A stretch of DNA of 64,000 bases from Streptomyces sp. B21-083 (GTDB taxonomy: Bacteria > Actinomycetota > Actinomycetes > Streptomycetales > Streptomycetaceae). The notes under the pieces are model-generated. The model worked only from the letters and a program-made list of their open reading frames with translations, did not search any database and was not told the origin of the DNA. The DNA lies in assembly GCF_036898825.1 (NCBI RefSeq), contig NZ_JARUND010000002.1:3472001-3536000 (forward strand), given 5' to 3'. Both the position numbers and the translations under genes were made by a program. Every line of letters begins with the position of its first letter. Position 1 is the stretch's first letter. Positions 1 through 64,000 of the stretch are shown here, in pieces.

Positions 1-257
1 AGCCCGCATGGTCGGAGCCGAGATACACGCGCATGGTCCGAGTGTGACATGTGTGTTTCGGGGAAGCAGCGCCGGGGGTTGATCCCGAAATCGCATGGCA
101 ATACCGCGAAACCTCAAGAAAACCTCAAGTAACGATCTGGATTCAAAGGTTCAGGAATCTCTTTGCCTCCGATTCACTGGACCGGATGTTCAACGCCGTC
201 CCCACCGGCGCGCTCACCCGTTCACCCGGCTTCACCCGGCGCAAAGGAATTCCCCCC
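1..257. other. Intergenic region upstream of the amino-acid permease
   Basis: No convincing gene. A 12-bp near-repeat GCATGGTCSGAG occurs at 6-17 and 31-42. A short AT-richer stretch around 110-165 holds two copies of AACCTCAAG and is the likeliest promoter zone for the permease. Nothing further can be assigned, and the left end is cut by the window. Confidence 0.4.
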
Positions 258-1724
258 ATGACCTCGCAGCCGAGCTCCTCCCCACCCTCCGGTCTTCAGG
301 CCGGGCTCAAGAACCGGCATCTGTCGATGATCGCCATCGGCGGTGTCATCGGCGCCGGACTCTTCGTCGGGTCCAGCTCCGGTATCCGTACCGCCGGGCC
401 GGGCATTCTTCTCTCGTACGCCCTCGTCGGCACGCTCGTCGTGCTGGTGATGCGGATGCTCGGCGAGATGTCCGCCGCCAATCCGACCTCCGGTTCGTTC
501 TCCGCGCACGCCGACCGGGCGCTGGGGCGCTGGGCCGGGTTCTCCATCGGCTGGCTGTACTGGTTCTTCTGGGTCGTCGTGCTCGCCGTGGAGGCGACCG
601 CCGGGGCCACCATTCTCGAAGGGTGGGTTCCCGCCGTACCGCAGTGGGCCTGGGCGCTCATCGTGATGATGGTGCTGACCGCGACCAACCTCGTCTCGGT
701 CGGCTCCTACGGCGAGTTCGAGTTCTGGTTCGCCGGTATCAAGGTCGTCGCCATCAGCGCCTTCGTCATCATCGGCGCGCTCGCCGTGTTCGGCGTACTG
801 CCCGGGGTCGACAGCGACAAGGCCGGGCTCGGCAATCTGACCGACCACGGCGGGTTCCTGCCCAACGGGCCCGGCGCCATCCTCACCGGCGTGCTGCTCG
901 TCGTCTTCTCCTTCATGGGGAGCGAGATCGCCACGCTGGCCGCCGGGGAGTCCGAGGACCCGCAGCGGGCCGTCACCAAGTCCACCAACAGCATCATCTG
1001 GCGTGTCGGCGTCTTCTATCTCGGGTCGATCTTCGTCGTCGTCACCCTGCTGCCGTGGAACGACCCCTCGATCAAGGAGAAGGGCTCGTACGTCGCCGCC
1101 CTCGACTCCCTCGGGATCGCGCACGCCGGTCAGATCATGAACTTCATCGTGCTCACCTCGGTACTGTCCTGCCTCAACTCCGGGCTCTACACGGCCTCCC
1201 GCATGGCCTTCTCGCTCGGGCAGCGCGGTGACGCGCCCAAGGCGTTCGCGCGGACCACGTCCCGCGGTGTGCCGCTCGCGGCGATCGTCGCCTCGGTCGT
1301 CTTCGGCTTCGTCGCCGTCTTCTTCAACTACAGGTTCCCCGACTCGGTCTTCCTCTTCCTCGTCAACTCCTCAGGCGCCGTCGCCCTGTTCGTCTGGCTG
1401 GTCATCTGCTTCTCGCAGCTGCGCATGCGGAAGATCATCGAGCGCGAGTCCCCCGAGAAGCTCGTCGTGCGGATGTGGCTGTACCCGTATCTGACCTGGG
1501 CGACCGCCGCCCTCATCGTGTTCGTCCTCGGCTACATGCTCACCGACACCGAGCACGACGGCCGCGAGACCGTACTGCTCTCGTTGCTGGTGGCGGCCGT
1601 TGTGCTCGTCATCGCCGTCGTCCGGCAGAAGCGCGGGCATGGATCCGTGGTCGTCGGCGATGGCCGGGGCACGCGCGCCGTCGATGACGGCGACGATGTC
1701 GAGGACGTCATCAAGGTCGGCTAG
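258..1724 (+). CDS. APC-family amino-acid permease (GABA/AnsP-like)
   Basis: A 488-residue polytopic inner-membrane transporter of the amino acid-polyamine-organocation superfamily, expected to be a proton symporter. The glycine-rich first helix (GGVIGAGLFVGS, residues 28-39), the conserved helix 2-3 loop (PTSGSFSAHADRALG) and about twelve hydrophobic segments fit the GabP/AnsP/ProY subgroup. Substrate cannot be read from sequence; 4-aminobutyrate, a D-amino acid or an aromatic amino acid are all possible. The ATG at 258 was chosen because AAAGGAA lies about 8 nt upstream; the frame stays open to 51 but that extension is polar and does not look like family sequence. It converges with the kinase gene, and a 44-bp inverted repeat lies between the two 3-prime ends. 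Confidence 0.88.
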   Translation: MTSQPSSSPPSGLQAGLKNRHLSMIAIGGVIGAGLFVGSSSGIRTAGPGILLSYALVGTLVVLVMRMLGEMSAANPTSGSFSAHADRALGRWAGFSIGWLYWFFWVVVLAVEATAGATILEGWVPAVPQWAWALIVMMVLTATNLVSVGSYGEFEFWFAGIKVVAISAFVIIGALAVFGVLPGVDSDKAGLGNLTDHGGFLPNGPGAILTGVLLVVFSFMGSEIATLAAGESEDPQRAVTKSTNSIIWRVGVFYLGSIFVVVTLLPWNDPSIKEKGSYVAALDSLGIAHAGQIMNFIVLTSVLSCLNSGLYTASRMAFSLGQRGDAPKAFARTTSRGVPLAAIVASVVFGFVAVFFNYRFPDSVFLFLVNSSGAVALFVWLVICFSQLRMRKIIERESPEKLVVRMWLYPYLTWATAALIVFVLGYMLTDTEHDGRETVLLSLLVAAVVLVIAVVRQKRGHGSVVVGDGRGTRAVDDGDDVEDVIKVG

Positions 1725-1760
1725 GTCGGCCAGTCGGCTAGTTCAGCGGTGGCCCGCGTC

Positions 1761-1804
1761 GGGTGAAGGAGTCGTTCACAGCACTGTGAACGACTCCTTC
1801 ACCC
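1761..1804. terminator. Perfect 21-bp inverted repeat, probable bidirectional terminator
   Basis: The arms 1761-1781 and 1784-1804 are perfect reverse complements with a CA loop. The repeat sits between two convergent genes and contains the last codons and the stop of the minus-strand kinase gene. There is no T-run on either side, as is usual for Streptomyces hairpin terminators. Confidence 0.75.
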
Positions 1805-3782
1805 GTTCGTAGGTCCGTACCGCCTGCTCCTCGATCTCCTGGTGGTACCAGGTGCTGATCTGGTACGACTTCCCCTCCGCATCGAAGCCGAGCAGCCTGG
1901 CGTGCCAGGGGGTGCCGTCCAGGGTGAAGGTGTACTCCCAGACGACGGCCGGGTGATCCTGGTACGTCGTCTCCCCGAGGCTGATCTTCGTGTAGTCCTG
2001 GCCCTGGCGGGCGTCGTGTTCCGACTGCTCCCAGGTCTCCAGCAACTCGCCCCGCGCGAGTGAGGACTTGGCCAGCAGTTCCTGCCTGCCGTCGGGGGAG
2101 GTGTAGTGCACCTCGGCGCCCGTCTTCACGTCCCGACGCCAGCCCCTGGGTGTCGCCCACGCGTAGCCGCCCGCCTCCTCGTGCGCGCCGGGCGGCAGGC
2201 CGCGCGGGCGGAAGGTGCCCTCGACGGTGGGTTCGGGAGAGGCCTCGGTGGGGGTGGCGGTGGGGGTCTCGGTGGGGGTGGCGGACTGCGAGGGCGCGGA
2301 CGATGCCGAAGTATCACGCGATGACCCGGGAGCCGCTGTGTTCCTGTCGTCGGGTGGGCCTGCCGTCGCTGCCAGGACCAGCCCCACCGCCGCCCCCACG
2401 GTGACCACCCCCGCGGCCAGCATGCCCATACGACGGCGACCGTGGCGCGGGGTCGTCGGCAGGGCAGCCGCGTGCTGCGGGCCGAATTGCGACGCCCGGT
2501 GCTGGGGGTGTTGTGCCGCCGGTCGCTTCTCCGTCAACGCCCGCGCCTGTGCTCGGATCAGTGAGACCCCGGCGCTGCGCGTCGGGATCGCCGAACCGGC
2601 CTCGGACCGTATCTCGGAGGGGACTTCGGTGGAGGCGTTGGATGTCTCGGGGGACGGGTTTCCCAGGACCGGGGTGGCGGTCGTACGCGCGGCCGGTACC
2701 GCGTCCCTGGGCGACGGAGGCTCGGGTTCCGGCGACTGCTCCCATGGCTGTCGCACAGCCCGTACGAGGGACGCGTCCAGGTATACGGGGGTCGGCGCAT
2801 CCGTGGTCGTCCGTACGGGAGTCGGGGCCGTCGGTGGCCGCGTGTCCGGTGTCTCCGGTGCCTCAGGGGTCGCCGGTGCCTCAGGGGTCGCCGGGCCCCT
2901 CTCCTCCCTCCCCTCCTCCTGCTCCCCTTCCGAAGTCGGCTCCGGCTCCAAGAACGGCTCCGGGAACGCCACCGGCCTCAGTGCCCGCTCCACGTCCTCC
3001 AGTTCGGGCCTGGCCGACGGTTCCTTCTCCAGGAGGGCGGCCAGGGTGTCGTGCAGCGGGCCTGCGGTGGCCGGGAGTTCGGGATCCTCGTACAGGACCG
3101 CGTGCAGGGTGGACAGGGTGGTTTCGCGGGAGAACGGGGAGCGGCCTCCCAGCGCCGCGCAGAGTGTCGCGCCGAGGGACCACACGTCGGACGGCGGGCC
3201 CTGGTGCCGGCCCGACACACGCTCCGGCGCCATGTAGTCGGGGGATCCCACGAGCATCCCGACCATCGTGAGGGCCTTCCCGTCCTGGATGGCGGCGATA
3301 CCGAAGTCGGTGAGGACGACCCGCCCCTCGCGTCGTTCCACGAGGACGTTGCCCGGTTTGATGTCGCGGTGCAGTACACCCCCGGCATGCACCTGGCGCA
3401 GCGCCGAGACCAGGCTGAGGCCGAGGCGAGCCGTGGCACCGGGGCCCAACGGGCCGTCCGTGACGAGAAGTTGTTCGAGGGAGCGGCCGTCCACCAGTTC
3501 CATGACGATCCACAGCCGCTCACCCTCGTCCACGACGTCGTACACCCGCACGACGTTCGGGTGGTCGATCCGGGCCGTCGCCCTGGCCTCTCGGAGCGTG
3601 CGTTCGCGACGGGTGCGGGTGTCCTCCGCGTCGAGTCCGTCGATGCGCATTTCCTTGACCGCCACCGGCCTGTCGAGCATTTCGTCGACGGCCCGCCACA
3701 CCCGCCCCATTCCTCCCTGACCAATACTTTCGACCAGCCGATATCGGCCTGTCACCACCAGCCCCGGAAACCCGTCGCCCAT
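1776..3782 (-). CDS. Membrane-anchored serine/threonine protein kinase
   Basis: A 668-residue eukaryotic-like kinase. Residues 14-270 form the kinase domain: glycine loop GQGGMG (21-26), catalytic Lys43, HRDIKPGN (138-145), DFG (159-161) and APE (185-187). A long Pro/Thr/Glu-rich linker follows, then one membrane helix at about 452-475. The outer domain of about 190 residues starts with a Ser/Thr/Pro stalk and ends in a compact Trp/Tyr-rich segment. It has no PASTA repeats, so the ligand is unknown. ATG at 3782 was chosen because homology starts right after it; the frame is open to 3929. It is divergent from the LPRTG protein gene, a possible functional partner. The last codons lie in a perfect inverted repeat. 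Confidence 0.92.
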   Translation of the reverse strand: MGDGFPGLVVTGRYRLVESIGQGGMGRVWRAVDEMLDRPVAVKEMRIDGLDAEDTRTRRERTLREARATARIDHPNVVRVYDVVDEGERLWIVMELVDGRSLEQLLVTDGPLGPGATARLGLSLVSALRQVHAGGVLHRDIKPGNVLVERREGRVVLTDFGIAAIQDGKALTMVGMLVGSPDYMAPERVSGRHQGPPSDVWSLGATLCAALGGRSPFSRETTLSTLHAVLYEDPELPATAGPLHDTLAALLEKEPSARPELEDVERALRPVAFPEPFLEPEPTSEGEQEEGREERGPATPEAPATPEAPETPDTRPPTAPTPVRTTTDAPTPVYLDASLVRAVRQPWEQSPEPEPPSPRDAVPAARTTATPVLGNPSPETSNASTEVPSEIRSEAGSAIPTRSAGVSLIRAQARALTEKRPAAQHPQHRASQFGPQHAAALPTTPRHGRRRMGMLAAGVVTVGAAVGLVLAATAGPPDDRNTAAPGSSRDTSASSAPSQSATPTETPTATPTEASPEPTVEGTFRPRGLPPGAHEEAGGYAWATPRGWRRDVKTGAEVHYTSPDGRQELLAKSSLARGELLETWEQSEHDARQGQDYTKISLGETTYQDHPAVVWEYTFTLDGTPWHARLLGFDAEGKSYQISTWYHQEIEEQAVRTYERVKESFTVL

Positions 3783-3940
3783 ATTCCCCGGCAATCCCCT
3801 GCACCCCCTCAACGCACGCCCCACCAGAACCACAATGGTCACACTTCGTGCCGTACCAGCATAGTGGCGAGAAATCTTGTGGTACCTCTTCATGGACTGC
3901 GAATTCAGGCGCGGTCCAGGGGGATCCAAGGGGGACGAAC

Positions 3941-4666
3941 ATGAGTTCTGGTCGCACGACGGTCATCGCGGGATCGCTGCTCACGGCATCTTTCTCGGCC
4001 GTGATGATCCTTTCCCTCACCGCCAGCGCGGATGACCAGGGGCCCGGAAGCAGCAAGGGGGGAAAGGCCGTTGACGCGGCACCGACAGGCGTCAAGCTGA
4101 CCACACAGTTGCCCGAAAGTATTTCGGTCGACAACAGTTCGAAAGAAACGACGCTCACTGCCACCGTAAAGAACGAGGGGAGCACGGACAGCGGTGACAT
4201 CAGGCTTTTGGTCGTGGGATTCGACGGCCTGACGGTCAAGAACGTTAAGGGCTGCTCGGAAATCGCCGAAGGAGATCTACCGGAGGGATCGAACAGCGGT
4301 TTCAGCTGCGCTGTCGGCAATCTCGCGGCCGGCAAGTCGACGTCGTACGACGTCGACGCGACGTTCGACCTGGGCAAGACCGGCAAGATCTGTCTGCCCG
4401 TCCAGACCGCCGACGGGTCGAAGACGTTCTGGCAGCAGGGCCCGGTCCCGTTCGGTACGACCAACCCGGCGCCGAACGCTCCGGCCACGCCGTTGCTGCT
4501 CGGTACCGACAACAAGCCGGTGGCGCCCGGCGGCGACGAACTGCCGAGGACCGGCCCCGCACGGGACCTGATCCCGCTCGGCGCGGTCGGCGCGGCGCTG
4601 CTGTCCGCCGGGACGGCGGGCATGTGGTGGTCGCGGCGGCGGCCTCAGCAGCAGCCGCAGGGGTGA
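3941..4666 (+). CDS. Secreted protein with LPRTG sortase-type anchor
   Basis: A 241-residue protein with an N-terminal signal sequence (hydrophobic core about residues 8-28, cleavage near ASA-DDQ). The extracellular beta-rich body has CARDB/DUF11-like character (TATVKNEGSTDSGDIRL) and three cysteines. The C-terminus is a classic cell-wall sorting signal: LPRTG at 201-205, a hydrophobic stretch, then WWSRRRP. It is expected to be covalently attached to peptidoglycan. ATG at 3941 has AAGGGGGAC at ideal spacing. No sortase lies in the window. The usual Streptomyces class E motif is LAxTG, so LPRTG suggests another sortase class. It is transcribed away from the adjacent membrane kinase; function unknown. 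Confidence 0.8.
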   Translation: MSSGRTTVIAGSLLTASFSAVMILSLTASADDQGPGSSKGGKAVDAAPTGVKLTTQLPESISVDNSSKETTLTATVKNEGSTDSGDIRLLVVGFDGLTVKNVKGCSEIAEGDLPEGSNSGFSCAVGNLAAGKSTSYDVDATFDLGKTGKICLPVQTADGSKTFWQQGPVPFGTTNPAPNAPATPLLLGTDNKPVAPGGDELPRTGPARDLIPLGAVGAALLSAGTAGMWWSRRRPQQQPQG

Positions 4667-4689
4667 TCGCTGAGCCCTGATCGGTCAAC

Positions 4690-4739
4690 GGGTGAGGGGA
4701 GGGAAGCGCGGAATCCGCGACGCTTCCCTCCCCTCACCC
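4690..4739. terminator. 19-bp stem hairpin between convergent genes
   Basis: The arms 4690-4708 and 4721-4739 are perfectly complementary. The 12-nt loop itself contains CGGAATCCG. It lies between the LPRTG protein gene (plus) and bioY (minus) and can serve both. Confidence 0.75.
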
Positions 4740-4748
4740 TCTCTTGGA

Positions 4749-4778
4749 TCAGTCCTTGTCGACTCAGTCCTTGTCGAC
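4749..4778. repeat. 15-bp tandem duplication of the bioY 3-prime end
   Basis: TCAGTCCTTGTCGAC occurs twice head to tail, at 4749-4763 and 4764-4778. On the minus strand each unit reads Val-Asp-Lys-Asp-stop. The unit is a multiple of three, so a readthrough ribosome would meet the same four residues and a second TGA. Confidence 0.85.
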
Positions 4779-5342
4779 GAGCTTCCAGGCCGTCGGCAGG
4801 ATGCCCATCGCCAGGGCCGCCTTCAGGGCGTCGCCGATCAGGAACGGTGTGAGGCCGGCGGCGATCGCCGCGCTCATGCTCATGTCGGCGGCCAGCGCGA
4901 GGTACGGGACGCCGATCGCGTAGATGATCGCCTCGCCGAGGAGCATCGCGCCCGCCATGCGCGGCATCGAACGGTCCGCGCCGCGGCGGGCCAGCGCGCC
5001 CACGGCGGCCGACGCGAGCAGCATGCCGAGGACGTAGCCGAAGGACACCGACGTGCCCGAGCCGCCCTCCGCGAACCACGGCACGCCCGCCAGACCGGCC
5101 AGGGCGTAGACGACGAGGGCGGCGAGGCCGCGGCCGGCGCCGAGCGCGGTGCCGACGAGGAGCGCGGCGAAGGTCTGCCCGGTCACCGGTACCGGTGAGC
5201 CGGGCACGGGGACGGCGATCTGGGCGGCGATCCCGGTGAGCGCGGCACCGCCGAGCACGAGCGCGGCGTCCCGGACGCGGGAGGCGGGGAGCAGGTCGGC
5301 GAGGACCTGGCCGGGGCGGGCGGGGGCGACGGCGGTTGCCAT
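4764..5342 (-). CDS. bioY: Biotin transporter BioY (ECF S component)
   Basis: A 192-residue membrane protein with about six hydrophobic helices and the typical BioY segments: PVPGSPVPVTGQTFAALLVG near residue 48, a GLAGVPWFAEGG loop, and SFGYVLGML. BioY is the substrate-capture subunit of energy-coupling-factor biotin importers and can work alone or with shared EcfAT. No ecfA/ecfT or biotin-synthesis genes are adjacent, so it probably uses ECF subunits encoded elsewhere or acts solo. The start ATG at 5342 fits the family length. The last five codons including the stop are tandemly duplicated downstream. Confidence 0.93.
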   Translation of the reverse strand: MATAVAPARPGQVLADLLPASRVRDAALVLGGAALTGIAAQIAVPVPGSPVPVTGQTFAALLVGTALGAGRGLAALVVYALAGLAGVPWFAEGGSGTSVSFGYVLGMLLASAAVGALARRGADRSMPRMAGAMLLGEAIIYAIGVPYLALAADMSMSAAIAAGLTPFLIGDALKAALAMGILPTAWKLVDKD

Positions 5343-5747
5343 GGGGACTCCGCGAGGATGTGGGCGGCAAGGGACATCGCGACGCTATCCCAGCGCCCTC
5401 GGGCCGATCACCGTCAGCGCTCGACAAAGGGGGCGGCGGCGGTTTGGTGGGCTCCGGACAAACGGTGGGTGTTACACCCGGTACGGCGTGATGCCGGTCA
5501 CGGTGGTGAGGTGGTGTGGGCTACGGAGGCACGCAGGGCGCCCTCTGTAGGGTTCCACCAATCGGGCTGGAGGACTGCCCCAGGCCGGCGCAGCGCCTGG
5601 CACCGCCCGGTGGCCGACTGGGCGTCCCCCTTCTCGGCGCCGACTGGTCACCGACCGGGCGCCGTGCGGAGGCGAGGCCGGGCGGGTGCCGTCTCGCCCG
5701 TCGGTCGCCGTCTGGGCAGGGGCAGGCCGTTTTGCTAGCTTCGAGTC
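5343..5747. other. 405-bp gene-free region upstream of the sulfur locus
   Basis: No coding sequence is supported here. The region separates divergent bioY and the sulfur-locus leader peptide. It contains a perfect 13-bp palindrome, GGGTGTTACACCC, at 5467-5479, which could be a regulator site for either side. Remaining open frames lack ribosome-binding sites and family similarity. Confidence 0.5.
5736..5747 (+). promoter_or_regulatory. Candidate -10 element for a leaderless leader-peptide transcript
   Basis: TAGCTT at 5736-5741 (TAnnnT consensus) ends six bases before the ATG at 5748, so transcription would start at or next to the A of the start codon. No Shine-Dalgarno sequence precedes the ATG, consistent with a leaderless mRNA. 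No clear -35 was recognised. Confidence 0.5.
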
Positions 5748-5834
5748 ATGGTCGCCCAGTCCCGGTACTTCTCGTCGCGTCGCTATGTCGACCTGCGACG
5801 CGTGGACACGGCCACCTGTCGCCGCCCCGGGTGA
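5748..5834 (+). CDS. Putative cis-acting leader peptide (RRxVDLxRV...C family)
   Basis: A 28-residue ORF with core RRYVDLRRVDTATCRR. It matches the short actinobacterial leader peptides with an R-R-x-V-D-L-x-R pattern and a late cysteine that precede sulfur-uptake and cysteine-related genes. Its likely job is regulatory: ribosome progress through the Cys codon (TGT, residue 24) would report cysteinyl-tRNA level and decide folding of the downstream RNA. It appears leaderless (see 5736-5747). Its stop is 10 nt before a nested hairpin (5844-5907), which ends 32 nt before the ROK gene. It is too short for standard gene calling. Family assignment is from recalled pattern. Confidence 0.72.
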   Translation: MVAQSRYFSSRRYVDLRRVDTATCRRPG

Positions 5835-5843
5835 GGCGGCTCC

Positions 5844-5907
5844 GGCGCGTCTCGCTCCACAGGACTCCCTGGCCGTCACGGCCCCCCGAGTCCTCATGAG
5901 ACGGCGC
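5844..5907 (+). promoter_or_regulatory. Nested hairpin downstream of the leader peptide (candidate attenuator)
   Basis: Three nested pairings share one axis: GCGCGTCTC (5845-5853) with GAGACGGCGC (5898-5907, one bulge), GGACTC (5862-5867) with GAGTCC (5888-5893), and GGCCG (5871-5875) with CGGCC (5879-5883, loop TCA). Its place between the leader stop and the ROK gene suggests translation-coupled attenuation or RBS control. Confidence 0.55.
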
Positions 5908-5939
5908 AGTGTCGGACCCGTTCCCCGAGGATGATCACC

Positions 5940-7175
5940 ATGCCCCGTGCCTCGGCACCCACCCTTACTTCTCCCTCTCCCCCTCCCTCCCCCTCCGGCC
6001 CTTCCTCGCGGGTGCCTCGTGCCGCCGATTCCGATCGGCGCAGGACGAGTGCGAGTGTGGTCCTGCGGTCCGTGCTGGAGCACGGGCCCGTGGCGCGCAG
6101 CACCATCGCCCGGCTGACCGGGCTGTCGCCGGCGTCGGTGACGGACTACTGCGCGCGGTTCGCGGAACTCGGTCTGATCCGCGAGGAGGCCGCGCTCCGG
6201 CGGTCGAACGGGGTGGGGCGCCCGCACGTCCCCGTCGTCCTGGACGCCTCGCGGTTCGTGGTCGCCGGGGTCCATGTGGCCGTGCCGTACACGACGGTCG
6301 CACTGCTGGATCTGCGCGGCCGGGTGGTCGCCCGGCGTGAGCTGAAGCACGAGCGCACCGATCCGGGGTGGGTGCTGGCACGGGCCGCGGACGGGCTGAG
6401 GTCGCTGCTGGACGACATGCCCGGCTGCCGGGCCCTCGGTGTCGGTGTGGCGGTGGGCGGTTGGGTGGACCGGGGGTCCGGGACCGTCGTCGAGCACCCT
6501 CTGCTGGGCTGGCGGGACGTGGCCGTGCGGGAGGTGCTCGGTGCCCGCACCGGGCTGCCCGTCCATGTGGACGGTCACGCGCGGGCGTTGGTCAACGCGG
6601 AGCGGCTGTTCGGGTCGGCGCGGGGCAGCGGGAGCGTGCTGCATCTGTTCGTCGGCAACATGGTCGACGCGGCGTTCGCGACCAACGACGAGGTGCACCA
6701 TGGGCCGCGCTCCCGGGCCGGCGACATCGCCCATCTGCCGGTGCCGGGAGGTACGGAGGTCTGCGAGTGCGGGCGTACGGGCTGCCTGCAGGCCGAGTTG
6801 AGCGAGCGGACGCTGTGCCGGCGGGCCCGGGAGGCGGGCATCGGCACGGGCACGAACCCCATGCATGTGGTCGCGGCGGCGGCCGGGGGTGATCCGGTCG
6901 CCGTGGGGTTGCTGGTGCGGCGGGCAGGTGCCGTGGGGCGGGCGGCGCGGCTGCTGCTCGACGTACTGAATCCGGAGACGGTGGTGGTGACCGAGATCGG
7001 GGTCATTCACCGCGAGGACTGCCTCGCCGCATTGCGCGAAGGGGTCGGCGCAGATCGCGCGGCCTCTGTCGTGCCGACGAGTTTTCCGGATTCCGTACTC
7101 GCCGTGGCGGGTGGTTCGGTGGCACTCGACGTGGTGTACCGGGATCCGCTGGCCACTTCACCTCAGGGTATTTAA
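5940..7175 (+). CDS. ROK-family transcriptional regulator of the sulfur locus
   Basis: A 411-residue protein. The low-complexity Pro/Ser N-terminus is followed by a winged helix (HGPVARSTIARLTGLSPASV, about residues 45-64) and a ROK sugar-kinase-like domain with the zinc motif CECGRTGC. ROK repressors normally bind sugars or sugar phosphates, but this one sits directly in front of a sulfonate-type ABC transporter and two sulfur-releasing oxygenases. It is the probable regulator of that locus with an unknown effector. ATG at 5940 was preferred over 5931 because GAGGA lies 8 nt upstream. Between it and the transporter are 257 bp holding a second short leader ORF. Confidence 0.85.
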   Translation: MPRASAPTLTSPSPPPSPSGPSSRVPRAADSDRRRTSASVVLRSVLEHGPVARSTIARLTGLSPASVTDYCARFAELGLIREEAALRRSNGVGRPHVPVVLDASRFVVAGVHVAVPYTTVALLDLRGRVVARRELKHERTDPGWVLARAADGLRSLLDDMPGCRALGVGVAVGGWVDRGSGTVVEHPLLGWRDVAVREVLGARTGLPVHVDGHARALVNAERLFGSARGSGSVLHLFVGNMVDAAFATNDEVHHGPRSRAGDIAHLPVPGGTEVCECGRTGCLQAELSERTLCRRAREAGIGTGTNPMHVVAAAAGGDPVAVGLLVRRAGAVGRAARLLLDVLNPETVVVTEIGVIHREDCLAALREGVGADRAASVVPTSFPDSVLAVAGGSVALDVVYRDPLATSPQGI

Positions 7176-7208
7176 TTCAGAAACTCCGAATGTTGACAGG
7201 GGGCACGT

Positions 7209-7268
7209 ATGACCGGGAACATGCTGTTCATGAGCCCGTTCGTGAGCTGTCGCACCCTTTGTTGCTGA
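7209..7268 (+). CDS. Candidate 19-residue leader ORF ending Cys-Cys-stop
   Basis: A 19-codon ORF, MTGNMLFMSPFVSCRTLCC, with a strong AGGGGG ribosome-binding site 5-6 nt upstream. It has three cysteine codons, two of them adjacent to the stop. It lies 164 nt before the lipoprotein gene of a sulfonate-type transporter. The layout resembles the cysteine-responsive uORFs described in mycobacteria: a ribosome slowed at TGT-TGC would change folding of the downstream RNA. Its stop codon lies in the first of two tandem 20-bp repeats. The peptide has no family I recognise, so coding status is an inference from RBS, codons and location. Confidence 0.5.
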   Translation: MTGNMLFMSPFVSCRTLCC

Positions 7269-7298
7269 CACGTCGCCGTTGTTGCTGACACGTTGCCG
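7259..7298 (+). repeat. Tandem 20-bp direct repeat across the leader-ORF stop
   Basis: TTGTTGCTGACACGTYGCCG occurs at 7259-7278 and 7279-7298 with one difference. The first copy contains the last codons and stop of the 19-residue ORF. It could be a duplicated operator or a duplicated piece of the attenuator. Confidence 0.75.
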
Positions 7299-7351
7299 CG
7301 TGTGAAGTGCTCATTTCTTTCTGCGCAAGGCTGCGCTCCCTGTTCTTTCTT

Positions 7352-7397
7352 TGCGTGAATTCTGTTTTTCGGGCCGCTTCGCGCCTTGAATTCCGCA
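7352..7397 (+). promoter_or_regulatory. Hairpin between leader ORF and transporter genes
   Basis: TGCGTGAATTC (7352-7362) can pair with GAATTCCGCA (7388-7397), a 10-bp stem with one bulge enclosing a GC-rich inner hairpin. It ends 35 nt before the lipoprotein start codon, in the correct place for an anti-terminator or RBS-sequestering fold. Confidence 0.4.
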
Positions 7398-7432
7398 TGC
7401 GTTTCTGCCTTCCGAACTCACGGAGTCCTCCC

Positions 7433-8497
7433 ATGCCTTCTTCTCCCGTGCCGGGTGTCGACCGACGGCTCTTTCTCACGTCCCTGTTCGGCGCCGCCGC
7501 CGGCGTCGCCGGGTTGAGCGGCTGCGCCGCGAGCGCCTCCGCCGACGCCAAGGGCGCCTCGACCGCCCCGCTCGCCGACAGGGTTCCGGCCGGTACGAGC
7601 CTGAAGATCTCCTCGTATCTGGGCACCCAGCAACTCCAGTTGAAGTTGGGCAAGTTGGGTGACCTGCCGTTCAAGGTGTCGACGTGGGCGAACATCGGCG
7701 CAGGTCCCGACGTCATCAACGCCTTCCGTGCGGGCTCCCTCGACGTCGCCAACAACGCGGGCATCCCGCCGATCCAGGCGCACTACCAGGGCTACGACAC
7801 GAAGATCGTCGCGATCAACGTCACCCGTAAGCCGAACTACCTCTTCGCCACCAAGCCCGGCAGCGACATCCGCACGGTCGCGGACTTCCGGGGCAGGAAA
7901 CTCGCCTTCTCGCAGGGGCAGGCTCAGGGAGTCGTCCTCCTGCGGGCGCTGAAGCAGGCCGGGCTCGCGTACGACGAGGTCACGCTCGTCCCGCTGACCA
8001 GCAACCAGTTCTTCACCGCCCTGCAGTCGGGCCAGGTGGACATCGCACCGCTGGCCAACAGCCAGGCACCCGCGTATCTGCAGCAGTACGGCCCCAAGGG
8101 CGCCCACGCCATCGAGACGGACGTGGTCGACCTGCTCAACCTGCTGTGGGCGCCGGTCTCCGTGCTGAACGACTCCGCGAAGGCCGCCGCGATCGCCGCG
8201 TACATCCCGTACTGGGCGAAGGGCCAGGTGTGGGCGTACGAGAACCCCGACAGCTGGAACGAGGAGTTCTACGTGAAGACGCAGAACCTGACCCTCCCCC
8301 AGGCGCAGGCGATCACGAAGCTCGCCAACAAGCCTCTTCTCCCGCCGAGTTGGGCCGAGGCCATCAAGTGGGAGCAGGAGACCGCGGATCTGCTCGCGGA
8401 GGGCGGCTTCGTGGAGAAGTTCGACGTGAGTTCGCTCTTCGACCATCGCTTCGAGGGCATCGCGGCGAAGTCCGTGACCGCGGAGTACCGGAGGTGA
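7433..8497 (+). CDS. Sulfonate-type ABC transporter substrate-binding lipoprotein
   Basis: A 354-residue NMT1/THI5-like binding protein of the SsuA/TauA group. The N-terminus has a twin arginine (RR, 11-12), a hydrophobic core and lipobox LSGC with Cys31, so it is an exported lipoprotein, possibly via Tat. The body shows typical segments (GAGPDVINAFRAGSLDVA; ADFRGRKLAFSQGQAQGVVLL). It should capture an aliphatic or aryl sulfonate, or a related sulfur ester or sulfone, outside the membrane. ATG at 7433 has GGAG about 9 nt upstream. It is first of five genes on one strand: binding protein, permease, ATPase, flavin monooxygenase, TauD-type dioxygenase. Its stop nearly touches the permease start. 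Confidence 0.9.
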   Translation: MPSSPVPGVDRRLFLTSLFGAAAGVAGLSGCAASASADAKGASTAPLADRVPAGTSLKISSYLGTQQLQLKLGKLGDLPFKVSTWANIGAGPDVINAFRAGSLDVANNAGIPPIQAHYQGYDTKIVAINVTRKPNYLFATKPGSDIRTVADFRGRKLAFSQGQAQGVVLLRALKQAGLAYDEVTLVPLTSNQFFTALQSGQVDIAPLANSQAPAYLQQYGPKGAHAIETDVVDLLNLLWAPVSVLNDSAKAAAIAAYIPYWAKGQVWAYENPDSWNEEFYVKTQNLTLPQAQAITKLANKPLLPPSWAEAIKWEQETADLLAEGGFVEKFDVSSLFDHRFEGIAAKSVTAEYRR

Positions 8498-8502
8498 CCG
8501 CC

Positions 8503-9399
8503 GTGACCACGACAACGTCAGCGACCGCATCAGCGACAACCTCCACGTCCGCGTCTACGTCCACGACCAAGACCTCGGCCGTATCCGTCGCCGCCGGCGG
8601 AGAGCGTTCACAGGTCCGGCGGCGGCGTCGGCTCTCCCCCGGCAGGCGTCTGCCCGCCGCCCAGCTCATCGGTCCCGTCCTCGTCATCGCCCTGTGGGCC
8701 GTGGCCTCCGCCGCCGGACAGCTCGACCCGGCCGCGGTCCCGGCACCCTGGACCGTGCTGCGGACCGGCGTCCATCTGTGGACCGAGGGGACCCTCCCCG
8801 AGGACATCCTGACCTCGCTGCGGCGGGCCGCCTCCGGCTTCGCGATCGGCCTGACCGCAGGCATCGTCCTCGCCCTGGCGGCCGGGCTCAGCAGGGTCGG
8901 CGAGGCCCTGATCGACGGGACGGTGCAGCTCAACCGGGCGATCCCGACGCTGGGTCTGATCCCGCTGTTCATCCTCTGGCTGGGCATCGGCGAGACGTTC
9001 AAGATCGCGATCATCGCCATCGTCGTCTACATCCCGATCTATCTGAACACGCATGCCGCGCTGGCCGGCATCGACAGCCGCTTCGTCGAACTCGCCGAGG
9101 TACAGGGCCTGTCGAGGCTCCAGTTCGTCCGGCAGATCGTCATTCCCGGCGCGTTGCCCGGCTTCTTCGTCGGCCTGCGGCTCGGGGTCACCGGTTCCTG
9201 GCTGGGGCTGGTCGTCCTGGAGCAGATCAACGCCACCAACGGGCTCGGCTATCTGATGTTCCAGGCCCAGAACTACGGCCAGAGCGACGTCATCCTCGTC
9301 GGCCTCGCCGTCTACGGCATCTTCGGCCTGGTGTCCGACAGCGCGGTCCGTCTCATCGAACGGAGGGTGCTGTCATGGCGACGCACGCTGAGCAACTGA
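8503..9399 (+). CDS. Sulfonate-type ABC transporter permease
   Basis: A 298-residue inner-membrane permease of the SsuC/TauC/NrtB family with about six helices. The cytoplasmic EAA-type loop (ELAEVQGLSRLQFVRQIVIPG) contacts the ATPase. The first about 45 residues are unusually rich in Thr/Ser/Ala and then Arg, a lineage-specific extension. GTG at 8503 was chosen because GGAGG (8490-8494) is 8 nt away; GTG at 8494, overlapping the previous stop, is the alternative. The 3-prime end overlaps the ATPase gene by 25 nt, implying translational coupling. Confidence 0.9.
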   Translation: MTTTTSATASATTSTSASTSTTKTSAVSVAAGGERSQVRRRRRLSPGRRLPAAQLIGPVLVIALWAVASAAGQLDPAAVPAPWTVLRTGVHLWTEGTLPEDILTSLRRAASGFAIGLTAGIVLALAAGLSRVGEALIDGTVQLNRAIPTLGLIPLFILWLGIGETFKIAIIAIVVYIPIYLNTHAALAGIDSRFVELAEVQGLSRLQFVRQIVIPGALPGFFVGLRLGVTGSWLGLVVLEQINATNGLGYLMFQAQNYGQSDVILVGLAVYGIFGLVSDSAVRLIERRVLSWRRTLSN

Positions 9400-10091
9400 C
9401 CCGGCCCGCCGTCCGACTCCGGGGTCTGACCCGGTCGTTCGGGGGACGCACAGTCCTCGACGGCATCGACCTCGACATCCCGGCCGGGCAGTTCACGGCC
9501 CTGCTCGGGCACAGCGGCTCCGGCAAGAGCACCTTGCTACGGGCGGTCGCGGGCCTCGATCACGAGGTCGAGGGCAGCGGGCGACTCAGCGCCCCCGAGC
9601 GGGTGTCGGTGGTCTTCCAGGACTCGCGCCTGCTGCCCTGGCGGCGGGTGCTGGGCAACGTACTGCTGGGGACGGACGGCAAAGAGGCGGCGGCGAAGGG
9701 CCGGGAGGCTCTCGCCGAGGTCGGCCTGAAGGGCCGCGAACGCGCCTGGCCCAGCGAGTTGTCCGGCGGCGAGGCGCAGCGGGCCGCGCTGGCCCGGTCG
9801 TTGGTCCGGGAGCCCGAACTGCTGCTTGCCGATGAGCCGTTCGGTGCGTTGGACGCGCTCACGCGGATCAGGATGCACGGTCTGCTGAGGGAGCTGTGGG
9901 AGCGGCACCGGCCGTCCGTTCTCCTCGTCACGCACGACGTGGACGAGGCGGTCGCTCTCGCCGAGCGGGTGCTGGTGCTGGAGGAGGGGCGGATCGGTCT
10001 CGATCTGGCGATCGACCGTGAGGTGGCGGCTCGCGGTGAGTACAGGGGTTTGTTGCTCGGTGCGTTGGGTGTGACGGCGGATGTCCAGTGA
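9375..10091 (+). CDS. Sulfonate-type ABC transporter ATP-binding protein
   Basis: A 238-residue ATPase of the SsuB/TauB/NrtD group. Walker A is GHSGSGKST (45-53), Q-loop FQDSRLLPW, signature LSGGEAQ (129-135), Walker B LLLADEP (149-155), D-loop GALD and switch His in LLVTHD. It energises the adjacent permease. ATG at 9375 has GGAGGG upstream. The final residues degenerate into a short Val/Gly tail. A repeat-bearing 206-bp gap follows, so the two oxygenase genes may be partly uncoupled from the transporter genes. Confidence 0.92.
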   Translation: MATHAEQLTRPAVRLRGLTRSFGGRTVLDGIDLDIPAGQFTALLGHSGSGKSTLLRAVAGLDHEVEGSGRLSAPERVSVVFQDSRLLPWRRVLGNVLLGTDGKEAAAKGREALAEVGLKGRERAWPSELSGGEAQRAALARSLVREPELLLADEPFGALDALTRIRMHGLLRELWERHRPSVLLVTHDVDEAVALAERVLVLEEGRIGLDLAIDREVAARGEYRGLLLGALGVTADVQ

Positions 10092-10113
10092 GCGTCGGTG
10101 GGGGTGACCGTCC

Positions 10114-10196
10114 GCTGGGGGCTGCCGCCCCCAGGCCCCCGCTTCGGCCCTGAAGGGGCCTCGTCCTCAAGCTCCCCCAGAGGGGGGACCCCCAAC
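10114..10196 (+). repeat. Dispersed intergenic repeat, copy 1
   Basis: It begins with hairpin CTGGGGGC-TGCC-GCCCCCAG (10115-10134), followed by a conserved tail (CCCCCGCTTCGGCCCTGAA... CTCCCCCAG). A second copy lies at 28969-29052. It sits between the ATPase and monooxygenase genes, where it may act as a partial terminator or mRNA-stability element. Confidence 0.7.
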
Positions 10197-10297
10197 GGGC
10201 TGAATGTGACTGGGCCCGCGTCGGGAGGCACCGCACGGACCGGGACGAGATGCCCGGACCGGCGACGAAAAAGCCGTTTCAAGCAAAGGAAACACCC

Positions 10298-11632
10298 ATG
10301 ACCCGTCTCCTCCACCTCAACGCCTTCCTCATGAACACTGGTCACCACGAGGCCTCGTGGCGGCTTCCCGAGAGTGATCCGTACGCCCATGTCGAGCTGG
10401 ACCACTATGTGCGGCTCGCCCGGACCGCCGAACGGGGCACCTTCGATTCGCTGTTCCTCGCCGACGGGCCGCAGTTGTGGGGCAACCTGGCCCAGCGTCC
10501 CGCGGGTTCGCTGGAGCCGCTCACCCTGCTGACGGCCCTGGCGACGGCGACCAAGCACATCGGGCTGATCGCCACCGCCTCCACGTCGTACAACTCGCCC
10601 TACAACCTGGCCCGGAAGTTCGCCTCGCTCGACATCATCAGCGGTGGCCGGGCGGGCTGGAACATCGTCACCACCGCTGGTGCCGAGGCCGCCCGTAACT
10701 TCGGGCTCGACGCGGAGCCCGCCCATGCCCAGCGGTACGCCCGGGCCGCCGAGTTCCTCGATGTCGCCCTCAAGCTCTGGGACAGCTGGGAGGACGACGC
10801 GATCGTCGGCGACAAGGCTTCCGGCGTCTGGGGCGACGACGCGAAGGTCCATCCGCCGCGCCACCGGGGGACGTACTTCAGCGTCGAGGGCGCCCTCAAC
10901 GTGCCGCGTTCGCCGCAGGGTTACCCGCTGCTGGTGCAGGCGGGGTCCAGCGAGGACGGCAAGGCGTTCGCGGCCCGGTACGCGGAAGCCGTGTTCACCG
11001 CCCAGCAGACCGTCGAGGACGCGCAGGCCTTCTACGCCGACCTCAAGTCCCGTACGGCGGCGGCCGGTCGCGACCCCGACCACATCAAGGTGCTGCCCGG
11101 CATCGTCCCGGTGCTCGGCTCCACGGAGGCGGAGGCACTGGCGAACGAGCAGGTCCTGGAGGACCACATCGTGTACACGCACGGCGTGGACCGCCTGGAG
11201 AGTCTGCTGCAACTGCCCGGCGGGACCCTGGAGTTGGATGGCCCGCTGCCGGCGGATCTGCCGCCCGAGAGCGCGATCGAGGGCGCCAGGAGCCGCTACA
11301 CGCTCGTCGTCGAGCTGGCCAGGCGCGAGCGTCTCACCGTACGACAGCTCATCGGACGGCTCGGCGGCGGGCGCGGGCATCTCACCTTCGCCGGTACGCC
11401 CGAGCAGGTCGCCGATGAGATCGAGACCTGGTTCACCCGGGGTGCCGCCGACGGTTTCAACATCATGCCCGCCGTGCTGCCCTCCGGTCTCGACGCGTTC
11501 GTCGACCACGTCGTCCCGATCCTGCGCGCCCGCGGTCTGCTCCGCCGCGAGTACGGGCCCCGCCGCACCCTCCGCGAGACGTACGGCCTCCCGCGCCCCG
11601 CGAACCAGTACGCCACGCCCGCTCTCGTCTGA
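10298..11632 (+). CDS. FMNH2-dependent LLM monooxygenase (NtaA/SnaA/DszA family)
   Basis: A 444-residue bacterial-luciferase-fold monooxygenase. Family segments include LNAFLMNTGHHEASWR at the start, the LYNSPYNLARKFASLD-type motif, SGGRAGWNIVTT and a C-terminal FAGTPEQVADEIETWF. Members need a partner flavin reductase and oxidise sulfones, nitrilotriacetate and similar compounds. Next to a sulfonate transporter and a TauD-type enzyme, the most economical role is oxygenolytic C-S cleavage of an imported sulfone or sulfonate. No flavin reductase is encoded nearby, so reduced FMN would come from elsewhere. ATG at 10298 has AAGGAAA at good spacing. The dioxygenase gene starts 57 nt downstream. 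Confidence 0.85.
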   Translation: MTRLLHLNAFLMNTGHHEASWRLPESDPYAHVELDHYVRLARTAERGTFDSLFLADGPQLWGNLAQRPAGSLEPLTLLTALATATKHIGLIATASTSYNSPYNLARKFASLDIISGGRAGWNIVTTAGAEAARNFGLDAEPAHAQRYARAAEFLDVALKLWDSWEDDAIVGDKASGVWGDDAKVHPPRHRGTYFSVEGALNVPRSPQGYPLLVQAGSSEDGKAFAARYAEAVFTAQQTVEDAQAFYADLKSRTAAAGRDPDHIKVLPGIVPVLGSTEAEALANEQVLEDHIVYTHGVDRLESLLQLPGGTLELDGPLPADLPPESAIEGARSRYTLVVELARRERLTVRQLIGRLGGGRGHLTFAGTPEQVADEIETWFTRGAADGFNIMPAVLPSGLDAFVDHVVPILRARGLLRREYGPRRTLRETYGLPRPANQYATPALV

Positions 11633-11689
11633 AGCCAGGGCCCTCGAACCGGTCGACCCCGCCGTCCTCATCCCCGAAAGGATCCGCAC

Positions 11690-12598
11690 ATGTCCGGCAT
11701 CGAAATCCAGAAGGTCACCGCGAACATCGGCGCCCGGGTGTCCGGCGTGGACATCTCCAAGCCACTCGACGAGGACCAGGTCGCCGCCCTCCGGGAGGCA
11801 CTGGGCGTCCACAAGGCCCTGGTCTTCGACGACGTGAACCTCGACGACGAGGGCCAGCAGGCCTTCGTCCGCCACTTCGGCGAACTGACCACAGCCCATC
11901 CGACCGTGCCGTCCGTCGACGGCGCCGCGAACGTCCTGCCCGTCGACAGCGAGCGGGGCCGCGCCGCCAACCACTGGCACACGGACGTCACCTTCGTCCT
12001 CAACCCGCCGCAGGCCAGCACCCTGCGCAGCATCACGGTCCCGCCGTACGGCGGCGAGACCCTGATCGCCAGTTCGGCCGCCGCCTACCGTGATCTGCCG
12101 GAACCCCTGCGGAAGTTGGCCGACAACCTGTGGGCCGAACACACCAACGACTACGACTACGCGGTGCCGGACGAGACCCTCGACGAGGAACTGGCCGCCC
12201 AGCGCGCCCAGTTCACGTCCATCACGTTCCGCACGGCCCACCCGGTCGTCCGCGTCCACCCCCTGACCGGCGAACGCGGGCTGTTCATCGGCGGGTTCGC
12301 GCAGCGGATCGTCGGTCTGCCGGTCGCCGAGTCCCGCAAGATCCTGGATCTGCTGCAGGCGTATGTCACCCGCCCGGAGAACGTCCTGCGCCACCGCTGG
12401 TCGCCGAACCAGCTCGTCCTCTTCGACAACCGCATCACCCAGCACTACGCCGTCGACAACTACAACGGCCTGCCGCGCCGCCTGCACCGGGTGACCATCG
12501 CCGGTGACATCCCGCTCGGCATCGAGGGCAAGGAGAGCTACTCGATCGCGGGTGACGCCTCGCACTACACGTCGGTCGCCACTGTCGCCCAGTCGTAG
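11690..12598 (+). CDS. TauD/TfdA-family Fe(II)/2-oxoglutarate dioxygenase
   Basis: A 302-residue dioxygenase with the complete facial triad: HTD (His97, Asp99) and distal His252 (TQHYAV), plus the 2-oxoglutarate-binding Arg267 in LHRVTI. TauD-type enzymes hydroxylate the carbon next to sulfur in taurine, alkanesulfonates or sulfate esters, releasing sulfite or sulfate. With the upstream transporter and flavin monooxygenase this completes a scavenging module that can attack a substrate by two chemistries. ATG at 11690 has AAAGGATC upstream. It is the last gene of the unit and is followed by a strong T-rich terminator 26 nt after the stop. Confidence 0.9.
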   Translation: MSGIEIQKVTANIGARVSGVDISKPLDEDQVAALREALGVHKALVFDDVNLDDEGQQAFVRHFGELTTAHPTVPSVDGAANVLPVDSERGRAANHWHTDVTFVLNPPQASTLRSITVPPYGGETLIASSAAAYRDLPEPLRKLADNLWAEHTNDYDYAVPDETLDEELAAQRAQFTSITFRTAHPVVRVHPLTGERGLFIGGFAQRIVGLPVAESRKILDLLQAYVTRPENVLRHRWSPNQLVLFDNRITQHYAVDNYNGLPRRLHRVTIAGDIPLGIEGKESYSIAGDASHYTSVATVAQS

Positions 12599-12624
12599 GC
12601 CCCCGTCCCCTGCGCTTCTCCCGA

Positions 12625-12661
12625 AAAAAGACCCTCGCGCCCTGCACGCGAGGGTCTTTTT
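12625..12661 (+). terminator. Rho-independent terminator with T-tract
   Basis: A 15-bp perfect stem (12625-12639 with 12647-12661), 7-nt loop, A-run on the left and T-run on the right. It is a textbook intrinsic terminator and can act on both strands. It closes the sulfur operon. Confidence 0.92.
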
Positions 12662-12676
12662 GTTGCTAGTGTGCAC

Positions 12677-12693
12677 TTGCAAGTAATATGCAA
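12677..12693 (+). promoter_or_regulatory. Nur-box-like operator upstream of broken sodF
   Basis: TTGCAA-GTAAT-ATGCAA at 12677-12693 fits the reported Streptomyces Nur (nickel-responsive Fur homologue) consensus TTGCAA-N5-TTGCAA with one mismatch. Nur with nickel represses Fe-superoxide dismutase. The site lies 22 nt before the sodF start codon, with a GAGGGGAC ribosome-binding site between. Confidence 0.7.
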
Positions 12694-12715
12694 TAAGAGG
12701 TCGAGGGGACCCCGC

Positions 12716-13323
12716 ATGCCCGTCTACACGTTCCCTGAGCTGCCGTACGACTACTCCGCGCTCATTCACTCCGAGGGATGGCTTCACGCCGGACCCGCTC
12801 TTGCCGACCGTCGGCCCCGTATCGTTCAGCGCAGCAGGTCCAAGACCTGCCCGGCGGCCGGGAGGGTCGTCGACAGACGGACTTGAGCGCCGCCGAACTC
12901 CCCGGAGCGATCCAAAGGAGAGTCTCCGACTTTCGGGTCGGAGAGAACTCCAATGGCACAACATGACGGGGAAGCCCCCGGGCGGCGAGCCGGAGAACAT
13001 GAACCCTCGGCTTTTTCGCCGCGCCCACAACCCAGTTCCCCAAGGCCGCCGCCACCCAGGGTTCGGGCTGGGGCGCCCTCGCCCACGAGCCGCTCAGCGG
13101 ACGGCTGATCGTCGAGCAGGTCTACGACCATCAGGGCAACGCCGGCCAGGGTTCCGTGCCGATCCTGGTCTTCGACGCCTGGGAGCACGCCTTCTATCTC
13201 CGGTACCGGAACCAGAAGGTCGACTTCATCGACGCGATGTGGGCCGTCGTCAACTGGCAGGACGTGGCCCGGCGATACGCGGCCGCCAAGTCCCGTACAG
13301 ATGTACTGCTGTTGGCGCCCTGA
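12716..13323 (+). pseudogene. sodF: Fe-superoxide dismutase pseudogene
   Basis: Remains of a cytoplasmic Fe/Mn-superoxide dismutase (intact length about 210 residues). The start reads MPVYTFPELPYDYSAL in frame, then the frame diverges and about 75 codons including the first metal-ligand His region are lost or scrambled. A middle piece LSG...WHNMTGKPPGGEPENM (about 12930-13000) is in another frame. The C-terminal third ([55 protein letters not shown]) is intact in the third frame up to TGA at 13321. At least two frameshifts and an internal rearrangement preclude activity. The RBS and Nur-like operator remain. From memory, S. coelicolor carries sodF1 in a similar neighbourhood. Confidence 0.88.
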
Positions 13324-13408
13324 GCAGACCGCGCACACAACGCCTTCAGCTGTGAAGCGTCCTGCCTCGTGATCGTCTTCTCACCGAACGCGACGGCAGG
13401 CGAATGAC

Positions 13409-13447
13409 GGGCGGCCCCCGCGAGGACATGACTCGCGGGGGCCGCCC
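13409..13447 (+). terminator. 16-bp GC-rich hairpin after the sodF remnant
   Basis: The perfect arms 13409-13424 and 13432-13447 are separated by a 7-nt loop. It probably was the sodF terminator and persists although the gene is broken. Confidence 0.7.
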
Positions 13448-13529
13448 CATTCCCTAGGCCTCTGCGCGGACCTACTCTCATGGGTCCGGGACATCAGTCC
13501 ACCGGAGCCCGCCACACCGGGAGGATCAC

Positions 13530-13781
13530 ATGCTGTCGATGCGGTGCGTGAACTGCGCAGGCACGGTCCAGGATTTCCGCAGGCTCACCGACGCGGAGAA
13601 GACGTACGTCGAGGGGCAGAAGCCGAAACACACCCGCCTGGGCGCCTACTACCGCTGCACCCGCGACGGCTGCCTGCGCTTCCAGCGGTGGGGGAACCAC
13701 AAGGACGGAGGCTCCTTCCCCAAGCCGGAGGCCGAGGCTCCCGACAAGAACTCCGAACTGGAAGCCAAGGCCAAAGGCTGA
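13530..13781 (+). CDS. Small zinc-ribbon-like hypothetical protein
   Basis: An 83-residue protein with two cysteine pairs, CVNC (6-9) and CTRDGC near residue 45, spaced like a treble-clef or zinc-ribbon fold. The C-terminus is Lys/Glu-rich and charged. ATG at 13530 has GGGAGGATCAC upstream; ATG at 13539 is possible. It converges with the DsbA-family gene, 13 nt apart. No function can be assigned; nucleic-acid or protein binding is typical for such small ribbons. Confidence 0.65.
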   Translation: MLSMRCVNCAGTVQDFRRLTDAEKTYVEGQKPKHTRLGAYYRCTRDGCLRFQRWGNHKDGGSFPKPEAEAPDKNSELEAKAKG

Positions 13782-13794
13782 AGGGCCGGTCGCC

Positions 13795-14451
13795 CTACAG
13801 GTTGCTGAAGTCCGGGCCCGCCGTCCGCGAGCGCTTGATCTCGTAGAACCCGGGGACCGAGGCGACCAGGAGAGTGCCGTCCCACAGCTTGGCGGCCTCC
13901 TCGCCCTTGGGAGCCGGGGTGACGACCGGGCCGAAGAAGGCGATCTGCTCGCCGTCGGCGCCGGGGACCGCGATCACCGGGGTGCCGACGTCCTGGCCGA
14001 CCTTGCTGATGCCCTCCTTGTGGGAGGCGCGCAGCTCGGCGTCGAACTCGAAGTCCTGCTGCTCGGCGTAGTCGATCAGGTCGGCGGGCAGGCCGACGTC
14101 GGCCAGGGCGCCGGCGATCGCCTCAAGGGTCGGCCCCTCGCCACCGTTGTGGATGCGCGTGCCCATGGCCGTGTAGAGGGGGCCGAGGACGTCGGCGCCG
14201 TGCTTCTGCCAGGCCGCCGTCACGACCTTCACCGGCTGCCAGGCCTTCACCGCGAGCATCTCGCGGTACTCGTCGGGCAGCTCGTCGAGCTTGTCCTCGT
14301 TGAGCACGGCCAGGCTCATGATGTGCCAGCTGACCTCGATGTCACGGACCTTCTCCACCTCCAGGACCCACCGGGAGGTCATCCAGGCCCAGGGACAGAG
14401 CGGGTCGAACCAGAAGTCGACGGGGGTCTTGGTCGAACTCGTCTCGGACAT
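13795..14451 (-). CDS. DsbA-family protein, mycothiol-dependent nitroreductase (Rv2466c)-like
   Basis: A 218-residue cytoplasmic thioredoxin-fold protein with a helical insertion. It begins VDFWFDPLCPWAW, placing the active-site motif at CPWA (19-22); the mycobacterial Rv2466c has CPWC. The cis-Pro loop is GTPVIAV. Rv2466c-type enzymes use mycothiol to reduce disulfides and nitro compounds during oxidative stress. Loss of the second cysteine implies a monothiol mechanism. ATG at 14451 has an AGGAG sequence just upstream. It is divergent from aminopeptidase N and lies next to the sodF remnant, so the area has an oxidative-stress flavour. Confidence 0.83.
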   Translation of the reverse strand: MSETSSTKTPVDFWFDPLCPWAWMTSRWVLEVEKVRDIEVSWHIMSLAVLNEDKLDELPDEYREMLAVKAWQPVKVVTAAWQKHGADVLGPLYTAMGTRIHNGGEGPTLEAIAGALADVGLPADLIDYAEQQDFEFDAELRASHKEGISKVGQDVGTPVIAVPGADGEQIAFFGPVVTPAPKGEEAAKLWDGTLLVASVPGFYEIKRSRTAGPDFSNL

Positions 14452-14587
14452 GGGTCTCCTAGAGAAGATGCGCTTTCAAGGGGCAACGCATCCGCGCCAC
14501 CGTCGCATTCCCGGGTGCTCGGTGTCAGTGGTGCGTGACAGGATCGGTGCTGGTCGGCCGTACTGATGACAATCGAGGGAGTGCTCC

Positions 14588-17179
14588 GTGCCCGGTGAGA
14601 ATCTGTCCCGAGACGAGGCCCGGGAGCGGGCCGCACTGCTGTCCGTCGACGGGTACGAGGTGTTCCTCGACGTGCGGTCCGCCCTGGGCGACACAGGTAG
14701 TGGCAGTGGGGCGGGCGGGGCTCGGACCTTTCGGTCCGTGACCACGATCCGGTTCCGGTGCGCGGAGCCCGGTGCCGCCAGCTTCGCGGATCTTGTCGCG
14801 CCCAGTGTGACCGCCGTCTCCCTCAACGGCCGGGATCTCGACCCGGGGGCCGTCTTCGACGGCACGCGCATCCTGCTGGAGGACCTCGCCGCGGACAACG
14901 AGCTGGTCGTCGACGCCCAGTGCGCCTACTCCCGCACCGGCGAGGGCCTGCACCGCTTCGTCGACCCCGAGGACGGCGAGGTGTACCTGTACACGCAGTA
15001 CGAGCCCGCCGACTCCCGCCGCGTCTTCGCCAACTTCGAACAGCCCGACCTGAAGGCCCCCTTCCGCTTCGAGGTGCGGACGCCGGAGGAATGGGTCGCG
15101 TGGAGCAACGGAGTCGGGGAGCTCGTCGACGGGGTGTGGCGGTTCGCCGAGACCAAGCCCATCTCCACCTACATCACCGCCATCCTCGCGGGGCCCTACC
15201 ACTACGTCACCGACTCGTACTCCCGTACGTTCGCCGACGGTACGACCCTCGACATCCCCCTCGGCGCCATGTGCCGCAAGGGTCTCGCCCCCTACTTCGA
15301 CTCCGACGACGTCTTCCTCGTCACCAAACAGGGGCTGGACTTCTTCCACGACCACTTCGACTACCCGTATCCCTTCGGGAAGTACGACCAGGCGTTCGTG
15401 CCCGAGTACAACCTCGGCGCGATGGAGAACCCGGGGCTGGTCACCTTCCGCGAGGAGTTCATCTTCCGCGGGAAGGTGACACAGGCGGCGTACGAGCGGC
15501 GGGCGAACGTCGTCCTGCACGAGATGGCCCACATGTGGTTCGGCGACCTCGTCACCATGGAGTGGTGGGACGACCTGTGGCTCAAGGAGTCCTTCGCCGA
15601 CTTCATGGGCTCCTTCTCGCTCGTCGAGGCGACCCGTTTCACCAGCGGCTGGGTCACCTTCGCCAACAACCGCAAGGCCTGGGCCTATCGCGCCGACCAG
15701 CTCCCCTCCACGCACCCCGTCACGGCCGACATCCGCGACCTGGAGGACGCCAAGCTCAACTTCGACGGCATCACGTACGCCAAGGGCGCCTCCGTGCTCA
15801 AGCAGCTCGTCGCCTACGTGGGGCCGGAGGCGTTCCTCGAAGGTGCGCGGCGGTACTTCAAGCGGCACGCGTACGGCAACACGCGCCTCGGCGATCTGCT
15901 GTCCGTGCTGGAGGAGACCAGCGGGCGGGACATGGCGTCCTGGTCGCGGGCGTGGCTGCAGACCGCCGGGGTCAACTCCCTCACCCCCGCTGTGCTGTTG
16001 AACGCGGACGGGCTGATCACCGAGCTGGCCGTGATCCAGGAGGCCGCCGAGTCTCACCCTGAACTGCGGCCCCATCGGGTGGCCGTCGGCCTCTACCGGC
16101 GTTCGCCGGACGGGGTGCTGGAGCGGTACGCGCGTGCCGAGGTCGATGTCGACGGGCCCCGCACCGTCGTCGGTGAGCTGGTCGGGAGCGAGGCGCCCGA
16201 CCTCGTGCTCGTCAACGACGACGACCTGACGTACTGCAAGATCCGGTTCGACGAGGGCTCGTTGGCGACGCTGCGGGCGCATCTCGGGGAGATCACCGAC
16301 CCGCTCGCCCGCGCCCTGTGCTGGTCCGCGCTGTGGAACCTGACGCGGGACGCGTTGATGCCGGCCCGGGACTTCGTCGACCTGGTGCTGCGGTTCGCGG
16401 GGCGCGAGTCGGACATCGGCGTGCTGCAGATGCTGCACGCGTGGGCGGGCTCCGCGCTCACCCACTACGCGGCCCCCGAGTGGCGGGCGGCCGGTGAACG
16501 TCTGCTCGCCGAGGGCGCGTTGAAGGAACTGCGGCTCGCCGAACCGGGCAGCCAGCACCAGTTGACGTGGGCCCGCTTCTTCGCGGCCGTGGCGTCGAGC
16601 GAGGCCCATCTCCAGTTGCTCCAGGGGCTGCTGGAGGGCACGGCGAAGATCGACGGCCTCGACGTCGACCAGGAGCTGCGGTGGGCGTTCCTGGAACCGC
16701 TCACCTCGCACGGCGTCGCCGACGAGAAGGCCCTCGCGGCCGAACTCGCCCGCGACGACACGGCGTCCGGCAAGCGCCACCAGGTGCGCTGTCTCGCCGG
16801 CCGCCCCTCAGCCGCCGTCAAGGCGCAGGCGTGGGCCCAGGTCGTCGAGTCGGACGCGCTGTCCAACGCCCTCGTCGAGGCCACCATCTCGGGCTTCGTG
16901 CAGGGTTCACAGCGGCAGCTTCTCGCGCCGTACGCGGAGAGGTACTTCGAGGTGATCGAGCGGACGTGGGCCGACCGCTCGATCCAGATCGGGATGGATG
17001 TCGTACGGGGCCTGTTCCCGTCCCTCCAGGACTCACCGGAGACCCTGGCGGCGACGGACACCTGGCTGACGACCCACGCGGACGCGGCGCCGGCCCTGCG
17101 GCGCCTTGTCCTGGAGTCCCGGGACGACCTGGCACGGGCGCTGCGGGCGCAGGCGTGCGACGGCCTCGCGGCGCGGTAG
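14588..17179 (+). CDS. pepN: Aminopeptidase N (M1 zinc metallopeptidase), first paralogue
   Basis: An 863-residue M1-family aminopeptidase removing N-terminal residues from peptides, probably cytoplasmic as no signal peptide is seen. The exopeptidase motif GAMEN is at 277-281 and the zinc site HEMAH (311-315) with third ligand Glu334 (LKESF). The C-terminal half is the helical ERAP1-like domain. The GTG start at 14588 has GAGGGAG upstream. Compared with the second copy at 29245 it carries a Gly/Ser-rich insertion near residue 37 and a different segment after the zinc site, suggesting altered substrate preference. It is followed by a long imperfect palindrome rather than another gene. Confidence 0.95.
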   Translation: MPGENLSRDEARERAALLSVDGYEVFLDVRSALGDTGSGSGAGGARTFRSVTTIRFRCAEPGAASFADLVAPSVTAVSLNGRDLDPGAVFDGTRILLEDLAADNELVVDAQCAYSRTGEGLHRFVDPEDGEVYLYTQYEPADSRRVFANFEQPDLKAPFRFEVRTPEEWVAWSNGVGELVDGVWRFAETKPISTYITAILAGPYHYVTDSYSRTFADGTTLDIPLGAMCRKGLAPYFDSDDVFLVTKQGLDFFHDHFDYPYPFGKYDQAFVPEYNLGAMENPGLVTFREEFIFRGKVTQAAYERRANVVLHEMAHMWFGDLVTMEWWDDLWLKESFADFMGSFSLVEATRFTSGWVTFANNRKAWAYRADQLPSTHPVTADIRDLEDAKLNFDGITYAKGASVLKQLVAYVGPEAFLEGARRYFKRHAYGNTRLGDLLSVLEETSGRDMASWSRAWLQTAGVNSLTPAVLLNADGLITELAVIQEAAESHPELRPHRVAVGLYRRSPDGVLERYARAEVDVDGPRTVVGELVGSEAPDLVLVNDDDLTYCKIRFDEGSLATLRAHLGEITDPLARALCWSALWNLTRDALMPARDFVDLVLRFAGRESDIGVLQMLHAWAGSALTHYAAPEWRAAGERLLAEGALKELRLAEPGSQHQLTWARFFAAVASSEAHLQLLQGLLEGTAKIDGLDVDQELRWAFLEPLTSHGVADEKALAAELARDDTASGKRHQVRCLAGRPSAAVKAQAWAQVVESDALSNALVEATISGFVQGSQRQLLAPYAERYFEVIERTWADRSIQIGMDVVRGLFPSLQDSPETLAATDTWLTTHADAAPALRRLVLESRDDLARALRAQACDGLAAR

Positions 17180-17191
17180 GGGGCGAGCTGG

Positions 17192-17355
17192 GTGCGTTGT
17201 CGGGTGCGGGCCCGATGGGGCTTCTCGCGCAGTTCCCCGCGCCCCTAAAAGACACGGCCCCTGCGGGCCGAAAAGCACGGGGCGCAGCCCCTGCTTTTCA
17301 GGGGCGCGGGGAACTGCGCGACCAGCCCCCACCGGGCCCGCACCCGACAACGCAC
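17192..17355. repeat. 164-nt imperfect palindrome in intergenic region
   Basis: The outer arms 17192-17214 and 17333-17355 are perfect 23-bp complements. An inner 30-bp block (about 17217-17246 against 17301-17330) matches with two differences. The loop contains further small hairpins. The inner block GGGGCGCGGGGAACTGCGCG is of a type widespread between Streptomyces genes. It may act as a terminator for pepN. Confidence 0.8.
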
Positions 17356-17551
17356 CGAACCACCTCTCCGCCGGGTGACTTGGCCGCCGGACCCACCGTT
17401 ACCGAACCCGGGCACCCCACCCCGTAACCCCCGGAGGGACCAGCGTCTTTCGGCACTCGAACGCTTGCACTTTAGGGCGAGCTTGTCCGGAATTGTCGAC
17501 GGGCCTGTAACAGCGGTTAGGGGGCGGATCGGACACGGGAAAGTCGGAGTC

Positions 17552-18622
17552 ATGACCCACAACACCCCGCTCTCCCCGAGCACCCGCCCCCTCCGCCACC
17601 TGGCCCACGTACAGCGCCGGGTACTGACCACCGCGCAACTGCGGGCGAACGGCGTCGCGCCCGCCGAGGCGAACGAGCAGTGCCGGTCCGGCGGACCCTG
17701 GCAGCAGATCCTGCCCGGCGTGTTCCTGCTGCACCCGGGCCCGCCCACCAGCGAGGAGCGGCTGCACGCGGCACTCCTGTACGCGGCGAAGGAGCGTACG
17801 GCGACCGGGATTCCGGCGCAGCCCGACTCCGAGGAGCCCTACCGGGAGCGAGGCCGCCCGGTCTACGCCGAGGCCATGGTCACCGGCCTCGCCGCGCTCG
17901 CCCTGCACGGCTTCTCGTCCGCACCCCCGCTGCTGTCCCTCGACACCATCGACGTCCTGGTCCCCCGGCTGCGCCGGCTCCGCTCCACGGGCTGCGTCCG
18001 CATCGTCCGCTCCTCGGCCCTGCCCACACCCGAGCTGATCGACGGGCTCCCGGTCGCCCCGGTCCCCCGAGCCCTCGCCGACGCGGTGGCCGGACTCACG
18101 GACGCGGACGCCGTACGCCGGCTGCTGACCGACGCCGTGCGCGCCGGTCACTGTGAACCGGCCGCGGTGGTACGGGAGTTGAACCAGGGGCGACTGCTGA
18201 GCCGACCGCATGTCGTGGACGCCGTCGACTCCCTGCTCGCGGAGGGCCGGGCGATCGCGGAGGACCGGCTGTACCGGATGGTCCGCGAACACCGCCTCCC
18301 GGAACCGGTCTGGAACGTCGATCTGCGTCTGCCGGGCGGCCCGTGCCTCGGTGGCCTCGACGCCTACTGGCCCGACCAGGCGGTGGCGGTGGAGCTCGAC
18401 ACACGCGCCCCGCGCCCGGGCCACCGGCAGGAGGACGACGCGCTCTGGTCGGAGTACGCCCGCAAGCGGGAACATCTGGAGCGGCTGGGCATCACGGTCG
18501 TCCACATCACGCCCCGCAAGCTGCGCGAGGCGATCGAGCAGCAGGCAACTGTCGTACGCACGGCTCTGATGGCGTCGGGGGACCGCGAGCCGGCGGCGTA
18601 TGTCGTGGTTCTGCCGAGGTAG
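17552..18622 (+). CDS. AbiEi-like winged-helix protein with DUF559-like C-terminus
   Basis: A 356-residue protein of unknown role. Residues about 10-75 look like the winged-helix domain of type IV antitoxins (VLTTAQLRANGV ... GGPWQQILPGVFLLH). The middle (VTGLAALALHGF ... DVLVPRLRRLRSTGCVRIVRS) matches the AbiEi body. The C-terminus (GLDAYWPDQAVAVELD ... KREHLERLGITVVHITP) resembles the DUF559/Vsr-like nuclease fold with acidic residues placed as in PD-(D/E)xK enzymes. No cognate toxin gene is next to it, so it is probably a stand-alone DNA-binding protein. ATG at 17552 has GGAG close upstream. It ends before a shared terminator. Confidence 0.65.
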   Translation: MTHNTPLSPSTRPLRHLAHVQRRVLTTAQLRANGVAPAEANEQCRSGGPWQQILPGVFLLHPGPPTSEERLHAALLYAAKERTATGIPAQPDSEEPYRERGRPVYAEAMVTGLAALALHGFSSAPPLLSLDTIDVLVPRLRRLRSTGCVRIVRSSALPTPELIDGLPVAPVPRALADAVAGLTDADAVRRLLTDAVRAGHCEPAAVVRELNQGRLLSRPHVVDAVDSLLAEGRAIAEDRLYRMVREHRLPEPVWNVDLRLPGGPCLGGLDAYWPDQAVAVELDTRAPRPGHRQEDDALWSEYARKREHLERLGITVVHITPRKLREAIEQQATVVRTALMASGDREPAAYVVVLPR

Positions 18623-18646
18623 TGACGGACCCGGCAGCACCAGGCG

Positions 18647-18692
18647 AACACGAGGAGGGGCCGCCGGGTGACCGGGGGCCCCTCCTCGTGTT
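18647..18692. terminator. Bidirectional hairpin terminator
   Basis: The 16-bp arms 18647-18662 and 18677-18692 enclose a 14-nt loop that itself can pair. It lies between convergent genes ending at 18622 (plus) and 18715 (minus), with TTTG on the right flank. Confidence 0.8.
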
Positions 18693-18714
18693 TGCCTGTG
18701 TATTTCGCGCGTCC

Positions 18715-19884
18715 CTACTCGGTCCCGCAGTACTCCGCCTCGACGATCTTCCCCGAGTCGCCGCTCCAGTCGCCGTTGAAGTTGAAGGCGAGGGAGTGCT
18801 TGCCGTCGGCCGTGGTGGCCGCCACGGAGCTGGAGCCGTGGATGCCGCCGCTGTGGCCCCAGACGGTGATCCCGCAGCTCAGCTCGTTCTCGATGAGGCC
18901 GAGCCCGTAACGCCCGCCGACCTCGGCAGCGGGGACGGTCGTCTTCATCTCCGCGAGCTGCTTCGCGGGCAGCACCTTGCCACGCAGAAGCGCCGAGTAG
19001 AAGCGGTTCAGGTCACCGGAGTTGGTGATGATCTCGCCGGCGGAGTTCGCCACCGAGGGGTTGAGCTCGGTGACGTCGTAGATCTTGCCGGTGGCGTTCT
19101 CGGCGAGCGGTGAGTAGGCGCGGCTGCTGGTCTGCGGCACCTTGGCGCTCGTACCCGGCATGTACGTCCCCTGCAGCCCGAGCGGCTTGATGACGCGCCG
19201 ACGGACCTCGTCGCCGTACGAGTTGCCGGTCACCTTCTTGATGACCATCCCGGCGATCGTGTAGTTGGTGTTGGAGTAGCTCCAGCTCGCGCCCGGCGCG
19301 AACTCGGGCTTGTGAGCCATGGCGATCTTGACGATCTCGTTCGGGGTCCAGGTGCGGTACCGGTTCTTGAAGAAGCCCTCCGCGAGGAAGACCTCGCGCT
19401 GGAAGTCCTCGTCCTCGGTGTAGTTGAAGATGCCGCTGGTGTGGTTGAGGAGCTGGCGGAGGGTGATCTTCCGCCCGTCGTGCCCGTTGCCCCGTACGAC
19501 CCCGGGCAGCCACTTGTCGACCGTGTCGTCGAGCGACACCCTTCCCTCGGCCTCCAGTTGGAGCAGGACGGTCGCGATGAAGGTCTTCGTGATGCTGCCG
19601 GCCCGGAAGTTGTCCTGGGCGCTGCGCGGCTGGTTGGTCTTGAGGTCGCCGACACCGGCGGTCGCTTTCCATACCCCGTGCCAGTCCCTGGCCTGAAGGG
19701 CCACACCGGGTACGCCGTCCTGGACGGCGGCGTTCATGGCTGTGCGGGTGGCCTCGTGACCGACGTCGCCACCGCGTTCGGCCGGTGCGGCCGTCGCGGG
19801 CGCCGCGAACGCGCCTGCCGCGACGGCAACCGCCACGGCCATCCCGACCAGCCTCACGTTGCCCGGCCTCTTGTTGACTGACAT
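18715..19884 (-). CDS. Secreted serine hydrolase (class C beta-lactamase / DD-peptidase fold)
   Basis: A 389-residue exported enzyme. The signal peptide covers about residues 1-33 (hydrophobic core, then ATAAPA). The three catalytic motifs of the S12/AmpC fold are present: SITK (97-100), YSN (203-205) and HSGG near 346. Members are D-alanyl-D-alanine carboxypeptidases, esterases or D-aminopeptidases; true beta-lactamase activity cannot be inferred. ATG at 19884 has AGGGGGAAC at good spacing. The phosphoesterase gene ends 139 bp upstream on the same strand. Confidence 0.88.
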   Translation of the reverse strand: MSVNKRPGNVRLVGMAVAVAVAAGAFAAPATAAPAERGGDVGHEATRTAMNAAVQDGVPGVALQARDWHGVWKATAGVGDLKTNQPRSAQDNFRAGSITKTFIATVLLQLEAEGRVSLDDTVDKWLPGVVRGNGHDGRKITLRQLLNHTSGIFNYTEDEDFQREVFLAEGFFKNRYRTWTPNEIVKIAMAHKPEFAPGASWSYSNTNYTIAGMVIKKVTGNSYGDEVRRRVIKPLGLQGTYMPGTSAKVPQTSSRAYSPLAENATGKIYDVTELNPSVANSAGEIITNSGDLNRFYSALLRGKVLPAKQLAEMKTTVPAAEVGGRYGLGLIENELSCGITVWGHSGGIHGSSSVAATTADGKHSLAFNFNGDWSGDSGKIVEAEYCGTE

Positions 19885-20023
19885 ACCGTTCCCCCTTGTT
19901 CATGACCTTCGGCGCGTCCTCGCCGAGGGTCGGTCGGGGGGAGGGACCCGGCGGGTGGGCGTGAGGTTGCTCGGGGTGGTCCGGTTGAGTGACTTTCAGC
20001 CTTCTCACAGGTGGGGGCACCGG

Positions 20024-21793
20024 TCACCCCTTCTTCAGCACCAGCTCCACGTTCCGGTCCCCCGCGCCCCCCGACAGGTCGACCCTCGCCCCCGGGGCGT
20101 TGAAGGACAGCTCGCGGTACAGGGCCGCCAGGCCCGTCTGGGAGAGGTCCGTGTAGTCCGTGCGGTGGGGGGCCGCCGATTCGACCAGGGTCGTGAACAG
20201 CGAGAGGGTGCCGTCGTTGTTGTCCACCAGCTCGATGACGCGGGCCAGTTGGGGGAAGTCGATGTGTGACGCGGTCGAGATCTCCCAGAACGAGCGGTCG
20301 TCCGGGGCCGAGTGCGCGGTGATGACGTTGCGGTGGATGTGGCCGTTCACCCAGGCGAGGACATTGCGGTGACTCGCGAGCAGCGCCACGAGGTCCGCGC
20401 CGTCGTAGCGCTGTTCTTCCGGGTGGGCCGGGTCGCGGTGGGTGTTGGTCATCGACTCGCTGGTGTGGTGGCTGAAGACGATGGCGTACGAGCCTGCTTT
20501 CGCGTGTTCCTTCAACGTGCGGTCCAGCCAGCGCACTTGGGCCGCGCCGATCGAGCCCTGGTAGTGGCCGCCCGGGTCGGTGGTGTCGATGCTGATGCCG
20601 ATGACGTCGTCCGAGATACGGAAGGTGTAGTACTGGGTTCCCGAGTCCAGGTTGGCCGACGAGTAGCCGTGGCCGACCGGGCCCACGCCCGCGTACGCCG
20701 GGTTCAGGTGCGCCTTCAGATAGTCGGCCCGGGTGAACGGGGCCCTGTTCTCGTCCGGGGTGACCGAGCGCAGGTCGCGCGTGTGGGCCTGGATCAGCTC
20801 CCGGAAGTGGATGCCCTTCGGGTCCTCGGAGCTTCTGATCTGGTCCTGGAGCGCCTTGCTGCGTGCCGTCGGCAGATCCATCAGCTTCCTGCCGCCGACC
20901 GCGAAGTCGGTGAGGAAGGGGTCGCTGTGGGAGGCGTAGCAGCCGAGGGGGAGGGAGTCGTGGTTGCCGACCGTCGAGTACCAGGGGAGGTTCAGGCCGG
21001 GGCTGCGCACCTCCCGTACGGCCGCCGCGAGGAAGCCGTCGATGTGCGGGAAGCCGTGCTGCTTGTCGGAGTCACGGGTGGGCGAGTCCGGCTGCCAGTA
21101 GAGCGGGAGGCCGCTGTTCTGGACGCCCTCGTAGTGGCGCGGGTCGCCGGTGTTCGGCGTCATGCGGCCGCCGCTCATCACCTTCATGAACCACTCCAGC
21201 TCGGAGTGCGCGTTGTTGTCCGTGTTGTCGCCGGTGGTCATCACGAAGTGGAGCGGGGAGCCGGTGACGGGCGCTCCGCGCAGGGCGTTGATCCGCTCGA
21301 CCAGCGAGGTCGCGCCCTGCACCGACAGTGCCTCGTGCGGGCGCCAGGCGTGCCGGTCGGCCGAGCGCATGTACTCCATGCGCAGCGGGTGCTGTACGTC
21401 GGTCAGGTGCAGGTCCGTGAACTGGACGAAGGCCGCCATGGTGGTCCGGCGGGCGGCGCGGCCCGACTTCGGCGCCGCCAGCTCCGAACGCACCACCCGG
21501 CCCCACGCCTCGCCCTCGCCGAGGCGCCGGTAGGCGCCCGTGCCGAGAGGCGCGGAGACCGTGTTGAGTGTGGTGCCCCGGGTGAAGGGGGCGAGCGTGG
21601 CCGACGCCGCCCGGCGGGACAGGGCCACCGGGCCCTCGGCGGCGGTGGTCTCGGCTGCTGTGGCGGCCTGGCTGTCACTGGGCCGCAGCCCGTAGCCGAC
21701 GCCCGCCGAGACGGACACCGCCCCGGCCGCGGCGAGCAGTGAACGTCGATTGAATCCCGGCGTGGGGCTTGCGACAGAGCGTGTGCGCGACAT
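20024..21793 (-). CDS. Tat-exported metallophosphoesterase
   Basis: A 589-residue protein of the calcineurin-like phosphoesterase superfamily. It has a twin-arginine signal (FNRRSLLAAAGA) near residue 15. Metal-binding motifs are visible in order: FTDLHLTD, TTGDNTDNN, GNHD, FSHH and NGHIHRN. The overall architecture matches an actinobacterial secreted family of about 500-600 residues whose substrates are unknown; a periplasmic phosphodiesterase role is plausible. ATG at 21793 has GGGGAGA upstream and puts the Tat signal at the N-terminus. Confidence 0.85.
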   Translation of the reverse strand: MSRTRSVASPTPGFNRRSLLAAAGAVSVSAGVGYGLRPSDSQAATAAETTAAEGPVALSRRAASATLAPFTRGTTLNTVSAPLGTGAYRRLGEGEAWGRVVRSELAAPKSGRAARRTTMAAFVQFTDLHLTDVQHPLRMEYMRSADRHAWRPHEALSVQGATSLVERINALRGAPVTGSPLHFVMTTGDNTDNNAHSELEWFMKVMSGGRMTPNTGDPRHYEGVQNSGLPLYWQPDSPTRDSDKQHGFPHIDGFLAAAVREVRSPGLNLPWYSTVGNHDSLPLGCYASHSDPFLTDFAVGGRKLMDLPTARSKALQDQIRSSEDPKGIHFRELIQAHTRDLRSVTPDENRAPFTRADYLKAHLNPAYAGVGPVGHGYSSANLDSGTQYYTFRISDDVIGISIDTTDPGGHYQGSIGAAQVRWLDRTLKEHAKAGSYAIVFSHHTSESMTNTHRDPAHPEEQRYDGADLVALLASHRNVLAWVNGHIHRNVITAHSAPDDRSFWEISTASHIDFPQLARVIELVDNNDGTLSLFTTLVESAAPHRTDYTDLSQTGLAALYRELSFNAPGARVDLSGGAGDRNVELVLKKG

Positions 21794-22024
21794 GGCGCGG
21801 TCTCCCCGAGTGCGAACGCGTCGGAAGTGGTCGCGGGCGATCGCAGTCGCGAACGTCCCGCTCACTCTGGATGCTTGGCACCGGGAATGACCTGCGCGTG
21901 AACGAGGCAGCAACGCGCGACGCCGATCTCCGTACGTGGATCTTGGGCCACCTCGCCCGTTCACGACCGCACGGCGAACGGCCCGGAGTCCGTCACTCCG
22001 CGTTCATCTGCCGGGGTACGTGGG

Positions 22025-22486
22025 CTACTCCTCCCCTGCCTGCACGACCCTCCCCGTGACCGGCCGCTCCCGCCACAGTTCCAGCCCGACGACCACTGTC
22101 CGCGCCCTTTGCAGCCCCGCCACCGCGTCCAGGTCGTGCCAGGCGGCGAGGTCCGTGGAGCCGTTCGTCTCCGGGCGGAGTTCGCCGCCGGTGACCAGGC
22201 CCTCGTAGACCAGCGCCAGGCCCTGGTGGTCCACCGGGCGCCACCGGCGGTGGGTGAAGGTACGGCGGCGGGAGTCGACGCCGAGCAGGCCCGTCACGTC
22301 GATGCGGTAGCCCGTCTCCTCCAGGAGCTCACGGCGGACCGTGTCGTACGGGTCCTCGCCGTGTTCCATGCCGCCGCCCGGCAGTACCCACTCGTGGCCG
22401 CCCCGGCCGTCGGGGCTGCGGGCGAGCAGGATCTGGCCGTTCCGGACGCAGACGGCGTAGGCCGCCACCCTCAAGGTCGTTCGCAC
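22025..22486 (-). CDS. NUDIX hydrolase
   Basis: A 153-residue pyrophosphohydrolase. The Nudix box starts GGGMEHGEDPYDTV and ends RRELLEETGY, with the REXXEE glutamates intact for metal binding. It likely cleaves a nucleotide-type X-linked diphosphate; the substrate is not deducible. A GTG start at 22486 fits the family N-terminus (RTTLRVAAYAVCVRNGQILLARS), although no good Shine-Dalgarno sequence is visible. It is divergent from the large secreted protease. Confidence 0.85.
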   Translation of the reverse strand: MRTTLRVAAYAVCVRNGQILLARSPDGRGGHEWVLPGGGMEHGEDPYDTVRRELLEETGYRIDVTGLLGVDSRRRTFTHRRWRPVDHQGLALVYEGLVTGGELRPETNGSTDLAAWHDLDAVAGLQRARTVVVGLELWRERPVTGRVVQAGEE

Positions 22487-22823
22487 ACAAGGAAGTTAAC
22501 GTGCGCGGCGGGAACGTGCGGGGGAATTGTCCGACCAGGGCCTGTATCGAGCCGTGGGCGGCGGACCCGTGCTGCGCCCTACGCGCCGCCACCCCAACCC
22601 GACCGGGCTGCGCAAAGGTGTGGAAGCTCACCCTTCTGGCTATATCTCCCCAAGGCGATCGCGGGTTTTCCCCATCCATCCATATCGTTTCGGTCAACCT
22701 TCACCAAATATCCGCCTCTTGAGTAAAGCTGGGCAATCGTCCGGGGTCGCATCCGGACGATCGCGGCCAGGGTCGATCGACCTGGTCGCTCGACGCACGT
22801 TCCTTTACCTACAAGGGATGCCG
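22487..22823. other. 337-bp divergent promoter region upstream of the subtilase
   Basis: No gene is supported. The region becomes AT-richer at 22640-22735, the likely promoter zone for the secreted protease. A 9-bp inverted repeat, ATCGTCCGG (22736-22744) and CCGGACGAT (22753-22761), could be an operator 60-90 nt before the start codon. Confidence 0.45.
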
Positions 22824-25800
22824 ATGACCTTCACGCCCGAGCGCGAACCGATAACGAGCGCGAGACGCCTGGCACGCATAGCCGTGGCCGCCGGACTGGT
22901 GGCCGCGCTCTCCGGGGCAGGGCCGATACCCATGGCCTTCTCCGCGGACACGGCGACGGGGACGGCCCCGGCCGACGGCGCCGTCAAGTCGGCGCACGAC
23001 AAGCTCGGCTCCGACGACGCCGAGCTTCTCTCCGAGGCCAAGGCCGACGGAGACAAGACCGTCACGATGATGATCGCCACCGCGCCGGGCCAGACCGAGC
23101 AGGTCGCCGCGCAGCTGGACGCGGTCCAGGGCGGCCTCGTTGGCCGGACCTTCGACAAGGTCGGCTACGTCCGGGCCACCGTCCCGACCGCGAAGGCCGA
23201 CGCGGCCATCAAGGCCGCCGCCAAGCTCTCCTCCGTGCACGGGATCGACCTGCGCCAGGACATCCCGCTGGACGACCCGACGCCGAGTGCCGACACCGCC
23301 TCCGCCCCCCGGGCGGGTGCCGCCACCAAGACCAGGACCTACGCGGCGCCGGACAAGAAGACTCCCGCCGAGAACCCGTACAACCCGTCGTTCGAGACGG
23401 GCGCCGTCGACTTCGTGAAGAAGAACCCGAAGGCGGACGGCCGCGGCATCACCATCGGCATCCTCGACTCCGGTGTGGACCTGGCGCACCCCGCGCTGCA
23501 GAAGACCACCACCGGTGAGCGCAAGATCGTCGACTGGGTGACGTCCACCGACCCGGTCAACGACGGCGACGGCAGCTGGCTTCGGATGACGAGGGCGGTC
23601 TCCGGTCCGGCCTTCGCCATCACCACGGCCAGCCAGGGCACCGAGAACTTCACGGCGCCGGTCGGCGACTACAAGTTCAACTACTTCGCCGAGTCCGTCA
23701 CCGCCGGCGGCGACCAGGCCGGCGACGTCAACCGCGACGGCGACAAGACCGACGTCTGGGGCGTGCTGTACGACGCCGCCGCCGGCACGGTCACCGTCGA
23801 CGTGAACGACAACCACGACTTCACCGACGACACACCGATGAAGGCGTACAAGGACGGCTACCAGATCGGCTACTTCGGGACGGACAACCCGGCGACCGAC
23901 GTCGCCGAGCGCATCCCGTTCGTCGTCGAGACCCGCAAGGACGTCGTCTACAACGCGGCCGGCGCCAAGGCCGACTACGCGAACATCGGCATGATCTCGT
24001 CCGAGCACGGCACCCACGTCGCCGGTATCACCGCGGCGAACAGCCTGTTCGGCGGCAAGATGAACGGTGCCGCGCCCGGCGCCAAGATCGTGTCGTCCCG
24101 CGCCTGCGTCTTCGGCCCGGGCTGCACCAACGTCGCGCTGGCCGAGGGCATGATCGACCTCGTCGTCAACCGTGGCGTCGACATCGTCAACATGTCGATC
24201 GGCGGCCTCCCGGCGCTGAACGACGGCAACAACGCGCGCGCCGAGCTGTACACGCGGCTGATCGACACGTACGGCGTCCAGCTCGTCATCTCGGCCGGCA
24301 ACTCCGGCCCGGGTGTCAACACGATCGGTGACCCCGGTCTGGCCGACAAGGTCATCTCGGTCGGCGCGTCCGTCTCCAAGGAGACCTGGGCGTCCAACTA
24401 CGGCTCCGTCGTGTCGAAGAAGTACGCGATGATGCCGTTCTCCTCGCGCGGCCCGCGTGAGGACGGCGGCTTCACGCCGACGATCACCGCGCCCGGCGCC
24501 GCGATCAACACCACGCAGACCTGGCTGCCCGGCTCCCCGGTCGCCCAGGCGGGCTACACCCTCCCGGCCGGCTACTCGATGCTGCAGGGCACCTCGATGG
24601 CGTCCCCGCAGGCCGCCGGCGCCTCGGCGCTGCTGCTGTCGGCCGCCAAGCAGAAGGGCATCGCCCTCTCCCCCGCCGACCTCCGTACGGCCCTGGTCAC
24701 GCACGCCGACCACATCGCGGGTACGCAGGCGTACGAGGAAGGCGCCGGCCTCATCAACATCGTGGACGCGTGGAAGGCCATCGCAGCCGGCGCGACCGCC
24801 CTCGACTACACGGTCAAGGCCCCGGTCGACACCGCGCTCGACCAGGCGCTGAAGACCCCGGGTTTCGGCACCGGCCTCTACGACCGTGAAGGCGGCCTCA
24901 AGCTCGGCGTCAGCAAGACGTACGAGATCACTGTGACCCGTACGTCCGGTCCCGCCAAGGCGATCCGGCACGACCTGCGCTTCAGGAACAACGTCGGTGG
25001 CACCTTCAGGATCGCCGGCAAGGAAGACGTCAGCCTGGCGCTGAACAAGCCGGTCACCGTCAAGGTCGTCGCGAACTCGAAGACGGCCGGCATCAAGAGC
25101 GCGATCCTTGAGCTCGACGACCCGCAGACCGAGGTCGTCGACAAGCAGATCATGACCACGGTCGTGATCTCGAAGCCGGTCAAGTACACGTTCTCCGCGT
25201 CCGGTTCGGTGCAGCGCAACAGCACCCAGTCCTACTTCCTGACCGTGCCCGAGGGCGCCAAGACCCTTGAGGTCGCGATCAGCGGACTGGCCGCCAACAG
25301 CCAGACCCGGTTCATCTCGATCCACCCGTACGGTGTCGCCGTCGAGGACACGGGCACGCCGTACTGCTACAGCAACTACCCGAACACCAACGGCTGTGCG
25401 CCCGACGTGCGTTCGTACCCGAACCCGCAGGCCGGTGTCTGGGAGGTGGAGGTCGAGGCGCGTCGTACGTCGCCGCTGCTCGACAACCCGTACAAGCTGG
25501 CCGCCACCGTCCTGGGCGCGACCTTCGACCCGGACGTCGTGACCGTCCCCGAGGCCAAGGTCGGCACGCCGATCGCCGCCTCCTGGAAGGTGACGAACAA
25601 CCTCGCCGCGGTCGACGGCAAGCTGGCCGGCGGTCCGCTCGGCTCTTCCCTGACCGCCCGTCCGACCATCGCCACCGGTGAGACGCAGACGACCACGGTC
25701 GAGGTGCCCGCGGGTGCCGCGTCCCTGAACGTCGCCATCGGCAAGGTCTCCGACACCGCCGCCGACCTGGACCTCGTCGTGTACAACGCGGCCGGTACAG

Positions 25801-26141
25801 CGGTCGGCACGTCCGCCGACGGTGACTCGGAGGAGGCGGTCTCCATCGCCTCGCCCGCAGCCGGTACGTACACCATCCAGGTCATCGGCTACGCGATCCC
25901 GGCCGGTACGACCGCGTACGACTACCAGGACGTCTTCTACTCGGCCGCCCTGGGCTCCATCCAGGTCGCCGGCACCCCGGTGAAGCTCGGCACGGGCGCC
26001 TCGGCGACCGTCTCCGGCAACATCGTCGCCTCGGCCCCGGCGCCCGCCGGCCGTGAGTTCTTCGGCCAGGTGTCCCTGGTGAACGCGCACGGCACGGCTG
26101 CCGGTATCGGCAACGTGAAGATCGAGAAGGTCACGCCGTAG
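22824..26141 (+). CDS. Large secreted S8-family serine protease (subtilase)
   Basis: A 1105-residue exported protease. The signal peptide spans about residues 10-38 and is followed by an I9-like propeptide. The catalytic triad is Asp215 (GILDSGVD), His398 (EHGTHVAG) and Ser591 (GTSMASP); the Asp-His gap of about 180 residues shows a long insertion, as in cucumisin/C5a-type subtilases. The C-terminal about 450 residues hold beta-rich domains including a pre-peptidase-like segment (LDLVVYNAAGTAVGTSADGD). Expected to digest extracellular protein. ATG at 22824 was chosen because AAGGG (22813-22817) abuts ATG 22818 but is properly spaced from 22824. A strong hairpin follows. Confidence 0.92.
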   Translation: MTFTPEREPITSARRLARIAVAAGLVAALSGAGPIPMAFSADTATGTAPADGAVKSAHDKLGSDDAELLSEAKADGDKTVTMMIATAPGQTEQVAAQLDAVQGGLVGRTFDKVGYVRATVPTAKADAAIKAAAKLSSVHGIDLRQDIPLDDPTPSADTASAPRAGAATKTRTYAAPDKKTPAENPYNPSFETGAVDFVKKNPKADGRGITIGILDSGVDLAHPALQKTTTGERKIVDWVTSTDPVNDGDGSWLRMTRAVSGPAFAITTASQGTENFTAPVGDYKFNYFAESVTAGGDQAGDVNRDGDKTDVWGVLYDAAAGTVTVDVNDNHDFTDDTPMKAYKDGYQIGYFGTDNPATDVAERIPFVVETRKDVVYNAAGAKADYANIGMISSEHGTHVAGITAANSLFGGKMNGAAPGAKIVSSRACVFGPGCTNVALAEGMIDLVVNRGVDIVNMSIGGLPALNDGNNARAELYTRLIDTYGVQLVISAGNSGPGVNTIGDPGLADKVISVGASVSKETWASNYGSVVSKKYAMMPFSSRGPREDGGFTPTITAPGAAINTTQTWLPGSPVAQAGYTLPAGYSMLQGTSMASPQAAGASALLLSAAKQKGIALSPADLRTALVTHADHIAGTQAYEEGAGLINIVDAWKAIAAGATALDYTVKAPVDTALDQALKTPGFGTGLYDREGGLKLGVSKTYEITVTRTSGPAKAIRHDLRFRNNVGGTFRIAGKEDVSLALNKPVTVKVVANSKTAGIKSAILELDDPQTEVVDKQIMTTVVISKPVKYTFSASGSVQRNSTQSYFLTVPEGAKTLEVAISGLAANSQTRFISIHPYGVAVEDTGTPYCYSNYPNTNGCAPDVRSYPNPQAGVWEVEVEARRTSPLLDNPYKLAATVLGATFDPDVVTVPEAKVGTPIAASWKVTNNLAAVDGKLAGGPLGSSLTARPTIATGETQTTTVEVPAGAASLNVAIGKVSDTAADLDLVVYNAAGTAVGTSADGDSEEAVSIASPAAGTYTIQVIGYAIPAGTTAYDYQDVFYSAALGSIQVAGTPVKLGTGASATVSGNIVASAPAPAGREFFGQVSLVNAHGTAAGIGNVKIEKVTP

Positions 26142-26158
26142 CGGTAGGTACGACCCAA

Positions 26159-26195
26159 GGGCGGGCGTCCGGTACCTGGTACCGGGCGCCCGCCC
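26159..26195. terminator. 18-bp hairpin terminator
   Basis: The arms 26159-26176 and 26178-26195 pair with a single G-T wobble, followed by CTTTG. It lies between the convergent protease and the membrane partner of the sigma factor. Confidence 0.8.
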
Positions 26196-26238
26196 CTTTG
26201 CCGTTCACTCTCGGATCACTCCCGGACCGTTCTCGGAC

Positions 26239-27030
26239 TCACTCGCACGCGAGCGTGCGAGACTCCGGCAGTGCTGCCGTGATCCAGGCCCGTTCGGCGG
26301 CGATCTCCTTCTCGCCCGTGGACCAGGTGTCGGGGGATTCGGCGTCCGCCGCGATGCCGATCAGGGTGTGGACGCCCACCGTCAGCCGGGGGTCGGCCTC
26401 CCGGTCCATCACGAACGTCACCTCTGCCGAGCCCTTGGCCGGCTTGTAGTAGCGGGTGACGCGCAGGGTGATCCGGTCCTGGTCGGCGCCGGGGCCGGGG
26501 TCGACCGCGGTGACCGTGCCCTCGACGACCAGGCGGGCGCAGGCGAGATATCCCGCGTGACGCAGCGAACCCGCGACGCTCCCGTCCTTGGCACCCTCGC
26601 CGCTGTCGCTGTCCGGGCCGAGCGAGTAGGACGGCACCGAACCGGCCGACGAGGACGCCCCCGAGTCCTCGGCCCCGTTGCCGGCCTGCGAGAGGAGCCA
26701 CCCCGACCCGGTGATCAGGGCTCCCGCGGCGGACACCGCGGCGACGCCGAGGGCGAGGGTGCGCAGCGGACGCCAGTAGTGCCATTCCCGTACCTGAACC
26801 CGGACCGGAACCCGGGCCGGCATCCGCACCGGCACCGATTCGGGCTCCGTGTCCTCCTGCGCCGCCAGCGCGTCCCCGATGAGCCCCAACTGCTCGCGCA
26901 GCAGCGCCACATCGGCCGCAGCCGACCAGTGCTCGGCCATGAAGTCGGCGTCCGTGAGGGCCTCTTCGGGCAGCGGGTCGTCCGTCAGCGCGGCCATCAG
27001 CGCGTCCACGCCGTTGTGTTCGGCGGCCAT
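26239..27030 (-). CDS. Single-pass membrane protein, putative partner of the ECF sigma factor
   Basis: A 263-residue protein with a cytoplasmic N-terminal about 100 residues rich in acidic and Ala/Leu helices, one membrane helix (LALGVAAVSAAGALITGSGW) and an outer Ser/Gly stalk. The C-terminal beta domain contains VEGTVTAV and ITLRVTRYYK. It starts one base after the sigma-factor stop, so the two are translated together. Position and topology suggest an anti-sigma role, but the zinc motif HxxxCxxC of ZAS anti-sigma factors is absent. An alternative is an unrelated secreted sensor. ATG at 27030 has GAGGTGG upstream. Confidence 0.65.
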   Translation of the reverse strand: MAAEHNGVDALMAALTDDPLPEEALTDADFMAEHWSAAADVALLREQLGLIGDALAAQEDTEPESVPVRMPARVPVRVQVREWHYWRPLRTLALGVAAVSAAGALITGSGWLLSQAGNGAEDSGASSSAGSVPSYSLGPDSDSGEGAKDGSVAGSLRHAGYLACARLVVEGTVTAVDPGPGADQDRITLRVTRYYKPAKGSAEVTFVMDREADPRLTVGVHTLIGIAADAESPDTWSTGEKEIAAERAWITAALPESRTLACE

Positions 27031-27031
27031 G

Positions 27032-27562
27032 TCACACCACCTCGTCCTCGTGCAGGCGGGCACGCAAGGCCCGTACCGCCGTGTGCAGCCTGCTCTTGAC
27101 CGTGCCCTCCGGGATACCCAGTTCCTCGGCGATCCCGCGTACCGGCAGGTCGGCGAAGAAGCGCAGGACCAGTACCTGGCGCTGGGAGTCGGGCAGGTCG
27201 TCGAGTCCCTGGGCGACGGCGAGGGAGAGCAGGCTCGTCTCCTCCCCGGAGGGATGCGCCACCGGCTGGCGCAGAGAGGCGAGCCGCTCCCCCAGCCGTT
27301 CCTGGCGACGCTTCGACCGGTGCCAGTCCATGGCGAGGTTGGAGGCGACGACCGCCGCCCACGCCGAGACGTCACGCGGTGCCTCGTGTCCGTTCGCGGT
27401 GCGTTCCAGCAGCCGCAGGCGGACCTGCTGTACCCCGTCCAGCAGGTCCGCCTGCGGCACGCCTCCGAGCGCGAGCACCGCTCGGACCCTGCGCTCCTGC
27501 GCCGTGTCCAGCGGGTCGCCGTGTTCGTCCTCCTGGACGCGCCGGGCCTTTCTGCGCAGCAC
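27032..27562 (-). CDS. ECF RNA polymerase sigma factor
   Basis: A 176-residue sigma-70-family factor with only regions 2 and 4. Region 2 shows ADLLDGVQQVRLRLLER ... WAAVVASNLAMDWHR. Region 4 has LPDSQRQVLVLRFFADL and the helix-turn-helix VRGIAEELGIPEGTVKSRLHTAVRALR. GTG at 27562 was chosen since GGGGGAGG ends 6 nt before it; GTG at 27568 directly abuts that sequence, and the frame is open to 27643. A matching ECF-type promoter lies at 27595-27620, suggesting autoregulation. It is cotranscribed with the membrane protein downstream. Confidence 0.88.
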   Translation of the reverse strand: MLRRKARRVQEDEHGDPLDTAQERRVRAVLALGGVPQADLLDGVQQVRLRLLERTANGHEAPRDVSAWAAVVASNLAMDWHRSKRRQERLGERLASLRQPVAHPSGEETSLLSLAVAQGLDDLPDSQRQVLVLRFFADLPVRGIAEELGIPEGTVKSRLHTAVRALRARLHEDEVV

Positions 27563-27594
27563 AAGCACCCTCCCCCTCGCCGCGTTTTCTCTAC

Positions 27595-27620
27595 GACGCC
27601 GAGGGCCCCCGAAACGTTCA
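27595..27620 (-). promoter_or_regulatory. ECF-type promoter for the sigma-factor operon
   Basis: On the minus strand TGAAC (27620-27616) is followed after 17 nt by CGTC (27598-27595), matching the AAC/CGTC core of ECF-dependent promoters. It sits about 35 nt before the chosen GTG start, as expected for an autoregulated sigma gene. Confidence 0.5.
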
Positions 27621-28931
<1,311 letters not shown>

Positions 28932-28968
28932 AGGTTTCTTCGCCCCCGCCGCCCCTACCCGTCCCATC

Positions 28969-29052
28969 CCTGGGGGCTGCCGCCCCCAGACCCCCGCTCC
29001 GGCCCTGAACGTGCCTTGTCCGCAGACTCCCCCAGCCGGGCTGGAGGTCCGG
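28969..29052 (+). repeat. Dispersed intergenic repeat, copy 2
   Basis: Same family as 10114-10196: identical hairpin CTGGGGGC-TGCC-GCCCCCAG (28970-28989), then a diverged tail (CCCCCGCTCCGGCCCTGAA... CTCCCCCAG). It follows asd and may act as its terminator. The rest of the 313-bp gap to pepN holds no gene. Confidence 0.7.
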
Positions 29053-29244
29053 GTCCGGCGTCGCGCTGACGATGTCCCGGCGCGGGAACCAACTCGCCCC
29101 CCGCATCGTCAGCACAACGCGACCTCTTGAGGATCACCGGGCCCACGGGCCGTCCAGCCCGCTCAGCGGCGGGTTGTGGACATCGCCCCGGCCGTGGATC
29201 CCATGGAAGGATGGCGCAACCCACACATACGAGGAGATGACCGC

Positions 29245-31827
29245 GTGCCTGGCACAAACCTGACCCGCGAAGAGGCGCAAGCGCGGGCGAAGCTGCTCAC
29301 CGTTGACTCGTACGAGATCGAGCTCGATCTCTCCGGCGCACAGGAGGGCGGCACCTACAGGTCCGTGACCACGGTGCGCTTCGACTCCGCCGAGACCGGC
29401 GCGGAGTCCTTCATCGACCTGGTCGCTCCGGCCGTGAACGAAGTCACCCTCAACGGCGACGCGCTCGACCCCGACGAGGTCTTCAAGGACTCCCGGATCG
29501 CGCTGCCGGGACTGCTGGCCGGCCGCAACGTGCTGCGCGTCGTCGCCGACTGCGCCTACACCAACACCGGTGAGGGCCTGCACCGCTTCGTCGACCCCGT
29601 CGACCAGCAGGCGTATCTCTACACCCAGTTCGAGGTGCCGGACGCGCGGCGCGTGTTCGCGTCGTTCGAGCAGCCGGATCTCAAGGCGACCTTCCAGTTC
29701 ACGGTGACGGCGCCGACCGGCTGGACCGTGATCTCCAACTCGCCGACGCCCGAGCCCAAGGACGACGTCTGGCGCTTCGAGCCGACGCCCCGTATCTCCA
29801 CGTACATCACCGCGCTCATCGTCGGCCCGTACCACTCGGTCCACAGCGTGTACGAGGCGGACGGGCAGACCGTCCCGCTCGGCATCTACTGCCGGCCCTC
29901 GCTCGCCGAGTTCCTCGACTCCGACGCCATCTTCGCGGTGACCCGCCAGGGCTTCGAGTGGTTCCAGGAGAAGTTCGACTACGCGTACCCGTTCAAGAAG
30001 TACGACCAGTTGTTCGTTCCCGAGTTCAACGCCGGTGCCATGGAGAACGCGGGCGCGGTCACCATCCGCGACCAGTACGTGTTCCGGTCGAAGGTGACCG
30101 ACGCCGCGTACGAGACGCGCGCCGAGACGATCCTGCACGAGCTGGCGCACATGTGGTTCGGCGACCTCGTCACCATGGAGTGGTGGAACGACCTGTGGCT
30201 GAACGAGTCGTTCGCCACGTACACCTCGATCGCCTGCCAGGCGTACGCCCCCGGCTCGCGCTGGCCGCACAGCTGGACCACGTTCGCCAACTCCATGAAG
30301 ACGTGGGCCTACCGCCAGGACCAGCTGCCGTCCACCCACCCGATCATGGCCGACATCCGAGACCTCGACGACGTCCTCGTCAACTTCGACGGCATCACGT
30401 ACGCCAAGGGCGCCTCCGTACTGAAGCAGCTCGTCGCGTACGTCGGCACGGACGCGTTCTTCGCGGGCGTGCAGGCCTACTTCAAGCAGCACGCGTACGG
30501 CAACACGCGGCTCAGCGACCTGCTGGGCGCCCTGGAGGAGACCTCCGGGCGTGACCTGAAAGCGTGGTCGAAGTCGTGGCTGGAAACGGCCGGCATCAAC
30601 ATCCTGCGCCCCGAGATCGAGACGGACGCGAACGGTGTCATCACCGCCTTCGCCATCCGCCAGGAGGCGCCGGCCCTGCCCGCCGGCGCCAAGGGTGAGC
30701 CGACGCTGCGGCCGCACCGTATCGCCGTCGGCCTGTACGACCTCGACGACGAGAGCGGCAAGCTGCTGCGCGACGAGGAGAGCGGGCGGATCGAGCTGGA
30801 CGTCGACGGCGAGCTGACGGCCGTGCCGCAGCTGGTCGGCAGGCGTCGTCCGGCCGTGATCCTTCTCAACGACGACGATCTGTCGTACTCCAAGGTCCGC
30901 CTCGACGACGACTCCCTCGCCTTCGTCACCGAACACCTGGGCGACTTCGAGGCGTCCCTTCCGCGCGCGCTGTGCTGGGCCTCCGCCTGGGACATGACCC
31001 GCGACGCCGAACTGGCCACCCGCGACTACCTCTCCCTCGTCCTGTCGGGCATCGGCAAGGAGTCGGACATCGGCGTCGTGCAGTCCCTGCAGCGGCAGGT
31101 GAAGCTGGCGATCGACCTGTACGCCGACCCCGCCGCCCGCGAGGCCCTGCTGACCCGCTGGACGGACGCCACGCTGGCCCACCTCCGCGCGGCCGAGGCG
31201 GGCTCCGACCACCAGCTGGCCTGGGCCCGCGCCTTCGCGGCCACGGCCCGTACCCCGGAGCAGCTGGACCTCCTGGACGCCCTGCTGGAGGGCACGCAGA
31301 CCATCGAGGGGCTGGCCGTCGACACCGAGCTGCGCTGGTCGTTCGTGCAGCGGCTGGCTGCCGTCGGGCGCTTCGACGAGGAGGAGATCGCGGGCGAGTA
31401 CGAGCGCGACAAGACCGCCGCCGGTGAACGTCACGCCGCCACCGCCCGGGCCGCCCGCCCGACCCCGGAGGCCAAGGCGGAGGCCTGGGCGTCGGTCATC
31501 GAGTCCGACAAGCTGCCCAACGCCGTCCAGGAGGCGGTGATCGGGGGCTTCGTCCAGACCGACCAGCGCGAGCTTCTGGAGCCGTACACCGACAAGTACT
31601 TCGCGGTGGTCAAGGAGGCCTGGGACTCGCGCTCGCACGAGATCGCCCAGCAGATCGCCATCGGCTTCTACCCGGCCGTCCAGGTGTCCCAGGAGACCCT
31701 GGCGAAGACGGACGCCTGGCTGACCGCCGCCGAGCCGAACGCCGCTCTGCGCCGGCTCGTCTCGGAGTCCCGTTCCGGTGTCGAGCGCGCGCTCAGGGCA
31801 CAGGCGGCGGACGCGGCGGGGTCATGA
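29245..31827 (+). CDS. pepN: Aminopeptidase N (M1 zinc metallopeptidase), second paralogue
   Basis: An 860-residue M1 aminopeptidase with zinc site HELAH (298-302) and Glu321 (LNESF), and the GAMEN exopeptidase motif about 35 residues earlier. The end is the ERAP1-like helical domain. It is strongly similar along its whole length to the 14588-17179 gene: same N-terminal plan (NLTREEAQARAKLLTVDSYE) and near-identical metal-site context. This copy has the more canonical sequence and is probably the main housekeeping PepN. The GTG start at 29245 has GGAG 9 nt upstream and aligns with the paralogue. A 13-bp hairpin follows. Confidence 0.95.
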   Translation: MPGTNLTREEAQARAKLLTVDSYEIELDLSGAQEGGTYRSVTTVRFDSAETGAESFIDLVAPAVNEVTLNGDALDPDEVFKDSRIALPGLLAGRNVLRVVADCAYTNTGEGLHRFVDPVDQQAYLYTQFEVPDARRVFASFEQPDLKATFQFTVTAPTGWTVISNSPTPEPKDDVWRFEPTPRISTYITALIVGPYHSVHSVYEADGQTVPLGIYCRPSLAEFLDSDAIFAVTRQGFEWFQEKFDYAYPFKKYDQLFVPEFNAGAMENAGAVTIRDQYVFRSKVTDAAYETRAETILHELAHMWFGDLVTMEWWNDLWLNESFATYTSIACQAYAPGSRWPHSWTTFANSMKTWAYRQDQLPSTHPIMADIRDLDDVLVNFDGITYAKGASVLKQLVAYVGTDAFFAGVQAYFKQHAYGNTRLSDLLGALEETSGRDLKAWSKSWLETAGINILRPEIETDANGVITAFAIRQEAPALPAGAKGEPTLRPHRIAVGLYDLDDESGKLLRDEESGRIELDVDGELTAVPQLVGRRRPAVILLNDDDLSYSKVRLDDDSLAFVTEHLGDFEASLPRALCWASAWDMTRDAELATRDYLSLVLSGIGKESDIGVVQSLQRQVKLAIDLYADPAAREALLTRWTDATLAHLRAAEAGSDHQLAWARAFAATARTPEQLDLLDALLEGTQTIEGLAVDTELRWSFVQRLAAVGRFDEEEIAGEYERDKTAAGERHAATARAARPTPEAKAEAWASVIESDKLPNAVQEAVIGGFVQTDQRELLEPYTDKYFAVVKEAWDSRSHEIAQQIAIGFYPAVQVSQETLAKTDAWLTAAEPNAALRRLVSESRSGVERALRAQAADAAGS

Positions 31828-31863
31828 CCCGCCGCTCGTGAACTCGCGCTGAGCCGCACGCCG

Positions 31864-31897
31864 AACGGCGCGCCCCGATGGACAGGGGCGCGCCGTT
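31864..31897 (+). terminator. Hairpin terminator after the second pepN
   Basis: AACGGCGCGCCCC (31864-31876) pairs with GGGGCGCGCCGTT (31885-31897) across an 8-nt loop, ending in TTTC. It is placed 36 nt after the pepN stop. Confidence 0.8.
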
Positions 31898-31959
31898 TCG
31901 GCGTAGTGCCGGATGCCGGCGAGAGCGGCAACGGCATCGGGCTTCACTCCGGGCGTCCC

Positions 31960-32198
31960 CAGGCCCTGTCGTCACATTCCGTCTGCCTCGCGACACGCCA
32001 TGCACGCTCCCCCACCGCACAAACGGCGTGGGAGGTTCCCCCTCGCCGCACCAGGCGCAGACCCACGTACGTCCGGTACGAAGATCCACGCCCGGCACGC
32101 CGAGAGCACCCACCTACTCGGACATCAGCCGCCGCTGCGGAGGGCGGGTGCCAGGCCCGCCCTCCGGGTTGACGACGGGAATGGGACGACAGGACCTG
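31960..32198. mobile_element. Candidate MITE-like or IS-remnant element
   Basis: A 239-bp segment bounded by inverted repeats of about 23 bp. The left end starts CAGGCCCTGTCGTC; the reverse complement of the right end starts CAGGTCCTGTCGTC, and similarity continues through a shared CATTCC with one gap. The ends resemble those of Streptomyces IS elements as I recall them. No intact transposase fits inside; an 11-bp hairpin (32138-32148 with 32156-32166) does. No target duplication was recognised. It lies in the gap between pepN and a minus-strand hypothetical gene, whose stop is 23 bp beyond the right end. Confidence 0.5.
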
Positions 32199-32221
32199 AC
32201 GGCTGATCGCCGTCGTTCTCG

Positions 32222-32647
32222 TCATCCGGCGCCCCCACGTGTGCCGCGGGCGAGTCGCAGCCGCATGGCGAGCCACAGTTCGGCCGCGCCGCGGCTTGTG
32301 TCCGGCCGGGCGTCGTGGAGGCTCGGGCAGCAGGCGTCGTGGGCGATCTTCGCGGTGCCGTAGTCCCGGTGATGGGGTCCTGGCCAGGCGATTCCGCCGG
32401 CCAGATGGTAGATCTCGGCGTCGGCGAAGGGTCCGGCCGGATAGTCCCCCGGGATCAGTGCGATCCACTCCACCTCCGTCTCCGGCTCCCCGCCGCCGAG
32501 GAGCCGCGCCGGGTCCGGACCGGCGTGCGGCCGGTAGCCGTTCACGCCGTCGAAGCGAAGAGTTCGGTGCCGATGCGTGGCAAGGCCGCACCGGGGGCAC
32601 GGCACGGTCAGCGTCCGCCCCCACGCCGGCACGCCCGAATCACTCAT
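32222..32647 (-). CDS. Hypothetical protein with N-terminal Cys pair
   Basis: A 141-residue protein with a CPRC pair near residue 17 that may bind zinc, and a later vicinal Cys-Cys (DACCPSL). I do not recognise a family beyond Streptomyces-type hypotheticals. ATG at 32647 has a weak upstream GGACCGGAA. The C-terminal tail is Arg/Gly-rich and low-complexity. The gene may be cotranscribed with the downstream-facing EamA gene, 87 bp upstream. Codon use is normal for the window. Confidence 0.6.
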   Translation of the reverse strand: MSDSGVPAWGRTLTVPCPRCGLATHRHRTLRFDGVNGYRPHAGPDPARLLGGGEPETEVEWIALIPGDYPAGPFADAEIYHLAGGIAWPGPHHRDYGTAKIAHDACCPSLHDARPDTSRGAAELWLAMRLRLARGTRGGAG

Positions 32648-32734
32648 TTCCGGTCCGCCTCAGGCTGGACAATAACGCGTCAACACCCGGAACAACGGCG
32701 GAAACCCGCGCGACGACACGCGCGGCGACACATG

Positions 32735-33700
32735 TCAGGAGCGCCGCGCCGCCAGGACGGGACCCCCGGCCTTCCCCGCCCCGGAGCCCGTCACCGGCTC
32801 TGTCACCGACCCCGGCGCTGTCACCGAAGCGGCCCTGCGCACCCCGACCTGCCCCGCCACCGTCGCCCCGAACGCCAGTGCCATGCCAGCCAGTTGGACC
32901 GGTGTCAGCGCCTGGTCGAGGGCCGCCCAGCCGACGAACGCGGCGGTGAGCGGGGACAGCGGGCCGAGGAAGGTGACCTGGGTCGCGGTGAGCCGGCCTA
33001 TGCCACGGAACCAGAGCCAGTACGCCACCGCCGTGTTCGCCAGGGCGAGGTAGACGTACCCGGCGGCGGCCCGGCCGTCCAGCGCGGGCGGAGCGCCCTC
33101 GACGAGCACGGCGAGGGGCGCGATGAGCAGGCCGCCGGCGGTCAGTTGCCAGCCGGTGAGGGCGAGCGGGCCCACGCCGTCCGGGCGACCCCAGTGCTTC
33201 GTCAGTACGGTGCCCGTCGACATCGACGCGGTGGAGGCGAGGGCGGCCAGCACGCCCACGGCGTCCAGCGCCCCGGCCGCCTTCAGGACGACCAGACTGA
33301 CGCCGAGCGCCGCCGCGATCCCGGTGAGCAGGGTGCGTACGGTCGGACGCTCGCCCAGGAGCAGCACCGCGAGCCCGGCGACGAACAGCGGGCCGACCGA
33401 CCCGACGACCGCCGCCATACCGCCCGGCAGCCGGTACGCGGACAGGAACAGCAGCGGGAAGAAGGCGCCGATGTTGAGCGCGCCCAGGACCGTCGCCTTC
33501 CACCACCAGGCCCCGCGCGGCAGCACCCGGGTCAGTGCGAGCAGCACGAGACCGGCGGGCAGGGCGCGCAGCAGAGCGGTGAAGAGGGGGCGGTCGGGCG
33601 GGAGGAGTTCGGTGGTGACCGCGTATGTGGTGCCCCAGGAGATGGGCGCCAGGGCGGTGAGGGCGATGGTGGGGACGAGGGCGGAGCGGCTGGCGGGCAT
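32735..33700 (-). CDS. EamA/DMT-family transporter
   Basis: A 321-residue inner-membrane protein with ten hydrophobic segments in two EamA repeats (first about 8-135, second about 150-285). Typical motifs are PISWGTTYAVTTELLPP at the start and SVGPLFVAGLAVLLLGERP at the end of the first repeat. EamA proteins export metabolites, amino acids or toxic compounds. It is divergently transcribed from a MarR regulator with an inverted-repeat operator between, so the MarR protein very likely controls it. Confidence 0.88.
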   Translation of the reverse strand: MPASRSALVPTIALTALAPISWGTTYAVTTELLPPDRPLFTALLRALPAGLVLLALTRVLPRGAWWWKATVLGALNIGAFFPLLFLSAYRLPGGMAAVVGSVGPLFVAGLAVLLLGERPTVRTLLTGIAAALGVSLVVLKAAGALDAVGVLAALASTASMSTGTVLTKHWGRPDGVGPLALTGWQLTAGGLLIAPLAVLVEGAPPALDGRAAAGYVYLALANTAVAYWLWFRGIGRLTATQVTFLGPLSPLTAAFVGWAALDQALTPVQLAGMALAFGATVAGQVGVRRAASVTAPGSVTEPVTGSGAGKAGGPVLAARRS

Positions 33701-33729
33701 GAGCGCACCCTTCGGAGTAGGTCGACGCT

Positions 33730-33770
33730 AAGTAGCTTAGCGCTAAGCAACTTGCCGTCAAGCTACTTTC
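33730..33770. promoter_or_regulatory. MarR-type operator with repeated half-sites
   Basis: AAGTAGCTTAG (33730-33740) and CTAAGCAACTT (33743-33753) form an inverted repeat with one mismatch around a CG centre. A further half-site, CAAGCTACTT, lies at 33759-33768. The cluster is in the 113-bp gap between the divergent EamA and MarR genes, and its AT-rich arms stand out from the GC-rich context. Confidence 0.7.
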
Positions 33771-33813
33771 TCGCGAGTGACCGTCCGGCTCCCTGTTCGG
33801 CGATACTCGGCCC

Positions 33814-34341
33814 ATGACCGCAAGTGCACAGCCGCCGCAGCGCAGGGACCCCGTCGACGCGATCATCGACCAGTGGGCGGTGGTGCGGCCCGATCTCGAC
33901 ACCGCCGCGATGGAGGTGTTCGGCCGCGTCTACCGGCTCGCGCGCACCATGGCCGACCGGACGGAGAAGGCGTACGCCCGGTTCGGGATCGCCCGCGGCG
34001 AGTTCGACGTGCTCGCGACCCTGCGCCGGGCGGGCGAGCCGTACACGCTCTCGCCGCGTCAGCTGTCGTCGACGCTGATGCTCACGACCGGCGGGATGAC
34101 CGGCCGCCTCGACAAGCTGGAACGGGCCGGGCTGGTACGCCGCTCCCCCGACCCCCATGACCGGCGCGGCCTCCAGGTCACCCTGACGGAGGAGGGCCTG
34201 AACCGCGTGGACGAGGCGGTCGGCGTCGGTCTCGCCGCGCAGACGGAGGCCCTGGCCGCCCTCGACGCCGAGAAGGCCGGGCAACTGGCCGGCCTGCTGC
34301 GGGAGCTGCTGGCGGCGACGGACGGGCCGCGACAACCGTAG
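33814..34341 (+). CDS. MarR-family transcriptional regulator
   Basis: A 175-residue winged-helix dimer. The recognition region is LSPRQLSSTLMLTTGGMTGRLDKLERAGLV and the wing carries the MarR signature DPHDRRGLQVTLTEEG. It likely represses itself and the divergent EamA exporter until a small aromatic or toxic ligand binds. ATG at 33814 lacks a strong Shine-Dalgarno sequence (only CGGCGA). It is followed by a 22-bp bidirectional terminator. Confidence 0.88.
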   Translation: MTASAQPPQRRDPVDAIIDQWAVVRPDLDTAAMEVFGRVYRLARTMADRTEKAYARFGIARGEFDVLATLRRAGEPYTLSPRQLSSTLMLTTGGMTGRLDKLERAGLVRRSPDPHDRRGLQVTLTEEGLNRVDEAVGVGLAAQTEALAALDAEKAGQLAGLLRELLAATDGPRQP

Positions 34342-34360
34342 GACCCGGCCGGGAACACGC

Positions 34361-34411
34361 CGAGGGCGCCGTTCTCACCCCACGGGTTCTGGGGTGGGAA
34401 CGGCGCCCTCG
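34361..34411. terminator. 22-bp bidirectional hairpin terminator
   Basis: The arms 34361-34382 and 34390-34411 pair with a single wobble across a 7-nt loop. They lie between the marR stop and a minus-strand small membrane protein. Confidence 0.85.
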
Positions 34412-34426
34412 GAACAACGGATCAGG

Positions 34427-34696
34427 TCAGACCTTCGCCTTGGCGGACTTGGTCTTGACGGCCTTGGGGGCGCGGTCCGAGGACCTGTCCAGGACCATCA
34501 CCAGGCCCGCGATGATCGCGAACAGGCCGATCGGGGCGACAACGTAGAGGCCCAGCGTCTCGATGACGCTCAGGCCAGGGCCGGGGTCGTCACCGTCGTC
34601 GCGGGTGATCGCGAGCGCGGGAGACGTCATGAGCAGCATCATCAGCGTCGTACCGGCCACCAGGGCGCCGGCGCGCAGGGCGTTCGTCTTGTCCAC
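34427..34696 (-). CDS. Small membrane protein of unknown function
   Basis: An 89-residue protein. An N-terminal signal-like helix (ALVAGTTLMMLLMTSPALA) is followed by an acidic linker and a second helix (LYVVAPIGLFAIIAGLVMVL). The tail is strongly basic (APKAVKTKSAKAKV). It is probably exported, with its C-terminus inside. The GTG start at 34696 lacks a Shine-Dalgarno sequence; TACTTT six bases upstream could be a -10 element, giving a leaderless message. No family name is recognised beyond conserved Streptomyces membrane proteins. Confidence 0.65.
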   Translation of the reverse strand: MDKTNALRAGALVAGTTLMMLLMTSPALAITRDDGDDPGPGLSVIETLGLYVVAPIGLFAIIAGLVMVLDRSSDRAPKAVKTKSAKAKV

Positions 34697-34782
34697 GGTG
34701 CAAAAGTAGCGAACGCCCGGCGGGGCCGCGCGCCCGGGGTGCCGTATGAGGGTGCGGGCCCCCCGCGAAGGGCCCGCCGCGG

Positions 34783-36909
34783 TCACCCTCCCTCCCGCAA
34801 CACCCCCATCAGCGCCCACAGCCGCGCCGACCCCGCCAGCTCCTCCAGCGTCACCGGGCGGCCCTCCGCGTCGGCGACGGGCAGCCGCCAGTTCGGGTAC
34901 TGGTCCCACGTCCCCGGCAGGTTCTGCGGGCGCCGGTCGCCGACGCCGTCCGGGAGCCAGACGCCGATCATGCGGGCGGGCGTGCGCAGCAGATAGCGGT
35001 GGACGGCCTGGATCTCGGCCTCCTCCGCAGTCCCCGAGAGGGCGCCGCCGCACCCCTGGAGCAGACCGAGGCGGGCCAGCAGGGTCAGCCACTCGTTCGT
35101 GTCGGCGGCGGCGACCGCCCGCTCCTGCGCCAGCGGGTTGGTCAACAGACCCAGCCGGTCGCGGAGTTCGACGTGCTCGCCGGTGAGGCGGGCGGCCGTC
35201 GGTGGCAGGTCGTGGGTGGTGACGGTGGCGAGACAGTCGGCCCGCCAGTGGTCGGGGGACAGGGGGCGCCCGTCGCCGTCCCAGTCCCGTTCGAACCACA
35301 GCACGGACGTGCCGAGCACCCCGCGTGCGTGCAGCGTCTCCCGCACCCCCGGTTCGACGGTGCCCAGGTCCTCGCCGATCACGACCGCCCCGGCCCGCGA
35401 GGCCTCCAGCGCGAGGACGGCGAGCATGGCCTCGGCGTCGTAACGGACGTACGCCCCCTCCGTGGGCGCCAGCCCCTGGGGCACCCACCAGAGCCGGAAC
35501 AGGCCCATGACGTGGTCGATGCGCAGGGCGCCCGCATAGCCGAAGAGGGACCGCAGCAGCTGGCGGTACGGGGCGTAGCCGGACTCGGCCAGACGGTCCG
35601 GTCTCCAGGGCGGCAGGCCCCAGTCCTGGCCGCGCGCGTTGAACGCGTCCGGGGGCGCGCCGACCGACATGCCGGCCGCGAAGTACTCCTGCTGCGCCCA
35701 GGCGTCGGCGCCGCCGGGATGCACCCCGACGGCGAGGTCGTGCACGATCCCGACCGGCATGCCCGCGTCGCGTGCCGTCCGCTGGGCGTCGGCGAGTTGG
35801 GTGTCGGTGAGCCAGGCGAGGCGGGAGTGGAAGTCGACTCGGTCCATCAACTCGCCCCGGGCGCGGGCGGTTTCGGCCGACCGGGGGTCCTGGAGGCCGG
35901 CCGGCCAGCGCGACCAGTCCGAGCCGTGCGTCTCGGCCAGCGCGCACCAGGTGGCGTGGTCCTCCAGCGGCTCGCCGGCCCGGGCGAGGAAGTCGGAGTA
36001 CGCGGCCTGCCGCCCGGGCCCGAGCGGTACGGCGCACACCAACTCCAGGGCCTCACGCTTGAGTTCCCACACGGCGTCCCGGTCGATCAGCTCACCCTTG
36101 TCCAGCACCGACTCCCGCAGCCGCCCGGCCCGCTCCAGCAGCCCGCGCACCCGCTCACGGTCCTCGGCGGCCTGGATGTACGCGAACTCCGGGACGGCCT
36201 CGACCCGCAGATGCACGGGGTCGGGGAAGCGACGGGAGGACGGCCGGTACGGGGACGGGTCGGTGGGCGCCCCGGAGACGGCCGCGTGCAAGGGGTTGAC
36301 CTGCACGAATCCGACACCGAGTGCCCGTCCGGCCCAGTCGCTCAGCTCGCTGAGGTCACCGAGGTCGCCCATGCCCCAGGAGCGCCGGGAGAGGAGGGAG
36401 TACAGCTGGACGAGGAGTCCGTACGAGCGTCCGGTGGGCGTGGGCAGCCGGGCCGGGGCGACGACGAGGTGGGCTCGGGCGGCCCGGCCGTCGGGCGCTT
36501 CGGCGTCCAACTCATGGATGCCGGGCGGGAGTTGGTCGACCGAGTCGCAGATCTCGCCCTGTTCGGTGCGGATGCGCAGTCGGGTGCCCTCGGGCAGGTG
36601 GGCCAGCGCGGTCGCCGTACCGTCGGCGCCGCACACCACCGTGGGTGGCAGCAGCCGCGCCGCCAGTTCCCGTTCCCGGGCGGCGAGGGCGACCTGGACG
36701 GCCTCCGGGGTGGTCGCGTCGACGCCGAGTGCGGCCAGTACGGCGACGAGCGCGGAGTCGGAGGCGGCGACCGTACGGTCCGGTGAGGGGCTGAAGGAGG
36801 GGGCGACGCCGTGCAGCTCGGCGAGGCGGGCGAGCGCGAGGCGTTCCTCGGCCCGGCTCTCCCCGCTCTCGTGGCCCTCGACGGGTCCGGCCGGCCCGGG
36901 TTCGGACAT
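34783..36909 (-). CDS. malQ: 4-alpha-glucanotransferase (amylomaltase, GH77)
   Basis: A 708-residue enzyme that transfers alpha-1,4-glucan segments between maltodextrins, supporting glycogen and maltose metabolism in the cytoplasm. GH77 hallmarks: nucleophile region ALRIDHVMGLFRLWW, acid/base region VIGEDLGTVEP, and TVTTHDLPPTAARLTGEH carrying the third acidic residue. The N-terminal about 150 residues form the extra beta domain seen in longer actinobacterial MalQ. ATG at 36909 follows directly on the stop of a 71-residue ORF (TAGATG), so initiation is probably coupled. Confidence 0.94.
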   Translation of the reverse strand: MSEPGPAGPVEGHESGESRAEERLALARLAELHGVAPSFSPSPDRTVAASDSALVAVLAALGVDATTPEAVQVALAARERELAARLLPPTVVCGADGTATALAHLPEGTRLRIRTEQGEICDSVDQLPPGIHELDAEAPDGRAARAHLVVAPARLPTPTGRSYGLLVQLYSLLSRRSWGMGDLGDLSELSDWAGRALGVGFVQVNPLHAAVSGAPTDPSPYRPSSRRFPDPVHLRVEAVPEFAYIQAAEDRERVRGLLERAGRLRESVLDKGELIDRDAVWELKREALELVCAVPLGPGRQAAYSDFLARAGEPLEDHATWCALAETHGSDWSRWPAGLQDPRSAETARARGELMDRVDFHSRLAWLTDTQLADAQRTARDAGMPVGIVHDLAVGVHPGGADAWAQQEYFAAGMSVGAPPDAFNARGQDWGLPPWRPDRLAESGYAPYRQLLRSLFGYAGALRIDHVMGLFRLWWVPQGLAPTEGAYVRYDAEAMLAVLALEASRAGAVVIGEDLGTVEPGVRETLHARGVLGTSVLWFERDWDGDGRPLSPDHWRADCLATVTTHDLPPTAARLTGEHVELRDRLGLLTNPLAQERAVAAADTNEWLTLLARLGLLQGCGGALSGTAEEAEIQAVHRYLLRTPARMIGVWLPDGVGDRRPQNLPGTWDQYPNWRLPVADAEGRPVTLEELAGSARLWALMGVLREGG

Positions 36910-37125
36910 CTACAGCCCCGCGAGTTCCGACAGCGCCGGGACCGGACCCTCGTACAGCCCCGTGGGGTCCGCCTCCACGTCGGCGTGCTCGCTGGTCATC
37001 GCCTCCGCGTCGGCGAGCGGGGGCTCGCTGGTGAGGGGCTCGGCGGCGGGCAGCGGCGGCTCGCTGGTGAGCGGCGCCTCGGCGGCGGCGCTCTCGGCGC
37101 TGAAGACATGGGCCGGTACGGCCAC
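36910..37125 (-). CDS. 71-residue acidic repeat peptide coupled to malQ
   Basis: A small ORF with start GTG at 37125 and ideal AAGGAGG 5-6 nt upstream. The sequence contains two copies of PLTSEPPL and a related MTSEH, is rich in Glu, Ala and Pro, and has no cysteine or membrane helix, so it is probably disordered. It stops immediately before the malQ ATG. Function unknown: it may be an interaction tail, a translational coupler or a remnant. The strong RBS and exact abutment are the support for it being real. Confidence 0.55.
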   Translation of the reverse strand: MAVPAHVFSAESAAAEAPLTSEPPLPAAEPLTSEPPLADAEAMTSEHADVEADPTGLYEGPVPALSELAGL

Positions 37126-37331
37126 GGAGGCCTCCTTGTCGCGTACGACGGCTGACGGCGGTTGGCGGGTTTCATCCGCAGCCCTACCCAGTGGACGCGA
37201 CCGCAGACGTGTATGAAAGGACGAACCACGGTACCGCCGGTCACATTCCGCGATTCTTCCGTCGCCCTCCGGGCGAAGTCCGTCACATTCCCGCCACCAC
37301 CACACGATGTCCGGACGATGTCCCGGTAACT

Positions 37332-37369
37332 ATTCACTCAGTACATGTAGCGAGTGCATAATGATCGGC
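37332..37369 (+). promoter_or_regulatory. Promoter and overlapping PadR-type operator
   Basis: -35 TTCACT (37333-37338) and -10 CATAAT (37357-37362) are separated by 18 nt. Transcription would begin at the A of the padR ATG (37370), giving a leaderless message. A 28-bp inverted repeat (37332-37359), with perfect centre TACATGTA and ATnCACTC/GAGTGnAT arms, overlaps the promoter; ATGT/ACAT content is typical of PadR operators. Confidence 0.68.
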
Positions 37370-37903
37370 ATGAGCACCCGCCACATCCTTCTGGGGCTGC
37401 TCGCCGGGGGGCCCAGCCATGGCTACGACCTCAAGCGACGGCACGACGAACGCTTCCCGCAGGCCCGTCCGCTGGCCTACGGCCAGGTCTACACGACCCT
37501 GCAGCGCCTGGTGCGCGACGGGCTCGCGGAGGTCGACCGCACCGACGCGGACGGCGGTCCGGAGCGGACCAGCTACCGGGCGACCGATGACGGGGAGCGT
37601 GAACTCGCCGACTGGGTACGGCAGATCAGCGCACCCGCGCCGCACGTCACCAACGAGATCTTCGCCAAGGTCGTCGTCGCGATCCTGGCCGGCGCGGACC
37701 CGGCCGCGTATCTGCTGGACCAGCGTGCCGCGCACATGGCGCGGATGCGGGAGCTGACGGCGGTCAAGACCTCGCCGGCCTCGGACCTCTCGACCGTGCT
37801 CTCGGCGGACTACGCCCTCAACCACCTTGACGCCGACCTTCGTTGGATGACCACCACGGTGGCCCGGCTCACCACACTGACCGCGGAGGTCGAAACGGCA
37901 TGA
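37370..37903 (+). CDS. PadR-family transcriptional regulator
   Basis: A 177-residue regulator. The N-terminal winged helix (ILLGLLAGGPSHGYDLKRRHDERFP ... GQVYTTLQRLVRDGLAE) is classic PadR and the C-terminal helices form the dimer arm. It starts the operon that encodes an ABC exporter, and probably represses it until the exported compound binds. ATG at 37370 was chosen because the promoter predicts a leaderless start there and homology begins at once; ATG 37361 is possible. Its stop overlaps the ATPase start (ATGA). Confidence 0.88.
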   Translation: MSTRHILLGLLAGGPSHGYDLKRRHDERFPQARPLAYGQVYTTLQRLVRDGLAEVDRTDADGGPERTSYRATDDGERELADWVRQISAPAPHVTNEIFAKVVVAILAGADPAAYLLDQRAAHMARMRELTAVKTSPASDLSTVLSADYALNHLDADLRWMTTTVARLTTLTAEVETA

Positions 37904-38631
37904 CCACCACCCACGGGGAGACGTCCGACGGGCGAACGTCCGACGGGCCCCCTTCACCGGCGCTGATATCCGCCCACCGGCTGTCCAAGGCGCACGGCAG
38001 GACGCCCGCGCTGCGCGGCGCGTCGGTCGCGCTGCGGGCCGGCGAGATCCTGGCCGTCACAGGACCCAGCGGCAGCGGGAAGTCGACGCTGCTGCACTGC
38101 CTGGCGGGGATCGTCCGACCGGACACAGGCACCGTCGAGTACGCCGGGGAGCGGCTCGACACGCTGCCCGAGCGGAGGCTGAGCGAGCTGCGGCGCACCG
38201 AGTTCGGGGTCGTCTTCCAGTTCGGCCAGCTGATTCCCGAGCTGACCGTCATCGACAACGTGGCGCTGCCCCTGCTGCTCGCCGGGACCACGCGCGCGGC
38301 GGCGCACGAGCGGGCGGGCGAGTGGCTGGAACGGTTCGGGGTGCTCGGGCAACGGCTGCTCCGACCTGGCGAGCTGAGCGGGGGCCAGGCGCAGCGCGCC
38401 TCGCTGGCCCGCGCCCTGGTCACCGGCCCGAAGGTGGTCTTCGCCGACGAGCCGACCGGCGCGCTGGACTCTCTGGCGGGCGAACAGGTGATGGCGGCGC
38501 TGACACACACGGCCCGCGAGTCCGGCACGGCGGTCCTGCTGATCACGCACGACGCCCAGGTGGCGGCGTACGCGGACCGCGAACTGAGGCTCAGCGACGG
38601 CGCCGTGACCTCGATGGAGGTGACCTCATGA
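37900..38631 (+). CDS. ABC exporter ATP-binding protein
   Basis: A 243-residue ATPase of the MacB/LolD group. Walker A is GPSGSGKST, Q-loop VVFQFGQL, signature LSGGQAQRAS, Walker B VVFADEPTGALD and switch His in LLITHDAQVA. It pairs with an FtsX/MacB-like permease and is likely to export an antibiotic or lipid-like compound under PadR control. The final codons Glu-Val-Thr-Ser-stop are repeated at the ends of the two following mini-ORFs because they belong to a 164-bp tandem duplication. Confidence 0.9.
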   Translation: MTTTHGETSDGRTSDGPPSPALISAHRLSKAHGRTPALRGASVALRAGEILAVTGPSGSGKSTLLHCLAGIVRPDTGTVEYAGERLDTLPERRLSELRRTEFGVVFQFGQLIPELTVIDNVALPLLLAGTTRAAAHERAGEWLERFGVLGQRLLRPGELSGGQAQRASLARALVTGPKVVFADEPTGALDSLAGEQVMAALTHTARESGTAVLLITHDAQVAAYADRELRLSDGAVTSMEVTS

Positions 38632-38795
38632 CCGCCGACCAGGGCACCCTGCGAGCCGACCTGCACCTCGCCTGGCTGCTCACCCAGGGATCCGACCGGC
38701 GCGAATGGTGGCGGGTCGCACTCACGGCCGTCGGGGCGGCGCTCGCCACCGGGTTCACGCTGGCCGCCGCGGCCTCGACGGAGGTGACCTCATGA
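38628..38795 (+). CDS. Mini-ORF 1: truncated copy of permease N-terminus
   Basis: A 55-residue ORF made by the tandem duplication. It has the same first about 46 residues as the exporter permease (MTADQGTLRADLHLAWLLTQ ...) with the first membrane helix, then STEVTS and a stop that overlaps the next ATG. It has the same GGAGGTGACC ribosome-binding site as the intact gene. It is probably translated as a short single-helix membrane peptide, or it only relays ribosomes to the next unit. It could be scored as a pseudogene fragment. Confidence 0.7.
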   Translation: MTADQGTLRADLHLAWLLTQGSDRREWWRVALTAVGAALATGFTLAAAASTEVTS

Positions 38796-38959
38796 CCGCC
38801 GACCAGGGCACCCTGCGAGCCGACCTGCACCTCGCCTGGCTGCTCACCCAGGGATCCGACCGGCGCGAATGGTGGCGGGTCGCACTCACGGCCGTCGGGG
38901 CGGCGCTCGCCACCGGGTTCACGCTGGCCGCCGCGGCCTCGACGGAGGTGACCTCATGA
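38792..38959 (+). CDS. Mini-ORF 2: second truncated copy of permease N-terminus
   Basis: Identical in sequence to mini-ORF 1 (55 residues, one helix, STEVTS end). Its start overlaps the first stop (ATGA) and its stop overlaps the permease ATG at 38956. Because the 164-bp unit is not a multiple of three, the copies cannot fuse into one protein, but each keeps RBS and coupling. Confidence 0.7.
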   Translation: MTADQGTLRADLHLAWLLTQGSDRREWWRVALTAVGAALATGFTLAAAASTEVTS

Positions 38960-40323
38960 CCGCCGACCAGGGCACCCTGCGAGCCGACCTGCACCTCGCC
39001 TGGCTGCTCACCCAGGGATCCGACCGGCGCGAGTGGTGGCGGGTCGCACTCACGGCCGTCGGGGCGGCGCTCGCCACCGGGTTCGCGCTGGCCGCCGTGG
39101 CCGTCGCCTCGATACGCGGGCAGTACTACGTCTCGGTCGGCTCCGGGCTGCTGAACCAACAAGGGGAACGCTCGGGCGTGGTCCTCGCCCTCGTGCTGCT
39201 GCTCGTGCCCGTGCTCGGGTTCCTCGGGCAGTGTGCGCGGGTCGGAGCCGTCCACCGGGACCGGCGGCTCGCCGCGCTGCGACTGGCGGGGGCCGGGCCG
39301 GCGCGGGTGCGGCGGATCGCGGCGCTGGAGTCGGGGCTCGCCTGTCTGCTCGGCGCGATGCTCGCCACCGTGTGCTCCGCGCTGTTCCTGCTGGGCGTGT
39401 GGCATCAGCCGCCGGTGCTCGTCTGGTTCGGGATGGCGCTGGTCACGGCGGCCGTGCCGGTGCTGGGCGCGCTGGTGAGCGTCATGGCGCTGCGTCGCGT
39501 GGTCGCCTCGCCGCTGGGCCGGGTGCGGCGGGTGCCCCCGCGCGAGGGGCGCGGCCCGGGGATGCCCGTCCCGGCGGCGGCTCTGGGCCTGCTGGTCGTG
39601 GGGCTGCTGCTGGCCCCGGGCACGTTCGGCGGGTACGAGACCGCTCCCGTACAGGTGTTCTCCGTGGTGATCGTCACCGGGGTGTGCGCCCTCTGGCTGA
39701 CCGGCGCCACCGCCCGGTTCACGGGGCGGGTCCTCGCGGCCCGCACCGCCGACCCGGCGACGCTGATCGCGGCGGAACGGCTGCGCGACGACCCGTGGGC
39801 CGCCGCCCGCACCCATGCGGCGGTGCTGCTGGTGACCACCGTGGGCACCGGGTTCGTCGGCGTCCGGGAGGTGCTCCTCACCTCGCTCCGCGACCGCGGG
39901 GAGCACAAGTTGGCCTCGTCCCTGACCTTCTACACGACCGGCGTCGACCTGACCGGTGCCGCCGTGCTGGTCGCCCTGGTGATCACGCTCTGCGGGCTCG
40001 GCGTGGGCACCGCCGAGTCGGTGGCGGCCCGCCGCCGGGGGCTGGCCGCGCAGACCGCCGCCGGGGTGCCGCGCTCGGTGCTCGGCCGGGCCCTGCTCCT
40101 GGAGACGGCCCTGCCGCTCGCACCGGCGATGCTGCTGGCGGGCGCCGGGGGCCTGCTGATCGGCGTCCTGTTCGCCGGCATGGCCCAGGACGGCAGCCGC
40201 ACGGTGCCGTACACGGCGCTGCTGGTCCCGCCGGCGGTGTACGTGTCCTGCCTGCTCGCCGCCGCCACCTCACTGCCGTTGCTGGGCCGTTCGGTGCGTC
40301 CGGCGGAGCTCAGGTACGTCTGA
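38956..40323 (+). CDS. ABC exporter permease (FtsX/MacB-like)
   Basis: A 455-residue integral membrane protein with about ten helices in two halves, the partner of the upstream ATPase. Blocks such as RRLAALRLAGAGPARVRRIAALES and ARRRGLAAQTAAGVPRSVLGR resemble the coupling segments of FtsX-type permeases. The large extracellular domain of MacB is missing, as in peptide/antibiotic exporters of the BceB-like or short actinobacterial type. Its start region is the third unit of the 164-bp triplication. A terminator-like hairpin follows. Confidence 0.86.
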   Translation: MTADQGTLRADLHLAWLLTQGSDRREWWRVALTAVGAALATGFALAAVAVASIRGQYYVSVGSGLLNQQGERSGVVLALVLLLVPVLGFLGQCARVGAVHRDRRLAALRLAGAGPARVRRIAALESGLACLLGAMLATVCSALFLLGVWHQPPVLVWFGMALVTAAVPVLGALVSVMALRRVVASPLGRVRRVPPREGRGPGMPVPAAALGLLVVGLLLAPGTFGGYETAPVQVFSVVIVTGVCALWLTGATARFTGRVLAARTADPATLIAAERLRDDPWAAARTHAAVLLVTTVGTGFVGVREVLLTSLRDRGEHKLASSLTFYTTGVDLTGAAVLVALVITLCGLGVGTAESVAARRRGLAAQTAAGVPRSVLGRALLLETALPLAPAMLLAGAGGLLIGVLFAGMAQDGSRTVPYTALLVPPAVYVSCLLAAATSLPLLGRSVRPAELRYV

Positions 40324-40339
40324 GCGGCCGGGCATGAGT

Positions 40340-40378
40340 GATCCGGCCCTGGGGAACGGGGGTTCCCGGGGCCGGATC
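40340..40378. terminator. Hairpin terminator after the exporter operon
   Basis: GATCCGGCCC (from 40340) pairs with GGGCCGGATC (ending 40378), with further GGGAAC/GGTTCCC pairing inside. It lies between the convergent permease and HNH genes. Confidence 0.75.
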
Positions 40379-40472
40379 GCATCCGTGCCGTACAGACAGC
40401 CCGAACAGGCGTGCGGGTACTCCGTATCCGGACTGCGTTGAGACCGTATTCAGATAGACGAAAGCCCGGAGT

Positions 40473-41009
40473 TCAGGCGGAGATGCCGTCGATCCGGGCC
40501 ATCGCGTCGTCCGCGCCGTACGGCTGCAGGTACGGCAGCCAGCGCGGGTCCCGGTGCCCGGTGCCGATGATGCGCCAGGCGAGACCGGTGGGCGGGGCGG
40601 GTTTGTGGCGCAGCCGCCAGCCGATCTCGAAGAGATGGCGGTCGGCCTTGGTGTGGTTGCAGCGACGGCATGACGCCACCACGTTGTCCCAGCGGTGCTG
40701 ACCGCCACGGGAACGCGGGATGACATGGTCGACGCTGGTCGCGGCGGCACCGCAGTACATGCACCGGCCGCCGTCGCGGGCGAACAGCGCCCTACGGGTC
40801 AGTGGAACGGGCCCCCGATAGGGAACCCGGACGAACCTCTTCAGCCGGACCACGCTGGGTGCGGGGACAGTAACGGTCGCGCTGTGCAGGAAAGCGCCCG
40901 ATTCCTCCAGGGAGACAGCCTTGTTCTCCAGGACGAGGACGAGCGCGCGTCGGAGCGGTACGACGCCGAGCGGCTCGTACGACGCGTTGAGTACCAGGAC
41001 ATGCGGCAC
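40473..41009 (-). CDS. HNH endonuclease family protein
   Basis: A 178-residue protein. The N-terminal half is the conserved actinobacterial segment HVLVLNASYEPLGVVPLRRA; the second half is the HNH nuclease: CMYCG, DHVIPRSRGG, W-N-V-V and CRRCNHTKAD supply the zinc and catalytic residues. Members are thought to be DNA-processing or repair nucleases; a specific role is unproven. The GTG start at 41009 was chosen for AAGGAGG upstream and N-terminal family fit; the frame is open to 41132. Confidence 0.87.
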   Translation of the reverse strand: MPHVLVLNASYEPLGVVPLRRALVLVLENKAVSLEESGAFLHSATVTVPAPSVVRLKRFVRVPYRGPVPLTRRALFARDGGRCMYCGAAATSVDHVIPRSRGGQHRWDNVVASCRRCNHTKADRHLFEIGWRLRHKPAPPTGLAWRIIGTGHRDPRWLPYLQPYGADDAMARIDGISA

Positions 41010-41344
41010 GGATGCCTCCTTGGGCGTCGGCGGCGCGTGGCTCGCGCCGGGACGATCTGTAGTCAGTCTCCCCTCTCGCCCGGCGGCAGCGCCACCACGT
41101 CCCGGTAACGGGCTGGGAGTGTTTTCGACCACACCTTGCGTTCATGCCCCGGGACCACACCCTGTTCATCCCCAGGTGAGCACGGTCTCTCCCTCGAACA
41201 TGGCGCCGATCCGCACACGTTGCCCCGTTAGTGTGGTGACTCTGCCCTTCCGGTGACCTTTCCGTGACCTGAATGACAAGCTCACCGTCGAGCCGATGCC
41301 CGTAACCATCCGTACCGGGGGCAGGCCGTTCTGGAGGTCCCCCC
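41010..41344. other. 335-bp divergent intergenic region, HNH gene to mscS
   Basis: No gene or RNA was recognised. Near-repeats TTCCGGTGACC and TTTCCGTGACC (about 41249-41271) may be regulator half-sites. The mscS RBS is GGAGG before its GTG. Confidence 0.4.
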
Positions 41345-42451
41345 GTGTCCTTGCCCGCCGTCCTACTCGCCGCCGGCCCGTCGCCGTCACCGACTCCCTC
41401 GGAGTCGCCGACCGCGTTGGTCCCGTCGCTCCAGGACGCCCAGGAGCGTGCGACGAACGCCGCCAGCTGGGTCGAGCAGAACTGGTCCACCTGGCTGGCG
41501 ATAGGCCTCAAGGTCCTGTTGATCGTGGTGATCTCGGTCGTGCTGAGAGCGGCGGTGCGGCGGGCCATCACCAAGCTGATCGACCGTATGAACCGCACGG
41601 TCCAGTCGGCCGACGGCCCGGCCGGCGGCATGGCGCTCGGCAGCCTGCTGGTGAATGTCGAGCGGCGCCGCCAGCGCTCCCAGGCGATCGGCTCGGTGCT
41701 TCGTTCGGTTGCGAGCTTCATCATCCTGGGCACCGCGGCCCTGATGGTGCTCTCCGCGTTCCAGATCAACCTGGCCCCGCTCCTCGCCTCCGCCGGTGTC
41801 GCGGGCGTGGCGATCGGTTTCGGCGCCCGCAACCTGGTGACGGACTTCCTCTCCGGCGTGTTCATGATCCTTGAGGACCAGTACGGCGTCGGGGACACGA
41901 TCGACGCGGGGGTGGCGTCGGGCGAGGTGATCGAGGTGGGCCTGCGCGTGACGAAGCTGCGCGGCGACCAGGGTGAGATCTGGTACGTCCGCAACGGCGA
42001 GGTCAAGCGCATCGGCAACCTCTCCCAGGGCTGGGCCACGGCCGGCGTGGACGTGACCGTGAGCGCGAACGTGGACCTGGACCGGCTGAAGGCGACGCTC
42101 GCCGAGGTCGGCGAGAAGATGAGCCGGGAGGAGCCCTGGAACGAGCTGCTGTGGGGCCCGATCGAGAGCCTGGGCCTGGACAGCGTGCTCCTGGACTCGA
42201 TGGTCGTCCGCCTCACGGCGAAGACGATGCCGGGCAAGTCCCTGACGGTGGAGCGCGAACTGCGCTGGCGCGTCAAGCGGGCGCTGGACGCGGCGGGCAT
42301 CCGCGTCGTCGGCGGCACCACGGTCATCCCGGAGGAGGACCCGGACGCGGACCCGACAGCGGCGGTCGCGGCCCCCTCGGTGTACTCGAACGCCGCCTCC
42401 CCCCAGGTCGAGGCGGCGTCCCCGATCGGTCCGGCACGGCCCCTCCGGTAG
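41345..42451 (+). CDS. Small-conductance mechanosensitive channel (MscS family)
   Basis: A 368-residue membrane protein. The N-terminal hydrophilic region and about three helices are followed by the pore helix and the Gly/Ala-rich TM3 signature (LLASAGVAGVAIGFGARNLVTDFLSGVFMI is the region, about residues 138-167). The cytoplasmic beta domain begins LEDQYGVGDTI. It releases solutes on hypo-osmotic shock. The C-terminal about 40 residues are Pro/Ala/Asp-rich and not conserved. The GTG start at 41345 has GGAGG 7-8 nt upstream. It is followed by a strong hairpin. Confidence 0.92.
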   Translation: MSLPAVLLAAGPSPSPTPSESPTALVPSLQDAQERATNAASWVEQNWSTWLAIGLKVLLIVVISVVLRAAVRRAITKLIDRMNRTVQSADGPAGGMALGSLLVNVERRRQRSQAIGSVLRSVASFIILGTAALMVLSAFQINLAPLLASAGVAGVAIGFGARNLVTDFLSGVFMILEDQYGVGDTIDAGVASGEVIEVGLRVTKLRGDQGEIWYVRNGEVKRIGNLSQGWATAGVDVTVSANVDLDRLKATLAEVGEKMSREEPWNELLWGPIESLGLDSVLLDSMVVRLTAKTMPGKSLTVERELRWRVKRALDAAGIRVVGGTTVIPEEDPDADPTAAVAAPSVYSNAASPQVEAASPIGPARPLR

Positions 42452-42479
42452 GCCGGAGGAGACACTCGGCAGCCTGTAC

Positions 42480-42520
42480 GAGAGAGGCGGCGTTCCCGAA
42501 TCGGGAGCGCCGCCTCTCTC
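42480..42520 (+). terminator. Hairpin terminator after mscS
   Basis: A 13-bp outer stem (42480-42492 with 42508-42520) with an inner TCCCGA/TCGGGA pairing. Located 29 nt after the channel gene stop. Confidence 0.85.
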
Positions 42521-42528
42521 ATTGCGCC

Positions 42529-42585
42529 TTGACGTCCCCCTTGGTCCGGTTCTATCTTCTCGCCATCCGATAGGAAACCTTCCTA
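42529..42585 (+). promoter_or_regulatory. csn operon promoter and CsnR operator
   Basis: -35 TTGACG (42529-42534) and -10 TATCTT (42553-42558) are 18 nt apart. Just downstream lies the palindrome TAGGAAACCTTCCTA (42571-42585), an AGGAA/TTCCT arrangement of the kind I recall for CsnR sites. A repressor there would block transcription from this promoter. Confidence 0.68.
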
Positions 42586-42638
42586 ACAGTCATCCGGGTT
42601 GTGAAAAGCTAGACACGGAAAGGCAGGTGCAGACACCC

Positions 42639-43850
42639 ATGGCAGGAATCGCAGGCACGCCCGGCACTCCCCGCGTCCTGCGCGCCATGAACGACCGGGC
42701 GGCCCTGGACCTCCTTCTGGAGCACGGCCCCCTGTCCCGCACCCGGATCGGCAAGCTCACCGGTCTCTCCAAGCCGACCGCCTCGCAACTGCTCGCCCGC
42801 CTCGAAGCGGCGGGCCTCGTGCTGGCGACCGGCACCACCGAGGGCCGGCCCGGCCCGAACGCCCAGCTGTACGAGGTCAACGCGACCGCCGCGTACGCCG
42901 CCGGGCTCGACGTCACTCCCGAACGCGTTCTCGCCGCGGTCGCCGACATCACCGGCCGGACCGTGGGCGAGTACGAACTGCCCACCCCCGGCAAGCGCCC
43001 CGCCCGGCCCGTCGTCCAGCAGGTCACCGACGCCCTGGACGGTGCCGTCAAGGCGGCGGGGCTGGCCCGTGCCGATCTCCGGCGGCTCGTCATCGGGACG
43101 CCGGGCGCCTTCGACCCGGGCACCGGGCGGCTGCGCTACGCCTCCCACCTCCCGGGCTGGCACTCCCCGGCCCTCCTCGACGAGCTCGCCGCCGCGCTGC
43201 CGATGCCGGTGGAGTACGAGAACGACGTGAACCTCGTCGCCATCGCCGAGCAGCGCCTCGGCGCCGCCAGAGGGCACGACGACTTCGTGCTCCTGTGGAA
43301 CGAGGGCGGACTCGGCGCCGCCCTCGTCCTCGGCGGCCGGCTGCACCGCGGCTGGACCGGCGGCGCCGGCGAGGTCGGCTTCCTGCCCGTGCCGGGCACA
43401 CCCCTCGTCCGGCAGGTCAGCAGGGCCGGCAGCGGCGGCTACCAGGAGCTGGCCGGTTCCCAGGTCATCCCCCGGCTCGCCCGCGAGCTGGGCATCAGCC
43501 CCGTCCCCGAGGGCCCGTACGCCGAGGTCGCGGCCGCCCTCGTCGCCCAGGCCGCCGACATCAACGCGGGCCCCCACCGGCGGCTCCTCGAAACGTACGC
43601 GACCGGCCTGGCCACCGGTCTGGCCTCCCTCGTCTCCGTCCTCGACCCCGAACTCGTCGTCCTCAGCGGCGCCTCCCTGACCGCGGGCGGCGAACCCCTG
43701 CGCGGTCTGGTCCAGGCCGAGCTGGAGGAACTGGCCGCGGCCAGGCCCCGGCTGCTCGTCGGCGACGTACGCGAACACCCCGTGCTACGGGGCGCGTTGG
43801 AGAGCGCCCTCGCGACCACCCGCGACGAGGTCTTCGACACCTCCCGCTGA
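42639..43850 (+). CDS. csnR: ROK-family repressor of the glucosamine-oligosaccharide operon
   Basis: A 403-residue regulator. The winged helix HGPLSRTRIGKLTGLSKPTASQLLARLEAAGL (about residues 29-60) precedes a ROK kinase-like domain (VIGTPGAFDPGTG; LLWNEGGLGAALVLGGRLHRG). It lacks the CxCGxxGC zinc motif found in most ROK proteins, including the other one in this window. Gene order matches csnR-K as described in S. lividans/S. coelicolor, where CsnR controls chitosan-sugar uptake and chitosanase. ATG at 42639 has a CAGG upstream. A palindromic operator overlaps the promoter region, consistent with autorepression. Confidence 0.82.
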   Translation: MAGIAGTPGTPRVLRAMNDRAALDLLLEHGPLSRTRIGKLTGLSKPTASQLLARLEAAGLVLATGTTEGRPGPNAQLYEVNATAAYAAGLDVTPERVLAAVADITGRTVGEYELPTPGKRPARPVVQQVTDALDGAVKAAGLARADLRRLVIGTPGAFDPGTGRLRYASHLPGWHSPALLDELAAALPMPVEYENDVNLVAIAEQRLGAARGHDDFVLLWNEGGLGAALVLGGRLHRGWTGGAGEVGFLPVPGTPLVRQVSRAGSGGYQELAGSQVIPRLARELGISPVPEGPYAEVAAALVAQAADINAGPHRRLLETYATGLATGLASLVSVLDPELVVLSGASLTAGGEPLRGLVQAELEELAAARPRLLVGDVREHPVLRGALESALATTRDEVFDTSR

Positions 43851-43935
43851 GCCCTCCCTCACTACCTGTTTCACCCGCACGTCTCACCCTCACCAGCCCC
43901 CTGCCCTGCCACGCCCTTCCCTGGGAGACCTCGCC

Positions 43936-45273
43936 ATGCCCGGAATATCAAGAAAAGTCGCCACCGCTCTCGCCGTGACCGCCTCGACAGCCCTGCTCGC
44001 CACGGCCTGTACGGGCCAGTCCTCGTCAGGCACCCAGGACGACGCGTCCAAGGACACGACGATCACCTTCTGGCACGCCTGGAGCGCGCCGAACGAGGTG
44101 GCGGGTGTGAAGGCGCTGATCGCCGGCTTCGAGAAGGCCCACCCGAACATCCATGTGAACGTCGTCGGCAACATGACCGACGACAAGATGAACCAGGCGC
44201 TGCGCGCGGGTGGCAGCAAGGCGCCGGACGTGATCTCGTCGTTCACCACCAACGGCGTCGGCAAGTTCTGCTCGTCGGGCGCGCTGGTCGACCTCAACCC
44301 GCTCTTCAAGAAGGCGGGCATCGACCCGGCGACCACCTTCCCGAAGGCGATGAGCCAGTACACCCAGTACGACGGCAACCGCTGCGCCGTCCCGCTGCTC
44401 GGCGACGCGTACGGCCTCTACTACAACAAGACCGCCTTCAAGAAGGCGGGGATCACCAGCCCGCCGAAGACCTGGTCCGAGTTCGAGGCCGATGCCAAGA
44501 AGCTGACGGTTCCCCAGGGCGACACGTACAAGCAGCTCGGTTTTATGCCGAACTACCACGGCTGGGAGACGACCACCGAGCATTACATGGGCCAGTTCGG
44601 GCCGACGTACTTCGACGCGTCCGGCAAGTCGACGATCGCGGGCGACCGGGCCGTCGCCGACGCCTTCACCCTGCAGAAGAAGCTCGTCGACGACCTGGGC
44701 GGCTTCAAGAAGCTGGAGAAGTTCCGCTCCGGACTCGGCGACGAGTGGGGTCCCAAGCACCCCTTCCAGACCGGCCAGGTGGCCATGCAGCTGGACGGCG
44801 AGTGGCGTCTGGGCATGGCGCTGGACGCGAAGCCCGACTTCGAGATCGGCGTCGCCCCGCTGCCCGTACCCGACGACAAGGCCGACCAGTACGGCAAGGG
44901 CTACATCACCGGCACCATCGCGGGCATCGCCGCCACCAGCAACAAGCAGAACGCGGCCTGGGAGCTGGTCAAGTACATCACCACGGACACGGACGCGGTC
45001 GTCGGCTTCTCCAACGCGATCCACAACGTGCCCTCGACGCTCGCGGCGCTGAAGTCCCCGAAGCTGAGGTACGACCCGCGCTTCAAGACCTTCCTCGACA
45101 TCGCCGCGGACCCGAACTCGACCACCTCACCCGCCTCGATCAACGGCGGCGTCTACCTCACCACCATCCAGCAGCTCGGCTACGACTACGAGAGCGGCAA
45201 GGTCACCGACCTGAAGGCGGGCCTGAAGAAGGCCGCGGCGCAGATCGACACGGACATCGCGCAGGCGAAGTGA
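43936..45273 (+). CDS. csnE: Glucosamine-oligosaccharide ABC transporter binding lipoprotein
   Basis: A 445-residue family 1 extracellular solute-binding protein. The signal peptide ends in lipobox LATAC (Cys25), so it is lipid-anchored. The body starts with the sugar-binding protein motif ITFWHAWSAPNEVAGVKALI and continues with PDVISSFTTNG. In this operon context it should bind glucosamine oligomers released from chitosan. It is followed 2 nt later by the first permease, and the usual shared MsiK-type ATPase is expected elsewhere, since no ATPase gene is present. Confidence 0.87.
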   Translation: MPGISRKVATALAVTASTALLATACTGQSSSGTQDDASKDTTITFWHAWSAPNEVAGVKALIAGFEKAHPNIHVNVVGNMTDDKMNQALRAGGSKAPDVISSFTTNGVGKFCSSGALVDLNPLFKKAGIDPATTFPKAMSQYTQYDGNRCAVPLLGDAYGLYYNKTAFKKAGITSPPKTWSEFEADAKKLTVPQGDTYKQLGFMPNYHGWETTTEHYMGQFGPTYFDASGKSTIAGDRAVADAFTLQKKLVDDLGGFKKLEKFRSGLGDEWGPKHPFQTGQVAMQLDGEWRLGMALDAKPDFEIGVAPLPVPDDKADQYGKGYITGTIAGIAATSNKQNAAWELVKYITTDTDAVVGFSNAIHNVPSTLAALKSPKLRYDPRFKTFLDIAADPNSTTSPASINGGVYLTTIQQLGYDYESGKVTDLKAGLKKAAAQIDTDIAQAK

Positions 45274-45275
45274 CC

Positions 45276-46220
45276 ATGGCCGCCACCTACACCCTGCGGG
45301 CGAAGCACCGGCGTTCGAGGCTGCGCACCCTCGCCTTCCTCTCGCCCTGGCTGATCGGTTTCACGGTCTTCTTCGCGTACCCGATGATCTCCACGGTCTA
45401 CTTCTCGTTCATGCACTACGACGGCTTCAAGCCGCCGACCTGGAGCGGGACGAAGAACTGGAAGTACGTCTTCGAGTCCTACCCCTTCTTCTGGCCCGCC
45501 CTGCGCAACACCCTGTGGCTGGTCGTGATCATGGTGACCCTCCGTGTCCTGTTCGGACTCGGGATCGGCATGCTCATCACGAAGATCAAGACGGGTACGG
45601 GCGTCTTCCGCACCCTCTTCTACCTGCCCTACCTCGCCCCGCCGGTGGCCGCGACCATGGCGTTCGCGTTCCTCCTCAACCCCGGAACGGGACCGGTCAA
45701 CTCCATGCTGGAGAAGATCGGTATCCCGGCGCCGGGCTGGTTCAACGACCCCGACTGGTCGAAGCCGGCGCTCACGCTGATGTTCCTGTGGGGCATCGGC
45801 GACCTGATGGTCATCTTCATGGCCGCGCTGCTCGACGTACCGAAGGAGCAGTACGAGGCGGCGCAGCTGGACGGGGCGTCGGCGTGGCAGCGGTTCCGGT
45901 TCGTCACCCTGCCCAACATCTCGCCGATCATCATGTTCGCGGTCGTCACCGGTGTCATCTCGGCGATGCAGTGCTACACCCAGCCGCTCGTGGCCGGAAA
46001 GGTCGCCTCGGGTGTGATCCAGGGCGCGGGCACCATGTTCGAGCCCGGCTACCCCGAGCACTCCACGCTCACCCTCCCCCAACTCGTCTACAACCTCGGC
46101 TTCCAGCGCTTCGACTACGGCTCCGCCTGTGTCGTCGCCCTGGTCCTGTTCGCCCTGTCCATGGCGTTCACCGCGCTGTTGATGCGGCGCCGGGGCGGTC
46201 TCATCCAGGCAGGTGACTGA
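45276..46220 (+). CDS. csnF: Sugar ABC transporter permease, first subunit
   Basis: A 314-residue MalF-type permease with six helices (first LAFLSPWLIGFTVFFAYPMI). The EAA loop is YEAAQLDGASAWQRFRFVTLP, the ATPase contact site. It forms the membrane channel with the next gene product. The ATG start is 2 nt after the binding-protein stop, so the two are translationally linked. Confidence 0.9.
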   Translation: MAATYTLRAKHRRSRLRTLAFLSPWLIGFTVFFAYPMISTVYFSFMHYDGFKPPTWSGTKNWKYVFESYPFFWPALRNTLWLVVIMVTLRVLFGLGIGMLITKIKTGTGVFRTLFYLPYLAPPVAATMAFAFLLNPGTGPVNSMLEKIGIPAPGWFNDPDWSKPALTLMFLWGIGDLMVIFMAALLDVPKEQYEAAQLDGASAWQRFRFVTLPNISPIIMFAVVTGVISAMQCYTQPLVAGKVASGVIQGAGTMFEPGYPEHSTLTLPQLVYNLGFQRFDYGSACVVALVLFALSMAFTALLMRRRGGLIQAGD

Positions 46221-46221
46221 C

Positions 46222-47127
46222 ATGGCCCAGGACACTGCTCAACTACTCGAACGGCCCGTGGAGTCGAAGGCACCCGCCACGCCCGCCGAACGCACGGCCC
46301 GCCGCAAGTCGCTGCTGGAATGGATCGCGGTCCACTCCCTCGGCGTCGCGGCGGCCCTCTTCTTCACTCTGCCCTTCGTGTTCGTGTTCCTGACCTCGCT
46401 GATGAGCGACTCGCAGGCACTCAGCCGGGACCTCGTCCCGCACACCTGGGAGTGGTCCAACTACCGCAAGGTGTTCGACACCCCGGGCTTCCTGACCTGG
46501 TGGAAGAACACCCTGATCTACGCCGGACTGGGCACCGTCCTGACCGTCGTGTCATCGGTCCCCGTGGCGTACGCGCTTGCCAAGTTCCGCTTCCGGGGCC
46601 GGAATCTGACGCTCATGCTGGTGATCTCGATGATGATGCTGCCTCCCCAGGTGGTCGTCATCCCGATGTACCTGTTCTGGGCGAAGCAGCTGGACCTGTC
46701 CGGCACGCTGTGGCCGATGATCATCCCGCTGGCGTTCGGCGACGCGTTCTCGATCTTCCTGCTGCGCCAGTTCCTGATGACCATCCCGAACGAGTACGTG
46801 GACGCGGCGAAGGTGGACGGCTGCGGTGATCTGCGCACCCTGCTGAGGGTCATCCTGCCGATGGCGAAGCCCGGGATCGCCGCCATCGCCCTCTTCCAGT
46901 TCTTCAACGCCTGGAACGACTACTTCGGCCCCCAGATCTACGCCTCCGAGAACCCGGGCGCGTGGACGCTGAGTTACGGCCTGGAGTCCTTCAAGGGGGC
47001 CCACCACACCGACTGGAACCTCACGATGGCGGCCACCATGCTGGTCCTGGCCCCCGTCCTCATCGTCTTCTTCTTCGCCCAGAAGGCGTTCGTCGAAGGC
47101 GTCACTCTCACCGGCGTAAAGGGTTGA
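46222..47127 (+). CDS. csnG: Sugar ABC transporter permease, second subunit
   Basis: A 301-residue MalG-type permease. The N-terminal cytoplasmic tail of about 35 residues precedes six helices; the EAA loop is YVDAAKVDGCGDLRTLLRVILP. The C-terminus AFVEGVTLTGVKG is the conserved MalG-type end that docks on the ATPase. ATG 46222 is 1 nt after the previous stop; GTG 46213 within csnF is the alternative start. Confidence 0.9.
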   Translation: MAQDTAQLLERPVESKAPATPAERTARRKSLLEWIAVHSLGVAAALFFTLPFVFVFLTSLMSDSQALSRDLVPHTWEWSNYRKVFDTPGFLTWWKNTLIYAGLGTVLTVVSSVPVAYALAKFRFRGRNLTLMLVISMMMLPPQVVVIPMYLFWAKQLDLSGTLWPMIIPLAFGDAFSIFLLRQFLMTIPNEYVDAAKVDGCGDLRTLLRVILPMAKPGIAAIALFQFFNAWNDYFGPQIYASENPGAWTLSYGLESFKGAHHTDWNLTMAATMLVLAPVLIVFFFAQKAFVEGVTLTGVKG

Positions 47128-47147
47128 TCCTCGTATGCAGCATCTCC

Positions 47148-47165
47148 CCGGGGGACAACCCCCGG
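47148..47165 (+). repeat. Small hairpin between csnG and csnH
   Basis: CCGGGGG-ACAA-CCCCCGG at 47148-47165, followed by ACCCCCGG. It resembles the hairpin head of the dispersed repeats at 10114 and 28969. It may reduce or stabilise transcription into csnH and csnK. Confidence 0.5.
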
Positions 47166-47217
47166 ACCCCCGGCCGATCATCACCATGCCCGGCGCCCGG
47201 AAGCGAGGCATCTCCCA

Positions 47218-48483
47218 GTGAAACTCACCGTGGTCGGCGGCGGATCGACCTACACCCCCGAACTCATCGACGGTTTCGCGCGGTTGCGGGACACCCTGCC
47301 CATAGAGGAGCTGGTGCTCGTCGACCCGGCCGCCGAACGGCTGGAGCTGGTCGGCGGGCTCGCCCGGCGGATCTTCGCCAAGCAGGGTCACAACGGAAGG
47401 ATCACCACCACCGACGACCTGGACAAGGGCGTCGAGGGCGCCGACGCCGTCCTGCTGCAACTGCGCGTCGGCGGCCAGGCGGCCAGGCAGCAGGACGAGA
47501 CATGGCCGCTGGAGTGCGGCTGCGTCGGCCAGGAGACGACCGGCGCGGGCGGTCTCGCCAAGGCGCTGCGCACGGTGCCGATCGTCCTTGACATCGCCGA
47601 GCGGGTCCGGCGTACCAACCCGGACGCCTGGATCATCGACTTCACCAACCCGGTGGGCATCGTCACCCGGGCCCTGCTGCAGGCCGGCCACAAGGCGGTC
47701 GGCCTGTGCAACGTGGCGATCGGCTTCCAGCGGAAGTTCGCCGCGCTGCTGGGGGTGACCCCGGCCGACATCCACCTGGACCACGTCGGCCTCAACCACC
47801 TCACCTGGGAGACCGGCGTCCGCCTGGGCGGCCCCGAGGGCGAGGACGTCCTGCCCCGGCTGCTCAGCGAGTACGGCGACCGGATCGCCGAGGACCTCCG
47901 TCTTCCGCGTACGGTCCTCGACCGTCTGGAGACGGTCCCGTCCTACTACCTGCGCTACTACTACGCCCACGACAGCGTCGTACGCGAACTACGCACCAAG
48001 CCCTCCCGAGCGGCCGAGGTCGCTGCCATGGAGGAGGAACTGCTGCGGCTGTACGGCGATCCGGCTCTGGACGAGAAACCGGAGCTGCTGGCGAAGCGCG
48101 GCGGCGCCTTCTACTCGGAGGCGGCGGTGGATCTCGCCGCGTCGCTGCTGGGCGGGGGCGGCAGTCCCTACCAGGTGGTGAACACGTACAACAGGGGCAC
48201 GCTGCCCTTCCTGCCGGACGACGCGGTCATCGAGACGCAGGCGGCGGTGGGCCGGACGGGGGCCACTCCCCTGGCCGTCCCGGCTGTCCACCCCCTGTAC
48301 GGGGGGCTGATCGCCAACGTCACCGCCTACGAGGAACTGGCCCTGGAGGCCGCGCTGCACGGCGGGCGCGACCGGGTCTTCCGGGCGCTGCTCGCGCATC
48401 CGCTGGTCGGCCAGTACGACTACGCGGACACCCTGACCGACACCCTGATCGCGCACAACCGGGAGCATCTCGCGTGGGCATGA
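47218..48483 (+). CDS. csnH: Family 4 glycoside hydrolase (6-phospho-beta-glucosidase type)
   Basis: A 421-residue GH4 enzyme. These use NAD+ and a divalent metal in an oxidation-elimination mechanism. The Rossmann motif VVGGGSTYTPELI starts the protein; metal-binding Cys is in GLCNVAIG and His in VGLNHLTW. It likely trims imported glucosamine oligosaccharides or their phosphates in the cytoplasm. The GTG start at 47218 has GAGG about 9 nt upstream. The stop overlaps the kinase start (ATGA). Confidence 0.86.
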   Translation: MKLTVVGGGSTYTPELIDGFARLRDTLPIEELVLVDPAAERLELVGGLARRIFAKQGHNGRITTTDDLDKGVEGADAVLLQLRVGGQAARQQDETWPLECGCVGQETTGAGGLAKALRTVPIVLDIAERVRRTNPDAWIIDFTNPVGIVTRALLQAGHKAVGLCNVAIGFQRKFAALLGVTPADIHLDHVGLNHLTWETGVRLGGPEGEDVLPRLLSEYGDRIAEDLRLPRTVLDRLETVPSYYLRYYYAHDSVVRELRTKPSRAAEVAAMEEELLRLYGDPALDEKPELLAKRGGAFYSEAAVDLAASLLGGGGSPYQVVNTYNRGTLPFLPDDAVIETQAAVGRTGATPLAVPAVHPLYGGLIANVTAYEELALEAALHGGRDRVFRALLAHPLVGQYDYADTLTDTLIAHNREHLAWA

Positions 48484-49445
48484 CCGCACACGTCCTCGCC
48501 GTCGACGCCGGCAACAGCAAGACCGACGTGGCGGTGGTCGCGGCCGACGGGGAGGTGCTGGCCACGGCGCGGGGCGGGGGGTTCCGGCCGCCGGCCGACG
48601 GACTGGACGTCGCGGTCTCCGGGCTGGCCGACGCCGTCGCCGAGGCCTTCACCGCCGCCGGGGTCAGTGCCGTCGACCGGGTCTCGGCGTGTCTGGCGAA
48701 CGCCGACTTCCCCGTGGAGGAACGGCAGTTCGCCGCCGCGCTGCACGCGCGCGCGTGGGGCGCGAGTGTCGACGTACGCAACGACACCTTCGCGATCCTG
48801 CGGGCCGGGATCACCGAGCCGCGCGGGGTCGCCGTCGTCTGCGGCGCCGGCATCAACTGCGTGGGGATGACCCCGGACGGCCGCACCGCCCGCTTCCCCG
48901 CGCTGGGGCGGGTCTCCGGCGACTGGGGCGGTGGCTGGGGTCTGGCGGAGGAGGCCATGTGGCATGCGGCGCGGGCGGAGGACGGTCGGGGCGGGCCGAC
49001 GGCCCTGATGTCCGCCCTGCCCGCCCACTTCGGGCTCCCCTCCATGTACGCGCTCATCGAGGCGCTGCATCTGGGGGGCGTCGACAACGCACGGCGCCAC
49101 GAGCTGACGCCGGTGCTGTTCGCCACGGCGGCGGACGGTGACCCGGTGGCGTGTGCGCTGGTGGACCGGCTGGCCGACGAGGTGGTGGCCATGGCCTCGG
49201 TCGCGCTCGGCCGCCTCGGTCTCCTCGAAGAGGAGACCCCGGTTCTGCTGGGCGGGGGTGTACTGGCGGCCCAGCACGCCCGGTTGACCGACCGCGTCAC
49301 CGAGCTGCTCACCGCCCGGGCGCCCAAGGCGGTCGCCCGGGTGGTGACGGCGCGGCCCGTGCTGGGGGCGGCGCTGCTGGGCCTCGATCACACGGGCGCC
49401 CCGGCGGAGGCGCACGCGCGCGTTCGGCGCTTCTACGAGGTCTGA
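48480..49445 (+). CDS. csnK: BadF/BadG-type sugar kinase, probable glucosamine kinase
   Basis: A 321-residue ASKHA-fold kinase. The phosphate-1 motif is VDAGNSKTDVAVV and the phosphate-2 motif VVCGAGINCVG, followed by DWGGGWGLAEEAMWHAAR. It is the last gene of the csn operon and should phosphorylate glucosamine (or its oligomers) before entry into amino-sugar metabolism. The ATG start at 48480 overlaps the preceding stop. No clear terminator follows; a candidate ECF promoter for the next module begins 14 nt after the stop. Confidence 0.83.
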   Translation: MTAHVLAVDAGNSKTDVAVVAADGEVLATARGGGFRPPADGLDVAVSGLADAVAEAFTAAGVSAVDRVSACLANADFPVEERQFAAALHARAWGASVDVRNDTFAILRAGITEPRGVAVVCGAGINCVGMTPDGRTARFPALGRVSGDWGGGWGLAEEAMWHAARAEDGRGGPTALMSALPAHFGLPSMYALIEALHLGGVDNARRHELTPVLFATAADGDPVACALVDRLADEVVAMASVALGRLGLLEEETPVLLGGGVLAAQHARLTDRVTELLTARAPKAVARVVTARPVLGAALLGLDHTGAPAEAHARVRRFYEV

Positions 49446-49458
49446 CCAGCTTCGTACG

Positions 49459-49486
49459 GGAACCGAACAGATTCCTCCGGCGTATT
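49459..49486 (+). promoter_or_regulatory. Candidate ECF promoter for the PknG module
   Basis: GGAAC (49459-49463) and CGTATT (49481-49486) are separated by 17 nt, fitting SigE-like ECF promoters. The long leader of about 185 nt to the first gene contains no other gene. Confidence 0.45.
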
Positions 49487-49677
49487 CATGGGCAGAGGGG
49501 TGGTGCGGGGAGCGCGTGCATGTCCGAACGCAGGGCAGCGCGCTCCGGCACCACACCACCGCACTGCGACACAACCCTGCCGCTTTGCGATCCGATCAAG
49601 ATCCAGTCAAGGTCGGTGCGGATTGTCAGTGCCGGGGGCGATACTGGCGGTGACGGATGACCATGGGGGAGGTCACA

Positions 49678-51153
49678 GTGACAGCTACGAGCAGTGCGGC
49701 ACCACCGACACCCGGCTCGCCGGACGGACCCGGCACGTCAGGGGTGTCCGGCACGCGCGCGGCCTCGGCCCTGCCCGCCATCCCCGCGCAGGGAGGCAGG
49801 GGTTCCGCTCCCGGCGTCCCCCAGCCCCCGCGCCGCACGGCCTTCGCGGAGGGTGTCGACCAGTTGCGGGCCGCCGCGACCACCGAGCCCGGGCGGCTGC
49901 GGATCATCGGCGCCCTGCTCGCCGCGCTCGTCGTCGCGTTCGGTGCCGTGACCGCCTGGCAGATGACCGACCGTTCGTCCGCGGCGGACGACGTGCTGCA
50001 CAACAGCCAGCCCCTCAGTTCCGCGGCGGCGGACATCTACAGCTCCCTCGCGGACGCCAACACCGCCGCCTCCAGCGGTTTCCTGGCCGGCGGTGACGAG
50101 ACGGCGACCTCCCGCGAGCGCTATCAGAAGGACATCCGCAACGCCGCCGCGAAGCTCTCCGCCGCCGCGACCAACTCCCAGCCGGACTCCGAGTCCGCGA
50201 CGACGATCGCCAACCTCAACAAGCTGCTGTCGGAGTACACGGGCTACATCGAGCGGGCCCGCGCCAACAACCGGCTGGGCTTCCCGGTCGGCGGCTCGTA
50301 CCTGCGGCTGGCGAACGAGACGATGCAGGACCAGATGCTCCCGCAGGCGGAGAAGCTCTACGCCAAGGAGAACCAGCGGCTGGGCTCCGACTACGCGGAC
50401 GCGACCTCGTACCCCTGGGCGGCGATCGGTCTCGGCGTCGTCGTGCTCGGCGCCCTCGTCTGGGCCCAGCGGCGCAACTACCGGCGTACGAACCGGGTGC
50501 TGAACCACGGTCTGGTCGCGGCGACGGCCACCGCGACGATCGTCATGCTGTGGCTGGTCGCCGGGCAGAGTCTCGCCCGCTCGGGGCTCGACGACTCCTA
50601 CGACCACGGCATCCGCTCACTGAACGTGCTGCACGACGCCCGGATCGCCTCCCTCAAGGCGCGCGGCAACGAGAACCTGACGCTGGTGGCGCGCGGCGCG
50701 GAGACGGTCCAACTGGCCGACGGCGAGGTCGTCGACGCGTACGACCACGACTTCGAGGGCGACATGAGCGCGCTCGGCAAGGGTCTGGCCGAGGCCGAGC
50801 GGCTCGCCGACGACCAGGCGGGCAAGAAGCCGGTCACGTCGGCCGTCGGCGGTATGAAGGAGTGGAAGACGCGCCACGACGAGGCGCAGGCGGAGTACGA
50901 GTCGGGTGACTTCCAGCAGGCGCTCGCCCGCGTCATAGGGGACAAGAGCGACAAGCCGACCGGTGAGTGCTTCGACAGCGTGGACCAGGCACTGAAGACG
51001 GCCATCGGACATGAGCAGACGGAGTTCCAGCAGGCGGCCGCGACCGGCCGGGACGCGATGACCGGCCTCCCGGTGGGCGCCGCGGGCCTCGCCGTGCTGG
51101 GCGCGGCGGGCGCGGTGCTCGGCATCGGGCGCAGGCTGTCGGAGTACCGCTGA
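49678..51153 (+). CDS. Four-helix membrane sensor (GlnX-like)
   Basis: A 491-residue protein. The Pro/Ser/Gly-rich cytoplasmic head (about 70 residues) is followed by TM1 (about 75-97), an extracellular helical domain of about 150 residues, TM2 and TM3 (about 246-263 and 278-297), a second extracellular domain of about 160 residues, and TM4 near the C-terminus. The layout equals GlnX of mycobacteria and corynebacteria, which senses the ligand state of GlnH and signals to PknG. GTG at 49678 was chosen for GGGGGAGG 5-6 nt upstream; ATGs at 49657 and 49663 are alternatives. Homology is inferred from topology and neighbours, not from a search. Confidence 0.72.
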   Translation: MTATSSAAPPTPGSPDGPGTSGVSGTRAASALPAIPAQGGRGSAPGVPQPPRRTAFAEGVDQLRAAATTEPGRLRIIGALLAALVVAFGAVTAWQMTDRSSAADDVLHNSQPLSSAAADIYSSLADANTAASSGFLAGGDETATSRERYQKDIRNAAAKLSAAATNSQPDSESATTIANLNKLLSEYTGYIERARANNRLGFPVGGSYLRLANETMQDQMLPQAEKLYAKENQRLGSDYADATSYPWAAIGLGVVVLGALVWAQRRNYRRTNRVLNHGLVAATATATIVMLWLVAGQSLARSGLDDSYDHGIRSLNVLHDARIASLKARGNENLTLVARGAETVQLADGEVVDAYDHDFEGDMSALGKGLAEAERLADDQAGKKPVTSAVGGMKEWKTRHDEAQAEYESGDFQQALARVIGDKSDKPTGECFDSVDQALKTAIGHEQTEFQQAAATGRDAMTGLPVGAAGLAVLGAAGAVLGIGRRLSEYR

Positions 51154-51202
51154 TGCGGTACGAAGGGTTCGGGCGATGAGGGCGATGAGAGGGGGCGTGA
51201 CG

Positions 51203-52282
51203 ATGAACGCACAGCGGCTTGCGGGCGGTCCGCGCACCGGTCTCCAGGCCTTGCGGGCCGGTCTCCGGGCTCTGCGGGCCGGACTGCGGGGCTGGGGCGG
51301 TGTGGGGGCGATGGCGGCCGTCTGCGCCCTCGCGGTGGCCTTCGCGCTGCTGCTCCCGTTGACGCAGTCGCACGGCGACGGCAGTACGGGCACGGGCGGC
51401 CAGGGGGTCGCCGAGGGCATTCAGGCGAGGGCCGCGGCGGACTGCGTGAACCCGCAGGAGCAGAGCCCGGCGCCGTCCTCCCTGGACGGGACGACGATCG
51501 AGAAGATCAAGGCCCGTAAGGACCGGCGGCTGATCGTCGGCGTCGACCAGAACAGCTACCGCTGGGGCTACCGCGATCCGAACGGCGGCAAGGAGGCGGA
51601 GCTGGAGGGCTTCGACATCGACCTGGTCCACCGGATCGCCAAGGACATCCTCGGCGACGAGAACGCGGTCCAGTTCAAGGCCATCCCCACCAACCAGCGC
51701 ATCCCGGCCATCAAGGACGGCCGCGTCGACATGATCGTCCGCACGATGACGATCACCTGCAGCCGTCTGGACGACGTGTCGTTCTCCGCGCCGTACTTCC
51801 TCACCGGGCAGCAGGTCCTCGCACCCAAGAGCTCCACGATCAAGGGGTACGACAAGACGCTCGCCGGCAAGCGGATCTGCTCGGCGGAGGGCTCAACCGC
51901 GCTCGAGAAGCTGACGGCGGACAAGGCGGCGAAGAAGGCCGCGGTCGCCACCGCCGACATCAGGACGACCGTCCCCAGCCAGCTCGACTGCCTCGTCCGT
52001 CTCCAACTCGGCCAGGTGGACGCGGTGGTGACCGACGGCGCGCTCGCCGCGAGCCAGGCGGCACAGGACCCGACGGTGGAGCTGAAGGGCGACACGTTCA
52101 CCACCGACTACTACGGCGTGGCGGTGAAGAAGGGTGCGAACGACCTGGCGGCACGGGTCAATCGCATACTGGAGCAGTACCGGCAGGACGGCGGCTGGCA
52201 GGCGTCGTACGACAAGTGGCTGTCCCCGACGCTGGGCAGCGACTCGGAGTCGGCGAAGGCGCCGGTGCCCCGCTACAAGTGA
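51203..52282 (+). CDS. Membrane-anchored amino-acid-binding protein (GlnH-like)
   Basis: A 359-residue family 3 solute-binding protein. A basic N-terminus with repeated LRAGLR leads into one membrane helix (about 33-54); no lipobox is seen, so it is anchored by the helix. The binding domain runs from RLIVGVDQNSYRWGYRD through GFDIDLVHRIA to YYGVAVKKGANDLA. In corynebacteria/mycobacteria GlnH binds aspartate, glutamate or glutamine and acts in signalling with GlnX and PknG, not in transport; no transporter genes are present here. ATG at 51203 has AGGGGG upstream; ATG 51176 and GTG 51197 are alternatives. Confidence 0.82.
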   Translation: MNAQRLAGGPRTGLQALRAGLRALRAGLRGWGGVGAMAAVCALAVAFALLLPLTQSHGDGSTGTGGQGVAEGIQARAAADCVNPQEQSPAPSSLDGTTIEKIKARKDRRLIVGVDQNSYRWGYRDPNGGKEAELEGFDIDLVHRIAKDILGDENAVQFKAIPTNQRIPAIKDGRVDMIVRTMTITCSRLDDVSFSAPYFLTGQQVLAPKSSTIKGYDKTLAGKRICSAEGSTALEKLTADKAAKKAAVATADIRTTVPSQLDCLVRLQLGQVDAVVTDGALAASQAAQDPTVELKGDTFTTDYYGVAVKKGANDLAARVNRILEQYRQDGGWQASYDKWLSPTLGSDSESAKAPVPRYK

Positions 52283-52345
52283 CGTTCACCGACCGACCGA
52301 AGAGCCGACCGACCGAGCCAACCACACGAGTAGTCGAGGTGATCG

Positions 52346-53671
52346 ATGGGCGTCACGGGAGCCCCCGGGCCGGTGATGGACCGGGACGAGGTGGACCGTG
52401 CGCTGGCGCGGCTCGGCGCGGAGCACGAGGCGATCGAGACCTCACTCCTCGCCCTCCAGGACCACGCGGGCCGCAGACTCCTCGAAGGCGCCGAGCTCAC
52501 CGGCACGACCAAGGAGCGCTGGACGGCCGCGGACGCGTCGATCACGCTGCTGTGGGCGTACTTCGACGCGTACTCGGACACGTTCCGCTCCGCCCGTGAC
52601 ATCCGTTCGCGCCGCCGCTGGTCCAGCCGCGAGGACCTGGTGGAGCTGACGGAGCTGCTGCGCGGCGAGTGCGTCACGGTCGCGGGCAGCGCCACGGCGA
52701 CGGCCAACGCGCCCACCCTGCACGGCACCGGGAAGCTCAGCCACCTGTACTCGCTGGCCGGCCTGGTGGAGCGGATGAACGAGCTGTACGCGACGTCGCT
52801 GGACATGGTCGTCACCTCCGACGCGGTCTGGTCGGCCCTGCCCGCGCGGATAGACCTACTGGCCGCGGAGCTGCAGCGCACCCGCCAGCTGGCGCACTCC
52901 GTGGGCGTACGCCCGGGCGAGCACCCGGCGGGCGACGACCTGGAGCGCATCACCCGCACCCTGACCGCCCTGCGCGAGCGGGTGATCTCCGACCCCCTGG
53001 CGTTCTGGCTGCCCGCGCAGGGCAGTTCGGCGCCCGGCGGCGGCCGTCCGGACACCACGGTGTACGACCGTGAGGCGCGCGCCCTGGAGGACGTACGCCG
53101 GGAGATCGACGCCGTGCTGACGGTCCGCCAGGACGCGGAGGCGCGGCTCATGAGGCTGCGCGACGTGCTGTCCCGCGCGGACCGCACGCTCGCGGAGGCG
53201 CGCAGTGCGCGCGGTGAGGTGCTGGCGAAGATCGCCGCGTCGGAGGTGCCTGCCGTGAGCGGGCCGCCCACGGCGCTGCAGGAGCAGCTGTCGATGGCCT
53301 CCGAGTACCGCAGACACGCCCAGTGGCACCGTCTCTCGCCGCTCCTGGAGTCGCTGGAGGCGAAGGCGGAGGACGAACTGATGCGCGCCCGCGAGTCGTT
53401 GACGGCTGTCACCCAGCCGCTGGCGGTCCGCGCGGAGCTGCGCGGCAGGCTCGACGCGTACAAGGCGAAGGTCGCCCGGCACGGTTTCGCGGAGGATCCG
53501 CTGCTGATCGAGCGGTACGACGCCGCGCGCCGCATGCTGTGGAGCGCGCCCTGTGACCTGCGGGTCGCGGAGCAGGCCGTGCTGCGTTACCAGCAGGCCG
53601 CCGCCGAGTACTTCGGCGGCCCGCGGGTGCCCGGCCAGGCCGGACCCGGTGACCGGAGGGGGGACTACTGA
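52346..53671 (+). CDS. Coiled-coil-rich protein of unknown function in the PknG module
   Basis: A 441-residue protein, mostly helical. Residues about 10-60 and 255-340 show heptad-like Leu/Ala/Arg/Glu patterns. It has no signal peptide, cysteine cluster or catalytic motif that I recognise. ATG at 52346 has GAGGTGATCG upstream. Its stop overlaps the pknG start by one base (TGATG), so equal expression with the kinase is likely. It may be a cytoplasmic scaffold between the membrane sensors and PknG. No counterpart exists in the mycobacterial pknG-glnH-glnX operon as I recall it. Confidence 0.7.
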   Translation: MGVTGAPGPVMDRDEVDRALARLGAEHEAIETSLLALQDHAGRRLLEGAELTGTTKERWTAADASITLLWAYFDAYSDTFRSARDIRSRRRWSSREDLVELTELLRGECVTVAGSATATANAPTLHGTGKLSHLYSLAGLVERMNELYATSLDMVVTSDAVWSALPARIDLLAAELQRTRQLAHSVGVRPGEHPAGDDLERITRTLTALRERVISDPLAFWLPAQGSSAPGGGRPDTTVYDREARALEDVRREIDAVLTVRQDAEARLMRLRDVLSRADRTLAEARSARGEVLAKIAASEVPAVSGPPTALQEQLSMASEYRRHAQWHRLSPLLESLEAKAEDELMRARESLTAVTQPLAVRAELRGRLDAYKAKVARHGFAEDPLLIERYDAARRMLWSAPCDLRVAEQAVLRYQQAAAEYFGGPRVPGQAGPGDRRGDY

Positions 53672-56205
53672 TGACCGAGTCCGAACAGCAGAAGTGCCAG
53701 CGGCCCGACTGCGAGGGAAGCTACGAGGACATGGGCGGCGGTGAGCTGTACTGCGACACGTGCGGACTCGCGCCGGTCGTGTCCAGCGGCATGGTCGGTT
53801 CGCCGTCCACCGGGGTCACCGGGAGCGGCAGGCGAGGTTCGGGGGGCGGCAGTTCGTCCTCGAACAGCTCGCGTGCCTCCGCCCGTACCTCCCGCACGTC
53901 CCGTTCCTCGCAGTCCCGCCGCTCGGTCTCCGGCCGGTTGTCGCGGTCCCTGTCGGGGAAGTCGACGGGCCGCTCGGTGTCGGTGCGCAGCTCGGGTTCG
54001 ACCGCCGGGTCGACCGGGCGCGGCCGGCTCGGTGCGGGCCTGGTCGAGGTGCCGGGGGTGCCGCGGCCCGACCCGCGGTCGATGGTGCTGGAGAACCCGG
54101 AGGTGCCCGAGCGCAAGCGGTTCTGCTCGCGCTCCGACTGCGGGGTGCCGGTGGGACGGGCACGCGGGGAGGGCCGGCCGGGGCGCACGGAGGGGTTCTG
54201 CACGAAGTGCGGGCACCCGTACTCCTTCGCGCCCAAGCTGCACACCGGTGACATAGTGCGTGGCCAGTACGAGGTGGTGGGCTGTCTGGCGCACGGCGGC
54301 CTCGGCTGGGTCTACCTCGCCGTGGACCGCGCGGTGTCGGACCAGTGGGTGGTCCTGAAGGGCCTCCTGGACACCGGTGACCAGGACGCGATGGCGGCGG
54401 CGATCTCCGAGCGGCGCTTCCTCGCGGAGACCGTGCACGCCAACATCGTGCGGATCTACAACTTCGTCGAGCACCTGGACCAGCGCACGGGCTCGCTCGA
54501 CGGCTACATCGTCATGGAGTACGTCGGCGGCAAGTCGCTGAAGGAGATCGCCAACGACCGCCGTACCCCGGACGGGAAGCGGGACCCGCTGCCGGTGGAG
54601 CAGGCGTGCGCGTACGGCATCGAGGCGCTTGAGGCGCTCGGTTATCTGCACAGCCGCAACCTGCTGTACTGCGACTTCAAGGTCGACAACGCGATCCAGA
54701 CCGAGGACCAGCTGAAGCTGATCGACATGGGCGCGGTCCGCCGAGTGGACGACGAGGAGTCGGCCATCTACGGCACGGTCGGCTATCAGGCGCCGGAGGT
54801 CGCGGAGGTCGGCCCGTCGGTGGCGTCCGACCTGTACACGGTCGCACGCACGCTCGCCGTCATGACGTTCGACTTCCAGGGCTACACGAACGTGTTCGTG
54901 GACTCCCTGCCTGACCCCGACCACATCGAGGTCTTCCGCCAGTACGAGTCGTTCTACCGGCTCCTGGTCCGCGCCACCGATCCCGACCCGGCCCGCCGGT
55001 TCGCGTCCGCGCAGGAGATGTCCGAGCAGCTGACGGGCGTACTGCGCGAGGTCGTGTCGCTCCAGACGGGCCGGGCCAGACCCGCGCTGTCGACGCTGTT
55101 CGGGCCCGAGGTGAAGGTCACGGACGCGGAGTTGTTCACGGCGATGGACGGGGACGTGTCGCGGCTGGGAGCGCGTGTGACGGCGCCCCGGGGGAAATCC
55201 TCGGCGCAGGCCGCTCCCGCCCTCACAGGCGCCACCAGGGCGCTCACCGGGACCCCGCGTCTCGTGAAGGCCATCGACGCGGGTGCCGCCGCGCTCGCGC
55301 TGCCCGTGCCCCGCGTGGACCCGACCGACCCCAACGCGGGTTTCCTGGCAGGGCTGCTGGCGTCGGCGGCCGGGGAGCTGATCGCCGCACTCGCGGTGGT
55401 GCCGGCGCAGTCGACGGAGACCCGGCTGCGTGAGGTGCGGGCCCGGCTGGAGAACGGGGACGCCGCGACCGCCCTGGAGGCGCTGGTCGAGCTGGAGCAG
55501 GATCGGCCGGACGACTGGCGGGTGGTCTGGTACCAGGGCGTGGCCGCGCTGGTGACGGGCGATCACGAGGGCGCCGCGCTGTCGTTCGACGCGATCTACG
55601 ACGCCTTCCCGGGCGAGAGTCCGCCCAAGCTGGCCCTAGGGCTGTGCGCGGAGGTGCTCGGACAGCTCGACAACGCCGCCGAGTACTACCGGCTGGTGTG
55701 GACGACCGACCCGAGCTATGTGAGCGCCGCGTTCGGGCTGGCCCGCGTCCAGTTGGCGGCGGGCGACCGCCGTAGCGCCGTGAAGACGCTGGAGTCGGTT
55801 CCGGAGGCCTCGATCCACTACACGGCGGCCCGCGTGGCCGCCGTACGGGCGCGGTTGCGGCAGCGGACGGCCCTCGCCTCGGACGCGCCGTTCCTGGACG
55901 ATCTGATCGCGTCCGCCGGGCAGGTGGAGGCCCTCGCCGGATACGGTCTGGACGCGGTCCGGCGGGAGCGGCTGTCGGCGGAAGTCCTCGGGTGCGCGCT
56001 GGACTGGATACTCTCCCAGGACCAGGTTTCCGCCCCTCCGGCCGTCGGGGGGCGGGTGCTGCTCGGCAGCGACCTGGACGAGCGTGGTCTGCGTTTCGGG
56101 CTGGAGCGCTCGTACCGGACGCTTGCCCGGCTCGCGCAGGGCGGCGAGGAGAGGATCGACCTGGTGGAACGTGCCAACCGTTACCGCCCCCGGACGTGGG
56201 TGTAG
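53671..56205 (+). CDS. pknG: PknG-type serine/threonine kinase with zinc ribbons and TPRs
   Basis: An 844-residue soluble kinase. Residues 9-31 hold a first Cys4 site (9, 14, 28, 31); 50-118 is a Ser/Arg/Gly linker with many possible phosphosites; a rubredoxin-like Cys4 (152, 157, 177, 180) directly precedes the kinase domain (200-470). Lys230, catalytic CDFKVDN (334-340, Asp335, Lys337, Asn340) and DMG (352-354) replace the usual HRD and DFG, as in PknG. The C-terminal about 270 residues are TPR-like. PknG controls 2-oxoglutarate dehydrogenase through an FHA protein (GarA/OdhI). The first zinc site is additional to the mycobacterial layout. The gene overlaps the upstream one and directly precedes the phosphatase. 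Confidence 0.92.
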   Translation: MTESEQQKCQRPDCEGSYEDMGGGELYCDTCGLAPVVSSGMVGSPSTGVTGSGRRGSGGGSSSSNSSRASARTSRTSRSSQSRRSVSGRLSRSLSGKSTGRSVSVRSSGSTAGSTGRGRLGAGLVEVPGVPRPDPRSMVLENPEVPERKRFCSRSDCGVPVGRARGEGRPGRTEGFCTKCGHPYSFAPKLHTGDIVRGQYEVVGCLAHGGLGWVYLAVDRAVSDQWVVLKGLLDTGDQDAMAAAISERRFLAETVHANIVRIYNFVEHLDQRTGSLDGYIVMEYVGGKSLKEIANDRRTPDGKRDPLPVEQACAYGIEALEALGYLHSRNLLYCDFKVDNAIQTEDQLKLIDMGAVRRVDDEESAIYGTVGYQAPEVAEVGPSVASDLYTVARTLAVMTFDFQGYTNVFVDSLPDPDHIEVFRQYESFYRLLVRATDPDPARRFASAQEMSEQLTGVLREVVSLQTGRARPALSTLFGPEVKVTDAELFTAMDGDVSRLGARVTAPRGKSSAQAAPALTGATRALTGTPRLVKAIDAGAAALALPVPRVDPTDPNAGFLAGLLASAAGELIAALAVVPAQSTETRLREVRARLENGDAATALEALVELEQDRPDDWRVVWYQGVAALVTGDHEGAALSFDAIYDAFPGESPPKLALGLCAEVLGQLDNAAEYYRLVWTTDPSYVSAAFGLARVQLAAGDRRSAVKTLESVPEASIHYTAARVAAVRARLRQRTALASDAPFLDDLIASAGQVEALAGYGLDAVRRERLSAEVLGCALDWILSQDQVSAPPAVGGRVLLGSDLDERGLRFGLERSYRTLARLAQGGEERIDLVERANRYRPRTWV

Positions 56206-56208
56206 TTG

Positions 56209-57549
56209 ATGTCCCAGATGCCCGAGCCACCCCCGCCGACCGCCCTGTCCCGGTGCCCGAGCTGCGAGGAGCCGATCGAATCGGGCGACCGGTTCTGTGG
56301 CGCGTGCGGGTACGACCTGTCGGCCGTGCCCCCGCGCCCCGGTGACTTTCCGACGCTCACTTTGAGCGGCGCCCTCGCGTCCGCGCCGCACCCGCCTCCG
56401 GAGGCCGCTTCCGTGGACTGGCCCCACGCGCCCGAGACCAACAGCTCCGGCACCCCGGCGCCGGTTCACCTGGCGACCGACCTCCGGGGCACCGACTCGG
56501 GCGAGACCCCGCTCCCGCCGGTCGCGCCGGCGACGGGCGTCCGGTTCGACCGGGCCGCCGGCGGTGAGCCCGACGAGTACCCGCTCCAGGCGCCCGCCCC
56601 GCGCGCCGCCGAGACCGCGACGCCGCCGGCCGGCACCAAGGTGTGCGTGGCCTGCCGGGCGGGGCGGGTCGACAACGACGGCTACTGCGAGAACTGCGGG
56701 CACGCCCAACCGCGGGAGCGCGACCACATGGAGGACGAGGTCGGCCCGCTCGCCGCGGTCACCGACCGGGGCCTGCGCCACCATCGCAACGAGGACGCGT
56801 ACGCGATCTCGCACACCACGCTGCCCAACCGCACGCCCGCGCTGGTCGCGATCGTCTGCGACGGCGTCTCCTCGGCGACCCGCCCCGACGAGGCCTCGCT
56901 GGCCGCGTCCCGGGCGGCCGGCGACTCGCTGATGGCGGCCCTGCCTCAGGGCACCCATCCGCAGCAGGCGATGCACGACGCGATCCTCGCCGCCTCCAAC
57001 GCCGTGAACGCGCTGGCGGACGAGCCCGCCGGGGCCCGCGAGCACGCCCCGCACCAGAACTCCCCGGCCTGCACCCTGGTGGGCTGCGTCGTCACCCCGT
57101 CCCTGCTGGTCGTCGGCTGGGTCGGCGACAGCCGCGCCTACTGGGTCCCGCTGGACCGCTCCACCGCCCCGGCCCGGCTCACCGAGGACGACTCGTGGGC
57201 CGCGCAGATGGTCGCGGCGGGCCTGATGAACGAGGCGGAGGCGTACGCCGACGAGCGCGCCCACGCCATCACGGGCTGGCTCGGCGCGGACGCCTACGAA
57301 CTGGAGCCGCACACCGCTTCCTTCAAGCCGGACCGGCCGGGTGTGGTGGTGGTGTGCACGGACGGGCTGTGGAACTACGCGGAGAGCGCGGACGAGTTGG
57401 CCGAGGTTCTCCCGCCGGATGCCGCGTCGCGTCCGCTGCACGCCGCCCAGGTTCTGCTCGGGCACGCCCTGGACGGTGGGGGCCACGACAACGTAACAGT
57501 GGCCGTCGTACCGTTCCCCGCCCCGTCGCAGGGGGCAGGATCGGCCTGA
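56209..57549 (+). CDS. PP2C-family protein phosphatase with two zinc ribbons
   Basis: A 446-residue metal-dependent Ser/Thr phosphatase. Zinc ribbon 1 is at Cys16, 19, 30, 33 and ribbon 2 at Cys146, 149, 160, 163, joined by a Pro-rich linker. The PP2C domain (about 180-440) has RHHRNEDAY, VCDGVSS, GWVGDSRAYW, CTDGLWNY and GGHDNVTV, supplying the metal-binding aspartates. It starts 3 nt after the pknG stop, so it most likely reverses PknG phosphorylation. The preceding TTG at 56206 could also be used as start. Confidence 0.92.
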   Translation: MSQMPEPPPPTALSRCPSCEEPIESGDRFCGACGYDLSAVPPRPGDFPTLTLSGALASAPHPPPEAASVDWPHAPETNSSGTPAPVHLATDLRGTDSGETPLPPVAPATGVRFDRAAGGEPDEYPLQAPAPRAAETATPPAGTKVCVACRAGRVDNDGYCENCGHAQPRERDHMEDEVGPLAAVTDRGLRHHRNEDAYAISHTTLPNRTPALVAIVCDGVSSATRPDEASLAASRAAGDSLMAALPQGTHPQQAMHDAILAASNAVNALADEPAGAREHAPHQNSPACTLVGCVVTPSLLVVGWVGDSRAYWVPLDRSTAPARLTEDDSWAAQMVAAGLMNEAEAYADERAHAITGWLGADAYELEPHTASFKPDRPGVVVVCTDGLWNYAESADELAEVLPPDAASRPLHAAQVLLGHALDGGGHDNVTVAVVPFPAPSQGAGSA

Positions 57550-57652
57550 GGGCACTGACGACGGGGGTGCCCCCAGGAGGACCGGAGGGGACCGGTCCGC
57601 ATACAGTCACTGCTCCACGGATGTGGGGTTTTCGAGGGGGAGCGAAGCACGC

Positions 57653-58999
57653 ATGGCCAATTTCTCGAAGTCGAACGTGCCGCAGTTCTCGGTGGACGTC
57701 TACCAGAACGAGTACCTGCCCGACGGCGGCCGCGAGGTCAGCGCGATCGTGACGGTCACCGCGACCGGTGGCGGCACGGTCGGCACCGCGGTCGCGGCAC
57801 CCCACCTCTACTCACCGGGCCAGGGACCGGACGCGGCCGTGGCGATCATGGTCGACTGCTCCGGCTCGATGGACTACCCGCCGACCAAGATGCGGGGCGC
57901 CCGGGAGGCGACGGCAGCCGCGATCGACGCGGTGCGCGACGGTGTGCACTTCACGGTGATCGGCGGCACGCACCTCGCCAAGGAGGTCTACCCGGGCGGC
58001 GGGCGGCTCGCGGTCGCCGACGCCACCACCCGCGAGCAGGCCAAGCAGGCGCTGCGTCGGCTGACCGCGGGCGGCGGCACGGCCATCGGCACCTGGCTGC
58101 GCCTCGCCGACCGGCTGCTGTCCTCGTCCGAGGTCACCATCCGGCACGGCATCCTCCTCACCGACGGCCGCAACGAGCACGAGTCACCGGAGGACCTGAA
58201 GGCCGCCCTGGACTCCTGCGCCGGCCGCTTCACCTGCGACGCACGCGGTGTGGGCACCGACTGGGAGGTCAAGGAGGTCACCGCGATCGCCTCCGCGCTG
58301 CTCGGCACCGCCGACATCGTCGCCGACCCGGCCGGCCTCGCCGCCGACTTCACTCAGATGATGGAGACGGCGATGGGCAAGGAGGTCGCGGACGTCGCCC
58401 TCAGGCTGTGGACCCCGGTCGGCACGGAGATCAAGTTCGTCAAGCAAGTGGCGCCCACCGTCGAGGAGTTGACCGGCCGCCGCACGGAGGCCGGCCCGCG
58501 CGCCGGTGACTACCCCACCGGTTCCTGGGGGGACGAGTCGCGCGACTACCACGTGTGCGTCGAGGTGCCATCCGCCGGCCTGGGCCAGGAGATGCTGGCC
58601 GCCCGTGTCTCGCTGGTGATCCCGCAGCCCGACGGCAGCGCCCAGAACCTCGGCGCACAGGGCCTCGTACGAGCCGTGTGGACCGACGACATGACGGCCT
58701 CGACGTCGATCAATCCGCAGGTCGCGCACTACACAGGTCAGGCCGAACTGGCACAAGTCATCCAACAGGGTTTGGATGCCCGCAAAGCGGGTGATGTCGA
58801 TGGTGCAACGGCCAAGCTGGGACGAGCCGTTCAGCTCGCCAGCGCCTCCGGAAACGCGGATACTGCGAAACTGCTTGCGAAGGTGGTGGACGTGGTCGAC
58901 GCCGCGGCAGGTACTGTGCGACTGAAGGCGAAGGTCGAAGAGGCCGACGAGATGACACTCGAAACACGGTCCACAAAGACTGTTCGTGTAAAGAAGTAA
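57653..58999 (+). CDS. VWA-domain protein of the PknG module
   Basis: A 448-residue cytoplasmic protein. The von Willebrand A domain (about 60-250) keeps the metal-ion-dependent adhesion site: DCSGS (68-72), TAIGT and LLTDGRN. The remainder has beta-rich segments and a C-terminal helical part (QGLDARKAGDVDGATAKLGRAVQLA) resembling a TPR-like pair. VWA proteins act as metal-dependent protein-binding modules. Placement between phosphatase and FHA genes suggests a partner or substrate of the kinase. ATG at 57653 has AGGGGGAGCG upstream. The 103-bp gap before it may carry a weak promoter. Confidence 0.88.
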   Translation: MANFSKSNVPQFSVDVYQNEYLPDGGREVSAIVTVTATGGGTVGTAVAAPHLYSPGQGPDAAVAIMVDCSGSMDYPPTKMRGAREATAAAIDAVRDGVHFTVIGGTHLAKEVYPGGGRLAVADATTREQAKQALRRLTAGGGTAIGTWLRLADRLLSSSEVTIRHGILLTDGRNEHESPEDLKAALDSCAGRFTCDARGVGTDWEVKEVTAIASALLGTADIVADPAGLAADFTQMMETAMGKEVADVALRLWTPVGTEIKFVKQVAPTVEELTGRRTEAGPRAGDYPTGSWGDESRDYHVCVEVPSAGLGQEMLAARVSLVIPQPDGSAQNLGAQGLVRAVWTDDMTASTSINPQVAHYTGQAELAQVIQQGLDARKAGDVDGATAKLGRAVQLASASGNADTAKLLAKVVDVVDAAAGTVRLKAKVEEADEMTLETRSTKTVRVKK

Positions 59000-59040
59000 C
59001 TGAACAAAACGTAGCGAAGAGGAGAGGGGGAAGAGCCGAC

Positions 59041-60411
59041 ATGCCGACCTGCCCGAACGGACACCAGTCGGGTTCCGACGACTGGTGCGAGGTCTGCGGT
59101 CACCGCATGGCCGGTGCCGTACCCCCGCCCCCGCCGCCACCCCCGGCGCCCGGTTACGCCTACCCGCCGCCGGGTTCCGCCACCGGTGCGCCCGGCAGCC
59201 GCTCGCACCTGTCCGCCGTACCGGACGCCGAGCAGGAGCTGTGCCCGCAGTGCCGCACCCCGCGTGAGGGGGGCGCTCCGTTCTGCGAGGAGTGCCGGTG
59301 GAACTTCCTGACGAACACGGCGACCTCGTACACCCCGGCCGCCCCGCGCCCGCCGGCGCCCGGACCGGGCCAGGGGTACGGAGGGGGCCCCGGTGGCGCG
59401 GGTCCCGGCCAGCGCTTCCAGCCTCCGCCGCCCAGCCCGGCGGGACCGTCCTACGGCGGCGGCGGTGACGGGTACGACTACCAGAGCTCGCGCCCGTCGC
59501 AGATCAACCGCCCCGCCGAGCCGATCCCGCCCTTCGGCGGCGACCCGTCCCGCCCGGTCCCCCCGCCGCCCGGGCCCACCCCTGGTGGCCCCGGAGGTCC
59601 TGGCGGTACGTCCCCCGGCGGCCCGCAGGGTTACCCGCCCGCCGGACCCGGACCCGGCGGATCGCAGGGATATCCGCCGCCCGGTCCCGCCGTCACCTCC
59701 GGCGGGCCCCAGGGATACCAGCCGCCCGGTGGTGCTCCGCAGGCCTTCCAGCCGTCCAATCCGCCCTTCCCGCCCGCGTTCCCGCAGGAGACGGGTCGGC
59801 CCGGTGGTCCGCAGTCCGGTCCCGGCGGCGGCTTCGGCGGCGGTGACGACGACTGGGTGATCTCCCCGCCCTCCGGCGGCCCGGGCGGACAGCCCGGCCC
59901 GCCCTCTCCGGCCGGCGGGGGCTACGGCTATCCACAGCCCGGCCCCACCCAGGCCCCGCCCTCCCCGGGCGGCGGCTACGGCTACGGCCAGCAGCAACAG
60001 CAGCCGCTGACCTGGTCCGCGACGATCGGCCCGGACCGCGAGTACTTCATGGCGATGATGCAGCGCTCCGGCCCCGAGGCCGCGGGGCTGAACCTGCCCG
60101 CGTACTCGCCGGAGCAGCGGCGCCCGCTCACCGGCAACCAGATCACGATCGGCCGCCGTCGTCACTCCACGGGCGAGTCCCCGGACATCGACCTGGCGGT
60201 GCCGCCGGAGGACCCGGGCGTCTCGCACCAGCACGCGGTGCTGGTCCAGCAGCCCGACGGCAGCTGGGCGGTCGTCGACCAGAACTCGACGAACGGCACG
60301 ACGGTCAACAACTCCGAGGAGCCCATCCAGCCCTTCGTCCCCGTACCGCTGCAGGACGGCGACCGGGTGCACGTGGGCGCGTGGACGACGATCACGATCC
60401 GCCGGGGATAG
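59041..60411 (+). CDS. FHA-domain protein with zinc ribbons and Pro/Gly linker
   Basis: A 456-residue protein. N-terminal zinc sites: Cys4, His8, Cys16, Cys19 and Cys68, 71, 82, 85. A long Pro/Gly/Gln-rich disordered region (about 95-325) leads to a C-terminal FHA domain with the phosphothreonine-binding residues in TIGRRR, VSHQHA and NSTNGT. FHA domains read phosphothreonine, so it is the natural reader for PknG targets or for PknG itself. Unlike GarA/OdhI (about 140-160 residues) it is long and lacks the short N-terminal TT motif. It ends 30 bp from the convergent methyltransferase gene. Confidence 0.9.
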   Translation: MPTCPNGHQSGSDDWCEVCGHRMAGAVPPPPPPPPAPGYAYPPPGSATGAPGSRSHLSAVPDAEQELCPQCRTPREGGAPFCEECRWNFLTNTATSYTPAAPRPPAPGPGQGYGGGPGGAGPGQRFQPPPPSPAGPSYGGGGDGYDYQSSRPSQINRPAEPIPPFGGDPSRPVPPPPGPTPGGPGGPGGTSPGGPQGYPPAGPGPGGSQGYPPPGPAVTSGGPQGYQPPGGAPQAFQPSNPPFPPAFPQETGRPGGPQSGPGGGFGGGDDDWVISPPSGGPGGQPGPPSPAGGGYGYPQPGPTQAPPSPGGGYGYGQQQQQPLTWSATIGPDREYFMAMMQRSGPEAAGLNLPAYSPEQRRPLTGNQITIGRRRHSTGESPDIDLAVPPEDPGVSHQHAVLVQQPDGSWAVVDQNSTNGTTVNNSEEPIQPFVPVPLQDGDRVHVGAWTTITIRRG

Positions 60412-60441
60412 ACCAGCAACAGGGCGGCGGCAGGGCCGCGG

Positions 60442-61437
60442 TCAGCCGGGGAGGGGCCAGGCGTACGGACCCGTGGGTTCGTCGAGCCAGGCCCACTCCT
60501 GGTCGCCGCTGACGGTGATCCCGTACCGCTCCCGTACCGGACGGTCCTCGCGCTCCCACAGTGCGTAGGCCTCCTGCGGGTCCAGGCTGCCCCGGGTGAG
60601 CGCCAGCAGGAACCCGAACAGTTCGTGATCGCGCGTCCGGGCCGGGAGTGCGCCCAGGCGTGGGATGTCCGGCTCGGGCCTGCTCTCCCCGCGCAACGGC
60701 ACGAAGTAGGCGGACGTGTGCAGGAAGCGGCCCTCGGCATGTTCCGCGTCGATGACCGTGAGGGCGGCCAGCCCGGTGGCGAACGGCGTCAGGACGCGGG
60801 CGCCGGGACGGCACTGGGCGAGCCACGCGCGCGGGACCGAGGTGAGAGTGCAGGTCGCGATGATCCGGTCGAAGGGAGCACGCTCGGGCACTCCTCTGGC
60901 GCCGTCGCCGGTGACGACGACCGGATGGTGGCCGGCGGCGGCCAGATGCCGGCGGGCCGACTCGGTGATCTCCGGATCCAGATCCACCGTCGTGACATAC
61001 GCGTCGCCGAGGCGGTGGGCGAGCAGCGCCGCGTTGTATCCCGTACCGGCGCCGATCTCCAGGACGTGGTGCCCGTCCTCGACCTCCAGTTCGGCGAGCA
61101 TCATGGCCATGAGCGAGGGCTGGCTGCTGGAGGAGACCAGCTCGCCGTCGCGGATCCGGGTCGCGAGCGGCGCGTCCGTGTAGGCGCCGCGCATCCACCT
61201 CTCACGCGTACGAGCATCGGGACTCTCGCCCCACAGCCGCTGCCGGCCGGACACGGCACCGGCGTAGTAGTACGGCACGAAGAGGTGCCGCGGCACCGCC
61301 TCGAACGCCTCCCGCCAGGCCGGATCACCGTCCCAGGCCCCGCTCGCCTCGATCACCCGCACGAGTTCCGCCCGCGCCGAGGCGGCGAGGTCGCCGAGGT
61401 CGTCGTCCCTGCCCTTGTGGACAGCGTGCGCTCTCAT
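60442..61437 (-). CDS. PCMT-like SAM-dependent methyltransferase
   Basis: A 331-residue protein similar to protein-L-isoaspartate O-methyltransferase. The N-terminal segment (AFEAVPRHLFVPYYY) and SSSSQPSLMAMML align with the PCMT substrate region; the SAM site is VLEIGAGTGYNAALLA. The C-terminal about 120 residues (DIPRLGALPARTRDHELFGFLLA ...) are specific to an actinobacterial subgroup, often involved in peptide or protein tailoring or repair. ATG at 61437 fits the family. It is divergent from the haemoglobin gene. Confidence 0.87.
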   Translation of the reverse strand: MRAHAVHKGRDDDLGDLAASARAELVRVIEASGAWDGDPAWREAFEAVPRHLFVPYYYAGAVSGRQRLWGESPDARTRERWMRGAYTDAPLATRIRDGELVSSSSQPSLMAMMLAELEVEDGHHVLEIGAGTGYNAALLAHRLGDAYVTTVDLDPEITESARRHLAAAGHHPVVVTGDGARGVPERAPFDRIIATCTLTSVPRAWLAQCRPGARVLTPFATGLAALTVIDAEHAEGRFLHTSAYFVPLRGESRPEPDIPRLGALPARTRDHELFGFLLALTRGSLDPQEAYALWEREDRPVRERYGITVSGDQEWAWLDEPTGPYAWPLPG

Positions 61438-61565
61438 ACGTCCACTGTCCTGCGCCCCGGGCCGGGGCGCGAGCGCCGATCCCGGCCGAAGCGGAACCGG
61501 CCGCTCGGTGTGGCCCGTAGGGGGTGGTCCTAGGTCTTGAGTCCTCGGTCGGTCCGTCTGAGACC

Positions 61566-61979
61566 ATGGGTGACGTGAAAGAGATTCCGCGCGGCACGCT
61601 TCAGGAGCAGACCTTCTACGAGCAGGTCGGCGGCGACGAGACCTTCCGTCGCCTCGTGCACCGGTTCTACGAGGGTGTCGCCGAGGACCCGCTGCTGCGG
61701 CCCATGTATCCGGAGGAGGACCTGGGCCCGGCCGAGGAGCGGTTCACGCTGTTCCTGATCCAGTACTGGGGCGGCCCCACGACGTACAGCGAGAACCGCG
61801 GCCACCCCCGGCTGCGGATGCGCCACGCCCCCTTCGCCGTCGACCGGGCGGCGCACGACGCGTGGCTCAAGCACATGCGCGTCGCTGTCGAGGAACTCGG
61901 CCTCTCCGAGGAGCACGAGCGGACGCTGTGGAACTACCTGACGTACGCGGCGGCCTCGATGGTGAACACAGAGGGCTGA
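61566..61979 (+). CDS. Group II truncated haemoglobin
   Basis: A 137-residue haem protein of the 2-on-2 globin fold. It shows TFYEQVGGDETFRRLVHRFYEGV (region about 17-39), PMYPEEDL, QYWGGP and RMRHAPF with the proximal His. Group II globins bind oxygen and may detoxify NO or peroxide or deliver O2 to the respiratory chain. ATG at 61566 was chosen by family length; the RBS is weak and GTG 61575 is an alternative. The upstream 128 bp separate it from the divergent methyltransferase. Confidence 0.9.
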   Translation: MGDVKEIPRGTLQEQTFYEQVGGDETFRRLVHRFYEGVAEDPLLRPMYPEEDLGPAEERFTLFLIQYWGGPTTYSENRGHPRLRMRHAPFAVDRAAHDAWLKHMRVAVEELGLSEEHERTLWNYLTYAAASMVNTEG

Positions 61980-62029
61980 AGGCTGAGTACTGAGGGCTGC
62001 GGAGTGACGGCTGAGGGCCGCGCACACCC

Positions 62030-62704
62030 TCAGCGGACACTGACGTCCAGTGCCCCGAGTCCCGCTCTGCGTACGGCGATCGAGCCGTACGGCGTGCGCA
62101 GCCGCAGCCAGGCCCCCGCCGAGACCAGCGCCGGCGGCTCCTCGCCGGCCGGCCGCAGGAACCCCAGGGACTGCGCCGCGTGCACAGCCCGCACCGGCAG
62201 GGGAGTGTCCCCCACCGTCCGGGTCCAGATCTCGCGCCCGATCCGGTCGAGTTCGGCTCGGGTACGCAGCTCGGCCGTCAACTCCTGCGTACGGGACCGG
62301 AATTCCGCGACCGCTGCGGCGACCATGGCGCGCAGCGCGTCCGGTGCGGGCAGACCGGGCTCCGGTCGCCAGCCGCCGCGCGGGGGCAGCACCCCGGCCC
62401 AGGGCGGGCCGGTCACGGCGCCGGGGACGGTGAAGGTGGCGGCCGACTCGTCCACCGTCTCCAGGAGTTCACCGGCCGACACGGTGGCGTCGAGGGCGAC
62501 GTCCAGCCCGTTCTCGTAGGGCTTGGCGAGCCGGGCCGTACGGATCGCGAGGACCTCGAAGGACGGGGGCCGCCCGAACACGGCGAGGGTGGTCCCGGCC
62601 GCCTGGAGGCGCACCGCTGCCCCACGGTCGTAGTGGAGCAGCCGGGCGAGGAAGGCGGCGAGGTCTGCCGTCTCCCCCTCGTCGGCGAGGTGCAGGACCG
62701 TCAT
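62030..62704 (-). CDS. Hypothetical protein, conserved-looking
   Basis: A 224-residue soluble protein with no motif I can name. It starts MTVLHLADEGETADLAAFLARLLHYD and ends with a beta-rich segment. The ATG overlaps the thioesterase stop (ATGA), so it is the third gene of an ettA-thioesterase-unknown operon. It is probably cytoplasmic and related to translation or lipid turnover only by location. Confidence 0.72.
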   Translation of the reverse strand: MTVLHLADEGETADLAAFLARLLHYDRGAAVRLQAAGTTLAVFGRPPSFEVLAIRTARLAKPYENGLDVALDATVSAGELLETVDESAATFTVPGAVTGPPWAGVLPPRGGWRPEPGLPAPDALRAMVAAAVAEFRSRTQELTAELRTRAELDRIGREIWTRTVGDTPLPVRAVHAAQSLGFLRPAGEEPPALVSAGAWLRLRTPYGSIAVRRAGLGALDVSVR

Positions 62705-63138
62705 GCGGCGACGGCCCCGCCCTCTTCGCCGGCCTTCACATCAGCCTTGTCATCGTCCATGTACTCCTCCAGGAACTCCCGCTCCTCGGAGGTGATACGG
62801 CGCGGACGTTGCGTCGCGAAGTCGAACGGCACGACCACCGTCGAGGCCTGGACGTACACCTGGTCCGGGTCCTTGACCTCGTAGGTGAGCGTGAAGGACG
62901 CCGCTCTTATCCGCGAGACCCACAACTCGATGTCCACGGGCGCGTGCCGGTGGACCAGCTGCCTCTTGTAGTCGATCTCGTGGCGCGCCACCACGGACCC
63001 CTGCTGGAAATCCTTGTCCGGGCGGAACAGGAAGTCGATACGGGCTTCCTCCAGGTAGCGGAGGAAGACCACGTTGTTGACGTGGCCGTACGCGTCCATG
63101 TCCGCCCAGCGCAGCGGGCAGCGGTAGATGTGCCGCAA
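62701..63138 (-). CDS. Acyl-CoA thioesterase (hotdog fold, 4HBT type)
   Basis: A 145-residue single-hotdog thioesterase. The catalytic region is RWADMDAYGHVNNVVFLRYLEEAR with the conserved Asp. Such enzymes hydrolyse acyl-CoA or 4-hydroxybenzoyl-CoA-like esters. The start is likely TTG at 63138 (LRHIYRCPLRW), with GGGG about 8 nt upstream, 2 nt after the ettA stop; upstream in-frame codons lie inside ettA. The C-terminal tail is Glu/Lys/Ala-rich. Coupled to both neighbours. Confidence 0.85.
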   Translation of the reverse strand: MRHIYRCPLRWADMDAYGHVNNVVFLRYLEEARIDFLFRPDKDFQQGSVVARHEIDYKRQLVHRHAPVDIELWVSRIRAASFTLTYEVKDPDQVYVQASTVVVPFDFATQRPRRITSEEREFLEEYMDDDKADVKAGEEGGAVAA

Positions 63139-63140
63139 GA

Positions 63141-64000
<860 letters not shown>

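Follow-up and report, generated by a model that had tools for sequence, protein, structure and literature searches.

A triplicated ATPase/permease joint with two coupled mini-ORFs in a Streptomyces ABC exporter operon

The window, that is, the whole stretch of 64,000 nucleotides analysed here, comes from Streptomyces sp. B21-083, which has a genome of 10.5 Mb in five contigs. It contains a plus-strand operon in which a PadR-type regulator, an ABC ATPase, mini-ORF 1, mini-ORF 2 and an FtsX-type permease follow each other in this order, with ATGA at all joints, including that between the PadR and ATPase genes. The PadR-family regulator gene (37307..37903, +; PF03551 PadR in 37367-37900, E 1.3e-15) overlaps the ATPase start with its stop by ATGA; these coordinates describe its longest ORF, and a later start is likely. 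The ATPase of the exporter (37900..38631, +; 243 aa) matches PF00005 with an E value of 9.6e-33, and its top NCBIfam matches, among the best 25 of 188, are of the LolD/MacB/FtsE type, all under their cut-offs. The permease (38956..40323, +; 455 aa) shows 10 hydrophobic peaks in its hydropathy profile and matches PF02687 (E 1.1e-6, 29.1 bits, above the cut-off of 25.5). The closest named relative of this permease that we found is in S. turgidiscabies Car8 (locus L032), with 91% protein identity and 1284 of 1368 identical bases. Upstream of the operon, 36-bp repeats (2.9 copies, window positions 36981-37086) lie within a minus-strand ORF at 36910-37305.

The region of the ATPase/permease joint consists of three units of 164 bp (38602-39102). 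Tandem Repeats Finder delimited the array at 38601-39102, with a period of 164, 3.1 copies and 98% matches; together with the direct comparison of the units, this bears out the tandem triplication that a sequence-only reading of the window had described. Unit 1 (38602..38765, +) comprises the ATPase tail, the ATGA joint and the first 46 permease codons. Unit 2 (38766..38929, +) equals unit 1 save for three mismatches at positions 5, 7 and 14, all within the first 14 bases. Unit 3 (38930..39093, +), which contains the real start of the permease, mismatches unit 2 twice (positions 104 and 156) and unit 1 five times. Hence, the sequence-only reading was also correct in placing the differences between units 1 and 2 at the left junction only and in assigning point changes to unit 3. 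In a search of the own genome, the 164-bp unit had three matches, all in this array, and the sole other match of the whole array was 33 bp long.

Frame analysis confirmed the two coupled ORFs of 55 residues that had been read from the letters, each with an ATGA overlap and its own ribosome-binding site. Mini-ORF 1 (38628..38795, +; 55 codons) is an in-frame fusion of the permease N-terminus to the ATPase tail, with 46 permease codons preceding that tail, and the peptide of mini-ORF 2 (38792..38959, +) is identical. The ATGA overlaps lie at 38628, 38792 and 38956, and every junction combines a 4-base overlap with a GGAGG of its own (38616..38620, 38780..38784 and 38944..38948, all +). The three SD sites and starts are identical across 30 bases, and their predicted RNA accessibility is alike at all three sites (mean unpaired 0.25-0.35). 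The sequence-only reading had reasoned that the ORFs form as the unit is not a multiple of three. The length is indeed 2 mod 3, but the mini-ORFs exist because the junction puts the permease frame in frame with the ATPase tail, and an in-frame crossover combined with a 4-base overlap results in a unit length, here 164, that is 2 mod 3.

The peptide of the window's mini-ORFs includes the first hydrophobic segment of the permease and reaches a 19-residue hydropathy maximum of 1.79. It had no match in Pfam or NCBIfam, and a word-based protein search found the full 55-residue peptide in the own genome only. This search returned six protein matches, of which one was the window's own and five resemble N-terminal pieces of permeases. 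Two short proteins, P0004 and P0006, encoded on contigs of 9.6-9.8 Mb, end shortly past the first helix of the permease, and are possibly broken or shortened permeases.

The joint of S. turgidiscabies Car8 is single-copy, and both of its would-be borders read CGCCGTGGCC, with 10 identical bases. The 9-bp microhomology previously claimed for the borders is imperfect in the window itself (GCCGTGACC/GCCGTGGCC), but is supported by this relative. Because the single joint of L032 has CGCCGTGGCC at both borders, a duplication across the 10-bp shared stretch would be the simplest origin of the array. Seven relatives were compared at the two positions at which unit 3 deviates from unit 2. Position 156 is G in all seven and position 104 is G in six, with an A in L035. 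Unit 3 probably represents the older state, and units 1 and 2, with A at both positions, probably carry derived bases. Because unit 3 and nearly all of these seven relatives lack the shared A/A, it appears that the mini unit formed first was itself duplicated later, which supports the stepwise expansion proposed earlier. Over 147 bases, units 1 and 3 show three differences, one of them within the junction. The remaining two substitutions in 144 bases amount to 0.23 (0.03-0.82) of the distance between the permeases of the window and L032. Judged from this comparison, with its wide limits, the array is not brand-new.

Mini-ORFs at this joint recur in other Streptomyces. We gathered 195 ATPase/permease loci, our own included, of which 194 were usable (L052 lacks a permease start), and these gave 147 distinct joints, some of them from near-identical species. 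A direct overlap was found in 129 joints, one double-overlapped mini-ORF in 8 and two in another 2, while 8 joints were scored as gaps. The ten joints with mini-ORFs are those of L004, L006, L007, L020, L038, L053, L095, L098, L107 and the window, and the two with a pair of mini-ORFs are the window and L038 (S. albiflavescens). The overlap measures 4 bases in all 139 direct and mini-ORF joints. Manual reading revealed a direct 11-base overlap in seven of the eight gap joints (L189, L193, L194, L206, L207, L210 and L211), and an intact GTGA adjoining a broken ATPase frame in the eighth (L188). Counting the seven read manually, 146 of the 147 joints have a permease start that overlaps an upstream ORF's stop codon. 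An SD-like motif precedes all 12 mini-ORF starts, 9 of the 10 permease starts behind mini-ORFs (the exception being L004) and the permease start in 126 of the 129 direct joints.

Two counts of the permease N-terminus had suggested that the window was unique. In one of these counts the N-terminus was present in 119 of 120 relatives' loci and never in more than one copy, and in the other it was matched in 109 of 111 loci, with more than one copy in our own locus only. This suggestion was overturned by the frame-chain analysis, which found mini-ORFs of other sequence.

The peptides of these mini-ORFs vary from group to group. L007 resembles L107 and L020 resembles L053, as two pairs with common features, and the mini-ORFs of all four look related, with the frame kept at differing lengths. 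In the remaining 10 mini-ORFs of the family, the 19-residue hydropathy maxima do not exceed 0.55, and those of the window alone are hydrophobic. Therefore, the feature that recurs is the overlap and not a helix peptide. Across the species compared here, the joints indicate that the overlap is conserved and the peptide is not.

An origin by duplication is visible in the window, in L038, where a 110-bp array with 76% matches occupies the ATPase/permease joint with its two mini-ORFs (L038:3652-4004), and in L098 and L095, where the ATPase tail has been copied together with the joint (offsets of 104 and 74 bp). One internal unit of the L038 array has ACG in place of the ATG of the others. Candidate sources for L006 and L007 were weak matches, equalled by 4 or 5 of 200 and by 1 of 200 shuffles, respectively, and shuffle-tested sequence matching detected no duplication source for L004, L020, L053 and L107. 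Insertions at this place are not restricted to mini-ORFs. A codon-21 distance of at least 105 occurs in 21 joints, namely 10 with in-frame extensions of the permease N-terminus, 10 with mini-ORF chains, and L188. Ahead of the permease's first helix, the sequence is very variable in length, and additions are evidently tolerated there provided that the overlap is preserved. In S. griseorubiginosus, in-frame 36-bp repeats extend the permease N-terminus (L086:3795-4037), and the in-frame extension in L073 is longer still.

On a tree built quickly from 146 rows, without bootstrap and with L186 left out as too short, the mini-ORF trait required 8 changes, either gains or losses, of which at least 6 were forced by well-supported branches. 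Shuffled labels required 9.8 changes, and only 8 of 500 shuffles were as low as 8, and hence the trait is weakly clustered. The PadR/ATPase joint of the same operon served as a control. It contained one mini-ORF, of 9 codons in L209, among the 144 loci with a PadR gene (L102 was unreadable). Mini-ORFs were more frequent at the ATPase/permease joint (Fisher P 0.010, a guide only as the loci are related), also when the ascertained window was left out (9/146 versus 1/143; P 0.019, again a guide only, since related loci are not independent).

When the bases of the inserted stretch were shuffled, the frame stayed open in 47-69% of the shuffles, and in 16-23% once the choice of frame was counted. 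Because 16-23% of shuffled single inserts would produce a double-coupled mini-ORF, finding one is not in itself improbable. In addition, a 464-kb portion of the own genome was scanned for mini-ORFs with overlaps at both ends. A loose scan yielded 9 chains versus 12 direct joints, and a scan with other thresholds and no SD filter yielded 14 chains, the window included, versus 29 direct joints. Many of these 14 chains are probably due to chance, and the chain numbers of the loose scan imply that overlap alone is weak evidence. In contrast, when an SD was required at every start, the window was the sole chain versus 10 direct joints.

A second duplicated joint was found in the same genome, at genes unrelated to the ATPase/permease pair. 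Here, an 86-bp tandem duplication (L132:10724-10901 in G000:C1:3250001-3270000, about 3,260,724-3,260,901 of C1) spans the GTGA joint of a methyltransferase gene and a gene for a DedA/VTT-type membrane protein. It creates a double-overlapped mini-ORF of 29 codons, in which the start of the downstream gene is fused to the end of the upstream gene, with a 19-residue hydropathy maximum of at most 0.55. The locus has no SD-like motif and was lost from the SD-filtered scan; we retained it because the duplication is visible. The region was matched in 38 of 392 genomes, the own genome included. Among 19 loci examined from the 37 other matching genomes, 16 have a plain overlap; L314 lacks one of the genes, L315 is not overlapped and L318 is unreadable.

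A survey of tandem arrays in 101 pieces of the own genome (2.064 Mb, period of at least 40) gave 28 arrays, with 19 within genes, 2 on NTGA joints and 7 others. Both arrays on NTGA joints (164 and 86 bp) are 2 mod 3, as double-coupled mini-ORFs are by construction. All 19 arrays within genes are 0 mod 3 (18 assigned by script, plus L229, whose script-flagged joint lies inside a gene); this is partly by construction, because an unbroken coding-like frame was required. The 7 arrays that we placed entirely or largely between genes, which include L142 as well as L249 with its overlap of an ORF's end, comprise three of 2 mod 3, three of 1 mod 3 and one of 0 mod 3. Since a length of 2 mod 3 also occurs in three of these seven, the lengths of the two joint arrays alone give weak support. 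The survey also contained an array with a 61-bp period that on manual reading resembles a CRISPR array (L255:16135-16343).

These results are probably best explained by a joint-spanning duplication that created relay cistrons, which keep the permease coupled to the ATPase and are neutral or mildly change its dose. The tandem duplication would have spanned the 4-base ATGA overlap of the two genes, and the crossover, at a short sequence common to both borders (CGCCGTGGCC in L032), would have fused the permease frame after some 46 codons to the ATPase tail without a shift of frame. The resulting mini-ORF would end on the copied ATPase stop and overlap the following start, and a later step would have copied the mini unit once more. 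A ribosome that finishes the ATPase could restart on mini-ORF 1, then on mini-ORF 2 and then on the permease, and through these sequential restarts the permease would stay translationally coupled to the ATPase. In this reading, the mini-ORFs would be translated, with reinitiation at one joint after another, and the permease dose would be unchanged or mildly lowered. As for the peptides, they are probably by-products. Possibly, the array tunes the dose of the permease, whose translation may also begin independently of a relay owing to the SD sites. On balance, a relay would be the array's likeliest role.

Alternatively, the array might be a neutral by-product of a duplication that was tolerated as both genes stayed intact. 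The permease would then use its own strong SD, and the mini-ORFs would neither relay nor regulate. We consider this rather unlikely. The identity of the three SD sites and starts is compatible with it, as is the variation of the peptides between groups, and the mini units carry the derived bases while unit 3 carries the older ones, as would be the case for unconstrained copies. However, the overlap seems to be kept, with nearly every permease start lying on an upstream stop, the array has lasted long enough for units 1 and 3 to diverge, and the seemingly related mini-ORFs of L007, L107, L020 and L053 have kept their frame while differing in length. Another alternative is that the 55-residue single-helix peptide acts as a small-protein regulator, inserting into the membrane and either inhibiting or assisting the exporter. 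This would suit a peptide that copies the first 46 codons of the permease, with its first hydrophobic segment. Yet, neither the family's remaining 10 mini-ORFs nor that of the second locus are hydrophobic, and the protein matches other than the window's own resemble N-terminal pieces of permeases. Moreover, the unit body has two changes, and the one that alters the peptide is derived, and a single-helix protein kept across species, by which small membrane-protein regulators are recognized, was not found among the mini-ORFs compared or in the word-based search. Exporter-binding peptides, as suggested by the sequence-only reading, thus fail as a general explanation, and are improbable in the window too.

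Tandem repeats of about 164 bp can change in number, and a phase-variable switch had been suggested. That copy-number change would turn the permease on and off is contradicted by frame arithmetic: each unit is a complete stop-start joint, and 1, 2, 3 or more whole units leave the permease frame and the ATPase intact, so that the dose alone could change. Such a switch is hardly credible. It is also very unlikely that the array is an assembly error, because its copies differ at five positions, it lies on a 4.8-Mb contig of a 5-contig assembly, and the same architecture recurs in independent assemblies.

If relay cistrons do arise by duplication of joints, the process might extend beyond this operon. 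Tentatively, tandem duplication across 4-base overlaps could be a general, frame-selected route to small relay genes in G+C-rich actinobacterial operons, in which units of any length other than 2 mod 3 are lost, since they uncouple the downstream gene. Such an array could then set the ratio of two subunits or drift into new small genes, and may underlie the beginnings of MIRU-like coupled repeats. The rule that an overlap-spanning duplication needs 2 mod 3 to preserve coupling is testable on every genome, and suggests a harmless origin for short coupled ORFs in operons. Small genes of this kind are easily overlooked. For instance, the mini-ORF of S. cyaneus is annotated merely as a hypothetical protein, and a search with its peptide returned four proteins including itself, none with Pfam domains. 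Furthermore, this one joint occurs in nature with zero, one or two relays, which offers an opportunity to measure how efficiently ribosomes restart repeatedly.

The closest known system is the MIRU, reportedly described by Supply et al. in 1997. According to the accessible part of PMC12548453, -4 overlaps are the commonest gene spacing, short ORFs may hand ribosomes to the following gene, and mycobacterial MIRUs insert at start codons such that the MIRU ORF is coupled by -4 spacing. The small ORFs of the window are likewise joined to their neighbour by -4 spacing, and in the portions available of PMC12548453 and PMC2734929 the copy number of MIRUs varies at some loci. In contrast, MIRUs occur scattered over many loci and are seemingly mobile, whereas the unit of the window is a local copy of its own two flanking genes, present in one place. 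The array would thus work in a MIRU-like way but is no MIRU, because it is local and not dispersed. Variable repeats between two neighbouring genes also occur at fpg1 of M. tuberculosis, where longer upstream tandem repeats were linked to higher mRNA by the authors (PMC2734929, available part). Unlike the array of the window, these repeats begin 40 bp past the rnc stop, and the same part mentions no overlapped ORF chain at that locus.

In the titles and beginnings of abstracts covered, with subscription journals outside the scope, we found no description of coupled mini-ORFs that originated from duplication of the joint itself. The elements of the proposed chain are nevertheless familiar. Reinitiation at 4-base overlaps was tested in PMC6728339, as far as its accessible text goes, and every joint of the window's chain is of the same kind as the NTGA (-4) pairs coupled by termination-reinitiation (PMC6728339 and PMC12548453, available parts). 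It differs from such pairs in that the coupling joint itself has been multiplied, which would give three possible restarts in a chain. Short upstream ORFs that deliver ribosomes, and synthetic bicistronic designs, likewise lead from a short first cistron into an overlapping second one (PMC12548453, PMC10367133 and PMC5995908, in the parts available). Compared to these designs, the case of the window is natural, lies within an operon and is itself preceded by a coupled gene.
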